This document shows, one piece after another, positions 1-46,407 of a DNA stretch of 46,407 nucleotides. The translations under genes and the position numbers were made by a program. The notes below the pieces were generated by a model. The model was not told the DNA's origin. It saw only the letters and a list, made by a program, of their open reading frames with translations, and did no database searches. Numbering within the stretch: the stretch's first letter is position 1; each line of letters starts with the position of its first letter. The DNA is from Parcubacteria group bacterium (lineage in GTDB: Bacteria; Patescibacteriota; Patescibacteriia; UBA1558; GWA2-36-10), in NCBI GenBank assembly GCA_003104935.1, contig PQAE01000011.1:1-46407 (forward strand). The letters are read 5' to 3'.

Positions 1-303
<303 letters not shown>

Positions 304-340
304 CTAAAAACTTTGAAATTTTTTCACGCAAGTGATTTAA

Positions 341-466
341 ATGAATTTGTTCATGGACATTAAAAAGTCGATGACCGGAACGGTGAAAATCGTTTTGGTC
401 TTCATTGTACTAATTTTATTTTTAGGATTGGTGTTCGCACTGACTCCTCTAAGTAAATTAACATAA
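341..466 (+). CDS. Possible 41-residue single-pass membrane peptide in the 23S-5S spacer
   Basis: An uninterrupted ATG-to-TAA frame fills most of the spacer between 23S and 5S rRNA. The peptide starts MNLFMDIKKSMTG, has one strongly hydrophobic stretch (about residues 16-35, rich in Val, Leu, Ile and Phe), and ends with a short polar tail. Basic residues before the hydrophobic helix give the usual positive-inside pattern. There is no convincing Shine-Dalgarno sequence, and rRNA spacers are normally noncoding, so this may be chance. No family is recognised. Confidence 0.3.
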   Translation: MNLFMDIKKSMTGTVKIVLVFIVLILFLGLVFALTPLSKLT

Positions 467-494
467 AAACAGTGCTTACTCGGTAAGAGGGCAT

Positions 495-615
495 TGTTCT
501 CGTGATGCTAGCGGACTGGTCACACCTGATCCCATTCCGAACTCAGCAGTTAAGCAGTCCAGCGCCGATGGTAGTATTCCTTAAGGGGATGCGAGAGTAG
601 GTCGTCGCGAGAACT
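495..615 (+). rRNA. rrf: 5S ribosomal RNA
   Basis: The conserved 5S core CCATTCCGAACTC and the GCGAGAGTAGG segment near the 3' end are present. The terminal helix pairs GTTCTCG (496-502) with CGAGAAC (608-614). Outside it, GGGCAT and ATGCCC extend the stem, as expected for the double-stranded precursor cut during 5S maturation. The ends are set from this pairing. Confidence 0.95.
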
Positions 616-656
616 ATGCCCTGTTCCTGAAAAGTAGCGCTGTTTTTTTGTTTCAT

Positions 657-695
657 AAAAAAGGAGGCAGATTGTGATCTGTCTCCTTTTCTTTT
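657..695. terminator. Bidirectional intrinsic terminator
   Basis: A 10-bp hairpin (GGAGGCAGAT at 663-672, loop TGTG, ATCTGTCTCC at 677-686) has a T-rich run on both sides: TTTTCTTTT after it on the plus strand and TTTTTTATG after it on the minus strand. It can end the rRNA operon from the left and the small minus-strand gene at 710-862 from the right. Confidence 0.88.
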
Positions 696-709
696 CCGGG
701 CGAGCTCGT

Positions 710-862
710 CTAGAGGGGTTTAAAGTTCTTGCGGCCGCGCGTCGTGCGGCAAAGCTGTTCCTTTTTCAGGCGCCGGAGAATTTTCTCCATGTTGGAGAAA
801 CGGCGCAATATGTAGCGCCGCAACTCCTGGGGAGTGAAATTCACTCGGGTATAAGTGTTCAT
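710..862 (-). CDS. Small basic protein, 50 residues, unknown function
   Basis: The frame starts at ATG (862) after a good Shine-Dalgarno sequence (AAGGAG, about 5-6 bases upstream) and a TATAAT -10 box at 916-921. It ends just before the bidirectional terminator, so promoter, ribosome site, frame and terminator are all in place. The protein starts MNTYTRVNFTPQELRRY and is rich in Arg and Lys, with a probable amphipathic helix in the middle (about residues 11-36) and a basic C-terminal tail. This composition suggests nucleic-acid or ribosome binding, but that is inference. No family is recognised. The plus-strand frame over the same bases has no comparable signals and is treated as a shadow. 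Confidence 0.6.
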   Translation of the reverse strand: MNTYTRVNFTPQELRRYILRRFSNMEKILRRLKKEQLCRTTRGRKNFKPL

Positions 863-965
863 TACACGCTCCTTGACTGGCAGTGGCTACTGGGGATGAT
901 ACGTTTGACGTAAGTATTATAGTATAGTCGGATTTTTTTAAAGAGTTTTTTCTACTAGGTTTCGA

Positions 966-1127
966 CTATTTATAATTAATTTTTTTATCAGTTATAAATA
1001 CTTTGTTTTTTTTGAGAATTGGATTAACAATGGTTGCATTGTCTGCCATGACAACTTCAATGTTGCTCATTTTTTTGCTGGTTTTTGATATTTTTGTCAG
1101 TTTTTCGATAAAATATTTGAGTTTCAT
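966..1127 (-). CDS. Small protein (53 residues) downstream of the DpnI-like gene
   Basis: This frame starts 7 bases after the stop of the DpnI-like gene on the same strand, so the two are probably co-transcribed. The protein begins MKLKYFIEKLTKISKTS and then has a segment reading IEVVMADN, followed by NPIL and a short VFITD strand before a Lys-rich end. The general shape (basic N-terminal helix, then hydrophobic strands around a 'VVMAD' core) resembles small phage and mobile-element proteins of unknown function. It is not clearly related to DpnD. Its place next to dpnI suggests a linked role, which is inference. Confidence 0.6.
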   Translation of the reverse strand: MKLKYFIEKLTKISKTSKKMSNIEVVMADNATIVNPILKKNKVFITDKKINYK

Positions 1128-1134
1128 AAACTTG

Positions 1135-1908
1135 TTAATTAATCAATCTATATTTTCCTTTAGCAATAAAATCTAAATATCCTTTATCTCTTAAAATTTG
1201 TAATTGTTGCCTGATTTTATCTTTAATGTGTTTATTATTTGGATGTAATTTGTCTAAATCCTTTTCAAACTTATACAAATCGTTTAGAGTAAATTTTTTC
1301 ATAGCCAATCTATCAATACAGAGCATTGTGTCTAACAGCCATCCTTTAGCGGAAAACTCTTTTTCCTCCCTCAAAAATAGTGTTTTTTTCCATTCAGACA
1401 AAACTTTATTTTTTGGCTCTGCTCGCCTATTTTTAATAAGGAATATTTTTCCAATTGTCGGTATACTGTTGAGCAATATGTTACAACCAACCCAACCCGC
1501 ACGGCGGGCCGTCGAGGCTAAGGGTATTCGTTTTTCTATTATTTCCGGTATAAAAAAATGTTTTGGAATAACCAGAAGGTTTTGTACGTTGAAATTTTGT
1601 AAATCATAGTTAAGTATAAAAAGGTTTGGGTTGTGGCTTTCCCGCAGTCTTTCAATCATTGTCCGAAATGCGCCGTCAGCAATTTTTTTACCAATGGATT
1701 CTTTTTTGCTTTTTAATTCATAATCTTCTTTGCAACTTGAACAAAAAAAGTCGGCGACTGGCCTATTGTTGCCGTATTTATCAAGTTCTGCGTGCCCACA
1801 ACTAGGACAGTAGACTTGATTATCTACCCAATGTTCAGTTAATACTCTAATTTTTTGAGAAGGGCTAGCATACCTTTCTGCTAGGCTTGTTTTGAAAGAT
1901 AGATGCAT
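1135..1908 (-). CDS. dpnC: DpnI-type restriction endonuclease (cuts methylated GATC)
   Basis: The 257-residue protein matches DpnI over its full length. DpnI is a type IIM enzyme that cuts GATC when the adenine is methylated. The PD-(D/E)xK active site is intact: D53 in NRPVADF, then E64 and K66 in ELKSKK, at the same residue numbers as in DpnI. A zinc site is formed by C34, C37, C56 and C59. A TARRAGW(V)GCNI block and a C-terminal winged-helix region, ending with KDKIRQQLQILRDKGYL, are also conserved; the latter domain is known to read methyl-adenine in DpnI. The gene is transcribed away from EndoQ. A cell using this enzyme must lack Dam methylation of GATC, and no dam gene is seen in the window. 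Confidence 0.93.
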   Translation of the reverse strand: MHLSFKTSLAERYASPSQKIRVLTEHWVDNQVYCPSCGHAELDKYGNNRPVADFFCSSCKEDYELKSKKESIGKKIADGAFRTMIERLRESHNPNLFILNYDLQNFNVQNLLVIPKHFFIPEIIEKRIPLASTARRAGWVGCNILLNSIPTIGKIFLIKNRRAEPKNKVLSEWKKTLFLREEKEFSAKGWLLDTMLCIDRLAMKKFTLNDLYKFEKDLDKLHPNNKHIKDKIRQQLQILRDKGYLDFIAKGKYRLIN

Positions 1909-2037
1909 TTAATCTTCAATAGTATGGTTTAATTTTCATAAAACTATAAACATTTTGGCACTTTTTAGACAAAAAGTAAAGCATAAAATTGGCATTGAGG
2001 AGTTGTTTTTAGGCAGTCTTTTTGCTAAGCTTAAAAC

Positions 2038-3309
2038 ATGCGAAAAATCATAGACCTGCATATACATTCCAAGTATTCCCGGGCTACATCCAAACATTTT
2101 GACTTAGCTAATATGGTCAAGTGGGCCGAGATCAAAGGCGTAGATATTATCTCCTGCGCTGATTTTACACACCCGGTTTGGTCTAAGGTTTTGCAGGATA
2201 ATTTAATAGAAGATCAACCGGGTAGCGGGATTTATAAATTAAGAAATAGTCAGACTGCAGTAAGATTTTTATTAGCCACAGAAGTTTCTTGTATTTACAG
2301 CCAGGGCGGACAGACCAGGAGATTACATCTTTGCGTCTTGATGCCATCCCTGGAAGCAGTGGCAAAGTTTAATAAATTACTTACTGTGGCCGGCGGTAAA
2401 CTCGGCTCAGATGGCCGACCGATTTTAGGAATGAGTGCCAAACAAGTTTTGCGCATTATGCTGGAAGCCGATCCGCGGAGCCTGATGATACCGGCTCATG
2501 CCTGGACACCGTGGTTTGCCGTGTTTGGATCCAAGTCCGGCTTTAATTCTCTGACGGAATGTTTTGAAGAACTGACGTCGCACATCCGAGCCATAGAGAC
2601 CGGCCTATCATCCGATCCGGCGATGAATTGGCAGTGGTCTGATCTGGATAATATCACCCTGATTTCCAACTCTGATGCCCACTCCGGCCCCCACATCGGC
2701 CGGGAAGCCAACGTGATGGATCTGGAGGAGGTTACATATCAGGAAATAGCGGATATTATTACCAAAAAAGACCGGAAAAAATTTTTATACACTATTGAGT
2801 TCTATCCGGAAGAAGGGATGTATCACTGGGACGGCCATCGGCTCTGCAATTTTAGCTGCAGCCCGGCCGACACCAAGAAAAAATACAAGGGAATTTGCCC
2901 CCAGTGTAAAAAGCCATTGACCATCGGTGTTTTAAATCAAGTCGATAAATTAGCGGACCGACCGCTGGGGTCTGAAAAGACCTCTAAACACATTCCCTAC
3001 AAAAGTATTATCCCTTTGCCGGACATTATCGCCGATTTTTATAATATCAATCGCAGTAGTAAGAAAGTGGACGCACTATTTCAAGATATTATCTCACGAG
3101 CGGGCAATGAGTTCAAAGTACTTTTGGACTTGGGCGCGGAGGATCTAAGGAAACTGATGCCCGAAAGTCTGGCCGTCGGGCTTATCCGTAGTCGAGAAAA
3201 TAAGATCAAGCTCATCCCGGGATTTGACGGTCAATACGGCCGGGCGGAAATATTTTCCCCGACGGAGAAGAAAGAGGCGAAGCTAAATAAACAGGAGAGT
3301 TTGTTTTAA
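2038..3309 (+). CDS. Endonuclease Q (EndoQ), PHP-domain DNA repair nuclease
   Basis: The 423-residue protein has the EndoQ architecture. An N-terminal PHP metal-dependent domain begins with DLHIHSKYSRAT (H8 and H10 as metal ligands) and continues with PAHAW and SNSDAHS motifs that supply further His and Asp ligands. A zinc finger follows at about residues 275-300 (CNFSC then CPQC). EndoQ, known from Thermococcales and some bacteria, nicks DNA 5' of deaminated bases such as uracil and hypoxanthine. The length agrees with characterised members. It lies divergent from the DpnI-like gene, with about 130 bases between them. The family was formerly annotated as TIGR00375, an uncharacterised PHP protein. 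Confidence 0.88.
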   Translation: MRKIIDLHIHSKYSRATSKHFDLANMVKWAEIKGVDIISCADFTHPVWSKVLQDNLIEDQPGSGIYKLRNSQTAVRFLLATEVSCIYSQGGQTRRLHLCVLMPSLEAVAKFNKLLTVAGGKLGSDGRPILGMSAKQVLRIMLEADPRSLMIPAHAWTPWFAVFGSKSGFNSLTECFEELTSHIRAIETGLSSDPAMNWQWSDLDNITLISNSDAHSGPHIGREANVMDLEEVTYQEIADIITKKDRKKFLYTIEFYPEEGMYHWDGHRLCNFSCSPADTKKKYKGICPQCKKPLTIGVLNQVDKLADRPLGSEKTSKHIPYKSIIPLPDIIADFYNINRSSKKVDALFQDIISRAGNEFKVLLDLGAEDLRKLMPESLAVGLIRSRENKIKLIPGFDGQYGRAEIFSPTEKKEAKLNKQESLF

Positions 3310-3326
3310 TCATTATTTGTTTGGCC

Positions 3327-3357
3327 CGCGGCCGCGCTCAGCGCGGCCGCGAGCTTT
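3327..3357. repeat. Perfect GC palindrome after EndoQ
   Basis: GCGGCCGCGCT (3328-3338) and AGCGCGGCCGC (3340-3350) form an 11-bp perfect inverted repeat with a one-base centre. It is followed by an AT-rich stretch. It could act as a weak terminator for the EndoQ gene, but it lacks a clean T-run and resembles the other GC palindromes in this genome. Confidence 0.7.
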
Positions 3358-3363
3358 ATTTAA

Positions 3364-3407
3364 TAAATAAAAAAAGACCCCCTTACTCCACTGGGTGTAA
3401 AGGGATC
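3364..3407 (-). terminator. Probable terminator for the small basic peptide gene
   Basis: On the minus strand a hairpin made from GATCCCTTTACAC and GTAAGGGGGTC is followed by a run of T residues (complement of 3364-3375). The stem has about two mismatches. It lies just downstream of the gene at 3428-3511. Confidence 0.55.
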
Positions 3408-3427
3408 TCTAATGCTTCAAAAATAGC

Positions 3428-3511
3428 TTATTTCCTACTCTTTTTTCTCTTATGAGTCTTTCTTTTAGCTACCTTTTTAACCTTTTTAGCTTTCTTTCTC
3501 TTTTTTGCCAC
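3428..3511 (-). CDS. Lys/Arg-rich 27-residue peptide
   Basis: A very strong Shine-Dalgarno sequence (AAAGGAGGTGG) lies 5 bases before a GTG start. The 27-codon frame that follows begins (M)AKKRKKAKKVKKV and is made almost only of Lys, Arg, Ala and Val with a few other residues. It ends with TAA and is followed by a probable terminator. The net charge suggests DNA, RNA or ribosome binding, similar in composition to the tails of histone-like proteins, but no family can be assigned. The ribosome site is the main reason to accept such a short gene. It would be missed by most gene callers. Confidence 0.6.
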   Translation of the reverse strand: MAKKRKKAKKVKKVAKRKTHKRKKSRK

Positions 3512-3554
3512 GTTCTCCACCTCCTTTCAAATTCCTATTTTTTATTTTAATTAT

Positions 3555-3812
3555 TTATGTTGGCTGGATTCTAAAAACGGTCTTAAAAAACCAGCGTAGT
3601 ATGGGTTCGGTCTGATTCGTCATGTATAAGAGGGCACCGATAATAATGATCGTGCCGATTAGCTTGTAGGCCAGGCGACTACCGCCTTCTCCACCCAAAT
3701 GCTGTTCGGCAAATCCGATACGACCGAAGTTGTATAAGAACCATTCTGTTTTCCAAACGAAGACAAAGCCGATTAATGTAAATATAGTTCCGACGATTAT
3801 TCTTCCTAGCAT
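3555..3812 (-). CDS. Small membrane protein, two predicted transmembrane helices
   Basis: The 85-residue protein has a hydrophobic helix at about residues 5-20 (GRIIVGTIFTLIGFVFVW) and a second at about 50-64 (LIGTIIIIGALLYMT), joined by a polar, Gly-rich loop. A TATAAT -10 box with a TG extension lies at 3835-3840, giving a short leader before the ATG. Small two-helix proteins of this kind are common and uncharacterised in Patescibacteria. Function is unknown. Confidence 0.65.
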   Translation of the reverse strand: MLGRIIVGTIFTLIGFVFVWKTEWFLYNFGRIGFAEQHLGGEGGSRLAYKLIGTIIIIGALLYMTNQTEPILRWFFKTVFRIQPT

Positions 3813-3840
3813 AGTCTGACAATCTCTAGCTAGAATTATA

Positions 3841-4179
3841 GCACATTTTTAAAATGTTGAGAATACCCCGAACAAATTTTTGTGAAAATTTTGCAAGGCA
3901 AGGCTCTAGTGGAATGATTTTTCGGTAAATTTTTTGTCTGAGTGAGGTAGGTCGGCAATTATTTGTAAAAAAATATCAATTTATTATCTGTTTAATAGTA
4001 TTTTTGGAAAACAAAAAAACAATTTTGGGAAATTGTCTTTGGAAATAATATTTGTGGCTTAGCCATCCGTAGCTCAGGCAGTGAGCGAAGGATAGTGGAC
4101 AGCAAGGGATTTGAACGCCTAACTCCTCGACTCTGTAAAGACGCCTAGTGTTTATGGGGCAAATGTAAATATGTTATTC
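3841..4179. other. Intergenic region with a palindrome and a tRNA-like 3' fragment
   Basis: No gene is seen. At 4064-4094 an imperfect palindrome pairs ATCC/GGAT and GCTCA/TGAGC; a related form recurs at 34970-34997. At about 4097-4150 the minus strand contains a sequence like the 3' half of a tRNA: a T-loop-like GTTCAAATC with a four-of-five T-stem and then TTGCTGTCC. It has no matching 5' half and no CCA, so it is read as a decayed tRNA fragment. The rest is AT-rich and featureless. Confidence 0.45.
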
Positions 4180-4256
4180 TGGTGGGCGCTTGGGGATTCG
4201 AACCCTAGACCTTCTCGGTGTAAACGAGACGCTCTAACCAGCTGAGCTAAGCGCCC
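4180..4256 (-). tRNA. tRNA-Val (anticodon TAC), CCA encoded
   Basis: The cloverleaf is complete. The acceptor stem pairs GGGCGCT with AGCGCCC, the anticodon stem TCTCG pairs with CGAGA around loop TTTACAC, and the T-loop is TTCGAAT. The CCA end is encoded at 4180-4182. Confidence 0.95.
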
Positions 4257-4321
4257 ATGGTGGACTATATCCCGCCACGGCGGGATGACCTCCGCGTTGC
4301 CTGCCCGCCATTGTCATCGGC
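4257..4321. repeat. Palindromic repeat between tRNA-Val and tRNA-Ala
   Basis: A TCCCGCC/GGCGGGA inverted repeat lies near 4270-4285. It is the same type of GC palindrome as at 4680-4696. A second GC-rich half (GCCTGCCCGCC) follows. No gene is present. Confidence 0.6.
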
Positions 4322-4397
4322 TGGTGGAGATAGCCGGACTTGAACCGGCGACCTTCTGCTTGCAAAGCAGGTGCTCTACCAATTGAGCTATATCCCC
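4322..4397 (-). tRNA. tRNA-Ala (anticodon TGC), CCA encoded
   Basis: The acceptor GGGGATA pairs with TATCTCC and includes the G3:U70 wobble pair that alanyl-tRNA synthetase recognises. The anticodon loop is TTTGCAA, and the D- and T-arms are regular. The outermost anticodon-stem pair (27-43) is C-A. CCA is encoded at 4322-4324. Confidence 0.95.
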
Positions 4398-4431
4398 GAC
4401 AGGCGATGGCAGGCGGGCAAACGCGGCGCTC

Positions 4432-4472
4432 CCTGCCTACCGGCAGGCAGGTACCAACTAAGCTAACAGCCC
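4432..4472 (-). pseudogene. tRNA 5' fragment joined to a palindrome
   Basis: On the minus strand the sequence starts like a tRNA, GGGCTGTTAGCTTAGTTGG (acceptor and D-arm). It then stops at the end of the D-arm and runs straight into a palindrome (CCTGCC/GGCAGG, 4432-4451). No matching 3' half (needing ACAGCCC) is found nearby. It is read as a broken tRNA gene. Confidence 0.5.
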
Positions 4473-4483
4473 ACGATTTGACC

Positions 4484-4506
4484 TGCCCCGCCCGCGGGCG
4501 GGACAA
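4484..4506. repeat. GC palindrome
   Basis: A CCCGCCCGCGGGCGGG self-complementary block lies between the tRNA fragment and tRNA-Leu. It belongs to the same class of GC-rich palindromes as others in this cluster. Confidence 0.6.
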
Positions 4507-4518
4507 GCCCCGAATAAA

Positions 4519-4604
4519 TGGTGGGCGGAGAGGGACTTGAACCCTCACAGGATTGCTCCCACAGGCACCTCAAGCCTGCGTGTATACCATTTCACCACCC
4601 GCCC
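4519..4604 (-). tRNA. tRNA-Leu (anticodon GAG), CCA encoded
   Basis: This is a class II tRNA with a long variable arm. The acceptor GGGCGGG pairs with the 3' strand (CTCCGCCC region), the anticodon stem CAGGC pairs with GCCTG around loop TTGAGGT, and CCA is encoded at 4519-4521. Confidence 0.93.
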
Positions 4605-4725
4605 GTAACTACACGCCCGCCAAAGGCGCGGCGTAGATACCAATTTTATTATTTGTCATCATTTTTTTGGAAGCGGTCATCCCGCCAAAGGCGGGACGCG
4701 TCTACCAAGTTTCGCCATTCGCCCT
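4605..4725 (-). pseudogene. Two tRNA-Leu-like 5' fragments, each ending in a palindrome
   Basis: The minus strand at 4725-4697 reads GGGCGAATGGCGAAACTTGG then TAGACGCG, which is the 5' half of a leucine-type tRNA. It is cut off by the palindrome TCCCGCC/GGCGGGA (4680-4696). Further along, at about 4651-4638, AAAATTGGTATCTACGCC looks like another D-arm remnant and meets a palindrome at 4609-4637 (CTAC...GTAG with a GCCAAAGGC centre). Neither has a 3' half. Confidence 0.45.
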
Positions 4726-4732
4726 CTTGGTT

Positions 4733-5113
4733 TTATATTTTGACTTCCTTGAGTTTTTTGGAAAAATGACGGAGATAACCCAGATTTGCCCGACGGACCT
4801 CTGCCTTTTTGACGGCCTCAATCTTAGCTATTGAGGGAGAGTGTAGAGGAAATATTTTTTCTACCCCAATACCGTCAGATATTTTGCGGACAGTAATAGT
4901 AGCACCTATCTCGCGACTGTGTCTTTTGGTCAAAATCATGCCTTCATAGACCTGGATTCTTTCCTTGTCTTCGCCTTTAGACCCTTTTTCCTTGATTTTT
5001 TCGTGCACGCGAACAGTCATTCCTGGTTTAAGATCATTCACCGGGTAAGCCGTATCCTTTTTAGCGGTCTTAGCCTTTACTTCTTTTTCAGAATGTTTTT
5101 TATCCTCGCTCAT
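4733..5113 (-). CDS. rplS: 50S ribosomal protein L19
   Basis: Residues from about 25 onward match L19, with the motifs VYEGMIL, TVRKISDGIGVEKIFPLHSP and the C-terminal RRANLGYLR. L19 sits at the interface between ribosomal subunits. The first 20 or so residues are a charged Lys/Glu-rich extension absent from most L19 proteins, so a later start cannot be excluded, although no better ATG lies before the conserved part. The 126-residue length is slightly above the family norm because of this extension. It is followed on the same strand by the tRNA cluster. Confidence 0.95.
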   Translation of the reverse strand: MSEDKKHSEKEVKAKTAKKDTAYPVNDLKPGMTVRVHEKIKEKGSKGEDKERIQVYEGMILTKRHSREIGATITVRKISDGIGVEKIFPLHSPSIAKIEAVKKAEVRRANLGYLRHFSKKLKEVKI

Positions 5114-5196
5114 TTCTTTGTTTATTATATCTTATAAAAAAAGCCATTATAGCAATAATGACTACCATATTCTAACGTTATTTGTGCCTTTTGTCA

Positions 5197-5227
5197 ACCC
5201 CGTTAGAGACAATGCCTCTAACGGGGT
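5197..5227. repeat. Palindrome between gmk and rplS
   Basis: ACCCCGTTAGAG and CTCTAACGGGGT form a 12-bp perfect inverted repeat with a short loop. No T-run follows on the minus strand, so it is probably a repeat and not a terminator. A relative lies at 25592-25620. Confidence 0.7.
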
Positions 5228-5256
5228 CAACCCTGTTAAATAGTTCAATTACATCT

Positions 5257-5823
5257 CTATTTAACCTCTTTTTTGATTATTTTCAGCAACCTTGCCAGGG
5301 TCTGCTCAAAGCGGCCATTATAGTTTTTAATTTGGTAATCAAAATATGGGGCTTGGCTTATTTCTTTAGCCGCAGTGCGCAAACGAATATTTTTTACTCT
5401 GCGAGGAGTGCCACGCTGTTCCAAACGGCGGGCTAAAAACGTCAGACTATCGGGCAGGATGAAGATACTAACAGTATTAGCTAGTTTTTTACGGATGAGA
5501 TTAGCGCCTTGGACGTCAATATTTATCAAAACATGGTGTTTCTTCAGATGACGTTTCAGGGTAGCGGCGTCAGTGCCGTAGTAGTTATTGTAAACCTCAG
5601 CCCATTCTAATAATTTCCCGTTCAGGATCAGTTTTTTAAACTCAGTTCGGGTGACGTAGTGCATTATTTTATCCTCCGACATTTTGGTTCTTTTGGGCCG
5701 GGTAGTGTAGGTAGTGCTGGGCCGGAAGTTTTTTAGTTTTTTTAAAATTGCTTTAGCCAGAGAGCTTTTACCCACAGCCGAAGGGCCGGTGATTATAAAT
5801 GGCCGGTATATTTTGGCAATCAT
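5257..5823 (-). CDS. gmk: Guanylate kinase
   Basis: Guanylate kinase converts GMP to GDP with ATP in the cytoplasm. The P-loop GPSAVGKSS lies at residues 13-21, and the GMP-binding region has STTYTTRPKR and the LEWAEVYNNYYGT block. The lid region LEQRGTPR and the NYNGRFEQT tail are also present. The 188-residue length is typical. It lies 6 bases after the stop of the pseudouridine synthase gene, so it is probably in the same operon. Confidence 0.94.
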   Translation of the reverse strand: MIAKIYRPFIITGPSAVGKSSLAKAILKKLKNFRPSTTYTTRPKRTKMSEDKIMHYVTRTEFKKLILNGKLLEWAEVYNNYYGTDAATLKRHLKKHHVLINIDVQGANLIRKKLANTVSIFILPDSLTFLARRLEQRGTPRRVKNIRLRTAAKEISQAPYFDYQIKNYNGRFEQTLARLLKIIKKEVK

Positions 5824-5829
5824 AAAATA

Positions 5830-6744
5830 TTATTTTAGGGTCAAAAGGAATTTTTTTAATTCAAGAGGTAGGGCCGAATGATAGCGCATTTTTTTTCCCT
5901 GCAAGTCACAAAATTCCAAGGTAGCGGAATGCAGAAATATCCTCTGATCCAGAGTTTTTTTCTTCTTGCGCAGGTCCCTGGTCTGATAAAGTTTATCGCC
6001 GACTACCGAGTGTCCGATGCTAAAGAGGTGGGCGCGGATTTGGTGGGTGCGGCCGGTCATAATCTGTACCTTGAGCAAGCTAAAGTTGAAAAATCTTTGT
6101 TCAATCTGGTAAGTAGTGTAGGCCTCCCGCGCCAGCGGATCACTAGCGACTACCTTCATCAGGCCGGTTTTTTTGTTGCGTACCAAACCGGTTTTTATCT
6201 CCCCGTCATCGTTTAGCATCCGTCCATGGACCAGTACGGTATACTCTTTTTTTACCTTTCTATCCTGGAATTGTTTTTTGATATTAGTAAAAGATTTTTG
6301 GTTCAGGGCTACGACCATCAGTCCCGAAGCCTCACGATCCAGACGGTGAACGATTCCCGGACGACTGTGGTCATCACCGACTTTTTTTAAGTCGGGGAAT
6401 TTTTTTAGTAGCCATTGTACCAGGGTATTGGTTTCTTTTTTGTCGGTCGGATGGACCAGGAGGCCGGAGGGCTTATTAATTATTAGATAATCTTTAGTCT
6501 GGCCAATAATTTTCGGCTCGATAATATGCTCGCTAATTTTTTCTTTATTAACCGTGTTGTGAAAGCTGATCTTATCTCCCGGTTTAAGCCAGTGGTGGAC
6601 GGAAGAAATCTGTCCATTAAGCAGAACTTGTCCGCTTAAGATTTTTTTTTGTATCTGACTGCGGCTAAGAGTAGAAATTTGGGATTGCAAAAATTTATCC
6701 AATCTTTCTTTTCCGGTATTTTGATAGATAAATATTTTTTTCAT
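5830..6744 (-). CDS. RluA/RluD-family 23S rRNA pseudouridine synthase
   Basis: The protein has an N-terminal S4 RNA-binding domain (GKERLDKFLQ, then SRSQIQKKILSGQVLLNG) followed by the pseudouridine synthase domain with the catalytic motif HRLDREASGLMV (the Asp is the nucleophile) and the GRTHQIRAHL motif. It isomerises uridine in rRNA; the exact target is not clear. I chose the ATG at 6744 over one four codons upstream, because the 6744 start overlaps the upstream stop as ATGA, a usual sign of translational coupling, and leaves a start MKKIFIYQ. This gives 304 residues, normal for the family. Confidence 0.92.
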   Translation of the reverse strand: MKKIFIYQNTGKERLDKFLQSQISTLSRSQIQKKILSGQVLLNGQISSVHHWLKPGDKISFHNTVNKEKISEHIIEPKIIGQTKDYLIINKPSGLLVHPTDKKETNTLVQWLLKKFPDLKKVGDDHSRPGIVHRLDREASGLMVVALNQKSFTNIKKQFQDRKVKKEYTVLVHGRMLNDDGEIKTGLVRNKKTGLMKVVASDPLAREAYTTYQIEQRFFNFSLLKVQIMTGRTHQIRAHLFSIGHSVVGDKLYQTRDLRKKKKTLDQRIFLHSATLEFCDLQGKKMRYHSALPLELKKFLLTLK

Positions 6745-9700
6745 CGATTTATCCACGCCTCAATAGTCCCATTGCCCGAGGGGTTATAACCACTCCTAAT
6801 CTCTAAGCCATCGCTATAGTGATCGCCGTCAGTATCTGGGTTGTTGGGGTTAGTCAGCCAGACCTTAGTTTCTTCGTAATTGGATAGGCCATCACCGTCG
6901 CTATCCGTCAGATCTCCCAGGCTACCAGGACTAGCTCCTAATAATTCTGCCTCCGTGACACCAGGTCGAAAGCTAGCTAAGGGTTTTTCCAGACTGATAA
7001 TATCATAACCATCAGTGTAATTGTCGAGATTATTCAGGGCGATAGCATTGTTGGGATCAAACCGGTTCAGTTTTAAAACACTAATGCTAGTAAACTTTCT
7101 TTTTTTATTAGCCACCAGATAAAAGTAATTGTTATTATATTTAGCCAAAACACCGTTGGGCCAAGTTCTATCTAGGGGGGCGCCAATTAGGTAAGAAGTA
7201 GAGAAAAATCCCGGGATTACATCCTGTACTTGAGACATCCAGTTGTTGCCATACAGACTACCGGCCAGCGCGGCCGTCAATACATGCCTTAAAACGCCAC
7301 CCGGCTCCACAGCATATATTTTGGAAGTATCGGGGTGCGTAATCAGCTTGGTGCCGGCTCGGTAGGGCATGACCCCGCCGTTAGCATAAGTATCTAATTT
7401 TGTCAGACTCACTCTTTGCACCTTATTAAAATCACTGTACCAGGTAGAGTAAGTCTTAGAATCAGGAAAAACATACTTCTTTCCGTTATTAGCAATGTAG
7501 TATACAGCCGCTCCTTTCACTCCTTGCAGAGCCAAAAGGGCACCGGTATCAAGGTTGTCAATTCCCTGGGTTGGCGGCGGTGGCGTGACCGCACTACAGC
7601 TTTGTGTCAAAGGCGGTCGCCCACTAGTAGTGCCGCAGTTATTACTATCGGCGCAGGTTTTAGTTTGGGTATTATTGACGCAAGCTGACCAAGCGGAGCA
7701 AATCCAATTTGGTGTACAATTTGGCGGCGGTGGCGTGACCGCACTACAGCTTTGTGTCAAAGGCGGTCGCCCACTAGTAGTGCCGCAGTTATTACTATCG
7801 GCGCAGGTTTTAGTTTGGGTATTATTGACGCAAGCGCTCCAATCACCACATTGCCAATTAGGTGTACAAAGCACGACGCAGGCCTGCGTCAGAGCCGGGC
7901 GATTATTGGTAGTGCCGCAGTTGTTGAGGTCAGTGCAGGTCCGGGACTGGGTATTATTGGCGCAAGCTGACCAATCTGAGCAGGACCAGTTTTCAATACA
8001 AGGCAAGGCGGTTGACTCGATAGCGCCGATATCCGGACCATTACCGATAAAATTATCGTTTATTCCGGGTAAAAGCACCCCACTATCAATCAGAGGACTT
8101 CCGTTTATAGGAGTAAAATCATTAGCGCCGGGATTAGCCAGTTTGGGATTAAGCGATTGGCCATGGCTCTCCTGATTGCTAGCCGACTTAAATAAAGCCA
8201 GAGTGGTATAAGGCGTATTTGTCCAGACAGTAAAACGGCAATTTTGGCCGCAGAGACTCTGGCGGTCGGTAAATAAACTGTCGTAATCCATGTCTAAAGT
8301 TATCGGCGGGTTGCTGTGGCTAGTGTTGATATCTTCAAAAACATAGCCCTCGCCCCAGCCAGAGCTCTCGTTACCGCTAGAATAAAAAACGTTGTTGCGT
8401 AATATGGCTTTGAGACCAAAGGACGTTCTCCAGATGCGAAACAGGGCCATAAAGTCAGCGGTGCGATTATAGACGGTATTATGGAAAACTAGGGTTTGAC
8501 CGATCGAGGTTTGGATATCCACATTGTATTTTAAGGCACTCTGAAAAATATCGGATAAAATATTACGCACTACCCAGGTCGGGCCGATGCTTACCGGAGC
8601 TAAAGATATTCCGGACTGGGCGGCAGTGGCGCGGGCCACCCGATATACTTTATTATTAAATATGCGTAGATTGATATTTGCTCCCTCCGGCTCGATCGCA
8701 TCATCGCCGATGTCATAGAGGTTGTTATCATTAATATCGCTTTCCTTATTAAAATTCACATTAGCTAAATCCCAAAAAATACTCATCATAATACCGTTAA
8801 AAACATCATTAATAGTATTACGGCGAACGATATTACTGCGTCCGGCAAACAGGGTTATGCCGTCACTTTCTACATCATTGAGTTTCACCGAAGACCAGGG
8901 CCACTCCGACACCTTGGAGTCGTAAATTTTATTATTCTGTATCAGGTTGCCGTAAACCATAGCGCCGTTGGCAGTATTTTCGCCTAGCATTACACCAGAA
9001 CCGTTATGGTGTAGTATATTTTTTTCTACCGTATTATCATGACTACCGACATTGGTACCGAAAAAATGTATACCAATATGATTAAAGGCGATATCAAAAC
9101 CGCGAATGACAACATTGCTAACGTCAGTCATCTTAATTCCCGAACTGTTGCGTTTGACAACATGCATGACGTGACTATCCGGGTCATCGCTGTTGGGCAG
9201 CTTGATGTATAGGCGTTTTTTAGAACTATCGTACCAGTAACCACCGCTAACATTTGAAGCGCAACAACCGGTAGCGCAGTTTGAAGAACAATATAGGCCG
9301 TTGATAAAATTGCTAAAAGTTTGGACGGAACTATTGTAGGGATAATACCAGTAGGCGTAAATTTTTTCGTTTGCCATAGCCACATAGATCGGATTATCTG
9401 CTCCGGCCGTCCAGGAATCTAGGGTGGTATAATACACGCCGGCATTGGCCGGAATGTGATCGTCGGGTAGCCAGTTGTCCTTGGTGTCGATGACGGCCAA
9501 CTCAGCTTCTCCGCCCTCTATTTTTGCAGGATTAGCGCCGGGATTAGTGGCCTGTTGAGCGGATTCAAATATGATTGGGCTATTACTGGTGCCGGAACGG
9601 GAAATAATAATATTTTCATTGTAGGTGCCGGACTGGACCAAAATCCGGTCGCCGGCCTGAGAAATATTGGCGGCATGCTGGATGGTTTTTAGCGGCGACG

Positions 9701-10235
9701 CCGGATCAGTGCCCAGATTAGCATCGTTGCCGCCGGGGTCAACATAAAGAGTGCGGCTGGTCGAACCGCCCACAAAATCGGGCCGGGTGGTAGCACTGCC
9801 GGTTTTTACAGTCCCGCTACCGCCATCCGCATCAGTGACCGTGGCTCTAAAATCATAGGCGGTGCCGGGGCTTAAAAACATTAAACTTCCGTTATAATAG
9901 GTGTAATTAGTTGTTCCGATCAGGCGGTTATAGCTGCGCGGGGGAGTATAAGCTAATTTCCAGGTGCTATCGCCTGTTTTTTTATACTCCAAAGTAAAGC
10001 TGGCATTGAGGTTGTCGTCTCCTGCATTGATTATTTCTACACCAATACTTTCAATAGTCGGAGTACCGATAATCGCCTGCGGCCGGCTAGCGTTGTCTCC
10101 GGCAGCCAGATGTATAAAAAAACCGCGCACTACTATCTCTTTGCCAAATATAGCTATAGTAAAGACGCCGACTAAAAAAGTAAGATAATAAGGCCAATAA
10201 TTTCTGTGTCCGAATTTTTTTAAGTAGTTGAACAT
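6741..10235 (-). CDS. Large surface protein: beta-helix, thrombospondin-like repeats, calcium-binding tail
   Basis: The 1164-residue protein has a hydrophobic N-terminal anchor or signal (about residues 15-35). A fibronectin III-like segment follows (about 50-150), then a right-handed parallel beta-helix region (about 158-700) that opens with YVDPGGNDANLGTDPASPLKTI-type sequence and contains many NN(K/I)IYD and NV turns. Three thrombospondin-1-like repeats (about 742-892) share the pattern CxxNWxCxxWSAC and CGTT. A domain of about 170 residues follows, with aromatic residues and an IYAVEPGGVLRHV segment. The protein ends with thrombospondin-3-type calcium loops (DSDGDGLS and DTDGDHYSDG). It is probably exported and carbohydrate-binding or adhesive. 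The gene overlaps the pseudouridine synthase start by 4 bases. Confidence 0.85.
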   Translation of the reverse strand: MFNYLKKFGHRNYWPYYLTFLVGVFTIAIFGKEIVVRGFFIHLAAGDNASRPQAIIGTPTIESIGVEIINAGDDNLNASFTLEYKKTGDSTWKLAYTPPRSYNRLIGTTNYTYYNGSLMFLSPGTAYDFRATVTDADGGSGTVKTGSATTRPDFVGGSTSRTLYVDPGGNDANLGTDPASPLKTIQHAANISQAGDRILVQSGTYNENIIISRSGTSNSPIIFESAQQATNPGANPAKIEGGEAELAVIDTKDNWLPDDHIPANAGVYYTTLDSWTAGADNPIYVAMANEKIYAYWYYPYNSSVQTFSNFINGLYCSSNCATGCCASNVSGGYWYDSSKKRLYIKLPNSDDPDSHVMHVVKRNSSGIKMTDVSNVVIRGFDIAFNHIGIHFFGTNVGSHDNTVEKNILHHNGSGVMLGENTANGAMVYGNLIQNNKIYDSKVSEWPWSSVKLNDVESDGITLFAGRSNIVRRNTINDVFNGIMMSIFWDLANVNFNKESDINDNNLYDIGDDAIEPEGANINLRIFNNKVYRVARATAAQSGISLAPVSIGPTWVVRNILSDIFQSALKYNVDIQTSIGQTLVFHNTVYNRTADFMALFRIWRTSFGLKAILRNNVFYSSGNESSGWGEGYVFEDINTSHSNPPITLDMDYDSLFTDRQSLCGQNCRFTVWTNTPYTTLALFKSASNQESHGQSLNPKLANPGANDFTPINGSPLIDSGVLLPGINDNFIGNGPDIGAIESTALPCIENWSCSDWSACANNTQSRTCTDLNNCGTTNNRPALTQACVVLCTPNWQCGDWSACVNNTQTKTCADSNNCGTTSGRPPLTQSCSAVTPPPPNCTPNWICSAWSACVNNTQTKTCADSNNCGTTSGRPPLTQSCSAVTPPPPTQGIDNLDTGALLALQGVKGAAVYYIANNGKKYVFPDSKTYSTWYSDFNKVQRVSLTKLDTYANGGVMPYRAGTKLITHPDTSKIYAVEPGGVLRHVLTAALAGSLYGNNWMSQVQDVIPGFFSTSYLIGAPLDRTWPNGVLAKYNNNYFYLVANKKRKFTSISVLKLNRFDPNNAIALNNLDNYTDGYDIISLEKPLASFRPGVTEAELLGASPGSLGDLTDSDGDGLSNYEETKVWLTNPNNPDTDGDHYSDGLEIRSGYNPSGNGTIEAWINR
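7571..7834. repeat. Identical 114-bp direct repeat inside the surface-protein gene
   Basis: Bases 7571-7684 and 7721-7834 appear identical, at a 150-bp period, and encode two of the thrombospondin-like repeats together with their proline linkers. The third repeat (about 7865-8010) is diverged at the DNA level. The 150-bp period is 50 codons, so copies can be gained or lost without breaking the frame. Confidence 0.85.
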
Positions 10236-10285
10236 GGATATTTTACGGTTTAATTTTAACAGAAATAGGAGGATAAATAAAGGAA

Positions 10286-10308
10286 AATAAAAAAGACCTT
10301 TTTGGTCT
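10286..10308 (-). terminator. Terminator of tRNA-Arg(TCG)
   Basis: On the minus strand AGACC, loop AAAAA and GGTCT form a hairpin that is followed by TTTTTTATTTT. It lies directly downstream of the tRNA. Confidence 0.8.
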
Positions 10309-10316
10309 GGTCATCA

Positions 10317-10391
10317 TGGTGCCCTCGGCAGGAGTCGAACCCACATTTCTTGGTCCGAAGCCAAGCGTGATATCCATTTCACTACGAGGGC
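10317..10391 (-). tRNA. tRNA-Arg (anticodon TCG), CCA encoded
   Basis: The acceptor GCCCTCG pairs with CGAGGGC. The anticodon stem CTTGG pairs with CCAAG around loop CTTCGGA. The T-loop is TTCGACT. CCA is encoded at 10317-10319. Confidence 0.95.
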
Positions 10392-10402
10392 GAAATTCAA
10401 TT

Positions 10403-10476
10403 TTCCGGCGCGCCACGCGCTAAGTGTATTAATTTTGACTGGCGCGCCACGTGGCCAAGCTCAGCTTGGCTTTACG
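10403..10476. repeat. GC palindromes between two tRNA genes
   Basis: GGCGCGCCACG occurs twice (about 10407 and 10441). The second copy opens a longer imperfect palindrome in which CCACGTGGCCAAGCT pairs with AGCTTGG and ACGTGG up to 10479, reaching the tRNA-Lys 3' end. No gene is present. Confidence 0.65.
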
Positions 10477-10552
10477 TGGTGCGCCCAGTAGGATTCGAAC
10501 CTACGACCGTTTGCTTAAGAGGCAACTGCTCTACCAACTGAGCTATGGGCGC
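10477..10552 (-). tRNA. tRNA-Lys (anticodon CTT), CCA encoded
   Basis: The acceptor GCGCCCA pairs with TGGGCGC. The anticodon loop is CTCTTAA. The D- and T-arms are regular, and CCA is encoded at 10477-10479. The outermost anticodon-stem pair is a G-A mismatch. Confidence 0.93.
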
Positions 10553-10617
10553 GAATTATAGCAAGTTATTTTCTCCCCCAATCAACATGGCCTTTGGCTA
10601 AATTGACCAACCGCCTG

Positions 10618-10660
10618 TCCCGAGCGCAGTCGAGGGAAGCTATGGGCGCGAATTTATAAA
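10618..10660 (-). repeat. Duplicated tRNA-Lys 5' end joined to a palindrome
   Basis: On the minus strand the leader and first 12 bases of tRNA-Lys (leader AATTCGC and GCGCCCATAGCT) are repeated at 10658-10638. They then switch abruptly into the palindrome TCCCTCGACTGCGCTCGGGA (10618-10637). The real tRNA-Lys starts at 10552 with the same leader. Confidence 0.7.
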
Positions 10661-10734
10661 CAAAAATATAGCTTAATTTAGCTATACAGCATCGCCAAAT
10701 ATAACACAATATTTTTATATTTTCAAGTCCCCGG

Positions 10735-11763
10735 CTAAATATTAGTGAGATAAGCCATGGCTACATTTTCTTCAATTTGCCCGCTGTCTAAGAGCGATTT
10801 AATGTCTTGTTCCATCGTAAACATGCCTTCATCAGAGCTGGTTTGAATCACGGTTTTTATTTGAGGTATTTTATTTTCCCGAATGATATTGGCTATGGCC
10901 GGAGTATTGACCAAGATTTCCCGGACGGCTATCCGGCCGCCGCCGCGTTTGGGCAAAAGCTGTTGGGAAATAATACCGCTCAGGGAAATGGATAATTGCA
11001 GTCGCACCTGAGATTGCTGGTGGGGCGGAAAGACATCAATGATACGGTCGATAGTCTGGGAGGCATTATGGGTATGCAAAGTTGCTAGCACCAAGTGTCC
11101 GGTTTCCGCCAGGGTAATAGTAGCGCCCATGGTTTCCAGGTCGCGCATCTCGCCAACCATAATCACATTAGGATCCTGGCGCAGGACGTGTTTGAGCGCG
11201 GCATGAAAGCTGAGCATATCCGTGCCCAGTTGTCGTTGCATGATAATGCTCTTGGCGGGCGTGTGCACAAACTCTATAGGGTCTTCCAAAGTTATGATTT
11301 GGGAAAAACGGGTTTGGTTGATTTTTTCCACCATAGCGGCTAGGGTAGTAGATTTACCGCAACCGGTCGGACCGGTGACCAAGATCAGTCCGCTGGTGCG
11401 GGCTACCATGTCATGAACAATTTTTGGCAGTCCCAAATCGTCCATCGTGGGGAGAGTAGTGGATATAACGCGGGCTACCAGACCGACATTGTCTTTTTCC
11501 CAGTGAAGATTAACGCGGTAACGAGAGTACTCAGGAATTTCATAGGAGATATCTAGTTCGCGGTCGCGGATAAACTGGTCGCGTTGGCGGTCGGTGAGGA
11601 TACCGAAAATTAATTTCTTAGCCAGCTCTTTATTAACCACTATTTTATTGGCCATGATTTTGAGTTCGCCATCAATCCTCAAGATCGGGGGTTTGCCCAC
11701 GATAATATGTAGGTCGGAGGCGCCTTCCTTAGTGGCGGCTTTAAATAAATCGTTAATTAACAT
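10735..11763 (-). CDS. pilT: Type IV pilus retraction ATPase PilT
   Basis: PilT is a hexameric ATPase that pulls pilin subunits out of type IV pili at the cytoplasmic side of the membrane. The 342-residue protein has the Walker A motif GPTGCGKST (131-139), the Asp box LEDPIEF (159-165), Walker B VIMVGEMRD (200-208), the His box region ETGHLVLATLHT and the C-terminal motif AIANIIRENK, close to the AIRNLIREGK motif that marks retraction ATPases. The 342-residue length is normal. It has its own promoter. The pilin-like gene at 29278 is the only other possible pilus gene here. Confidence 0.94.
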   Translation of the reverse strand: MLINDLFKAATKEGASDLHIIVGKPPILRIDGELKIMANKIVVNKELAKKLIFGILTDRQRDQFIRDRELDISYEIPEYSRYRVNLHWEKDNVGLVARVISTTLPTMDDLGLPKIVHDMVARTSGLILVTGPTGCGKSTTLAAMVEKINQTRFSQIITLEDPIEFVHTPAKSIIMQRQLGTDMLSFHAALKHVLRQDPNVIMVGEMRDLETMGATITLAETGHLVLATLHTHNASQTIDRIIDVFPPHQQSQVRLQLSISLSGIISQQLLPKRGGGRIAVREILVNTPAIANIIRENKIPQIKTVIQTSSDEGMFTMEQDIKSLLDSGQIEENVAMAYLTNI

Positions 11764-11789
11764 TTTTGTTTGTTTAATTTTTCATCTTC

Positions 11790-11800
11790 ATTATAGCACA
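11790..11800 (-). promoter_or_regulatory. Extended -10 promoter of pilT
   Basis: On the minus strand TGTGCTATAAT combines a TG extension with a perfect TATAAT (11790-11795), about 27 bases before the pilT start. The same TG-n-TATAAT style is seen before the genes at 3812, 26666 and 34548. Confidence 0.65.
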
Positions 11801-11812
11801 TTTGCGTATAAA

Positions 11813-11843
11813 ATTAAAAAATCCTCGGCTATTAACCGAGGAC
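11813..11843 (-). terminator. Terminator of the B12 gene block
   Basis: TCCTCGG and CCGAGGA form a stem. On the minus strand it is followed by TTTTTTAATTTT, immediately after the stop of the gene at 11848. Confidence 0.85.
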
Positions 11844-11847
11844 TTAA

Positions 11848-12378
11848 TTATTTACTTAGGGCCAATTTTTTATACCTGCGGTCATGCCAGTGCCGGACAT
11901 AATCATAGGCCGTGAATAAAATAATGCTGTAAAATAGATTACTGAGGACGGTGTTTCTAAAAAAAGGTACGGCCAGAGTAAAGCATTGGAGTAGGCCGCC
12001 TAAGTCGTGGCTGTACCAAGTGCCAAAAAACCAGACCGCGCCATTGGTCAGTAGAAAGAAAAGTACGGCCGAGCCCAGACTGGCATTAGCGACGCCGATA
12101 AAACTCACCTTATTTTTTAAGCAAAGTCCGATCAGGCCGGTCAAAGCCAAGGAGCCATAGACGGAGAGCATGATTGGCCAGGCATAAAAGCCGATTATAA
12201 AGTCGGAAATCAACAAGGCTAGCAGCGGGAAAAATAAAAAAACTCTTTTAGAATGATAAGCGCCGCTAAAGAGCAGTAGGCTGGCTAGCGGGGAAAAATT
12301 AGGGGCATGGGGCCAGAGCCGGGCCGCTAAGACAGCGACGATGATAAATAGAGTTAATAATAAATTACTCCTAGACAT
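11848..12378 (-). CDS. DUF6580-like membrane protein, possible substrate-binding transporter subunit
   Basis: The 176-residue protein has about five to six hydrophobic helices and the N-terminal pattern RLWPHAPNFSPLASLLLFSGA, typical of DUF6580 putative transport proteins. These resemble the S (substrate-binding) subunits of ECF vitamin transporters in size and topology. Its neighbours are a DUF4430 protein (5 bases away), a corrinoid adenosyltransferase and a B12-dependent enzyme, which suggests it could help take up a corrinoid. That role is inference. No ECF ATPase or T-subunit gene is seen in the window. Confidence 0.7.
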   Translation of the reverse strand: MSRSNLLLTLFIIVAVLAARLWPHAPNFSPLASLLLFSGAYHSKRVFLFFPLLALLISDFIIGFYAWPIMLSVYGSLALTGLIGLCLKNKVSFIGVANASLGSAVLFFLLTNGAVWFFGTWYSHDLGGLLQCFTLAVPFFRNTVLSNLFYSIILFTAYDYVRHWHDRRYKKLALSK

Positions 12379-12383
12379 GATTA

Positions 12384-12857
12384 TTAGTATTTAGATTCCT
12401 GGAAAACCCACTTAACCTTGTCGCTGGCCTGGGGAAAATATTTGATTGCACTTAGCTGTGGCATCTGGCCGTTGATATAGTATTGCCAGTATTTATTATC
12501 CGTGCCATTGGCTGTATTGTCTATCTTGGTCACCAAAATTCCCAGTTCGCCGTAGTCTTTCCATTCAAAAGCCCAACTTTTTTGTTCCAGCGCGCCCTTA
12601 GTGATGGCAAAGAGACTATAACTGGCATTAGCTGGATATTCATATGCGACCGTCTCTGTGCGCTGGTCATTAAAGACAAAATCTATGTTAATTGTAGCCG
12701 TGGGCTCTTTAGCTATCTGCTCGTTGACTACCTGATTTATTTCATTAGAGATTTCTCCGCCCTCCACCGACTTATTTTGTTTGGAATTGGTCTGCCAAAT
12801 ATAACCGATGCCCAGCACGATTACTACTAGCGCCAAAATGTTAATGATTTTTTTCAT
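12384..12857 (-). CDS. Exported DUF4430 protein (transcobalamin C-terminal-like)
   Basis: The 157-residue protein has an N-terminal hydrophobic anchor or signal (about residues 4-22) followed by a polar linker. Residues from about 55 form a DUF4430 domain, with SLFAITKGA, a YGELGILVTKI segment and the NKYWQYYINGQ motif typical of the family. DUF4430 is the fold of the C-terminal, B12-contacting half of transcobalamin and intrinsic factor. No lipobox Cys is present, so it is probably anchored by the N-terminal helix. It sits between the adenosyltransferase gene and the DUF6580-like transporter gene, so a corrinoid-capturing role is plausible but unproven. Confidence 0.8.
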   Translation of the reverse strand: MKKIINILALVVIVLGIGYIWQTNSKQNKSVEGGEISNEINQVVNEQIAKEPTATINIDFVFNDQRTETVAYEYPANASYSLFAITKGALEQKSWAFEWKDYGELGILVTKIDNTANGTDNKYWQYYINGQMPQLSAIKYFPQASDKVKWVFQESKY

Positions 12858-12879
12858 AGTTTTATTTTATAAATTAAAT

Positions 12880-13422
12880 TTAATATTCTATTCCCGGCCG
12901 GGCACCTAATCCTTTATTGATGTAGTGCTTCAGCGGTTTCATCTCCGTGACCAGATCAGCTAGTTCGATTATTTCCGGAGGAGCATAGCGGCCGGTAAGC
13001 ACTAGCTCTAATTTTTCCGGTTTGAGGCCTATCAATTCTAATACATTTTCCAGTTTTAGCAAACCCGTCTTAATAGTGGTATTGACTTCGTCTAAGATCA
13101 GCAGGCTGAGATCACTTTTTATCCACTTTTTTGCCAGCGCCAGGGCTTTTTGGGCTTCGGCTAAATCTCCCGGTTCATTTTTAAAGCGGAAACCCTTTCC
13201 GGCGGTCATTCTTGGCAAGCCAAAGACCTGATACTGCAGTCCGTCTTTTTTCAAATCATCTAAAATTTTCCTTTCGCCGTAATAGGCGCCGCCTTTGTCA
13301 AAGAAAATCATCCCTACTTTTAAGCCATTGCCGATAGCGCGCATAGCCAGCCCTAAAGCGGCAGTGGTTTTACCCTTACCGTCGCCGGTATAGACTTGGA
13401 TTTGGCCACTTTCTGTTTTCAT
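12880..13422 (-). CDS. cobO: Cob(I)alamin adenosyltransferase (CobO/BtuR type)
   Basis: This enzyme moves the adenosyl group of ATP to cobalt in a corrinoid to make adenosylcobalamin. The 180-residue protein has the P-loop GDGKGKTTAALGLAMRA (residues 13-29), the acidic LLILDEVN motif and the conserved end TGRYAPPEIIELAD. It closes with the GLGARPGIEY tail normal for the family. It lies downstream of the B12-dependent ribonucleotide reductase with about 330 bases of repeats in between, and upstream of DUF4430, so its product can feed the reductase. Confidence 0.93.
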   Translation of the reverse strand: MKTESGQIQVYTGDGKGKTTAALGLAMRAIGNGLKVGMIFFDKGGAYYGERKILDDLKKDGLQYQVFGLPRMTAGKGFRFKNEPGDLAEAQKALALAKKWIKSDLSLLILDEVNTTIKTGLLKLENVLELIGLKPEKLELVLTGRYAPPEIIELADLVTEMKPLKHYINKGLGARPGIEY

Positions 13423-13753
13423 ATTATTTAGCGTCTCCCGTCCCGCAATAAATGCGGGATAAACTATGGCGGGAGTCCAGTTCTACTGTCATTCCGGCCG
13501 AGCCTGCCCCGTAACCGAGCCTAAGCGAGGTGTACGGGGAGCCGGAATCTCAAGGCTTCGTGGTTTTGAGATTCCCGCTTTCGCGGGACTGACACTCTGG
13601 TTGGTTTTTATTTTTAGATTATTGCCTGCATGGTGCGGAGATAACCTCCGGTCATTTCATGTCGCAAGCACCCTTGCCCGCCTTCGCCCAGGCTTCGGCG
13701 GACGGCGGGTACAGTTGTTTAATAAACCACATTAGAATAATTAAGAACAAGCG
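13423..13753. repeat. Block of palindromic repeats between nrdJ and cobO
   Basis: No gene is seen in these 330 bases. Several inverted repeats follow one another: TCCCGC and GCGGGA near 13437-13455, an imperfect hairpin with CCGGC/GCCGG arms and CCCCGT/ACGGGG inside near 13490-13545, TCTCAA/TTGAGA near 13547-13570, and CCCGCCTTCGCC/GGCGGACGGCGGG near 13677-13710. At 13654-13676 a 23-bp near-copy of the nrdJ 3' end lies next to the last palindrome. Confidence 0.75.
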
Positions 13754-13754
13754 A

Positions 13755-16688
13755 TTATTTCATGTCGCAAGCACCTTTGAATCCGCACATTTTAGAGCAT
13801 TCAGTACAACCACCCATCTTGACCATCACGCCCAGTTTGCACTGGGGGCAGATCTGACCGACGCCGGGGCCATATTTTTGTTCTTCTTTTTCTTCTTCCA
13901 TTAATTCCAGGTGTTTGAGCGGGTTTTGCATTTCCATCATTTCTATTTTATCCGGATTAATATCTTTAGCCTGTTCTTGTATTTTTTCTTCCTCGCTTTT
14001 ATGGCCGTTATAAGCCAGATTTTTCTTTTCCGTATTAGCGTCAGTGGAAAGCACCTGCTCGTTGCGACTATTGTCGCGGTAAATGGTCACGCCTTTACAA
14101 CCCAATTCATAGGCCTGTTCATAGAGCTCGGCGGTTTGTTCCACGCTAAAGTTAGTAGGGGCGTTGGCCGTTTTGGAAATAGAGGAATCAGTCCATTTTT
14201 GCACAGCGGCTTGGACTTTGATGTGCTCCAGGGGTGTTAGATCCAGGGCGCTGGCGAAAAACAAAGGCAGAGAACCGTTGTGCTTGTATTTATCAGCCAA
14301 GGGAATAAAGACCTCATGAAAACCGAGGCGGCTTTGGCGGAAAAATTTAAAAGCATAATAGGGTTCGATGCCGGTAGAAGTACCGAGCATGGAGCCGACG
14401 GTACCGGTAGGAGCCTGGGTGGTCAGCGTAACGTTTCTGATGCCATTTTCCCTGATCATCTCGCGGACGTCTTCCGGCAAAGTCTGGGTAAAGCCGGACT
14501 CTAAAAATTTATTAGCTTCAAATTTGGGAAAAGGCCCTTTTTCTTTGGCCAAGCGGGACGATTCTTTGTACATCTCGGTGGTGATAGTCTTATAGATGCT
14601 GTCGATAAAATCCAGAGCTTCGTCCGAGCCATAGCGCAGGCGCAGTTTGATCAGTAATTCGCCCAGACCCAAGGTGCCGCCACCGACACGGCGTTCGTTT
14701 TTTTGATTTTCTTCATTTTCCTCAAAGTGGTAAGGGGTGAGGTCAATCACATTGTCTAAAAACCTGGTGAGAACGCGGGAAGATTGTTTAAGCTCTTCCC
14801 AATTCATCTCATAGACCGGTCCGAGCTCATCTTCGCCCATGGGTTTAGCAAAAGAAGCCAGATAAAGATGACCCAGATTACATACGCCCCAGCCGGGCAA
14901 ACCCTGTTCGCCGCAGGGATTGGTGCTGATGATCTTATTGAAATAATAAGAGTTACTCATCTTATTATAGCGCTCCATAAAGACCACGCCGGGTTCGGCC
15001 GAAGCATGCGCGGAAGAAACGATTTTTTCCCAGAGGTCTCGCGCTTTGATCGTTTTATAAATTTTAGTGGGATAACCCATGGCTTTCCAGGCCTGTAAGT
15101 CACCGTCCCAGATATTGTCATAGATATCGTTGTAGGCCGGATGCTCGTAGTCGGGAAACTCCAGATTCCAGTAATCATCTTTTTTTAGGGCCTCCATAAA
15201 GGTGTCGGAAACCATGACGGAAATATTGGCGTTTTCAATGCGGCCGGAAGTATTTTTAGAAGTGATAAACTCCAGCACATCTGGATGCCAGTCCCATTGC
15301 ATCAGCATCAGTGCCCCGCGTCGACTGCCGCCTTGTTCGATTAGTCCGGTAACAAAGGAAAATAGGCCGCCCCAGGAAACCGAACCTGAGGATTTGCCGT
15401 GCACCCCTTTTACATAGGCGTAGTGCGGGCGCAAAGCAGATAAAGACATGCCCACGCCGCCGCCGCGGGACATGATTTCTACCATCTGATACAGAGAATC
15501 GCGGATAATTCCTTTGCGGGAGTCGCGCGGGCTGGGTACGACATAGCAGTTAAATAAAGTCAGGTTAGAAGTATAGTTGCCATGCTGATCCACGTTGGCC
15601 CCGGTCATGATGCGGCCGCCCGGTTGAATATGCTTTTTGTTTAATTCTTCCAGGAAAAGCTCCAGATATTTACTGCGGTTTTCTTCCAGAGGTTCCACAG
15701 AAGCCACGGCCTTGGCAATGCGGCGGTGGGCATCATCGATGGACTCGCGGGGCTTATCGCATTTATAGAGGTCCTGGCGAAAGTCAAAATTATTTTTAAC
15801 GTCGGCATAAAGGCCGGTGATCATATGCAGTAACACTTCATCTTGGCCGATTATTTGTTTGACTATACCCAAATCTTTTTTGGGGTATTTACGGTCTTCT
15901 TTGGTGATGACGATGACTAAGTCACCGAGCTCGATAGTTTCTTTTTTATCCTTGATGGAGTAGCGGTCCAGAAAAATAATCCGACCCAATTCGTCAAACT
16001 GCTGAGAGGTATTTAAAATATGCTTGGCCTGTTTGCTAAGCTTGATATTCTTTTGTTCCAAATCCCGAACTTCGGGTGAAGTGACGGCTTTGCCCTGTTC
16101 CAGGCGCAGACGGCGCCGTTCTTCGCGGTAGAGAATAAAAGCTTTGACGGTCTTGGGCCAGTTGTTTTGGATCAAGACGATCTCGATGACATCCTGGACC
16201 TGTTCCACTGTAGGAATATTAGTTTCGCTATATTTGTGTTCCAAAATATCGACGACTTTTTCCGTCAGGACTTTAGATTCATCGCCGTTAAATTCGCCGG
16301 CGGCTTCCCCGGCTTTACGGATAGCCTGCCAGATCCGGTTTTTATCAAAATCAGCGATGGTGCCATCGCGCTTGATAATTTTTCTAGCTTCGGGAAATAT
16401 TTTTTGTTGAGCGTTTATTTTTTGGCCGCGTGTTTTAGAATAAATCTTGGCTACTTGGGGTAGATCATTGTCTAAAAGCACGATGTTGACCGCACTGCGG
16501 ATGTCGTCGGAAGTGATGTGTTCTCGTCCCTGATAGTTAGTCTGCAAGTAGGCCTCGACCTGTAAGGTAAATTTGTCGGACAGGGGATTATCCTTGAGTC
16601 CGGAGTTAATGATCGCCTGTCGCAAAGAGGCCTTAATCTTGTGCGGATCAAATTGCTCAATTTGTCCGTTTCTTTTGATGACTTGCAT
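13755..16688 (-). CDS. nrdJ: Class II, adenosylcobalamin-dependent ribonucleotide reductase
   Basis: This enzyme reduces ribonucleotides to deoxyribonucleotides with a radical made from adenosylcobalamin, so it needs no oxygen or iron radical subunit. The 977-residue protein starts with two ATP-cone domains (about 1-90 and 100-190; VIKRNGQIEQFDPHKI and IIKRDGTIADFDKNRI). The catalytic core has LFNCYVVPSP (redox Cys), NPCGE (radical Cys and Glu) and GVCNLGH, with the second and third Cys 11 residues apart, as in Thermotoga NrdJ. The C-terminus has a zinc-ribbon-like Cys cluster (CPQC, then CTECSKMC and a final C) probably used for thiol exchange. It heads the B12 block. NrdR-like boxes lie at its promoter. 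Confidence 0.95.
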   Translation of the reverse strand: MQVIKRNGQIEQFDPHKIKASLRQAIINSGLKDNPLSDKFTLQVEAYLQTNYQGREHITSDDIRSAVNIVLLDNDLPQVAKIYSKTRGQKINAQQKIFPEARKIIKRDGTIADFDKNRIWQAIRKAGEAAGEFNGDESKVLTEKVVDILEHKYSETNIPTVEQVQDVIEIVLIQNNWPKTVKAFILYREERRRLRLEQGKAVTSPEVRDLEQKNIKLSKQAKHILNTSQQFDELGRIIFLDRYSIKDKKETIELGDLVIVITKEDRKYPKKDLGIVKQIIGQDEVLLHMITGLYADVKNNFDFRQDLYKCDKPRESIDDAHRRIAKAVASVEPLEENRSKYLELFLEELNKKHIQPGGRIMTGANVDQHGNYTSNLTLFNCYVVPSPRDSRKGIIRDSLYQMVEIMSRGGGVGMSLSALRPHYAYVKGVHGKSSGSVSWGGLFSFVTGLIEQGGSRRGALMLMQWDWHPDVLEFITSKNTSGRIENANISVMVSDTFMEALKKDDYWNLEFPDYEHPAYNDIYDNIWDGDLQAWKAMGYPTKIYKTIKARDLWEKIVSSAHASAEPGVVFMERYNKMSNSYYFNKIISTNPCGEQGLPGWGVCNLGHLYLASFAKPMGEDELGPVYEMNWEELKQSSRVLTRFLDNVIDLTPYHFEENEENQKNERRVGGGTLGLGELLIKLRLRYGSDEALDFIDSIYKTITTEMYKESSRLAKEKGPFPKFEANKFLESGFTQTLPEDVREMIRENGIRNVTLTTQAPTGTVGSMLGTSTGIEPYYAFKFFRQSRLGFHEVFIPLADKYKHNGSLPLFFASALDLTPLEHIKVQAAVQKWTDSSISKTANAPTNFSVEQTAELYEQAYELGCKGVTIYRDNSRNEQVLSTDANTEKKNLAYNGHKSEEEKIQEQAKDINPDKIEMMEMQNPLKHLELMEEEKEEQKYGPGVGQICPQCKLGVMVKMGGCTECSKMCGFKGACDMK

Positions 16689-16766
16689 GGCAGTCTTTAT
16701 TTAAAGGGAGGATTTTTAAGCGATAAAAAAAGGCAAAAATTTACCAAAGCCGGGAACGAGGTTTAA

Positions 16767-16820
16767 ACACTATATGTAGTGTTTAAAAACATTATAACAC
16801 ACAAGATGTAGAGGGAGCAA
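16767..16820 (-). promoter_or_regulatory. nrdJ promoter with two NrdR-like boxes
   Basis: The first box, ACACTATATGTAGTGT (16767-16782 on the plus strand), matches the NrdR consensus ACACWATATATWGTGT at 15 of 16 positions. A weaker second box lies at 16799-16814 (12 of 16). The boxes are separated by 16 bases, the usual spacing for NrdR. The promoter fits between and beside them: -10 TATAAT at 16791-16796 on the minus strand and a -35-like TTGCTC at 16815-16820, spacer 18. NrdR is a dATP/ATP-sensing repressor of ribonucleotide reductase genes; nrdR itself is not in the window. Confidence 0.8.
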
Positions 16821-16949
16821 ATTTTTGCTTTTTGTCTTCGCCCCGGTGCTTTTTAGCCGGTTACCAGGGGTCTAAATATTATAAAGTCTTTCTTTGGAAA
16901 TGTCCAACCCCGCCATAATCGGCTCTAAAATTAGCCCATATTTTAGCTG

Positions 16950-16978
16950 TTGTCAGTCGCTGATGTTTTTGCTATGCT
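16950..16978 (+). promoter_or_regulatory. Promoter of the small gene at 17005
   Basis: TTGTCA (16950-16955) and TATGCT (16973-16978) are 17 bases apart. They lie about 27 bases before the start codon. Confidence 0.65.
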
Positions 16979-17004
16979 GTAGCTGATTATAAATACTAAG
17001 AATT

Positions 17005-17202
17005 ATGGCTAATTTTTTCAAAAACAGGAGACGGGCGGGTAATTATGCGCCAAAAAAACCGGCACGCACGACTAAAGCTGAGGATCTGATGGATCCGATC
17101 CTATATAGTGGCGGTTTAGATCTTGCCAAGTTTCCGATTTTGCCGATTGAAAAAGAACATAAACCAGAGGAAGAACCGGAAAATCCCCTGAACAAAAGAT
17201 AA
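17005..17202 (+). CDS. Small hydrophilic protein, 65 residues
   Basis: The protein begins MANFFKNRRRAGNYAPKKP. It is basic at the N-terminus, has a middle segment LMDPILYSGGLDLAKFPILP, and ends in a Glu/Pro/Lys-rich tail. It is probably disordered for most of its length. A good promoter lies upstream and a terminator directly downstream, so it looks like a single-gene unit. No family is recognised. Confidence 0.5.
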   Translation: MANFFKNRRRAGNYAPKKPARTTKAEDLMDPILYSGGLDLAKFPILPIEKEHKPEEEPENPLNKR

Positions 17203-17216
17203 TTTTTTTGGAGAAT

Positions 17217-17256
17217 AAAAAAACATCTTCGGCATAATTTTGCTGGATGTTTTTTA
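17217..17256. terminator. Bidirectional terminator between converging genes
   Basis: AAACATC (17221-17227) and GATGTTT (17246-17252) enclose an inner GCA/TGC pair. The hairpin is followed by TTTTTT on the plus strand, and the other side has an A-run (TTTTTTT on the minus strand). It serves the gene at 17005-17202 and the beta-CASP gene that converges on it. Confidence 0.7.
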
Positions 17257-18612
17257 AATTAAATCTAAAGCCGAGCCGCTAGTCAGTATTTGGCAATCAA
17301 ATTTTAATTCACGGGATATTTTATCTTTAAAAATCGGCAAAATATTTTTATCGCCATGGCCGAGTAAGACCAGGCGCGGTTTTTTGAAATGTCTCAACCA
17401 TTCTAAAAGATCGTTTTGATCAGCGTGAGCGGAAAAGGCGTCAATCTGTTCTACATTGGCTTTGACGGGGATAATATTATCGAAGTAATGAAAGTCAAAG
17501 GCGCCGTGCGTGAGATGATGACCAAGTGTACCGGCCACCTGGTAACCCATAAATAAAATATTGTTGCGGCTATCCGGGGCATAGCGAGCCAAATGATGTA
17601 GGATGCGTCCGCCCTCGGCCATACCCGAGCCGGCCAAAATAATTTTTGGCGTGGGCGCGGAGTTAATGGCTTGGGATTGCTCGAGTTGGTTGGTTATCTT
17701 GAGGTGTGGAAAATTAAAAATATCATTGTCTCGAGCCAGATCTTGCTGAGCCGAATAGTTAAGCAACTCGCGGTGATGATTATAGATACGCGTGGCGCTC
17801 ACCGCCATGGGACTATCCAGATAGACCGGCACTCGCCAATCCAGGTGGGTTTCATAATAATCATTGAGCACTTGTAAAACGTCCTGGGTGCGCTCAACGG
17901 CAAAAACGGAAATAAGTAAAGTTGAATTTTTCAAGACAGTTTTTTTTACAACTGATAATAATTTTTCATTTCTTTGGGGAGCTCCCTCGTGTCGGCGGTT
18001 GCCGTAAGTCGCTTCGCAGATGACATAGTCAGCTTCACTCAGATAATCAACATCTTTGACCAGGGGCATATTTTTAGCGCCTAGGTCTCCGGAAAAGATA
18101 ATGGTCTTGCCGGCCGCCTTGACCTCGATAATTGCGGAACCCAATATGTGGCCGGCATCGTGCAGAGTAAAATTGATATTATTGTTTAATTTTTGATTTT
18201 GATAATAATCAATGGCCTGCCAATGGCTATACAATTTTTTTAAATCGCTCAAAGTATAAATCACCGGCAGTTTATATTTCTGGGCCCGCTCTTTCATGAT
18301 AAAAAAATTGTCATCCAGGACAACCTGGGACAGTTGGCTAGTAGCCTCGGTAGTATAAACTGAGCCGGTATAACCTCGAGCGTAAAGCAGGGGCAGGCGG
18401 CCACAATGATCCAGGTGGGCATGAGTGAGAATCACGGCGTTAAGCTGGGCCGGATTAAAGCCAAACTTCTCGCCGTTTTTCTGATAATTTTCCGGTGAAC
18501 CTTGAAAAAATCCGCAATCAATCAGCAGTTTAAAGTCGCCTATTTGCAGGAGATGGCAAGAACCGGTAACTTCACCGGCCGCGCCGTAGGATGTGAGCTT
18601 GAGAGCGGGCAT
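17254..18612 (-). CDS. Metallo-beta-lactamase/beta-CASP ribonuclease (CPSF73-like)
   Basis: The 452-residue protein has the full set of motifs for an RNA-processing beta-CASP nuclease: THAHLDHCGRLP (motif 2, zinc ligands), DAGHILGSA (motif 3), FSGDLG (motif 4), a beta-CASP insertion with SVFAVERTQDVL and LDSPMA, then GSGMAEGGRILHHL, AFSAHADQ and LLGHGD. It is related to eukaryotic CPSF73 and to bacterial and archaeal exo/endonucleases, and probably degrades or trims RNA in the cytoplasm. Length is normal for the short form without KH domains. The RNA target is not known. Confidence 0.9.
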   Translation of the reverse strand: MPALKLTSYGAAGEVTGSCHLLQIGDFKLLIDCGFFQGSPENYQKNGEKFGFNPAQLNAVILTHAHLDHCGRLPLLYARGYTGSVYTTEATSQLSQVVLDDNFFIMKERAQKYKLPVIYTLSDLKKLYSHWQAIDYYQNQKLNNNINFTLHDAGHILGSAIIEVKAAGKTIIFSGDLGAKNMPLVKDVDYLSEADYVICEATYGNRRHEGAPQRNEKLLSVVKKTVLKNSTLLISVFAVERTQDVLQVLNDYYETHLDWRVPVYLDSPMAVSATRIYNHHRELLNYSAQQDLARDNDIFNFPHLKITNQLEQSQAINSAPTPKIILAGSGMAEGGRILHHLARYAPDSRNNILFMGYQVAGTLGHHLTHGAFDFHYFDNIIPVKANVEQIDAFSAHADQNDLLEWLRHFKKPRLVLLGHGDKNILPIFKDKISRELKFDCQILTSGSALDLI

Positions 18613-18655
18613 TTTTTGTTTTAGATTTTTGTTTTTATGGGAGGCTCAGCAGAAC

Positions 18656-18967
18656 TTATCGATCAAAGCCCCCGCTAAACATCATTGAAATGACGGCTAT
18701 TACGGCATAAATTACAGGTATGGCTATAAACACCCAAATACTGAAAGTAGACTGCCGATATTCGGGTGAGGTGGTGGCCTTTTTTGAACCACGGCCAATT
18801 ATGAGTTTCACTAGCCACATAGGTACCATGACTACGCCGATTAAAAGTAGTGCTATTACAAGCGTTGCAATAAAGTAATGGTATTTTATACTGTAATAAA
18901 AGTATGGCGAATAAAGCGCTAGACCTCCAAGAACTACCGCAATTTTTAAACTCCTTTTTAATTTCAT
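18656..18967 (-). CDS. Small membrane protein, three hydrophobic helices
   Basis: The 103-residue protein starts MKLKRSLKIAVVLGGLALY and has hydrophobic stretches at about residues 8-28, 32-55 and 75-97, with a basic loop (GRGSKKATTS) between the second and third. It overlaps the stop of the CYTH gene as ATGA, so translation is probably coupled. No family is recognised. Confidence 0.65.
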   Translation of the reverse strand: MKLKRSLKIAVVLGGLALYSPYFYYSIKYHYFIATLVIALLLIGVVMVPMWLVKLIIGRGSKKATTSPEYRQSTFSIWVFIAIPVIYAVIAVISMMFSGGFDR

Positions 18968-19560
18968 AAATTTTTCATTAATCTATTTAGAAAAGGATTT
19001 TTCATTTTGAAAACAATCAGAGGAGTCTGACGATTAATTTTCTTTAAAGGTATTTTGTATTTGGCGGCATATTGATAATCAACCGAGCCAAACATCGCCT
19101 GGCGATAATCAAATCCCAATTTTCTGGCTACATTGCGGATCGCCTTTTCCGACCGTCCTTCTATCTCCACAAAGGGTTCCAAAAATGGCCATTCGTCAAT
19201 AGTTATTTCTACGGCAGCGATTTTCCACAACTCCCTTTTAGATTCTTGGTAGGCTTTGGGCTGACAACCGATGAGTTTCAGTAGTTCACTAGCTTGCTCA
19301 AAATTATCGACCGTCAGACAAATTTCTTTTTGATCAGTTAGCCGTTGGCCAATGACCGCCTTGAGACTGAGCGTGATTTTTTTGGCCTCTTGCCGGACTC
19401 GGAGCCAGTGACCCCGCCGGTCTTTTTCTTTGGGCAACAAAAAAACATTTCTTTTTTGTAAAAATTCCGGATAGATTAGTTTGGCACCCGCATGGCGCAA
19501 ACGGCGGCGCACGTCATTTTTATTTACCTTGGTAAAAGTAGCTTCGTATTCTATCTGCAT
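18964..19560 (-). CDS. CYTH-domain protein (class IV adenylate cyclase / thiamine triphosphatase superfamily)
   Basis: CYTH proteins form a beta-barrel tunnel that binds triphosphorylated or polyphosphate substrates. The 198-residue protein has the expected order: N-terminal EYEATF strand, HWLRVRQEAKKITLSLKA (substrate-binding Arg and Lys), ITIDEWPFLEPFVEIEG, then a helical C-terminus. The signature ExExK at the N-terminus is reduced to E4-Y-E6-A-T8, with the Lys replaced by Thr, so activity may differ from the classic members. The substrate cannot be told from sequence. Confidence 0.8.
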   Translation of the reverse strand: MQIEYEATFTKVNKNDVRRRLRHAGAKLIYPEFLQKRNVFLLPKEKDRRGHWLRVRQEAKKITLSLKAVIGQRLTDQKEICLTVDNFEQASELLKLIGCQPKAYQESKRELWKIAAVEITIDEWPFLEPFVEIEGRSEKAIRNVARKLGFDYRQAMFGSVDYQYAAKYKIPLKKINRQTPLIVFKMKNPFLNRLMKNL

Positions 19561-19592
19561 GGCACTATTATATCATTTTTCCGGATTAAAAT

Positions 19593-19627
19593 AAAAAAGC
19601 CCATACTATTTTGTACGGGACTTTTTT
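19593..19627. terminator. Terminator after the coiled-coil gene
   Basis: A stem made from AAAAAAGCCCATAC and GTACGGGACTTTTTT gives T-runs on both strands. On the minus strand it ends the gene at 19632-19970. The plus-strand signal has no gene to serve. Confidence 0.75.
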
Positions 19628-19631
19628 AATG

Positions 19632-19970
19632 TTAAATTTTTCGACTTTCCAGAATGCCAACTCGTAGCTCCAGAGGTTTGATACGATCATTGATAACCAC
19701 TTCGCTGATGGCGTCTAGTAAACTATTGTGATGGCTGGCCAGCATATCCTCCATTTTTCTTTCAATTTTTTTATCCAATCTATTTTCCAACTGGACTAAG
19801 CGCTGATCAGCGTAGTCCTTGAGATCGTTTTTTGTAGAGGCCAGGGAAACATCAACGTGTTTGCGCAAAGCGCCAACTTCATTTTTTAATAGCGACACCG
19901 AAGTTTCCACCCGGGCTAGCTGGGCGGAGAGAGGTTGATTATTCTGGTGAATTTTTAGGCTTTTCTTCAT
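19632..19970 (-). CDS. Coiled-coil protein, unknown function
   Basis: The 112-residue protein is almost entirely predicted coiled coil from about residue 17 to 85, with heptads such as LARVETSVSLLKNEVGALRK and RLVQLENRLDKKIERK. It starts MKKSLKIHQNN and ends with a short PLELRVGILESRKI helix. No membrane segment or enzymatic motif is visible. Similar short coiled-coil proteins are frequent and uncharacterised in Patescibacteria. It is a single-gene unit with its own terminator. Confidence 0.65.
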   Translation of the reverse strand: MKKSLKIHQNNQPLSAQLARVETSVSLLKNEVGALRKHVDVSLASTKNDLKDYADQRLVQLENRLDKKIERKMEDMLASHHNSLLDAISEVVINDRIKPLELRVGILESRKI

Positions 19971-20062
19971 AAGCTTAAATTAGTTAATTAGTAGAAATAA
20001 TTTTAATCTTATTTTTTTGTGTTGTCAAAAAACAGAGGGTTAGTGGCTTCTGTTTTTTAAGC

Positions 20063-20713
20063 CTAAATTTTTCCCACCAGGTCCATTCCCGGCTTTAGGG
20101 TTTTTTCTCCCGGGTGCCAATTGGCCGGACAAACCTGATCGCCATATCTATGGACAAATTGGGCGGCCTGCAGTTTTCTGAGAAGTTCCTCAGAGTTACG
20201 GCCGATGCCGTTAGCATTCACTTCCATAGTCATTAATTTTCCTTCCGGATCAATGATAAAAGTACCGCGCAGAGCCATGCCTTCGTCCTTGATGTAGACT
20301 CCATAAGAAAAACTAATCTCCGCTGTAGGATCAGCCAGCATGGGGAATTTTATTTTTTTGATTTGTTCCGAAGAGTCGTGCCAGGCCTTGTGTACAAAGT
20401 GCGAATCGGTAGATACGGACAAAATTTCCGTATTTAGTTTTTTAAACTCCTCATATTTGTCAGCCAAATCACCGAGCTCGGTGGGACAGACAAAAGTAAA
20501 GTCCGCCGGATAGAAAAACAACACTACCCACTTACCTTTATAGTCGGAGAGTTTGATTTTCTTCTCCTGGTCTTCGTGATAGGCCGTGGTCTCAAAAGCA
20601 GGGGCCATTTCATTTATAGTCGGCGTGTGATTGTGCCAAAGATTGCAGCCGCAGTTGTTGCCATTGCAATCACAATCACCGCCGCAACCCTCATGTTTTG
20701 TATGGTCATTCAT
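20063..20713 (-). CDS. 2-Cys peroxiredoxin (AhpC type) with Cys-rich N-terminus
   Basis: The enzyme reduces hydrogen peroxide and organic peroxides. The peroxidatic Cys is in FYPADFTFVCPTEL and the resolving Cys in GDQVCPANWHPGEK, as in typical 2-Cys peroxiredoxins. The start at 20713 has a good Shine-Dalgarno (AAAGGA). An ATG further upstream would add 32 residues that are just a translated repeat, so it is rejected. The first 30 residues contain HEGCGGDCDC and NNCGCN plus several His, an unusual metal-binding-like extension. It lies downstream of superoxide dismutase. Confidence 0.92.
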   Translation of the reverse strand: MNDHTKHEGCGGDCDCNGNNCGCNLWHNHTPTINEMAPAFETTAYHEDQEKKIKLSDYKGKWVVLFFYPADFTFVCPTELGDLADKYEEFKKLNTEILSVSTDSHFVHKAWHDSSEQIKKIKFPMLADPTAEISFSYGVYIKDEGMALRGTFIIDPEGKLMTMEVNANGIGRNSEELLRKLQAAQFVHRYGDQVCPANWHPGEKTLKPGMDLVGKI

Positions 20714-20737
20714 ATTATTATTCCTTTCTTTTAAATA

Positions 20738-20820
20738 ACGCTTCTGCGAGTCCAGCGTGACTGGACGGAGCAGTCTCATTGAGATTGCCGCGCCCTTATG
20801 GGCTCGCAATAGCGGATATT
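20738..20820. repeat. Repeat between sod and the peroxiredoxin gene
   Basis: The minus strand carries a TTGCGAGCCCATAAGGGCGCGGCAATCT-type sequence, then GTCCAGTCACGCTGGACTCG, which contains a palindrome (GTCCAG/CTGGAC). The GCGAGCC...GGCAATCT pattern also occurs at 25389-25425. Confidence 0.65.
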
Positions 20821-20822
20821 AA

Positions 20823-21461
20823 TTATTTATTTTTTGTATAATTGTCATTGGCCTTGGCCCAATTTATAATCGGCCAGAAAGCTTCGACAAACTCCACTCT
20901 TCTATTTTGATATTTTAGATAGTAAGCGTGTTCCCAGATGTCCAGAGTCATTATCGGCCGATGTCCCAGACTAAGCGGACTATCTTGATTAGGAGTTTTT
21001 TCAATTATTAATTTTTGACCATCCCAGGACAGCCAGCACCAACCTGAGCCAAAGACACTCACGGCCATTTTAGAAAAGTCCTCTTTAAATTTTTCAAAAG
21101 ATCCAAAGGTGCTGTCTATGGCCTGAGCCAATTCGCCTTCGGGCCGATTATTATCCCGAGGCGCGCGCATGATTTCCCAGAAAAAGCCGTGATGATAGTG
21201 TCCGCCTCCATGATTACGTACCGCCGGGCGAATTTCTTCCTTGACCTGGCTAAGGTCAGAGAGAATCTCCTCAATGTTTTTCTCTAAAAGATCCGGCTGA
21301 GCTTCTATGGCTTTGTTTAGATTGGTAGTGTAAGTGGCGTGATGCTTATCATGGTGGATATGCATAGTAGTCTCATCGATGTAGGGTTCCAGGGCATCAT
21401 AGGCATAGGGCAAATCGGGGGTAATAAATTGTTTCAGCCCGTTAGAAATTTTGTTATTCAT
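20823..21461 (-). CDS. sodA: Superoxide dismutase, Fe/Mn family
   Basis: The enzyme converts superoxide to oxygen and hydrogen peroxide. The 212-residue protein has all metal ligands: a His in the TMHIHHDKHHATY region, a His in NHGGGHYHHGFFW, and Asp and His in DIWEHAYYLKYQNRR. The GGHYHHGFFW and FGSGWCWLSW segments lean towards a manganese or cambialistic enzyme, but metal choice is not secure from sequence. There is no signal peptide, so it acts in the cytoplasm. Its product peroxide could be removed by the peroxiredoxin encoded next. Confidence 0.94.
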   Translation of the reverse strand: MNNKISNGLKQFITPDLPYAYDALEPYIDETTMHIHHDKHHATYTTNLNKAIEAQPDLLEKNIEEILSDLSQVKEEIRPAVRNHGGGHYHHGFFWEIMRAPRDNNRPEGELAQAIDSTFGSFEKFKEDFSKMAVSVFGSGWCWLSWDGQKLIIEKTPNQDSPLSLGHRPIMTLDIWEHAYYLKYQNRRVEFVEAFWPIINWAKANDNYTKNK

Positions 21462-21479
21462 ATATTTTTATTTAATGTT

Positions 21480-21636
21480 TGAGGTCCGTTAAAATTTCTA
21501 ACGGGATTCATAGGTTTATCGTTAATTATTATTAATTTGTTCGAGCGCCGCCGCGTCGGACGCGGCGTAGTCGAGAACTGCTATTTTAAACTTCTCGACT
21601 CATCCCGCGCAGCGGGATTTGTTCGAAGAAAACAGG
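21480..21636. repeat. Palindromes between iscU and sod
   Basis: CCGTTAAAATTTCTAACGG forms one hairpin near 21486. A longer GC-rich imperfect palindrome (TTCGAGCGCCGCCGC pairing with GCGGCG and TCGAGAA) spans about 21539-21579. ATCCCGC/GCGGGAT follows at about 21602-21619. No gene is present. Confidence 0.6.
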
Positions 21637-22314
21637 TTAACCAAAATATTTTTCCGAGTAAAAGCGGATCAGCTGCTCTACTTCTGGTATTAGTTCCGGA
21701 TGGCCGATACCGACTTTAGTCTTTTTCTGCACCGCATCAAGGTCTTTAGCCCCCTCCAGCACCGCTTCTTCAATATCGCGGTCAGTAACCCTGGCAAACT
21801 TATCGACCATTCTGGCAGATTCCTCGATTATCCGCGATTTTTGTTTGGTGCGCACAAAATAATTATTAATAGCACTACGCAGAGCCTTATCTCCCAGTAC
21901 TGAGCAGTGTATTTTTCTGACCGGTAATGTTCCTAGGCGCTGAGTAATATCTTGCGGTCGTATTTTCAGGGCTTGATCTACTTTCATACCGCCTTTTTCT
22001 GTCACCATCACCGAAAGCATAGAAGTGGCGGCGATAGCACTGCCACAACCAAAAGTCTGCCACTTCATTTTTTTTAGGCGGTCAGTTTTCTGATCTATCC
22101 AGACCCAGATCTTCATCATGTCGCCGCAGGCCGGTGAACCGACCATGCCCAGGCCGCTGTAGCCGGATATTTTATTGGCGTCAGTGACTAAATTTTGGGG
22201 ATGGAAAAAATGATCTTTGACGATATTAGTATAGACCCAGGATTCTTTGCAGTCTTGGGGTACGATATCTATATCTTGAGCCACACTCTTTTTTTGTTTG
22301 ACTTTGACGCGCAT
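21637..22314 (-). CDS. iscU: Fe-S scaffold protein, IscU/NifU type, with degenerate C-terminal domain
   Basis: The N-terminal 150 residues are an IscU scaffold with all three cluster Cys, in GSPACGDMM, TFGCGSAIA and IHCSVLGD. Residues from about 170 look like the central [2Fe-2S] domain of NifU (ARVTDRDIEEAVLEGAKDL and DAVQKKTKVG), but the Cys pairs expected there are gone (VDKFARVT and GIGHPEL). The protein probably builds Fe-S clusters with sulfur from IscS, 7 bases upstream in the same operon. Length 225 is longer than IscU and shorter than full NifU. Confidence 0.9.
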   Translation of the reverse strand: MRVKVKQKKSVAQDIDIVPQDCKESWVYTNIVKDHFFHPQNLVTDANKISGYSGLGMVGSPACGDMMKIWVWIDQKTDRLKKMKWQTFGCGSAIAATSMLSVMVTEKGGMKVDQALKIRPQDITQRLGTLPVRKIHCSVLGDKALRSAINNYFVRTKQKSRIIEESARMVDKFARVTDRDIEEAVLEGAKDLDAVQKKTKVGIGHPELIPEVEQLIRFYSEKYFG

Positions 22315-22321
22315 AAATAAA

Positions 22322-23587
22322 TTAGCTTAGATTAATTATTTTCCGGGGAGCATTTTTAATAGCGCGGTTCACTTCATCCGGATCGATCTTCACCGGCGAG
22401 GCTTGGCGCAGGCGCTTCACAATGCCGGGCAACTTGGACATTAGATATTCTAAATCTTTTTTAGCAGTGCTTTTGCCAAGTGTAAAGCGCATAGACCCGT
22501 GAGCTACTTCATAGGGACAGCCCAGGGCGCGAATCACATGGGAGGGTTCCAGAGTGGTGGAGGTACAAGCCGAGCCGGTCGAAGCCTGGATGCCGACTTC
22601 ATCCAGATAGAGAAGCATAGCCTCGCCCTCTACATCTAAAATAGAAACATTGACGTTGTTGGGCAGGCGAGTAGAGGGATGACCATTGAGCCGAGTTTTA
22701 GGTATTTTACTTAGGATTTCCTTTATCAGCCAATCGCGTAATTTTATCAGCCGGGCGTTTTCTTTAACTTTATTTTTGTTGATTAATTCTAAGGCTTTAC
22801 CAAGGCCGACGATGTCGGGTACATTTTCCGTGCCCGAGCGCAGATTATTTTCCTGACCGCCGCCGTCAATAAGCGGAGTCAGCGGTGTGCCGCGCCGGAC
22901 ATAGAGCACGCCGACGCCTTTTGGTCCGTAGATCTTACTGCCATTTAAGCTGAGCAAGTCCACGTGCAATTTATGGACATTAAGGTCCAGAGCGCCGGCA
23001 CCCTGGCAAGCATCCGTATGAAAGAAAATCCGCGGCAATTTTCTAGCCAGTCTTTCGGTGTTTAATTTTTGCAAATAAGCGCCTATTTCCCGGATAGGTT
23101 GGATGGTGCCGATCTCATTATTAGCCATCATTATAGAAACTAGCACAGTATTATCTCGGATCGCATCCTTGAGAGCGGGCATCATCACGATTCCCTGGTC
23201 GTCTACCGGTAAGATAGACACTTCTTGATTTTGCTTTTTTATACTTTCGGCCGTATGTAATACAGCATGATGTTCAATAGCGGAAGTGATAAAATGATTA
23301 GTCTTTTCGGCGATTTTTACAGCCGACAGCAGACCCTTTATCGCCAGATTAATGCTTTCCGTGCCGCCAGCGGTGAAAAAAATTTCATCCGGTTGGCCAG
23401 ATAAATTATTGGCGACAATTTGTCGACTTTGGTTTATGGCTTTTTTACTGGTTTGACCTAAACGATAAAGACTGGACGGATTACCAAAATATTCTGTCCA
23501 ATATGGCGCCATTGCCCGCACCACCGCCGGATCCGTGGGAGTAGTGGCGGCATGATCTAAATAAATTTGCCTGCCCTTTCCTTTCAT
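22322..23587 (-). CDS. iscS: Cysteine desulfurase (IscS/NifS family)
   Basis: This PLP enzyme takes sulfur from cysteine for Fe-S clusters and tRNA thiolation. The 421-residue protein has the N-terminal YLDHAATTPTDP, the PLP-contacting HTDACQGAG, the Schiff-base Lys in SLNGSKIYGPKGVG (where most members have His before that Lys, this one has Ser), and the catalytic Cys in STGSACTS. The long C-terminal tail is normal. It is followed by iscU after 7 bases and preceded by the ferredoxin gene by 9 bases, forming an operon. Confidence 0.94.
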   Translation of the reverse strand: MKGKGRQIYLDHAATTPTDPAVVRAMAPYWTEYFGNPSSLYRLGQTSKKAINQSRQIVANNLSGQPDEIFFTAGGTESINLAIKGLLSAVKIAEKTNHFITSAIEHHAVLHTAESIKKQNQEVSILPVDDQGIVMMPALKDAIRDNTVLVSIMMANNEIGTIQPIREIGAYLQKLNTERLARKLPRIFFHTDACQGAGALDLNVHKLHVDLLSLNGSKIYGPKGVGVLYVRRGTPLTPLIDGGGQENNLRSGTENVPDIVGLGKALELINKNKVKENARLIKLRDWLIKEILSKIPKTRLNGHPSTRLPNNVNVSILDVEGEAMLLYLDEVGIQASTGSACTSTTLEPSHVIRALGCPYEVAHGSMRFTLGKSTAKKDLEYLMSKLPGIVKRLRQASPVKIDPDEVNRAIKNAPRKIINLS

Positions 23588-23596
23588 TATTAGTTA

Positions 23597-23818
23597 TTAT
23601 TTAGCTATTGGCGGATGAATCTGTGTGCCGTCATCTTCAAAGATCCTAATGGCGTTGACCGGACAGCTCTGGGCGGCCTGCAAAATAGTTTCCTTGGTAT
23701 CGCCGGTAGGATTTTTTATAATAGCGATGCCCTCGGAGTCCAGCTCAAAGGTGTTAGGGGCCACGGCCACGCAAGAGGCCACGCTGATACAAAGCTCGCG
23801 ATCTACTTCAATACGCAT
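23597..23818 (-). CDS. Small ferredoxin with three cluster cysteines
   Basis: The 73-residue protein is a single-cluster ferredoxin with the order RELCISVASC, an acidic middle, and SCPVNAIRI. Only three Cys (C10, C16, C52) are in cluster positions; the usual second Cys of CxxCxxC is absent. This fits the [3Fe-4S] or labile [4Fe-4S] ferredoxins. It sits at the head of the isc operon, 9 bases before iscS, and may donate electrons in Fe-S assembly; it could also serve KorAB at 26.7-29.3 kb. Which role is real is not shown by the sequence. Confidence 0.88.
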   Translation of the reverse strand: MRIEVDRELCISVASCVAVAPNTFELDSEGIAIIKNPTGDTKETILQAAQSCPVNAIRIFEDDGTQIHPPIAK

Positions 23819-23842
23819 ATTTTTTTAGTTAATTGTTATTTG

Positions 23843-23915
23843 CCCGTCATTCCCGCGAAAGCGGGAATCTACAATATTATTTGTGGTTCCTCGGGTTAAA
23901 CCCGAGGAAGACGGG
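23843..23915. repeat. Composite palindrome between fur and the ferredoxin gene
   Basis: Two hairpins (ATTCCCGC-GAAA-GCGGGAAT at 23849-23868 and TTCCTCGGGTTAAACCCGAGGAA at 23887-23909) are enclosed by an outer stem (CCCGTC 23843-23848, GACGGG 23910-23915). There is no T-run. It is a nested repeat of the kind seen at 25366-25483. Confidence 0.75.
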
Positions 23916-23926
23916 AGTAATTTATC

Positions 23927-24361
23927 TTAATGAATGTTTTTGAAATGATTTAGACATGGCTCCCGATTTTGGCAGGTGGCGCAGATGCCGAAGAGATCCA
24001 GTTTAAATCCGCCGATCTTATAATTTTTATTGGGCAGATAATTTTTACGTAGCGGATATTTGGGCAGGTTATAAATTTTTTTGCAACTATGGCAGATAAA
24101 ATGATCGTGGTCTTTGAGGTGGCCATCAAAACGACTAGGGCCGTCGGGCACATTTATTTCTTCGGCCAAATTATTTTTTACTAAAAAATTTAGGTTGCGG
24201 TAGATCGTGGCCAGAGAAACGCGTGGTAGAGTCTTTCGGACATCTTTATAGATATCTTCAGCTGTGGGGTGACTAAAATCATGCCGCAAGACCGTCAAGA
24301 CGATCTGGCGAGGTCTGGTCAAGCGGGTTTGAGCGGGAAAAAGATGGTAGGCTGAGTTCAT
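23927..24361 (-). CDS. fur: Fur-family iron-responsive repressor
   Basis: Fur binds DNA when loaded with ferrous iron and represses iron and stress genes. The 144-residue protein has the N-terminal winged helix (TRPRQIVLTVLRHDFSHPTAEDIY, SLATIYRNLNFLV), the metal region GPSRFDGHLKDHDHFICHSCKKI, and a second CxxC in GICATC for structural zinc. Sequence alone leaves PerR possible, but the box at its own promoter matches Fur and not PerR. There is no strong Shine-Dalgarno, and the leader is short. The Fe-S and oxidative-stress genes that follow on the same strand are likely targets. Confidence 0.9.
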   Translation of the reverse strand: MNSAYHLFPAQTRLTRPRQIVLTVLRHDFSHPTAEDIYKDVRKTLPRVSLATIYRNLNFLVKNNLAEEINVPDGPSRFDGHLKDHDHFICHSCKKIYNLPKYPLRKNYLPNKNYKIGGFKLDLFGICATCQNREPCLNHFKNIH

Positions 24362-24366
24362 TTCTT

Positions 24367-24413
24367 ATTGATAATCATTATCAATAGTATAGTATTTTAT
24401 AAATAAGGTCAAA
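24367..24413 (-). promoter_or_regulatory. fur promoter with a perfect Fur box
   Basis: TTGACC (24408-24413) and TATACT (24386-24391) on the minus strand, spacer 16, form the promoter. Directly downstream is ATTGATAATCATTATCAAT (24367-24385), which contains the exact 7-1-7 Fur box TGATAATCATTATCA. It covers the likely transcription start, so it indicates autoregulation. Confidence 0.85.
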
Positions 24414-24415
24414 TA

Positions 24416-24444
24416 TTGACAAAATATCAAAAATATACTATCAT
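24416..24444 (+). promoter_or_regulatory. Probable promoter of the GC-rich gene
   Basis: TTGACA (24416-24421) and TATCAT (24439-24444) are 17 bases apart on the plus strand, divergent from the fur promoter. The transcript would begin about 150 bases before the leader ORF. Confidence 0.55.
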
Positions 24445-24497
24445 TATATATTAAAACAAAGTACCTTTAAAGCTACATAATACTTGCATATTTTGGC

Positions 24498-24604
24498 TAG
24501 CCATAGCTATAAAAGCCTAATAACCTATTACCCCAAATTTATTAAGGGTTTGTTGATTCACTTCATATTGATAGAGTAATATTGGACTTTTATAGCTATG
24601 GCTA
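24498..24604 (+). repeat. 18-bp perfect inverted repeat in the leader of the GC-rich gene
   Basis: TAGCCATAGCTATAAAAG (24498-24515) is exactly complementary to CTTTTATAGCTATGGCTA (24587-24604), with a 71-base loop. The right arm contains the start codon of the 24-residue leader frame (24598), so the hairpin could hide that start. Confidence 0.9.
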
Positions 24605-24672
24605 CCAAAGCGGAGCCCTCTGGCGGACCAAAGGACGTGTTCACCGTGAACGAGTCCAAACAAAAAGGATAG
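24598..24672 (+). CDS. 24-residue upstream frame, in phase with the next gene
   Basis: This frame starts in the right arm of the inverted repeat, reads MATKAEPSGGPKDVFTVNES, and stops at TAG (24670-24672). The next gene begins after one codon in the same phase. Its codons are GC-rich at third positions, like the main gene and unlike the surroundings. It can be a leader peptide or the original N-terminus split off by a stop codon. Confidence 0.45.
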   Translation: MATKAEPSGGPKDVFTVNESKQKG

Positions 24673-24675
24673 ACC

Positions 24676-25233
24676 ATGTCTAGCCTGTATTCCATCGGTC
24701 AGATGAACCAGCTCGGCGATGCTCTGGAAGCCGCCGAGTACACTCCCGATGAAGTGACCAAGTTGCGCAACTACCCGGAACTTTCCAGCTTCAAAGCTGT
24801 GCTGAACGGTCTGGCCCAGATCGTCGTCATCAAACACATCGTCGATCTCGACGCCAACCCCTTCGTGCCTGACGGCTGGAAGGTCGAGGAGCACATCCGT
24901 GGTGGGAAGTTGGAGTTCGACCCCAAGAAGGTTGCCCTCCATCTGGACGAGGGACAGCAGAATGGCCGCTGGGTCGTCGGCAACGAGCTTCGCAAGAAGC
25001 TCAAGAACCGGTCGGTCTACAACGCCAACCTGCTGGAGTTCTATCTGACCCACCCGAACCTCATCCCCGAGGAGTGGAAAGGAAAGTACACCTACTTCTG
25101 GGGTACCATCTACCGCAACTCCAGCGGCGACTTGTACGTCCGCTGTCTCTCCTGGGGTGGCCAGCAGTGGGACTGGCGCTGCCACTACCTGGACTACTAC
25201 TTCAGCGACGTCCCCGCGGCGGTCTGCAAGTAA
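24676..25233 (+). CDS. GC-rich orphan protein, 185 residues, unknown function
   Basis: The frame starts MSSLYSIGQMNQLGDALEAA after a Shine-Dalgarno (AAAGGA). Third codon positions are mostly G or C, in clear contrast with all neighbours, which suggests transfer from another genome or strong codon selection. The first two thirds are helical and charged. The last 45 residues are rich in Trp, Tyr and Gly (YFWGTIYRNSSGDLYVRCL, then WDWRCHYLDYYF) and end PAAVCK. Similar aromatic tails occur in Patescibacteria proteins of unknown role, and the pattern recalls variable C-type-lectin-like tails of diversity-generating retroelements, but no reverse transcriptase or template repeat is seen. Own promoter and terminator are present. 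Confidence 0.75.
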   Translation: MSSLYSIGQMNQLGDALEAAEYTPDEVTKLRNYPELSSFKAVLNGLAQIVVIKHIVDLDANPFVPDGWKVEEHIRGGKLEFDPKKVALHLDEGQQNGRWVVGNELRKKLKNRSVYNANLLEFYLTHPNLIPEEWKGKYTYFWGTIYRNSSGDLYVRCLSWGGQQWDWRCHYLDYYFSDVPAAVCK

Positions 25234-25314
25234 CATATAGCACTTAGTGCTTTGGTTCTTAGGACTTACCCTTAAGTCCTTTGACCTTAGACTTTGTAGC
25301 TATACAAACACGAG

Positions 25315-25352
25315 AGGCCTCATACAGAAATGTGTGGGGCTTCCTTCTTTTT
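25315..25352 (+). terminator. Terminator of the GC-rich gene
   Basis: A 12-bp stem (AGGCCTCATACA, GAAA tetraloop, TGTGTGGGGCTT, including three G-T pairs) is followed by CCTTCTTTTT. Two smaller hairpins (GCACTTAGTGC, AGGACTT...AAGTCCT) precede it between 25240 and 25285. Confidence 0.85.
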
Positions 25353-25365
25353 AATTAAAAATCGC

Positions 25366-25483
25366 GGCCAGCCGCCTGAGTAGCCGTCATTGCGAGCCCG
25401 TCAGGGCGTGGCAATCTAAAGGCTTGTAGATTGCTTCGTCGCAAAGAGCTCCCCGCAATGACTATGAACAAATGCGGCTGGCC
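25366..25483. repeat. Nested 118-bp palindromic element
   Basis: GGCCAGCCGC (25366-25375) pairs with GCGGCTGGCC (25474-25483). Inside lies GTCATTGCGAG with matching GCAATGAC, and a central CAATCTA/TAGATTG pair. This CATTGCGAG...CAATG repeat has a relative near 20780-20815. Confidence 0.8.
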
Positions 25484-25492
25484 ATTTTTATA

Positions 25493-25521
25493 TTGACAAA
25501 AGCCTTTTTTTGTGATATACT
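25493..25521 (+). promoter_or_regulatory. Near-consensus sigma-70 promoter
   Basis: TTGACA (25493-25498) and TATACT (25516-25521) with a 17-base spacer make this one of the strongest promoter matches in the window. It reads into a region with no long gene. Confidence 0.85.
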
Positions 25522-25536
25522 GTAGATGTAAGTTGA

Positions 25537-25578
25537 AATTGGCTTAACCGCGTTTGACGCGGTGGCCAATTTTTTATT
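25537..25578 (+). terminator. Terminator or attenuator just after the promoter
   Basis: AATTGGC...ACCGCG and CGCGGT...GCCAATT form a stem followed by TTTTTTATT. Transcripts from the promoter at 25493 would stop here at about 50 nucleotides unless the hairpin is bypassed. Confidence 0.7.
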
Positions 25579-25887
25579 AGCAAGTTTTCATCCCGTCAGA
25601 GGCTATAGCCTCTTTACGGGGTTAGCCCCAAAGCTATTAACTGTTGTTTGACAATTGAATAAATAAGAGACCAAAGCGCACTTAAATGTGGGCTAAAAAT
25701 GAGTAAAAAAAGCTAATGACTATGTTGATTATGATAGACCCTAGGCCCTTTGTATAGGCCCGGCACTCAAATCATAACTACATTAGTCAAAAAATCCAAT
25801 TAATTAATAACGCTAACAGGCAATCGTCTTGTGGCCGGAAAAAATATCCGCCAGAGGCGGATCAGCCTTTGGCTGAAAAACAAAAAT

Positions 25888-26043
25888 ATGGAACAAGTAG
25901 TTAACGCCCAAGGTAAGGTGACTGAGTTAAAAATCAGATCATTTCATCATTGTGGTTGGATGGCTAATCCCACAGTGGAAAGCCATCAGTATTGGTCCAT
26001 TCTGACACTTTTTCTTTTTAGTATCATGGTGTTAGCGGCCTAG
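25888..26043 (+). CDS. Possible 51-residue protein with C-terminal membrane helix
   Basis: The peptide begins MEQVVNAQGKVTELKIRS, has a polar middle with HHCGW, and ends with a hydrophobic helix (ILTLFLFSIMVLAA). A start 19 codons further upstream would only add translated palindrome, so the ATG at 25888 is preferred. No good Shine-Dalgarno is seen. No family is recognised. Confidence 0.35.
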   Translation: MEQVVNAQGKVTELKIRSFHHCGWMANPTVESHQYWSILTLFLFSIMVLAA

Positions 26044-26062
26044 AAAACTAAATAACAATAAT

Positions 26063-26125
26063 ATGAAAAAAATAATTTTCGTCCTATTGTTATTTAGCTG
26101 GGCAACCTATACATTATATTGCTAA
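26063..26125 (+). CDS. Possible 20-residue hydrophobic peptide
   Basis: MKKIIFVLLLFSWATYTLYC looks like a signal-type or small membrane peptide. Its start codon lies in the loop of the 13-bp inverted repeat at 26048-26097, and the right arm is inside the frame. It may be chance. Confidence 0.25.
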   Translation: MKKIIFVLLLFSWATYTLYC

Positions 26126-26205
26126 AGAAAAATCGTGTGAATCCTGTGAGAGATTTATTAACTGACAGGATTCGGGGGAATAATTAATAATTAATCTCTA
26201 ACAGG

Positions 26206-26370
26206 ATGAATATCAAAGGCCAAATATCAAAATTATTTCATAAAAAAAGAGAAATAATATTGGCTCCTAACCATGCTTTAGTGAGCCAAGTGGCGCGTGA
26301 GCAAGCACTAATAAATAATTGGCTGGCGTTAAAACAAGCCTCACTCAAAATAAGGGGTTCGCCAATTTGA
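26206..26370 (+). CDS. Possible 54-residue protein
   Basis: The frame starts at the end of the 21-bp inverted repeat arm and reads MNIKGQISKLFHKKREI, then LAPNHALVSQVAREQALINN. It is basic and probably helical. It ends about 40 bases before the terminator. No Shine-Dalgarno at proper spacing is seen; support is weak. Confidence 0.3.
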   Translation: MNIKGQISKLFHKKREIILAPNHALVSQVAREQALINNWLALKQASLKIRGSPI

Positions 26371-26410
26371 TAATTTGAGATTAACCAGCCAGGTTAATCC
26401 ACTGCAATAA

Positions 26411-26445
26411 GGGTTTAAGCTCTGATGAGTTTAAGCCCTTTTTGT
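26411..26445 (+). terminator. Terminator of the gene-poor unit
   Basis: GGGTTTAAGCTC (26411-26422), loop TGAT and GAGTTTAAGCCC (26427-26438) pair over all 12 positions (two G-T pairs) and are followed by TTTTTGTATTT. Confidence 0.88.
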
Positions 26446-26630
26446 ATTTATTCAAACGTCGTCTCCCGACTTGATCGGGAGTCCAGCCACTTTGCTCATT
26501 AAATAATTAATGGATTAAACAATATATATTCGTTGGATCGTCTGGCCAAGCCAGACGAACGCTGATTTCTCAGGATTTAATGCTATTTTGTCGGGCAAAT
26601 TTTGTATTAGATAATATTAGTCGTTTTTGC

Positions 26631-26636
26631 TATAAT
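26631..26636 (+). promoter_or_regulatory. -10 box of the korAB operon
   Basis: TATAAT preceded by TGC (extended -10) lies 29 bases before the first korA ATG. The -35 region is weak. Confidence 0.6.
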
Positions 26637-26665
26637 ACTACTATCTTAGCGAAACAAAAATAGTT

Positions 26666-28393
26666 ATGATGCAAAAGAATAATTTGAGTTGGAAAATAGG
26701 CGGTGAGGCCGGGTTTGGTATCAAGTCCGCCGGCCTGATGTTTGCCCAGATTTTTATGAAGGCGGGCTACGAGATTTTTGATTATACCGAATACCCGTCG
26801 CTGATTCGCGGCGGACACAATACTTACCAATTAATTGTAGACACTCGTCCAGTTAATAGCGTGTCGAGAGAGGTCGATGTTTTGGTAGCGTTAAATATAA
26901 ATACTATTAATCAGAACGCTGATGAACTATCTAGCGGCGGACTGATCATCTATGATAGCGACAAATTTAAGATGCCAGCCAAGTATCAGGAACATTCCTT
27001 TGGTATTCCGTTGTCCACAATAGCTAAAGAGGCCGGTAATGAGCTCATGCGCAATGTCGCCGCCATCGGCGCCACTTTGGCTCTAGTCGGTCAAAAACTA
27101 GATATCGCCGGACGGATCGTCAGGGAAAATTTTCAGAGAAAAGGAGGGGCGGTAGTAGCGAATAATATCAAAGCGCTCAAAGCCGGCTATGATTATGTCT
27201 TAAAAAATCACCCGGTTAATTTTATTTGCGTTCTGCCTACCCGCCCACCCAAAGATAATATTTTGATTGCCGCTAATGAATCTTTGGCGCTGGGCGCCTT
27301 GGCCGCCGGGCTAAATTTTTATGCTGGCTATCCCATGACGCCATCGAGCACGATCTTGCAGTATCTGGCTACGGTAGCTCAGCAGGTAGGAATAGTAGTT
27401 AAGCATGCCGAAGATGAAATCTCCGTGATCAATATGGCTCTGGGCGCGGCTCATGTCGGTGCTAGAGCGATGATCGCCACCTCGGGCGGCGGTTTTGCTT
27501 TGATGGTAGAGAGTTTGGGTCTGACGGGTATTACGGAAACGCCGCTAGTTATCGTCAATGTCCAGCGGCCCGGACCGGCCACGGGTTTACCTACCTGGAC
27601 TGAACAGGGGGATTTGCAATTTGTCCTGCGGGCGGCACAGGGAGATTTCCCCCGTATCGTTTTGGCACCGGGCGACGCTCAAGAAGCTTTTGAACTGGGA
27701 GCGGAAGCTATGAATCTGGCCGAGATCTATCAGTTGCCGGTGATTATCCTGTCGGACAAATTTATCGCTGAAGGGATCACTACTAATAAAAGATTAACCA
27801 GAAAAGGGATAAAAATTAACCGCGGTAAATTACTCACTACTTCTCAATTGACCAATATAAAAAAATATCAACGTTATAAATTAACGGCCGATGGTATCTC
27901 CCCGCGCACTGTGCCGGGGATGTCTCAGGGATTATTTATCGCCAATAGCGATGAACATGATGAATATGGTTTTTCTTCGGAAAGCGGGACTAATCGCGTG
28001 GCGCAAGTAGATAAGCGTCAGCGTAAGCTAGAAACTCTGGCCAAAAAAATACCCCGCCCCAAAATCTACGGCAATCTTAAAGCGAAAAAATTAATCGTGA
28101 TTTGGGGTTCTACTAAAGGTGTGGTTTTGGATGCTTATAATGAATTGCCGGAAAAACAGCAGAAGAAAATAAAAATAATGCACCTGCAATATATCTGGCC
28201 TTTAGCCAAAAATTTTATTCAGGAGGCATTAAAAAAATCTAAGGATGTGCTATTAATTGAAAATAATAGTAATGCGCAATTGGGCCAATTGATCGCCCAG
28301 GAAACCGGTGTATTGATAAAGAACAAAATTTTAAAATATGACGGTCGGCCATTTTTCCGCGAAGATATCCGCCGGGCCCTGCACAATTTTTAG
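26666..28393 (+). CDS. korA: 2-oxoacid:ferredoxin oxidoreductase, fused gamma-alpha subunit
   Basis: With the beta subunit this enzyme oxidatively decarboxylates a 2-oxoacid to an acyl-CoA and reduces ferredoxin. The 575-residue protein carries a gamma domain at residues 1-180 (IGGEAGFGIKSAGLMFAQ, YPSLIRGGHNTYQL) fused to the alpha domain from about 195 (AANESLALGALAAGLNFYAGYPMTPSS, EDEISVINMALGAAHVGARAMIATSGGG). This fused order is common in KorA proteins. The ATG at 26666 is followed by another ATG at 26669, so the exact start may be one codon later. The substrate (2-oxoglutarate, pyruvate or other) is not certain. Confidence 0.93.
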   Translation: MMQKNNLSWKIGGEAGFGIKSAGLMFAQIFMKAGYEIFDYTEYPSLIRGGHNTYQLIVDTRPVNSVSREVDVLVALNINTINQNADELSSGGLIIYDSDKFKMPAKYQEHSFGIPLSTIAKEAGNELMRNVAAIGATLALVGQKLDIAGRIVRENFQRKGGAVVANNIKALKAGYDYVLKNHPVNFICVLPTRPPKDNILIAANESLALGALAAGLNFYAGYPMTPSSTILQYLATVAQQVGIVVKHAEDEISVINMALGAAHVGARAMIATSGGGFALMVESLGLTGITETPLVIVNVQRPGPATGLPTWTEQGDLQFVLRAAQGDFPRIVLAPGDAQEAFELGAEAMNLAEIYQLPVIILSDKFIAEGITTNKRLTRKGIKINRGKLLTTSQLTNIKKYQRYKLTADGISPRTVPGMSQGLFIANSDEHDEYGFSSESGTNRVAQVDKRQRKLETLAKKIPRPKIYGNLKAKKLIVIWGSTKGVVLDAYNELPEKQQKKIKIMHLQYIWPLAKNFIQEALKKSKDVLLIENNSNAQLGQLIAQETGVLIKNKILKYDGRPFFREDIRRALHNF

Positions 28394-28404
28394 AAACAAA
28401 CTCT

Positions 28405-29262
28405 ATGACGGAAAAAGATTATCTTACTACTTATAAAAGCACCTGGTGTCCGGGTTGCGGAAATTTTGGTTTGGCTATCGCCATGCGTAAAGCTTTGGCG
28501 GAATTAAATTTGGATCCGGCCAAAGTATTGATCGTCTACGGCATCGGTTGTTCCGGCAACGGTGTTAACTTTACCAAGACTTATGCCTGGCACTCACTGC
28601 ATGGCCGGGCCGTGCCGACCGCTATCGGCGCCAAGCTGGCTAATAAAGATCTGACGGTCATCGCTATGGCCGGTGATGGTGACGGCTTGGGCGAAGGTAT
28701 GGGACATTTTATCCATGCTATTCGGGGAAATGCCGATGTTACCTACGTAATTCACGACAATAAAACCTATAGTCTGACTACCGGCCAGGCCGCGCCTACT
28801 TCTGATCGGGGCTTTAAAGCCAAGACTACGCCCGAAGGAGTGATCGAAGAAATGGCTAATCCGGTCAGTCTGGCTCTGGCCGCCGGCACCTCTTTTGTGG
28901 CACGCGGTTTTGCCGGCAATGCCGAACATCTTAAAGAAATTTTCAAAGCGGCGATTACACATCGGGGATTTTCCGTGGTGGATGTTTTTCAACCATGCGT
29001 AACTTTTAACACAGTCAATACTTTTAAATGGTTTTTTGACCGGCTGTATAATATTGATCAGGACGCTACCTATAATAAAAATGATCTCAGTCGCGCGTTT
29101 AAGGAAAGTTTAATTTGGGGAGCTAAGATTCCTTATGGTATTTTTTATCAAAACAACCGGCCGACTTACGGTGATGAATTACCCCAGCTCCGGGGCGCCG
29201 CCTTGGTTAAACGGCCAATGACCGTGCGCGATATTGATCGTTTGGTCAAATCTTTTGCCTAA
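28405..29262 (+). CDS. korB: 2-oxoacid:ferredoxin oxidoreductase, beta subunit
   Basis: This subunit holds thiamine pyrophosphate and one [4Fe-4S] cluster. The 285-residue protein has cluster Cys at C15 and C18 (TWCPGCGN), C49 (GIGCSGNG) and C198 (QPCVTFN), a spacing close to that of archaeal homologues. The TPP motif begins at MAGDGDGLGEG (residues 88-98) and continues through IHDNKTYSLTTGQ. The gene lies 11 bases after korA, so the two form one operon. The cluster makes the enzyme oxygen-sensitive, in line with the superoxide and peroxide defence genes nearby. Confidence 0.94.
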   Translation: MTEKDYLTTYKSTWCPGCGNFGLAIAMRKALAELNLDPAKVLIVYGIGCSGNGVNFTKTYAWHSLHGRAVPTAIGAKLANKDLTVIAMAGDGDGLGEGMGHFIHAIRGNADVTYVIHDNKTYSLTTGQAAPTSDRGFKAKTTPEGVIEEMANPVSLALAAGTSFVARGFAGNAEHLKEIFKAAITHRGFSVVDVFQPCVTFNTVNTFKWFFDRLYNIDQDATYNKNDLSRAFKESLIWGAKIPYGIFYQNNRPTYGDELPQLRGAALVKRPMTVRDIDRLVKSFA

Positions 29263-29277
29263 TAATTAATCAAATAT

Positions 29278-29760
29278 ATGCGGGACAAAAAAGGTTTTAC
29301 ATTAGCATCGCTAGTAGTGACCATCGCTCTAGTGGTAATACTGAGCGCCCTGGTTTTTATCTGGATTGACCCTATTGCTAAGGTCAGGGCCGCCAAGGAT
29401 GCCGTCAGACAAAATGACGTGCTGACCATAAATTTGGCTATGGTCAAATATGCCAACGATCACAACGGCTCCTTGCCTCTTTCGGCCACATTGACGACTG
29501 CCAAAAAAGTCTTATGTTCCACGGCGGCCAATATAGATTGTGACGGCGAAACAGAGGCCTGTCTGATTATCAGCGATAATGATTTTTTCCAAGGGTATCT
29601 GGGTACCCTGCCGGTTGATCCGGATCTGACCAGTACAGCGAACACCGGGTATTATATGAAGAAAGATAGCGGCGGTAACCTACAGATCGGTTCTTGTATC
29701 AGCAGTAGTGTCTACATTTCTGGCGGTGGTAAAGGCGACAGCGAGCACGAGGTGTTATAA
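29278..29760 (+). CDS. Type IV pilin-like protein
   Basis: The N-terminus MRDKKGFTLASLVVTIALVVILSALVF is a class III (prepilin peptidase) signal: a short basic leader, Gly, then Phe and a hydrophobic helix. The usual Glu at position +5 is replaced by Ser, as in some minor pilins. The 100-residue head has two Cys pairs (about C82/C92 and C99/C139) and ends with a Gly-rich tail. It lies only 15 bases after korB and is followed by a terminator, so it may be transcribed with korAB. PilT at 10.7 kb could act on such pili. Confidence 0.78.
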   Translation: MRDKKGFTLASLVVTIALVVILSALVFIWIDPIAKVRAAKDAVRQNDVLTINLAMVKYANDHNGSLPLSATLTTAKKVLCSTAANIDCDGETEACLIISDNDFFQGYLGTLPVDPDLTSTANTGYYMKKDSGGNLQIGSCISSSVYISGGGKGDSEHEVL

Positions 29761-29776
29761 TAATAATTTAAAAAAG

Positions 29777-29806
29777 TTCTCCCCTTCAGGAGAATTTTTT
29801 TATTTT
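29777..29806 (+). terminator. Terminator of the korAB-pilin operon
   Basis: TTCTCC (29777-29782) and GGAGAA (29789-29794) form the stem, followed by TTTTTTTATTTTT. Confidence 0.85.
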
Positions 29807-29819
29807 TAGTCAACTGTGT

Positions 29820-29825
29820 TATAAT
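29820..29825 (+). promoter_or_regulatory. -10 box of the 1212-residue surface protein
   Basis: TATAAT with a TGTGT sequence just upstream lies 17 bases before the ATG, so the leader would be very short. Confidence 0.55.
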
Positions 29826-29842
29826 ATAGCTGATAAATAGTT

Positions 29843-32800
29843 ATGATTAGCGAAAGAATCCATCATTATTTGGGCCTGTTTTTTATCCTATCTTTGATTT
29901 TGACACAGTCTTTAGTTTATGTGGCGGTGACGGCTCAGGACAGTATGGAAGTGGGCAGTAATCGGGGCAGTACTTTCCGAGCGATATTTATTCAGCCGAC
30001 AGCCGGCCAGACTATCACCATCGGTCAGCTAGTGTCTTTTCAGGCTCAGCTATCGCCGGTAAATAATTATTCGGCCGTCACTTTTAGTGTTCAGCCAAGT
30101 ATCGGGGGTTCGTCTTTAAATTTTGAAAGCAGTTTGCAGAGCGACGGCAGTTGGAAAGCAAATAATGTCTGGGACACTAGTCTGTTGGCCCCGGGTAATT
30201 ATAATTTAAAAGCGTCGGCCAGCATCTATGATACGGCTGGCTTGCTACAAAATTCTTATGTTTCGGCGGCGCAGAACGTGGTTTTGATTGAGCCGGTGGC
30301 CAATCCCGGTGGTAATAGCACCTCTTCGGATAGCGGATTGCCTCCGGCCGGAAACCCGGCGCCTATCAGCGCCGTTTCCAGCTGGCGCAGTCCCCAAGAA
30401 GGTCAGACTATTAGTCTAGATAAAAATAAAGGGGAAAAAAATATAAAAATAGAATTGTCGATTAATAAAAGTTCGGATTTTACTATTAACCGGGTGGCCT
30501 ATGACATTTATTATCGGGCCAGTAGCGCCCAGGAATTTTCACGGCTGGTAGATAACCTCAGTCTGACCGATAACCAGAGTACCAGCACGCAATATTTATA
30601 CAGTACCTTGCTGGACGCCGGCCAATATGCCTCCGGAGATTATAAATTGCGTTCCCGCGCCGAAGTGGTAGGTAGCGGCGCTACTACTACCCAATCTTTG
30701 GAACTAAGCGCTTTAAATTTTAAATTAAATGTGTTGGCACTGTCACTACCGATGGCCAAGTTCAGCAGTCCACTTGAAGCCCAAGTTTTGAGCAGTCCGA
30801 CCGGCATCACCCTGGAATTATCTCGCGCTTTGGACACCGGCCATAGTCTGCGGGCTTATCTGATTGAAAAAAATCTGGCTACTAGTCCGGTTTTATCAAA
30901 ATATACAAACAGAATAATTCCCTTGGCAAATAGTAGTGATAAGCCCTTAAATTATAAAGGGATTTTAGAACCGGTTAAATATCCGGCCGGAGATTATAGT
31001 CTCTTGGTTTATGATTTGACGGCGGCTAAAGAGATTTTAATCGGTTCGGTCAGCATCAAATTAGCGGCTTTAAGCGCTAATCAAATAATCGTCATGACTT
31101 CTCCGGAGAGCGGATCGGCCATCAAGGAAAATTCCGTATATTTTAGTATCCGGACCGCGGCTTTAGCCGATGCTTTGGACCTGGAGTTAATCAGCGCCGA
31201 GAGTCCGGCTATCAGCACCGGCGAGATCGCCATTGAGAAAACCGACGGGACTAATTGGAATAAGACACTATGGTTAGACGATTCCTTTATAGACGGTTTA
31301 TATAATGTGATTATCAATACCCAACTCGCTCCCCAGCAACAGGCCACGACTACGCCCAGTTTACAGGCCCGCTACTCGTTGTTTTTAAATCGCCAAAAAG
31401 AAAGTCTGGATACCAAGAGCGTCAGTTTAATTTTGGACACTCCTCAGGCCCAGTCCAACACTGGTCAGGACTTTGGTTTTACCGGCTTGGTAAATGTGTC
31501 GGCGACGTCTAATATCCGGTCGGGGCAGGTTTATTTTGTCTTAAAAAACAGTTTAGAAAAAAATGAAGCTTTGCGGCTAGTTCATAATAATATCCAAGAA
31601 GTCACCGGCGCCAATAATGCCGTTAGTTATAAATACGGATCAATTTTTGATACCAGCGCTGTGGCCAACGGAAATTATTATCTGTCGGCAGAGATATACT
31701 ATAATAATAAATTAATTACCACTTCTGATCAGAAGTTAATTTCGGTCTATAATGTGGTTGTCATAGAGGACAGCTTGACCCTGGATGATAAGGATGTTTC
31801 TCTGCAGTGGCTTAAAACATACAAGTTGCAAACGGAGTTTAATAAAATAGTTATTTATATTCTCAGTAATCTGCGGCCGCGGCCGGAAGCATTAACTCTG
31901 GCTTTGCGCGATGAACAGAGCAACACCCTGGATCAGATAACCTTTCAGACTATCGGCGCGCAAACGGCATTTAAACTGGGTTTTTTAGATAACATCAATA
32001 GGCCGGCGCTACAAGCTTACCGCGGTATATGGCTGGCCAGCGATGTAAAGAAATTCTCCGCCAATCCGGTCTTGAACCTGGCTTATATAGACAGTGACGG
32101 TCAGATCAAAGCCCAGAGCAACCGTCAGAAGTTTGTCATAAAAAACAATGAAATTCAGGCCGAAGCCGATACTTATGCGGCCACGCCGGAAGATAATGCT
32201 CTGCTCCAGCCCACGGTCGAATCCACCAGCACTATAGCTCAGGCCAATATCGTCCTGCCAAATAATTTAGCAGTCGGTCTGACTACTACCTGCGCACAAA
32301 TGGGCATAACCAAAGAGCAATCCTGTCAGTCCTGGAAGGCTATGCTTGAGGACAGTGTCGATAGTCGTTGCCGGCAACAAAATATTTTTACCGGTGTTGC
32401 TTGCGAAGATTATCTCAACCGAACAATAGTGGATCTGGAGTGTCAGGCCCAGGGTTTGGTCGACCGTGAGCGCTGTAAAGATTATCTGATGGAAAAGTAC
32501 GGCGGACAGGTCGGTTGCCGTCTGCCGAATCAGTCTAGTTGCAATGGCATTTTGCGCGAACAATATCTGAATCGTTTGGTTTTGAATCAAAAGGACGCAG
32601 TCCTGGTAAAGGAAGCGATAGGATCGTTACTTGGTCAAACTCTGAACTTAGCTCAAATACAAAATCAATTGACGGCCAAAGGAGCGGTTAATCTGCAGTG
32701 GTCGCTCAGACCCGACGGCTCCGAAAGAGTCTTATTAGCTCCGGCGCAAAGCATCACTATCCTAGAACAGTCCGATCAGTTGACAGTAAATGGCGAGGTA

Positions 32801-33481
32801 ATCCTGATTACCGACAGCGACGGTGACGGATTGCCTGATGATTTGGAAAGATATTATGGTACCGATCCTAATAAAGCCGACAGCGACAACGACAGTTATA
32901 GCGATAGCACGGAAATAAAAAATTTATTTAATCCTTTGGGCGAGGGATCGCTGAGCAAAGAAAATACGCCCCTGGACCAGACCTTATTCTACAGTCATCT
33001 TCTGGAACAACCGCAGGTATTTAGCAATAAACAAAGTAGCGATATTAAAGTGAGTGCGATTGATAACATTGCTCCTGGTATCATCAAGCTCAGCGGACAG
33101 GCACCGGTTAATTCTTGGGTCAATATTTATTTCTACAGTAGTATGCCGCTACTGGTGACCACGCCGGCGGACGCCAGCGGCCAATGGCAATATACCCTGA
33201 ATCAAGCCCTAGCTGATGGTAACCATCGACTGTATGTCGCCAACATAGATAACGGCGGAAATATCGTCCGGCAGTCCGCGCCCTTATCCCTACTCATCAA
33301 AGACAAGCAGGCGGTCAGCCCGGCAGAATATTTTGATATTGGGGAAACAAAAAAAGCCGCCAATGACAGCTTATTAATTTACTATATTGTCGGCGGGATA
33401 GTTTTATTAGCCCTGTTGCTGATACCGACCATATTTTTTCTGAGGCGCAAACAAAATTTGCCGCCCAGCCAGCCTTTATAA
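29843..33481 (+). CDS. Large membrane-anchored surface protein with Ig-like domains
   Basis: The 1212-residue protein has a signal peptide (hydrophobic about residues 10-30), then a series of beta-sandwich (Ig-like) domains of about 100 residues each, marked by repeated 'PTAGQTITIGQLV'- and 'SPESGSAIKENSV'-type openings. A Cys-rich helical segment follows at about 812-910 (10 Cys). Thrombospondin-3-type calcium loops (DSDGDGLPDD and DSDNDSYSD) lie at about 990-1027. A final Ig-like domain (about 1065-1150) is followed by a membrane helix (about 1177-1199) and a basic tail. It is probably exposed on the cell surface and used for attachment. It shares the calcium-loop design with the 1164-residue protein. 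Confidence 0.85.
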   Translation: MISERIHHYLGLFFILSLILTQSLVYVAVTAQDSMEVGSNRGSTFRAIFIQPTAGQTITIGQLVSFQAQLSPVNNYSAVTFSVQPSIGGSSLNFESSLQSDGSWKANNVWDTSLLAPGNYNLKASASIYDTAGLLQNSYVSAAQNVVLIEPVANPGGNSTSSDSGLPPAGNPAPISAVSSWRSPQEGQTISLDKNKGEKNIKIELSINKSSDFTINRVAYDIYYRASSAQEFSRLVDNLSLTDNQSTSTQYLYSTLLDAGQYASGDYKLRSRAEVVGSGATTTQSLELSALNFKLNVLALSLPMAKFSSPLEAQVLSSPTGITLELSRALDTGHSLRAYLIEKNLATSPVLSKYTNRIIPLANSSDKPLNYKGILEPVKYPAGDYSLLVYDLTAAKEILIGSVSIKLAALSANQIIVMTSPESGSAIKENSVYFSIRTAALADALDLELISAESPAISTGEIAIEKTDGTNWNKTLWLDDSFIDGLYNVIINTQLAPQQQATTTPSLQARYSLFLNRQKESLDTKSVSLILDTPQAQSNTGQDFGFTGLVNVSATSNIRSGQVYFVLKNSLEKNEALRLVHNNIQEVTGANNAVSYKYGSIFDTSAVANGNYYLSAEIYYNNKLITTSDQKLISVYNVVVIEDSLTLDDKDVSLQWLKTYKLQTEFNKIVIYILSNLRPRPEALTLALRDEQSNTLDQITFQTIGAQTAFKLGFLDNINRPALQAYRGIWLASDVKKFSANPVLNLAYIDSDGQIKAQSNRQKFVIKNNEIQAEADTYAATPEDNALLQPTVESTSTIAQANIVLPNNLAVGLTTTCAQMGITKEQSCQSWKAMLEDSVDSRCRQQNIFTGVACEDYLNRTIVDLECQAQGLVDRERCKDYLMEKYGGQVGCRLPNQSSCNGILREQYLNRLVLNQKDAVLVKEAIGSLLGQTLNLAQIQNQLTAKGAVNLQWSLRPDGSERVLLAPAQSITILEQSDQLTVNGEVILITDSDGDGLPDDLERYYGTDPNKADSDNDSYSDSTEIKNLFNPLGEGSLSKENTPLDQTLFYSHLLEQPQVFSNKQSSDIKVSAIDNIAPGIIKLSGQAPVNSWVNIYFYSSMPLLVTTPADASGQWQYTLNQALADGNHRLYVANIDNGGNIVRQSAPLSLLIKDKQAVSPAEYFDIGETKKAANDSLLIYYIVGGIVLLALLLIPTIFFLRRKQNLPPSQPL

Positions 33482-34123
33482 GTTCAATTTTTTTATCGCC
33501 TGGGGAATATCGGCAGATTTTTGCAGATATGACCCGATAGCCAGGGCTGAAGCCCCGGCCTTTTTTATGGTTAGGGCGGTTTTTTCATTGACCCCGCCGT
33601 CGACGATGATGTTTAGCCGGGGGTAGAGTCGGCGCAAACTTTTTATTTTTGTCAAAACACTCTTTTGAAAAGCTTGTTTTTCCCGGCCGGGGATGACACC
33701 CATGATTTGTACGGCGTCAAAATATTTGACAATTTTTTTTATTTTATTGACCGGAGTTTCGGGGTTGATCGCCAGACCAACTTTTACTTTTTTTTGGTGC
33801 AGGTATTGAGCTAGGCAGATTTGGGAGCGCTCATCCGATTCGGCCTCATAGTGCCAGATAATCTGGCGGACATTTTTTAATTTTAACCAGGGCAAGATAC
33901 GGGCGGAAACACCTTTGACCATCAGATGGATCTCTAAGCGGTGATTTTGGGCGAGCGGACGGACACAACTGGGCCGGATATTATTTTTGATCGGCACCAA
34001 ATATCCGTCCATGATATCGATCTGAACATATTTAAAATAGGGAGCTATTTTTTGCCAGCGTTTTTTAAAGTCTGTGCCGTTTTTAGCTAAAACAGCGGGA
34101 ATGATTTTTATTTTTTTTATCAT
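33476..34123 (-). CDS. rpe: Ribulose-phosphate 3-epimerase
   Basis: The enzyme interconverts ribulose 5-phosphate and xylulose 5-phosphate. The 215-residue TIM-barrel protein has IIPAVLAKNG at the start, VQIDIMDGYLVP with the catalytic Asp, EIHLMVKG with its His, and IIVDGGVNEKTALTIKKAGASALAIGS at the phosphate-binding end. I chose the ATG at 34123 because it overlaps the rpiB stop as ATGA and leaves a normal N-terminus. It converges with the surface-protein gene and overlaps it by 6 bases. Together with rpiB it gives a minimal pentose-phosphate step. Confidence 0.92.
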   Translation of the reverse strand: MIKKIKIIPAVLAKNGTDFKKRWQKIAPYFKYVQIDIMDGYLVPIKNNIRPSCVRPLAQNHRLEIHLMVKGVSARILPWLKLKNVRQIIWHYEAESDERSQICLAQYLHQKKVKVGLAINPETPVNKIKKIVKYFDAVQIMGVIPGREKQAFQKSVLTKIKSLRRLYPRLNIIVDGGVNEKTALTIKKAGASALAIGSYLQKSADIPQAIKKLNL

Positions 34124-34548
34124 GCCAGTTTTTTGATGCGACGGCAATGACGGGCTAGCCCGGAAAAAGGGGTTTTGACCCAGAGCATGATTATTTTTTC
34201 CATCTGACTCTGGTTAAAGTCCCAGACCGGCAGACAGAGCACATTGCTGTCCTCGTCCAAACGGCCGTGTTTGACCGTCATGGTCGAATAACCGACTATG
34301 GCCCGGACATTTTTAAAGCGATTAGCCATCATGGCCATGCCCTGGCCGCTACCGCAAAAAAGCAAACCCTGGTTAGCCGGATTGAAACTAATTTTTTGCG
34401 CCACTTTTTTAGCCCAGTCCGTATAATCGTCGTTTTTATCAAATTTGGCATTACCCAAATCTTTCCACGCGATATTATTTTTTGTCAAAAAAGCTTTAAT
34501 ATTTACTTTGGCCGCATAGCCGTTGTGATCTGAGCCGAGATAAAGCAT
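34120..34548 (-). CDS. rpiB: Ribose-5-phosphate isomerase B
   Basis: The enzyme interconverts ribose 5-phosphate and ribulose 5-phosphate. The 142-residue RpiB/LacA-fold protein has LYLGSDHNGYAAK with the substrate-binding Asp and His, DYTDWAKKVA, and the phosphate-binding and catalytic loop LLFCGSGQGMAMMANR with its Cys. Length matches the family. It has an extended -10 box at 34574-34579 on the minus strand and is coupled to rpe by ATGA overlap. Confidence 0.93.
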   Translation of the reverse strand: MLYLGSDHNGYAAKVNIKAFLTKNNIAWKDLGNAKFDKNDDYTDWAKKVAQKISFNPANQGLLFCGSGQGMAMMANRFKNVRAIVGYSTMTVKHGRLDEDSNVLCLPVWDFNQSQMEKIIMLWVKTPFSGLARHCRRIKKLA

Positions 34549-34623
34549 AAGTTTGTATTAGCGTTAAAGGTTTATTATAGCCATATTTTAGCATATTTAT
34601 CGGTTAAAATGAAACTTTGGTCA

Positions 34624-34652
34624 TTGACTTACCCGCGGTTTTTTAGTATGCT
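34624..34652 (+). promoter_or_regulatory. Promoter of the tRNA-Arg region
   Basis: TTGACT (34624-34629) and TATGCT (34647-34652) are 17 bases apart, about 22 bases before the first tRNA half. Confidence 0.6.
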
Positions 34653-34708
34653 ATGCTGTGTTTATTATATTGCGTCCCGGTAGTTCAATGGATAGAATAG
34701 GAGCCTTC

Positions 34709-34762
34709 CCCCGCAAAATAAACGAGCGAAGCGAGAACCTATAAAAGAGGGTCCCGCAACAC
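34709..34762 (+). repeat. Left arm of the insertion in tRNA-Arg
   Basis: This segment begins CCCCGCAAAAT, contains CGAGCGAAGCGAGAACC, and ends near GAGGGTCCCGCA. Its start is an inverted copy of the right arm end (ATTTGCGGGA, 34908-34917), and its end (GAGGGTCCCGCA) is roughly inverted to GTGCGGGGTCCTC at 34863-34875. Confidence 0.6.
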
Positions 34763-34775
34763 TAAAGTATTTTAC

Positions 34776-34851
34776 GCGCCCATAGCTCAATGGATAGAGC
34801 AACAGCCTTCTAAGCTGTAGGCTGCACGTTCGAGTCGTGCTGGGCGCACCA
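34776..34851 (+). tRNA. tRNA-Arg (anticodon TCT), intact, CCA encoded
   Basis: The acceptor GCGCCCA pairs with TGGGCGC, the anticodon stem ACAGC pairs with GCTGT around loop CTTCTAA, and the T-loop is TTCGAGT. CCA is encoded at 34849-34851. This functional-looking gene lies inside the interrupted tRNA-Arg of the same anticodon. Confidence 0.95.
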
Positions 34852-34859
34852 AATAGCAA

Positions 34860-34917
34860 TATGTGCGGGGTCCTCGCAAATATAAGTACTCGCTATAGCT
34901 CGTACACATTTGCGGGA
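34860..34917 (+). repeat. Right arm of the insertion in tRNA-Arg
   Basis: The segment holds GTGCGGGGTCCTCGCAAAT, then GTACTCGCTATAGCTCGTAC (itself a palindrome-like block), then ATTTGCGGGA. CGCAAAT and ATTTGCG form an outer stem. It is related in inverted orientation to the left arm. Confidence 0.6.
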
Positions 34918-34969
34918 TAAGCTCTAGATTCAGGTTCCCCCGGACTACGATCCGGGGCTGGCCGGGGCA

Positions 34970-34997
34970 CCATCCTGCGCCTGCGGGCTTCGGATGG
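34970..34997. repeat. Palindrome directly after the interrupted tRNA-Arg
   Basis: CCATCC and GGATGG enclose a GC-rich core; the first arm shares its CCA with the tRNA 3' end. It resembles the palindrome at 4064-4094 (ATCC...GGAT with a GC core). Confidence 0.6.
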
Positions 34998-35034
34998 CTT
35001 TGCCACAATAGTTTAGAGTAAAGTTTAATTTCGT

Positions 35035-35109
35035 GGTGGCTATAGTTTAGCGGTAGAACAGCGGGTTGTGGTCCCGCTGGCCTGGGTTCGACTCCCAGTA
35101 GCCACCCCA
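35035..35109 (+). tRNA. tRNA-His (anticodon GTG), CCA encoded
   Basis: The extra G at position -1 (35035) pairs with C73, the mark of tRNA-His. The acceptor GTGGCTA pairs with TAGCCAC, the anticodon loop is TTGTGGT, and CCA is at 35107-35109. The 3' end of the serine recombinase gene lies within this tRNA on the other strand, which identifies it as the likely integration site. Confidence 0.95.
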
Positions 35110-36711
35110 TCGTGTGAGAACGGAGGTTAAAACCTCTGTTTTTGCTTTGTTTAAAGGCGTTTTATGCGGTTCTAACCTTAGGTATTCCGCCTCTAAGGCA
35201 GGGTAACCATTTTTAATAGGCACGAGCCACTCATTGGGCTCAATAGTTAGCTTTCCGTCCCTGATTATAGGGCTTTTACCTAAGGCCAAGAGTATCTCTC
35301 GCTTTAGTTCTAACCCCTTGTCGCCTTTTGCCGTTAGAAACGCCTTACGGGCATAAGTGGCGAAAGTAAATGTTTTTTCAGTAAGCTCCAGCCATTTTTC
35401 CGCTCGGTTTTCAGTTTCCCTTAAACCACCTTTTAGTTTATCTATTTCCGCTTGAAGTTCTTGTTTCTCCTTGAGGAAAGCTTGGTCATCAATAAGTTGG
35501 CGGTATCTCATTTTAGTTAGTTCGTCCAATTCATTTTGAGTTTGCGTCAAAGTTTTGTGTTGCATTTCGTAGATTTTGGCTCGGTCTTCAATCTCGGTGT
35601 CGTTCTTTTTATTTAGTCCCTCTAAAGCCCACTCTAAAAATTCAGGTAGTATAGTATATTTATCTATTTCCTTTTCAATTAGGAGCTCCAAATCTTCCTC
35701 CCTTATGTTTTTCCTTTGGGAGCAGGGGACATCTTTTTTTCGGCGTGTGCAGTGATAGTAAGTAAAGGTTTTTAACTCCCCAGTTTTCTTTATAACTTTA
35801 GTATGACTTTCGGCTGTATGGAAGCATCCACACTCGCCGCATACTATAGCTCCCGTAAAAGCAAATTTATGCGTTTGCGGTCTTATTTTTCCCCTTCGGC
35901 CAAGAACAGATTGAACCCTATCATATTCTTCATTTGTAATCATTGGTTCGTGCTTGCCTTGATAGTGCAGGCCACTACTTCGGGTGATGATGCCCGTATA
36001 AAAACGATTAGTAAAAATTCTATAAATTCCACTTTGAGAAAGCTTATTGTCCGTGCTTTTTCTTATTTTTCTTGTTCTAAAGCCCCAGTCGTCAGTGGCC
36101 ATTTTTAGGATTTGGCGGGCGGTGTAATTTCCCGTGAGCATTGTGTCCCACATCCTACGGACAAGATTAAAACGCTCTGGGTCTTTGGTTATGGTGTGCT
36201 TTATCGTGTCGTTAAGATAACCTAAGGGAGCTATGTTTGGCATCCAACCCTTTTCCAATTTACTTTGCAGGCCTCTCTTAGTATTTTTGCTTAAATCTAT
36301 TATAAATTGGTTGGCCACGCCGCTCTCAACACTAAATAGCAGGACATTGTCTTCGGGGAGGTATTGGCGGTCAATAGTTTGGATAGATTTAAGTGTCCCT
36401 TGCTGTAATAGCCAGCTTAGTTTGCCACTATCAATCGGGTTGCGGGAGAGGCGGTTTATTTGCCAGCATAAAATACCATCGGCCTCGTTGTTTTCAATTC
36501 GCTGTATTATTTCCTCAAATATAGGACGATTATTTGGCTTCTTGGCTGACTTCGCCTCGGTATAAACTTTTTTTATAGTCAGACCAGAATCATTAGCGAA
36601 TTTTTTGAGGCGATTTATTTGGTCATCTATACTTTGAACTTGGCGGTCTTCTGATTCGGAGCTTTTTCGGGCGTAGAGAAAGTATTTAATTTTAGTGCTG
36701 TTTAGTGCCAT
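35047..36711 (-). CDS. Large serine recombinase (integrase)
   Basis: The enzyme breaks and rejoins DNA through a serine-DNA link to insert or excise an element. The 554-residue protein has the resolvase domain (FLYARKSSESEDRQVQSIDDQ with the catalytic Ser, and LSRNPIDSG), a recombinase domain (GYLNDTIKHTI to about residue 290), a zinc ribbon (CGECG, then YHC and C at about residues 290-335), a coiled coil (about 365-440) and a C-terminal tail. The last 20 or so codons run through the antisense of tRNA-His, so attachment is presumably in that tRNA. It begins a block of mobile-element genes up to about 45.2 kb. Confidence 0.94.
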   Translation of the reverse strand: MALNSTKIKYFLYARKSSESEDRQVQSIDDQINRLKKFANDSGLTIKKVYTEAKSAKKPNNRPIFEEIIQRIENNEADGILCWQINRLSRNPIDSGKLSWLLQQGTLKSIQTIDRQYLPEDNVLLFSVESGVANQFIIDLSKNTKRGLQSKLEKGWMPNIAPLGYLNDTIKHTITKDPERFNLVRRMWDTMLTGNYTARQILKMATDDWGFRTRKIRKSTDNKLSQSGIYRIFTNRFYTGIITRSSGLHYQGKHEPMITNEEYDRVQSVLGRRGKIRPQTHKFAFTGAIVCGECGCFHTAESHTKVIKKTGELKTFTYYHCTRRKKDVPCSQRKNIREEDLELLIEKEIDKYTILPEFLEWALEGLNKKNDTEIEDRAKIYEMQHKTLTQTQNELDELTKMRYRQLIDDQAFLKEKQELQAEIDKLKGGLRETENRAEKWLELTEKTFTFATYARKAFLTAKGDKGLELKREILLALGKSPIIRDGKLTIEPNEWLVPIKNGYPALEAEYLRLEPHKTPLNKAKTEVLTSVLTRWGGYWESNPGQRDHNPLFYR

Positions 36712-36733
36712 TTGGTGCTTTTTTAACTTAAAG

Positions 36734-36845
36734 GGACGGTCTGGTTGACCCAGTCGCTATCCACGAGGATAAGTTTCTGGCAGACCGCCCCTTAAAGGGC
36801 AGAAGCTTATAAAAAATCTCGTGGATTATCTGCAATTGGGTCAAC
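36734..36845. repeat. Nested inverted repeats upstream of the recombinase
   Basis: GTTGACCCA (36744-36752) pairs with TGGGTCAAC (36837-36845), and ATCCACGAG (36759-36767) with CTCGTGGAT (36818-36826). CGGTCTG and CAGACCG form a third pair. CTTAAAGGG occurs twice as a direct repeat. It lies just before the recombinase start and could be a recombinase or regulator site, or a folded leader RNA. Confidence 0.7.
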
Positions 36846-36949
36846 GTTATTATTATAACATTATTTTTCATTTTTGGCAAAGTGGTTAGATGGGGTAGGT
36901 GTTTATAAAATCCAATATTTTCTGATGTTTTTTACCAAACGAACCCATT

Positions 36950-37489
36950 TTAATCTTTGGAAATATTAACATCTATTGCAATGGGCGCAGGCGGCCTGCC
37001 TCCCGCACGGGCAGATTGTATTCGCTGTAATTCGTGCAGAGCTTTGTAAATACTTCGTTCAATGGCGGTTTCATACCGCAGTAAAGTTTCTGTATCGTTA
37101 TTAACAATCATATTACTTACTGCTCTTCGTTCTATTTGTTTTGGTGTGGTGTAGCAACTGGTAAGAGTATCAGAAAGGCAGTTTTCCTTTTGCCATTCCA
37201 TTGTTTCTCTTTCCACTTCCAGCAAGCGTCTTAGCCGCCAAACATTGGCAATAATTCTATCAACAAGCAACACCTCTACTTCTCCCGTGGGCATTAACTC
37301 GGCTCGCAGACGTTTTCCAAGCTCCTCAAGATTTTTTTCGTCCTCGTCCGAAAGCAAAACCTCTTTGCTCAATAGCCCGTGCTTTATGGCATTATACCTA
37401 CTCACCTCTTTGCCTTCTTCTGTTTTTACGCCGCCAAGCTTAGCATTTTCTCTATTGGCCTCTAATTGTTTTTGTGATACTTCGCCCAT
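36950..37489 (-). CDS. Mobile-element protein of unknown function (179 residues)
   Basis: The protein begins MGEVSQKQLEANRENAKLGG and has the recognisable segment KTEEGKEVSRYNAIKHGLLSKEV, followed by a helical region with many Arg and Glu. Proteins with this 'EGK...SRYNAxKHGL' opening are frequent in phages and integrated elements of many phyla, but have no known role. A DNA-binding or small-terminase-like function is possible. It is encoded upstream of the recombinase on the same strand. Confidence 0.7.
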   Translation of the reverse strand: MGEVSQKQLEANRENAKLGGVKTEEGKEVSRYNAIKHGLLSKEVLLSDEDEKNLEELGKRLRAELMPTGEVEVLLVDRIIANVWRLRRLLEVERETMEWQKENCLSDTLTSCYTTPKQIERRAVSNMIVNNDTETLLRYETAIERSIYKALHELQRIQSARAGGRPPAPIAIDVNISKD

Positions 37490-37494
37490 ATTTT

Positions 37495-37618
37495 ATAGTA
37501 TTATTTACCTACCAGATATATAACCTTTATCTTATAGGAAAACTATTAAGTTACCTTATAGTTAAATATAGTTAAGTTAATTATATATTATTAACTATAT
37601 ATAATTGTAAGTTTAATA
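37495..37618. other. AT-rich region with repeated TATAGTTAA-like motifs
   Basis: About 125 bases are nearly all A and T. Short repeats such as ATAGTTAA occur two or three times, with the inverse TTAACTAT nearby. It may hold promoters or protein-binding sites of the element; an origin is possible but not shown. Confidence 0.4.
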
Positions 37619-37621
37619 TAG

Positions 37622-37933
37622 CTATTCCAAATCAAATCTTTTTTTGTGGTGTTCTTCGGATTGCAGTTTATACTCGTCCCAGATTTTCGCTTCCAGTTCT
37701 TTCCATAACTCTTTATTGGGCATAAAAAACATAGGATGATAACGGCCACCGCTATCTTTGTAAGAGGGGGGTGTTAGCCATAGTTTTTGACCCCTATCAT
37801 TTTCGTATTCGGACTCTGAAACCCTAAAACCTTTTATCACAAAATCACCAAAGTTTAGTCCGATAATGGCTTTTAATTTTTGGGATTCAATAAACTTGAT
37901 TTTGACCAGAATTTCGTCTTTGTTAATTGTCAT
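37622..37933 (-). CDS. SpoVG-like protein
   Basis: The 103-residue protein has the SpoVG-like core: a strand IIGLNFGDFVIKGFRV followed by LWLTPPSYKDSGGRYHPMFF and the helix NKELWKELEAKIWDEY. SpoVG proteins bind nucleic acid and regulate diverse genes; versions like this one are often carried on mobile elements. The ATG at 37933 has no strong Shine-Dalgarno. Exact targets are unknown. Confidence 0.75.
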   Translation of the reverse strand: MTINKDEILVKIKFIESQKLKAIIGLNFGDFVIKGFRVSESEYENDRGQKLWLTPPSYKDSGGRYHPMFFMPNKELWKELEAKIWDEYKLQSEEHHKKRFDLE

Positions 37934-37985
37934 AGTAATTTATTAGCTGTTTGTAAAATAAAATTGAATTTGGGCTATTGTGGTT

Positions 37986-38213
37986 CTATTTTTGGTTGTC
38001 CTCAGGGGGTCTTGCGGGGGTATAGAGATGGGCTAAAATGCCTTTCTTGTCCTTTGGGGAAAAGCAACCTTTTTCCACCAGTTTATTAAACCAGCGAGCA
38101 ATGGCCTGTTTGCTAAAATTTTGCCCTTCTATCGCAGAGAAAAAACAGACATAGGAGCTCCAGTAGGGATTTCTGCCTCTAATTTTTGCAAATCTTCTCT
38201 CAATAGATTTCAT
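37986..38213 (-). CDS. Small mobile-element protein (75 residues)
   Basis: The protein starts MKSIERRFAKIRGRNPYWSS and contains CFFSAIEGQNFSKQAIARWFNKLV, which resembles a helix-turn-helix. It ends with a short polar tail. An ATG 20 codons upstream would add a Lys/Ile-rich segment with no similarity, so the later start is chosen. Relatives are common on Patescibacteria elements. The role is unknown. Confidence 0.65.
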   Translation of the reverse strand: MKSIERRFAKIRGRNPYWSSYVCFFSAIEGQNFSKQAIARWFNKLVEKGCFSPKDKKGILAHLYTPARPPEDNQK

Positions 38214-38244
38214 AATTGTAATGTTAATTTTTAGTATTTTCCTG

Positions 38245-38415
38245 CTACTTTTTTTGTAGCTGTTGATATTCAAGAGTCGTCATTGGTTTATAAATTAACT
38301 CAATGAGTCGAATGAGTTTTACACCTTGTTCAAACGCTTCCTCTCGGCTGATTTCTTTGCCAAAGCGGGTTTTATAAAGCGTTTGGTATTTTGTTATTTG
38401 CTCATCAGACAGCAT
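38245..38415 (-). CDS. Small mobile-element protein (56 residues)
   Basis: The protein starts MLSDEQITKYQTLYKTRFGK, continues with SREEAFEQG, and ends LIYKPMTTLEYQQLQKK. This helical 'LYKxRFGxxxSxEEA...LIYKPM' pattern is frequent in Patescibacteria mobile elements and has no known function. It lies 4 bases after the stop of the DUF5659-like gene, so the two are co-translated or at least co-transcribed. Confidence 0.7.
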   Translation of the reverse strand: MLSDEQITKYQTLYKTRFGKEISREEAFEQGVKLIRLIELIYKPMTTLEYQQLQKK

Positions 38416-38419
38416 AGGT

Positions 38420-38686
38420 TTATTCCGAGTAAATGCGGTTTTTGAGCATTTTCACATTGTCAAAAAACGCTCTCGCCTTAATTTCCAAGCGGTCTGCCCA
38501 GTAATCATCCACGACCTTTTCAATGCCGATGGTTCGGCGAAAAATAAATTGAACCTTTTTGGGGTTGGTCTTGTCCAAAGAAACAAGCTCAAAACCAGCC
38601 GTTACTAACGAAGCGGCCGCTCCCAAGTCAAAGGTTTGTAGGTATTTGGTGAAGTCATCTATCGGGCCTTTTAATTTTCTGGTCAT
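38420..38686 (-). CDS. DUF5659-like protein (88 residues)
   Basis: The protein has the pattern FDLGAAASLVTAGFELVSLDK then KKVQFIFRR and DDYWADRLEIKARAFFDNVKMLKNRIY, which matches DUF5659. These small proteins are widespread on phages and integrated elements. The function is unknown. The preceding gene on the same strand is 130 bases away and ends in a terminator, so this gene probably starts a short unit with those at 38245 and 37986. Confidence 0.75.
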   Translation of the reverse strand: MTRKLKGPIDDFTKYLQTFDLGAAASLVTAGFELVSLDKTNPKKVQFIFRRTIGIEKVVDDYWADRLEIKARAFFDNVKMLKNRIYSE

Positions 38687-38737
38687 TTAATTTTGTAAGT
38701 TAATTGGTTAAATTATCCAGCTCCGTAGCACTGGCTG

Positions 38738-38769
38738 ATAAAAAAAGCCAAAGCGTATTCTGCTTTGAC
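38738..38769 (-). terminator. Terminator of the 305-residue gene
   Basis: On the minus strand GTCAAAGC, loop, GCTTTGGC form a hairpin followed by TTTTTTTATC. Confidence 0.8.
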
Positions 38770-38817
38770 TTTACTAAAACATTGGGTGAGTCAATTACGG
38801 CTCAATTGGTCTAAATA

Positions 38818-39735
38818 TCAATAATTTCGTTTGATAGTTTTTTCTTGCCAAGTAAATAGGTTGTCGTTGGTATTTATGATTTCTTTTATTCTTTTATTTA
38901 GGGCATCCATAGCATCATAAACTATGCGCCAATTTTCTCTGGTTGGTGATGGTTTGCCATAGTATGCCTCATAATATCCAGTCATTTTTTCATAGATTAT
39001 TGACCAATCAACAGGTTCATTTATTTTATATTCATACATTGCGCGACAAAGATAGTGCTCATTTTTGAATTGTGGCAATGGAACAGCGCGGTCTTCAACA
39101 AATATAGTTATTTTTTCATCATCAAAACTTATTTTTTTGTTAAATAAGTTAGTTTTTATGGGAGTTTCTGGTGAAGATTTAGCCGTATCGGGCACAATCT
39201 TTACATCACTATCTATGTGTCCCCCAACTATTTGAATAGGTATCGGTCTTTTAATCTGTTGTTGAATAGTGGCGGGCGAGAACATTTCAGAAACTAAATT
39301 TTGTAATTCTGCACCAACAGGCATATTTTCTCTCTCTTTCTCTCTCTTCTTTCGTCTATCCTCACTGGCCTCTATTAGTTCTTTTGTTGCCCCCACAATC
39401 TTACCATTGGATAGGCAGTAACCATCATATTGTAAATAATCGTTAAAATTATCTTGCATCTCAAGAGATTTTTCTTTATCTCCATTATGCATTAGGGGGT
39501 GGACAGCTTCCTCAATGATTTGAAATAGCGTTTTTGCATCTTCTATGTTTTGTGAGGAAGCGAATTTTGATAAGACGGCATAGACCATTTTCCATTTTGT
39601 ATTAGGATACTCAATAATTTCTCGCCCAACACCGCAGTTCACAAGAAACTCTACCAGACCCTCGCCACTGGACAGGTTGCTAATTTGTATCGCAATCAAT
39701 TCAAGAGATTTTGGTCTTATAATTTGTGGAGGCAT
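38818..39735 (-). CDS. Protein of unknown function (305 residues) in the integrated element
   Basis: The N-terminal 130 residues form an alpha-helical domain with NTKWKMVYAVLSKFASSQN, IIEEAVHPLMHNGDKEKS and a YLQYDGYCLSNGKIVGAT end. Similar YDGY-type ends occur in abortive-infection-like proteins, so a defence role is possible. A polar linker follows (about 130-200), then a helical C-terminus with aromatic residues (EKMTGYYEAYYGKPSP and NWRIVYDAMDALNKR). It is transcribed divergently from the MerR-like regulator and next to a type III restriction system. No catalytic motif is visible. Function is unknown. Confidence 0.7.
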   Translation of the reverse strand: MPPQIIRPKSLELIAIQISNLSSGEGLVEFLVNCGVGREIIEYPNTKWKMVYAVLSKFASSQNIEDAKTLFQIIEEAVHPLMHNGDKEKSLEMQDNFNDYLQYDGYCLSNGKIVGATKELIEASEDRRKKREKERENMPVGAELQNLVSEMFSPATIQQQIKRPIPIQIVGGHIDSDVKIVPDTAKSSPETPIKTNLFNKKISFDDEKITIFVEDRAVPLPQFKNEHYLCRAMYEYKINEPVDWSIIYEKMTGYYEAYYGKPSPTRENWRIVYDAMDALNKRIKEIINTNDNLFTWQEKTIKRNY

Positions 39736-39762
39736 TAAATTTTAGATAATTGTCATATAATA

Positions 39763-39791
39763 TTGCAAGTAAAATTAACTTGCTGTATAAT
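39763..39791 (+). promoter_or_regulatory. Promoter with operator inside the spacer
   Basis: TTGCAA (39763-39768) and TATAAT (39786-39791) are 17 bases apart. The inverted repeat GCAAGT-(7)-ACTTGC (39765-39783) fills the spacer, the place where MerR-family regulators bind. It probably serves the regulator gene and possibly the divergent 305-residue gene. Confidence 0.65.
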
Positions 39792-39802
39792 AATGTTAGC
39801 AA

Positions 39803-40024
39803 ATGTTAAGTAATAAATCAATGGCAAAACAAGCTAAAAACGAACAAAAAATGCCAGAACTTCTATCGCTAAAAGAGGCGTCAGAAATTTTAAAATGCCA
39901 CCCAAACACTTTGCGGAAGTGGGATAAAAAAGGTATTTTAGTTGCCGTTCGTTTTGGAGAAAGAAAAGACAGGCGTTATAGAAAAGAAGATATTTTGAAG
40001 TTACTAAACCAAAAGAAAAGATGA
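39803..40024 (+). CDS. MerR-like helix-turn-helix regulator or excisionase
   Basis: The 73-residue protein has a winged HTH of the MerR/excisionase type: LSLKEASEILKCHPNTLRKWDKKGIL then RRYRKEDILKLL. It has no effector domain. In an integrated element such a protein can act as excisionase for the recombinase or as a repressor. A second ATG at 39821 would remove six residues; with the TSS near 39798 the first start would be nearly leaderless, so either is possible. Confidence 0.75.
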   Translation: MLSNKSMAKQAKNEQKMPELLSLKEASEILKCHPNTLRKWDKKGILVAVRFGERKDRRYRKEDILKLLNQKKR

Positions 40025-40095
40025 TATAAATAATTAACAATTTAATTGCCTAACCCTCGTAAAGTAAAATTCCGAGGTATGGCATAAAACTCCCA

Positions 40096-40212
40096 ACCAC
40101 GATAGTAAGCTCCTCATTGAGCACTCGTGGTTGGGTCAGTGGCCGAAAGGTTATTGGGTGGCCCGAAAGGGTTGCCGCTCGTGGGGGGCTTTCTGTTTCC
40201 ACGAGCACTAAA
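40096..40212 (+). ncRNA. Structured leader before the type III methylase gene
   Basis: Four hairpins follow one another: CCCAACCACGA with TCGTGGTTGGG (about 40102-40135), CAGTGGCC-GAAA-GGTTATTG, GGTGGCCC-GAAA-GGGTTGCC, and GCTCGTGG...CCACGAGC (about 40176-40208). Two have GAAA tetraloops, typical of folded RNA. A further CCCAACCAC stands next to the mod start (40214-40222) and can pair with the GTGGTTGGG of the first hairpin. This offers a switch between two folds. It is not a known riboswitch that I recognise. Confidence 0.5.
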
Positions 40213-40225
40213 TCCCAACCACAAA

Positions 40226-41896
40226 ATGTCAAACAATCAACCAACACAAAATCTACTTAAGGAAGTTGAAAATCTTAAAGATGAAATAAAACAGCTCAAA
40301 TCACGAAAGCGATATGGGCTTGTTTGGGAAGAAAAGCCAGAACAGGTAGTTGAATTATGCAAAGAAAAGTTGCCTGTTTTAGCCGAGGACAGAGAAAGAG
40401 AAATCAAATCTGACGGCGACAAGCCAGTAAATATTCTTATTGAGGGAGATAATTACCACGCTCTCTCTGTTTTGAATTACACCCACGAAAAAAAGATTGA
40501 TGTAATTTATATTGACCCACCGTATAACACGGGTGCTAAGGATTGGAAATACAACAATAATTTTGTAGATATAAACGATTTATGGCGACACAGCAAATGG
40601 CTTTCAATGATGAAAAATCGCCTTGTATTAGCAAAGAAACTTCTTAAACAAGATGGAGTTCTTATCTGTTCTATTGATGAAAATGAACAGGCACATCTTG
40701 GCGTGCTTTTAGAAGAACTATTCCAAAACCACGAAATACATTGCATTACAATCGTGCATAACCCACGAGGAGTGCAGGGCAAAAACTTTTCATATTCTCA
40801 CGAGTATACCTTTTTTGTTTTTAGAAAAGGTGTGGAAGTTATTGGAAGTAAACAGCGTGAGGAGGTGTTAGAAGAAGAGTTGAGAGACCACGGCGGCGAG
40901 TCATTAAGAACTGACGCCAAAAATTGCTTCTATCCAATTTTGGTTAAAAACGATAGCATTGTTGGTTTCGGCGATGTCCCACTTAAAAATTTTCATCCAA
41001 ATGGTAAAAATGTTCAAAGAAAAGATAAAACGATTGAAGTTTGGCCTATTGATGTGAGGGGTGTTGAAAGGAAGTGGGTATTTGCACGCAATACGGTTGA
41101 AGAAATTAAAAACAAGTTATTTGTTGCTAAAAAGAAAAATGGCCAGATTGATATTTTCCGCCGAAAGGATACTCAAAAACCAAGAACTGTTTGGATAGGA
41201 AAAAAATATGATGCAAGCACTTTCGGTTCAAAGATAGTTAATGGCTTAACAGGAACTCTATTTCCATTCCCGAAATCCTTATACAACACAAAAGATTGTC
41301 TTGAGTGTGTTGTAAAACAGAGAAAAAAAGCTGTTGTTCTAGATTATTTTGCTGGTTCTGGCACAACTGGCCACGCAGTAGCTTTATTAAATAAAGAGGA
41401 TAACGGCAATCGTCAATTCATTCTTTGCACAAACAACGAAAACGGAATTGCTCAAGATATTTGTTATCCAAGAATTAAAGCGGTTATTAAAGGAAATAAA
41501 GAATATAAAGATATTACGGGCATAACAAGTAATCTAAAATACTTCAGAACGGATTTTGTTGATGGTGCAACAACCGATAAAAATAAGAAAAAGCTCGTTG
41601 ATAAGTCAACAGAAATGCTCTGTCTGAAAGAGGATTGTTTTGAGAAAGTGAAAACGGGCAGGCATTTTGATATGTTCAAAAATCCCAAAGGGAAATATCT
41701 GGGAATAATTTATGACGATAATGGAATTGAAAACTTCAAGAAAGAGGTAAAAAAGCTCAACAAGAATTTTGTTGTTTATGTTTTCTCGCTTGATGATAGT
41801 GCGAGAGAAGAAGAGTTTGAGGATATGAAAAACCTCGTTGAATTAAAGCCAATTCCTGCGGTCATATTAAATGTTTATAAACGTATATTCAAATGA
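40226..41896 (+). CDS. mod: Type III restriction-modification system, DNA methyltransferase (Mod)
   Basis: Mod recognises the target sequence and methylates adenine (N6) using S-adenosylmethionine. The 556-residue protein has the catalytic DPPYNTG at about residues 96-102 and the SAM-binding VLDYFAGSGTTGHAV at about 371-385, the beta-class order of type III Mod enzymes. The region between is the target-recognition domain. The start at 40226 is chosen because the 33 upstream codons only translate the hairpin leader. Its stop overlaps the res start as ATGA. Confidence 0.93.
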   Translation: MSNNQPTQNLLKEVENLKDEIKQLKSRKRYGLVWEEKPEQVVELCKEKLPVLAEDREREIKSDGDKPVNILIEGDNYHALSVLNYTHEKKIDVIYIDPPYNTGAKDWKYNNNFVDINDLWRHSKWLSMMKNRLVLAKKLLKQDGVLICSIDENEQAHLGVLLEELFQNHEIHCITIVHNPRGVQGKNFSYSHEYTFFVFRKGVEVIGSKQREEVLEEELRDHGGESLRTDAKNCFYPILVKNDSIVGFGDVPLKNFHPNGKNVQRKDKTIEVWPIDVRGVERKWVFARNTVEEIKNKLFVAKKKNGQIDIFRRKDTQKPRTVWIGKKYDASTFGSKIVNGLTGTLFPFPKSLYNTKDCLECVVKQRKKAVVLDYFAGSGTTGHAVALLNKEDNGNRQFILCTNNENGIAQDICYPRIKAVIKGNKEYKDITGITSNLKYFRTDFVDGATTDKNKKKLVDKSTEMLCLKEDCFEKVKTGRHFDMFKNPKGKYLGIIYDDNGIENFKKEVKKLNKNFVVYVFSLDDSAREEEFEDMKNLVELKPIPAVILNVYKRIFK

Positions 41897-44079
41897 TTAA
41901 ACTAAAAGATTACCAACAACAGGCGGCGGAAAATTTGCACAGAAAAATTGAAAGCTCATTAAGGTCTTCCGAAAATGAGGTGGTCGTTTTTCAAGCTCCG
42001 ACGGGTTCTGGTAAAACCGTTATGGTTTCAGAGATGCTGAAAGAAATTACAAGAAACAGAAAGGACGATAAAAGGTTTTCTTTTGTCTGGATTTCGGTGA
42101 GAATGTTGCACGAGCAAAGCAAAGAAAAACTGGAAAAATACTACGAAGACGACAGAACCCTAAAGTGTTCGTATTTTGAAGATTTGGAAGACCGAAAAAT
42201 AGCCGAAAACGAAATTCTATTTATTAACTGGCACAGTATAAATAAAAAAGACATAAATATTTTCGTCCGAGAAAACGAGCAGGACAATAACCTAAATACC
42301 ATTATAAAAAGGACTAAAGATGACGAAAGGACAATCGTTTTAATCATTGACGAAAGCCATCACACGGCTGGCTCGGAGAAATCCAGAGAGCTTATTGAAG
42401 TCATCGGCCCGAAGGTAACTTTAGAGGTTTCTGCTACGCCGCACTTGGAAGAAAGTGCCGCAGAAAAAGAGAAAGTCCGCTTGTCGGATGTCAAGGCGGA
42501 AGAAATGATTAAATCCGAAATATCTGTAAACCCAGAATTTCTTGATATTAAAATTGGCATAAAAAGCTCGGATGAAGTTGTTATTGAGGAAGCCCTTAAA
42601 AAGCGAGAGGAGCTGGCCAAAATGTATAAAAAAGAGAAAGCAAAGATAAACCCACTAATGCTTATCCAACTTCCAGACAACAGAGCTGGTCTTGTAGGCA
42701 AAAAAGAAGAAGTCATTAAGATATTGGACAAAAAAGGCATAACAGAAAAAAACGGCAAGCTCGCCGTCTGGTTATCAGAGGACAAATCAGACACCCTACC
42801 AAACATTGAAAAGAACGATAATGAGGTTGAAGTTCTAATATTCAAGCAGGCAATCGCCTTAGGTTGGGATTGCCCCAGAGCTTCAATTCTGGTGATTTTT
42901 AGAGAGTCAAAGAGTTTTACGTTCACCATTCAAACAATCGGCAGGATAATGCGTATGCCTGAATTGAAGTATTACTCAAAAGAGTCAGAACTTAATAAAG
43001 GTTTTGTTTTTACGAATTTAGCAAATATAGAAATTACCGAGGATTATGCCAAAGATTATGTAACGGTTTTTGAAGCAAAAAGAGACAATAAACTTTATAA
43101 AAATATTGCTCTGCCGTCAATCTTCTTAAGGCGGCAGAGGGAGCGAACTCGTTTATCTGGAGAGTTCGGCAAGTTTTTTATGGCAATAGCAAAAAGCAAT
43201 GATTTGCGACAGAAAGTAAATCTCAGGCCGTCAAAAATCATCAGCCCCATAATAGCTGACGGGAGAATTGTCGATATTGATAAATCTGGCGAGATTGAAC
43301 GGAAGGGCACAATTAACATCGCCTTAAATGAGAAAGAACTGCAAGAAAGATTTGATAAGTTTATCGTTCAAAACTGCACTCCTTACGCTCCCGCCGACTC
43401 CAGCGACAGAATGAAAACGGCAATTTATCAATTTTTCAATCAGGAGTTTAAGTTTGCAAAATATGACCCCAAAGTGCAGACAATTGTTCTTGGTAAAGAA
43501 AATATCCAGTTGTTTATAGATATAATTAACTTGGCAAAAGAGAAGTATAGAAAAGAGATTGTTGAAAAACTTGCCGAGAAAAGAGAGCTAACCGAAACCC
43601 CAGAATGGGAAGTGCCGATTGTGATAACCTACAACAGCAGGTATCATCAAGAAGAACAGCCGCTCTCGGTTATGAGGCCGTTTTATACGGCAAAACAGAG
43701 TGAGCCAGAGAGGATGTTTATTGATTTTCTAAATAGCTCAAAAAAGGTTAAGTGGTGGTTTAAGAATGGCGAGGGAGAAATTAAGTATTTTGCAGTGTTG
43801 AGACCAGATGACCAAGCATTTTATCCCGATTTCATAATTCAGTTTAAGGACGGGAGCGTAGGCATATTTGACACAAAGTCAGGGCGAACAGCCGAGACGG
43901 GAGACGCCGCCCCCAGAGCCGAGGCACTACAGAAGTTCATTAAGAGGCAAATCAAGAGCGGTAGGAAGCTAGTAGGTGGCATTGCTATTTATGTTAATGG
44001 CACTTGGCGATACAACGACAATGTAAGATACGACTATAATCCGAAAGATTTATCAACGTGGAAGGTCTTGGATTTATAA
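41893..44079 (+). CDS. res: Type III restriction-modification system, restriction subunit (Res)
   Basis: Res is an ATP-driven helicase-nuclease that cuts DNA when two unmethylated sites face each other. The 728-residue protein has Walker A APTGSGKT (35-42), LIIDESHH (about 150), a SATPH motif (about 180), IALGWDCPRA and QTIGRIMRMP as helicase motifs V and VI, and a C-terminal PD-(D/E)xK nuclease (YPDFI near 645, then GIFDTKSG). It is shorter than many Res proteins (about 900-1000) but has all the parts. It is coupled to mod by ATGA overlap. Confidence 0.93.
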   Translation: MIKLKDYQQQAAENLHRKIESSLRSSENEVVVFQAPTGSGKTVMVSEMLKEITRNRKDDKRFSFVWISVRMLHEQSKEKLEKYYEDDRTLKCSYFEDLEDRKIAENEILFINWHSINKKDINIFVRENEQDNNLNTIIKRTKDDERTIVLIIDESHHTAGSEKSRELIEVIGPKVTLEVSATPHLEESAAEKEKVRLSDVKAEEMIKSEISVNPEFLDIKIGIKSSDEVVIEEALKKREELAKMYKKEKAKINPLMLIQLPDNRAGLVGKKEEVIKILDKKGITEKNGKLAVWLSEDKSDTLPNIEKNDNEVEVLIFKQAIALGWDCPRASILVIFRESKSFTFTIQTIGRIMRMPELKYYSKESELNKGFVFTNLANIEITEDYAKDYVTVFEAKRDNKLYKNIALPSIFLRRQRERTRLSGEFGKFFMAIAKSNDLRQKVNLRPSKIISPIIADGRIVDIDKSGEIERKGTINIALNEKELQERFDKFIVQNCTPYAPADSSDRMKTAIYQFFNQEFKFAKYDPKVQTIVLGKENIQLFIDIINLAKEKYRKEIVEKLAEKRELTETPEWEVPIVITYNSRYHQEEQPLSVMRPFYTAKQSEPERMFIDFLNSSKKVKWWFKNGEGEIKYFAVLRPDDQAFYPDFIIQFKDGSVGIFDTKSGRTAETGDAAPRAEALQKFIKRQIKSGRKLVGGIAIYVNGTWRYNDNVRYDYNPKDLSTWKVLDL

Positions 44080-44196
44080 TCACGCATCAGGGAAAAAAGC
44101 TGGATGGGTTGACATCTTGGTATTTATCAGTTAAACTACTGAGTCATTTAACTATCTGGTCTTTTATGATATAATTATAATATCAAGGAAAGCCCG

Positions 44197-44223
44197 TTTA
44201 TGAGGGTGACAAACCATCATAAA
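44197..44223 (+). promoter_or_regulatory. Inverted repeat upstream of the toxin-antitoxin operon
   Basis: TTTATGAGGGT (44197-44207) and ACCATCATAAA (44213-44223) pair at 10 of 11 positions. It lies downstream of TATAAT-like sequences near 44170-44180 and before the ATG at 44246, so it can be the operator of the pair or a leader hairpin. Confidence 0.6.
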
Positions 44224-44245
44224 TTTATAGTATTTAGCTATATTT

Positions 44246-44803
44246 ATGGGCAAGAACCAAAAAATAGAAAAATTGAACACAGAGGACTATATCCTTTATA
44301 TTCTTAATAGATTAGAACCTCAAAAAAGTGATAAGATTAGATTAAATAAAATCGCTTTCTTTGTTGAGTTTGCGTATATTTTTTATAATAATAAAGTTTT
44401 GTCAGAAGCAAATTACGCGGCCATTGATAAGGGCCCAGTGATTGATGGTTACGACACAATTTTGAAATCTATGGCCAACGAAGGCAAAATTAAAATAGAT
44501 GGTTATGTTTTGCGGCCACTTAAATCATCGGAAGTTAATTTAACGGAGAATGACGTAGTTTTTATAAACGGAATAATTGATAAGTATTCTGCCTTTAATA
44601 AAGACGAGCTTATTGCGTTGTCTCACGCCACTGATTCCTATAAAATTACCACCAACAATGAGAAAGATATGGGTGGCATCATAAACAAAAAGTTAGCTTT
44701 CCTTGAAACATTTTTTCAAGAATCAGAAGGAGAGGATGATGATAAGGATGAAGACACGCTCCCCGAGCTTGATAGGAAAAAATTAGTAGAATATGAATTT
44801 TAG
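44246..44803 (+). CDS. Panacea-domain antitoxin
   Basis: The 185-residue protein has the Panacea (DUF4065, SocA-like) domain: RLNKIAFFVEFAYIFYNNKVL, AAIDKGPVIDGYDTIL and the helical LIALSHATDSYK. Panacea is known as an antitoxin domain that pairs with many toxin types. The C-terminus is highly acidic (EGEDDDKDEDTLPELD). The toxin gene overlaps it by 11 bases, as expected for such operons. Confidence 0.85.
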   Translation: MGKNQKIEKLNTEDYILYILNRLEPQKSDKIRLNKIAFFVEFAYIFYNNKVLSEANYAAIDKGPVIDGYDTILKSMANEGKIKIDGYVLRPLKSSEVNLTENDVVFINGIIDKYSAFNKDELIALSHATDSYKITTNNEKDMGGIINKKLAFLETFFQESEGEDDDKDEDTLPELDRKKLVEYEF

Positions 44804-45116
44804 TTTTGATGGATATAAAATTTTATTGGAGCAGAAACTTCAAAAAAGTATAAAAAACAACCTCCCGCAACAACTTAAGGAGGTTTTTGAATCAAAGCTA
44901 AAGTATCTATCTAAAAATCCATCCTATCCAAGCTTGAACACTAAAAGGTATGGTGTTAGCAAAAAAATACTAATAAAATTGGGAGTCAGTGAAGTATGGG
45001 AGTTTTATATAAACGGAAAAGAATATCGTTGTATCTTCTACGTTTCACACGGTGAAAAAATTATAATAATAGCTTATGTGGGCAATCATCAGCAGATAAA
45101 AAATAAATACTGTTAG
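44793..45116 (+). CDS. RelE/ParE-fold toxin
   Basis: The 107-residue protein has the RelE/ParE-like pattern: an N-terminal helical hairpin (residues 1-45), then VSEVWEFYINGKEYRCIFYVSHGEKIIIIAYVGNHQQ with Arg in the central strand. RelE-type toxins usually cut ribosome-bound mRNA and ParE-type ones target gyrase; which applies here is not clear. It overlaps the Panacea antitoxin gene. Confidence 0.83.
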   Translation: MNFSFDGYKILLEQKLQKSIKNNLPQQLKEVFESKLKYLSKNPSYPSLNTKRYGVSKKILIKLGVSEVWEFYINGKEYRCIFYVSHGEKIIIIAYVGNHQQIKNKYC

Positions 45117-45206
45117 TGGTTATCTAAAGTCGGGTATATAAATATATTCATCTTGCTGTTGGATAATCATTCTAACATCCCTGACTATGCGACCCCATCA
45201 GAGAAT

Positions 45207-45231
45207 CATTCCAATCGGAATGTTTTTTTGA
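45207..45231 (+). terminator. Terminator after the toxin-antitoxin operon
   Basis: CATTCC (45207-45212), loop AATC and GGAATG (45217-45222) are followed by TTTTTTTG. Confidence 0.8.
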
Positions 45232-45242
45232 TTTATTGTAGC

Positions 45243-45271
45243 TTTACAAGGAGATATTTCTGGAATATAAT
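45243..45271 (+). promoter_or_regulatory. Promoter of the S66 peptidase gene
   Basis: TTTACA (45243-45248) and TATAAT (45266-45271) are 17 bases apart and lie about 27 bases before the ATG. Confidence 0.65.
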
Positions 45272-45297
45272 GCTTCATATAAACTATTCCCATAGTT

Positions 45298-46308
45298 ATG
45301 AAAATAAAAAATATTCTACCGCCATCATTAAAACCTGGGCAGGCAATAGCAGTAATTGCTCCATCCAGCCCGGTTAGTGGTGTTTGTAAAGGGGAGACTA
45401 TTAAAAGGGGCTACGATTATCTAAGGGAAAGGGGCTATAAAATAATAGAAGGTGAATCAGTAAAAAGGTTAAGTAAAAAACACACAGCTGGGTCGGTTTC
45501 CATGAGAGTTGAAGAAATTCATAGTTTTGTAAAGAGAACAGACGTGGGCTGTATAATGGCTTTTTGGGGCGGGTATAACTGTAATCAGTTGCTGGATAAG
45601 TTAGATTACAAACTAATAAAACAATATCCAAAAATCTTTATTGGATTTTCTGACATAACAGCATTAACCACAGCGGTAACAACTAAAACCGGGTTAGTCA
45701 CCTTTTCAGGGCCAAGCGTGATATCGTTTGCCAAACCAACCCCTTTTCAGTATACTTGGGACTATTTTTGTAAAACCTGCATTAACCCTAAAGATTTTTG
45801 TCCCATAAGTGATTCTCTTCAATATTCTGATGATGCATATTACTTAAGAAAAGACGATAATCATCGTATAAAAAAGCATAACAAGGGAATGCGCATATTT
45901 AAAAATGGTCGGGCAAAAGGAAAAATAATAGTGGGCAATCTTCAAACCCTCTTGCTACTAAATGGCACAGAGTATCTTGGAGATTTTAAAAATAAAATCC
46001 TTTTTTTAGAAGAGGATGAATCTATAAACATAGCTTATTTTGATAGGTGCCTAGTGCAATGCGAGCAGTTGGGCTGGTTTAAAAAAATATCGGGCTTAGT
46101 TTTTGGTCGTTTTACCGAACAAACAAAGATAACTGAAAGCATTTTATTATCACTTTTTAAGGAACGTTTCAATCAAATTGATTTTCCTATTCTGTATAAC
46201 GCTGATTTCGGGCACTCCGATCCTATGTTTACGATTCCAAATGGAGGCGAGGTAAAGATTAACACTGCCGCAAAAGTAAAAATTATATTTAAAAAAGCGG
46301 TGGTATAA
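45298..46308 (+). CDS. S66 family LD-carboxypeptidase / MccF-like protein
   Basis: S66 serine peptidases either trim murein tetrapeptides (LdcA) or inactivate the antibiotic microcin C (MccF). The 336-residue protein has IAVIAPSSPVSG at the start, FWGGYNCNQLL, the nucleophile Ser in IFIGFSDITALT, and the C-terminal Glu and His, the latter in DFGHSDPM. The insertion around residues 160-205 and the NLQTLLLLNGTEYL segment are more like MccF than short LdcA. The protein has no signal peptide, so it acts in the cytoplasm. It has its own promoter and may be at or just beyond the edge of the integrated element. Confidence 0.88.
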   Translation: MKIKNILPPSLKPGQAIAVIAPSSPVSGVCKGETIKRGYDYLRERGYKIIEGESVKRLSKKHTAGSVSMRVEEIHSFVKRTDVGCIMAFWGGYNCNQLLDKLDYKLIKQYPKIFIGFSDITALTTAVTTKTGLVTFSGPSVISFAKPTPFQYTWDYFCKTCINPKDFCPISDSLQYSDDAYYLRKDDNHRIKKHNKGMRIFKNGRAKGKIIVGNLQTLLLLNGTEYLGDFKNKILFLEEDESINIAYFDRCLVQCEQLGWFKKISGLVFGRFTEQTKITESILLSLFKERFNQIDFPILYNADFGHSDPMFTIPNGGEVKINTAAKVKIIFKKAVV

Positions 46309-46323
46309 TTTTAGTTGATTAAT

Positions 46324-46407
46324 ATGATCAAAAAGGAATTAACACCTAACTTAGTTAGACAACTTCCCTATAACAATTTTGTGGGTGCAAGGTACCGTTT
46401 TTTTAGA
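46324..46407 (+). CDS. Start of an unidentified gene (cut by window end)
   Basis: An open frame of 28 codons starts MIKKELTPNLVRQLPYNNFV and runs off the window. It begins 15 bases after the S66 gene. Too little is visible to assign a family. Confidence 0.45.
   Translation, partial: MIKKELTPNLVRQLPYNNFVGARYRFFR

Follow-up and report, generated by a model that had tools for sequence, protein, structure and literature searches.

How one tRNA gene comes to lie whole inside another of the same anticodon, and which of the two the cell relies on, is the question raised by a locus in the small genome of a Parcubacteria group bacterium (GCA_003104935.1, here G000). The window analyzed is the whole 46,407-nt stretch of contig PQAE01000011.1. 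In it, a 209-bp insert separates the halves of an outer tRNA-Arg(TCT), entering between anticodon positions C35 and T36 (35^36). A first-pass annotation had described a tRNA-Arg(TCT) split by an insert carrying a second, intact tRNA-Arg(TCT), and the description was confirmed with exact coordinates, an ARAGORN prediction, and a 74-bit match to Rfam RF00005.

Anatomy of the split tRNA-Arg(TCT) and its ancestral site

The locus comprises the following features:

34624..34652 (+), promoter-like site TTGACT-17-TATGCT preceding the outer 5′ half (9/12 matches; ~0.9 expected by chance)
34674..34708 (+), 5′ half (positions 1–35) of the outer, ancestral tRNA-Arg(TCT), counterpart of the intact gene adjoining tRNA-His in relatives
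34709..34775 (+), left arm of the cassette, 67 nt, inverted repeat with 34852–34917; G028 has a related sequence at the same site
34776..34851 (+), inner tRNA-Arg(TCT), intact, 76 nt (ARAGORN; RF00005, 74 bits)
34852..34917 (+), right arm of the cassette, 66 nt, inverted repeat with 34709–34775
34918..34972 (+), 3′ half of the outer tRNA-Arg(TCT), position 36 through CCA, T-loop damaged
34938..34957 (+), 20-bp palindrome in the T-loop of the outer gene, not present in relatives
34970..34997 (+), palindrome overlapping the CCA end (CCATCC...GGATGG)
35036..35109 (+), tRNA-His(GTG), conserved downstream neighbor that serves as synteny anchor

The insert consists of two arms and a tRNA, its core is not repeated at both ends, it occurs as a single copy in G000, and no target-site duplication accompanies it. 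The arms constitute one long imperfect inverted repeat over nearly the whole of the 67/66-nt flanks, with an alignment score of 39 versus 21 for the best of 2000 shuffles (0/1000 shuffles reached it); the inverted ends reported in the first-pass annotation are present but form just the tip of this repeat. The insert folds with z = -8.1 and, because the arms pair over such a length, host and insert together fold into a single long hairpin capped by the inner tRNA (z -7.5 and -8.1). The outer halves do form seven acceptor and five anticodon pairs, as had been proposed, although not all are perfect: pair 2–71 is T-G and one anticodon pair is G-T. The other two palindromes noted at first were located at 34938–34957 in the T-loop and at 34970–34997 at the CCA end. 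The T-loop of relatives reads GGTTCGATTCC, without the palindrome. When the outer halves were rejoined in silico, ARAGORN recognized no tRNA because of the T-loop palindrome, and the outer gene is therefore a broken remnant.

In relatives from the same family, tRNA-Arg(TCT) has no interruption and lies directly upstream of tRNA-His, as the outer gene does here, providing the empty site that the first-pass annotation had suggested looking for and indicating insertion into the ancestral tRNA-Arg(TCT). The outer halves match the tRNA-Arg(TCT) of G004 at 53/56 positions. The inner tRNA is a different allele, matching that of G004 at 57/76 positions and those of G008, G017, and G011, each located near tRNA-His in its genome, at 63/76; inner and outer copies within the window agree at 42/56. 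Since the ancestral gene is interrupted and the inner tRNA is the sole intact gene of anticodon TCT found in G000, the inserted copy has taken over. On sequence comparison, both the insertion into the resident gene and its functional replacement are well supported. The earlier supposition that the target was a redundant copy is not supported, since the broken gene corresponds to the tRNA-Arg(TCT) that relatives have at this locus and only the inserted copy was found intact. Between 34550 and 35150, the only promoter-like site, near chance level in frequency and weak given its 9/12 matches, lies ahead of the outer 5′ half, so the inner gene is probably transcribed from the borrowed ancestral promoter.

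Nests and remnants across the genome and in other Patescibacteria

The window contains a second nest at 4258–4472 on the minus strand, in which an intact tRNA-Ala(TGC) sits at 35^36 of a broken tRNA-Ala, together with two tRNA remnants:

4452..4472 (-), outer tRNA-Ala, positions 1–21
4432..4451 (-), palindrome at 21^22 of the outer tRNA-Ala
4418..4431 (-), outer tRNA-Ala, positions 22–35
4398..4417 (-), left arm of the tRNA-Ala nest, CCCGCCTGCCATCGCCTGTC, of an arm family common to L079 and L096
4322..4397 (-), inner tRNA-Ala(TGC), intact
4300..4321 (-), right arm of the tRNA-Ala nest, GCCGATGACAATGGCGGGCAGG
4258..4299 (-), 3′ part of the outer tRNA-Ala, its T arm replaced by a palindrome at 4269–4286
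4680..4720 (-), tRNA-Leu 5′ remnant with palindrome, upstream of an intact tRNA-Leu(GAG)
10614..10649 (-), tRNA-Lys 5′ remnant with a D-arm palindrome, upstream of an intact tRNA-Lys(CTT)

The nested arrangement recurs throughout G000 and in related Patescibacteria. Reading of the genome in stretches yielded 44 tRNAs, eight of which have same-strand tRNA fragments in their own flank, versus none on the opposite strand; for the Met among these eight, the match is to a neighboring Asn remnant. The corresponding figures for the single-contig relative G016 are 4/47 and 0. When weaker matches and reading by eye are included, ~18/44 G000 tRNAs adjoin a broken copy of the same type, and some seven nests can be counted, these by-eye numbers being approximate: Arg(TCT), Ala(TGC), Ile(GAT), Asn(GTT), Leu(CAA), Thr(CGT), and Ala(GGC). 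An automatic nest finder requiring high identity recovered four of these and none on the opposite strand. In the Thr(CGT) nest (L248, C6:10400-10720, minus strand), a tRNA cassette occupies 21^22 and a double hairpin 35^36 of a host that is structurally perfect, with all stems intact. At the Thr, Cys, and Arg(CCT) loci, a plain remnant is followed by an intact copy. Palindromes within remnants recur at about 12^13, 21^22, 35^36, 48/49, and 55^56, which are cloverleaf loops and junctions. As a separate observation, the Thr(CGT) nest is followed by a third Thr remnant and a GIY-YIG ORF. ARAGORN found no tRNA-Tyr or tRNA-Gln(TTG) in the 12 contigs of G000, which is rated 100% complete, and a split-gene search for the tRNA-Tyr returned nothing convincing; assembly gaps or an unusual form could account for the two.

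A single genome of each species was scanned for the 5′ half of a tRNA-Arg with CCC after it. The scan returned 17 stretches, of which eight (on seven contigs) are patescibacterial loci with an insertion at 35^36 and nine are not tRNA loci; the genomes compared are mostly metagenome assemblies, and outside G000 and G016 such pattern searches caught mainly Arg cases. An intact tRNA-Arg(TCT) occupies the insert in Komeilibacteria (L034/L090), Doudnabacteria (L079), and G072 (L096). The host is partly lost in G138 (L091) and G225 (L081), and the insert is only a hairpin in G028, L080, L086, and G204 (L099), as it is in the tRNA-Arg(TCG) of G214 (L093). Tandem units are present in G028, and L079 is a stacked nest. 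The right side of L096 is doubled, as expected for a nest within a nest, which is one possible reading; tandem duplication of the segment is another. In G204 (L099/L165), the hairpin at 35^36 of tRNA-Arg(TCT) measures 30 nt and both halves are whole, while another intact TCT tRNA-like match lies elsewhere in that genome. In several hairpin-only inserts at 35^36 of Thr and Arg hosts, the last two bases complement host bases 34–35 (GGCA after TG, GGGA after TC), so that the hairpin stem reaches into the anticodon, a possible hint at how the hairpins form.

A search of 380 genomes of the phylum with one arm sequence, no tRNA being part of the pattern, gave seven places, six of which (at five loci) flank an intact tRNA-Arg sitting at a broken tRNA-Arg. 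In the class of G709 (49 genomes), all seven arm places belong to tRNA-Arg cassettes, most of them in the D-loop at 21^22. Cassettes carry the anticodons TCT, CCT, CCG, TCG, and GCG, and wherever the host is readable the cargo matches it. Two families (L210, L213) have TCG cassettes that closely resemble each other, a distribution that would fit horizontal spread. Five broken hosts rejoin in silico into complete tRNAs with unchanged anticodons, the junctions being CTTC or GGATA on the left and TAAG or GAG on the right, and insertion was therefore precise, without target-site duplication or loss. No cassette was found in 393 genomes of the class of G571, where two pattern matches lacked a tRNA. 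A viral mobile element was also considered and rejected, as the viral contigs searched held no tRNA cassette. At L213 (G580), a second inverted-repeat-flanked tRNA-Arg(TCG) with different arms (CCCGCCCTTTCTT / AAGAAAGGGCGGG) lies just behind the type-I cassette. Together, the empty site in relatives and recurrence in many independent contigs, including the second nest in the window, exclude a chance origin of the architecture and support the first-pass proposal that an inverted-repeat-bounded tRNA element landed in the anticodon loop.

GIY-YIG genes and competing explanations

A candidate agent is suggested by small GIY-YIG ORFs, which lie on the same strand within 400 bp of an intact tRNA in 3/9 cases in G000 (P = 0.002) and 4/8 in G016 (P = 7e-5), both relative to random places; the tRNA-linked ORFs were confirmed by Pfam, and the remaining 6/9 GIY-YIG genes of G000 are not near tRNAs. 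The order broken tRNA, GIY-YIG ORF, intact tRNA of the same type was observed at G000 Met, G016 Lys, G016 Trp, Vogelbacteria L080, G021, and G030. At G016 Trp, the 3′ half with its palindrome comes after the intact tRNA, and the unit is therefore nested. At G030, the intact tRNA that comes straight after the GIY-YIG ORF lies between arms of the type-I family, and a further arm stands ahead of the broken copy. At G021, an arm stands ahead of the broken copy, which in turn is followed by the GIY-YIG ORF; these arms join the inverted-repeat cassettes to the GIY-YIG elements, and both loci look like three stacked tRNA layers. The window's tRNA-Arg insert has no GIY-YIG ORF inside it or nearby, so its link to these genes is by comparison only.

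The reading we prefer, to which we give about even credence, is that the window cassette and its kin are ORF-less descendants of small GIY-YIG homing elements in which an intact tRNA replaces a broken one. A GIY-YIG nuclease would cut an intact tRNA gene, and recombination would copy in a unit consisting of the GIY-YIG gene and an intact tRNA of the same type, often with inverted-repeat arms. The insertion would be tolerated because the intact copy rescues the essential tRNA function. The nuclease gene would later decay, so that the tRNA stays behind amid the remains of the gene it replaced, in some cases within several such layers; the window would represent the stage at which only arms and rescue tRNA are left, apparently read from the ancestral promoter. 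Insertion in the five rejoinable hosts is precise and free of target-site duplication, as for GIY-YIG homing elements. We know of no GIY-YIG homing element that includes inverted-repeat arms or palindromes at fixed tRNA positions, and these may need another enzyme. Same-type cargo could result either from homology-driven copying or from the lethality of mismatched insertions into single-copy essential genes; the lack of mismatched nests in already broken genes favors, rather than proves, homology-driven copying.

An unlikely alternative is that the cassettes and palindromes are nonautonomous REP/IS200-like single-strand transposons, mobilized by a Y1 transposase and entering tRNA loops on the 3′ side of a short target, with the tRNA a passenger and the GIY-YIG genes incidental. 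The palindromic, inverted-repeat-bounded form without target-site duplication and the BIME-like double hairpins agree with this, as do Y1 transposase genes (PF01797) in 19/35 relatives, where Y1 is a possible source of arms and palindromes. No such gene was found in G000, however, and the arms are not dispersed (6/7 places at tRNA-Arg), cargo matches host in every readable case, and GIY-YIG genes are associated with tRNAs. Local tandem duplication of a tRNA, with one copy decayed by palindrome insertion and nests arising as secondary rearrangements, is improbable: it would account for the remnant-then-intact order at the Thr, Cys, and Arg(CCT) loci and for the tandem units of G028, yet 5′ and 3′ breakpoints meet exactly in several hosts, the five exact rejoinings having already weakened the idea, the arms are paired and common to distant lineages, and inner and outer copies are often different alleles (42/56 in the window). 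Copying of a gene with its own leader and trailer was rejected, the flanks of inner and outer copies being unlike in the Ile and Asn nests (by eye).

The other option raised in the first-pass annotation, that the outer gene is a functional interrupted tRNA whose insert is removed from the transcript and whose halves are rejoined, is very improbable. Insertions do lie in loops, arm pairing would bring the halves together, and some hosts, namely Thr(CGT) and L210, are structurally perfect; against this, the window T-loop is destroyed, hosts are decayed or half lost at many loci and in many relatives, and every nest read has an intact copy of the same type. Splicing is further made unlikely because no RtcB was found, and an archaeal-type spliced intron was rejected on the same two grounds, the joined window host being no tRNA and RtcB being absent. 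That the locus is an assembly artifact is scarcely credible: the G000 assembly is multi-contig, but the architecture recurs in independent assemblies and genera, and broken tRNA copies are also found in single-contig G016. The recurrence of the nested pattern across G000 and in many relatives suggests small selfish elements, each breaking a tRNA gene and bringing its replacement.

Relation to known elements

Several known systems share parts of this architecture. Genomic islands and phages that integrate in tRNA genes restore the gene by means of an integrase and a partial 3′ copy and leave a direct repeat. They resemble the nests in using tRNA genes as sites and in keeping tRNA function, and differ in that here the whole tRNA lies inside, with no integrase and no repeat; this class was rejected for the window insert, which is composed of two arms and a tRNA without an integrase gene or direct repeat. 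REP/BIME palindromes with their RAYT enzymes and Rickettsia palindromic elements are short, lack target-site duplications, and occupy RNA or intergenic sites. The likeness is that of short palindromes without target-site duplication; to our knowledge, neither group has tRNA cargo or a tie to fixed tRNA positions, and, for REP/BIME, G000 has no Y1 transposase. The insert also has the terminal inverted repeats of a MITE, an assignment rejected because it shows no target-site duplication and is single-copy in G000 rather than dispersed.

Group I introns can occupy the anticodon loops of bacterial tRNAs (PMC3984707), and such genes are likewise interrupted in the anticodon loop. They are self-splicing ribozymes, whereas the window insert is a tRNA plus arms; for the conserved ribozyme core of such introns, Rfam gave no group I match in the window, bearing out the first-pass judgment that the insertion is not such an intron. 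The tRNA region of phages T4/T6 has its own GIY-YIG homing endonuclease, the free-standing SegB (PMC2330249, cited within PMC13096335). As at the GIY-YIG-linked loci above, a GIY-YIG nuclease stands beside tRNA genes, and it promotes the inheritance or amplification of a segment with intact tRNA; SegB differs in that it is a phage enzyme whose action depends on homologous recombination around a cluster of tRNA genes, and no whole tRNA nested in a broken tRNA of the same type, no inverted-repeat arms, and no fixed loop sites are described for it. The rRNA genes of CPR bacteria are rich in insertions, some coding for GIY-YIG proteins and many ORF-less, with uncharacterized ones among them (PMC11270868). 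These share with the nests the bacterial group, structural RNA genes as targets, sites at the tops or bases of stem-loops, and occasional GIY-YIG genes; they differ in occupying rRNA, in having no rescue copy, and in being in many cases group I or II introns, and tRNA is unmentioned in the text consulted (PMC11270868). No description of the nested-tRNA arrangement was found in the open-licence literature.

Transfer RNA genes are usually regarded either as inherited and stable or as passive targets that integrases restore. Homing and insertion elements in RNA genes are known; what is unexpected is the cargo strategy, a full tRNA nested in its broken predecessor. In many lineages, and repeatedly, an entire tRNA gene seems to have been ousted by an invading copy of itself. 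A broader proposal, which we hold tentatively and somewhat doubt, is that Patescibacteria host minimal selfish elements whose targets are essential single-copy tRNA genes, entered at fixed loop positions, and whose cargo is a complete rescue tRNA of the same identity, that serial invasions produce Russian-doll loci and continual turnover of the tRNA set, and that the most reduced form (two arms and a tRNA, about 110–210 bp) is still mobilized in trans. If true, each invasion would make the element's own tRNA indispensable, a selfish strategy of addiction-by-replacement that would explain tRNA-set turnover in tiny genomes; a cassette mobile by itself would constitute a new class. The linked GIY-YIG enzymes are predicted to cleave intact tRNA genes within the D-, anticodon-, or T-loop and to spare nested alleles. 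For annotation, nested loci deserve caution, as tRNA finders show them as a single normal tRNA. Elsewhere in the window, a LOOT RNA (RF03000, 80 bits) at 40047–40176 (+) overlaps the listed start of ORF 40127–41896.
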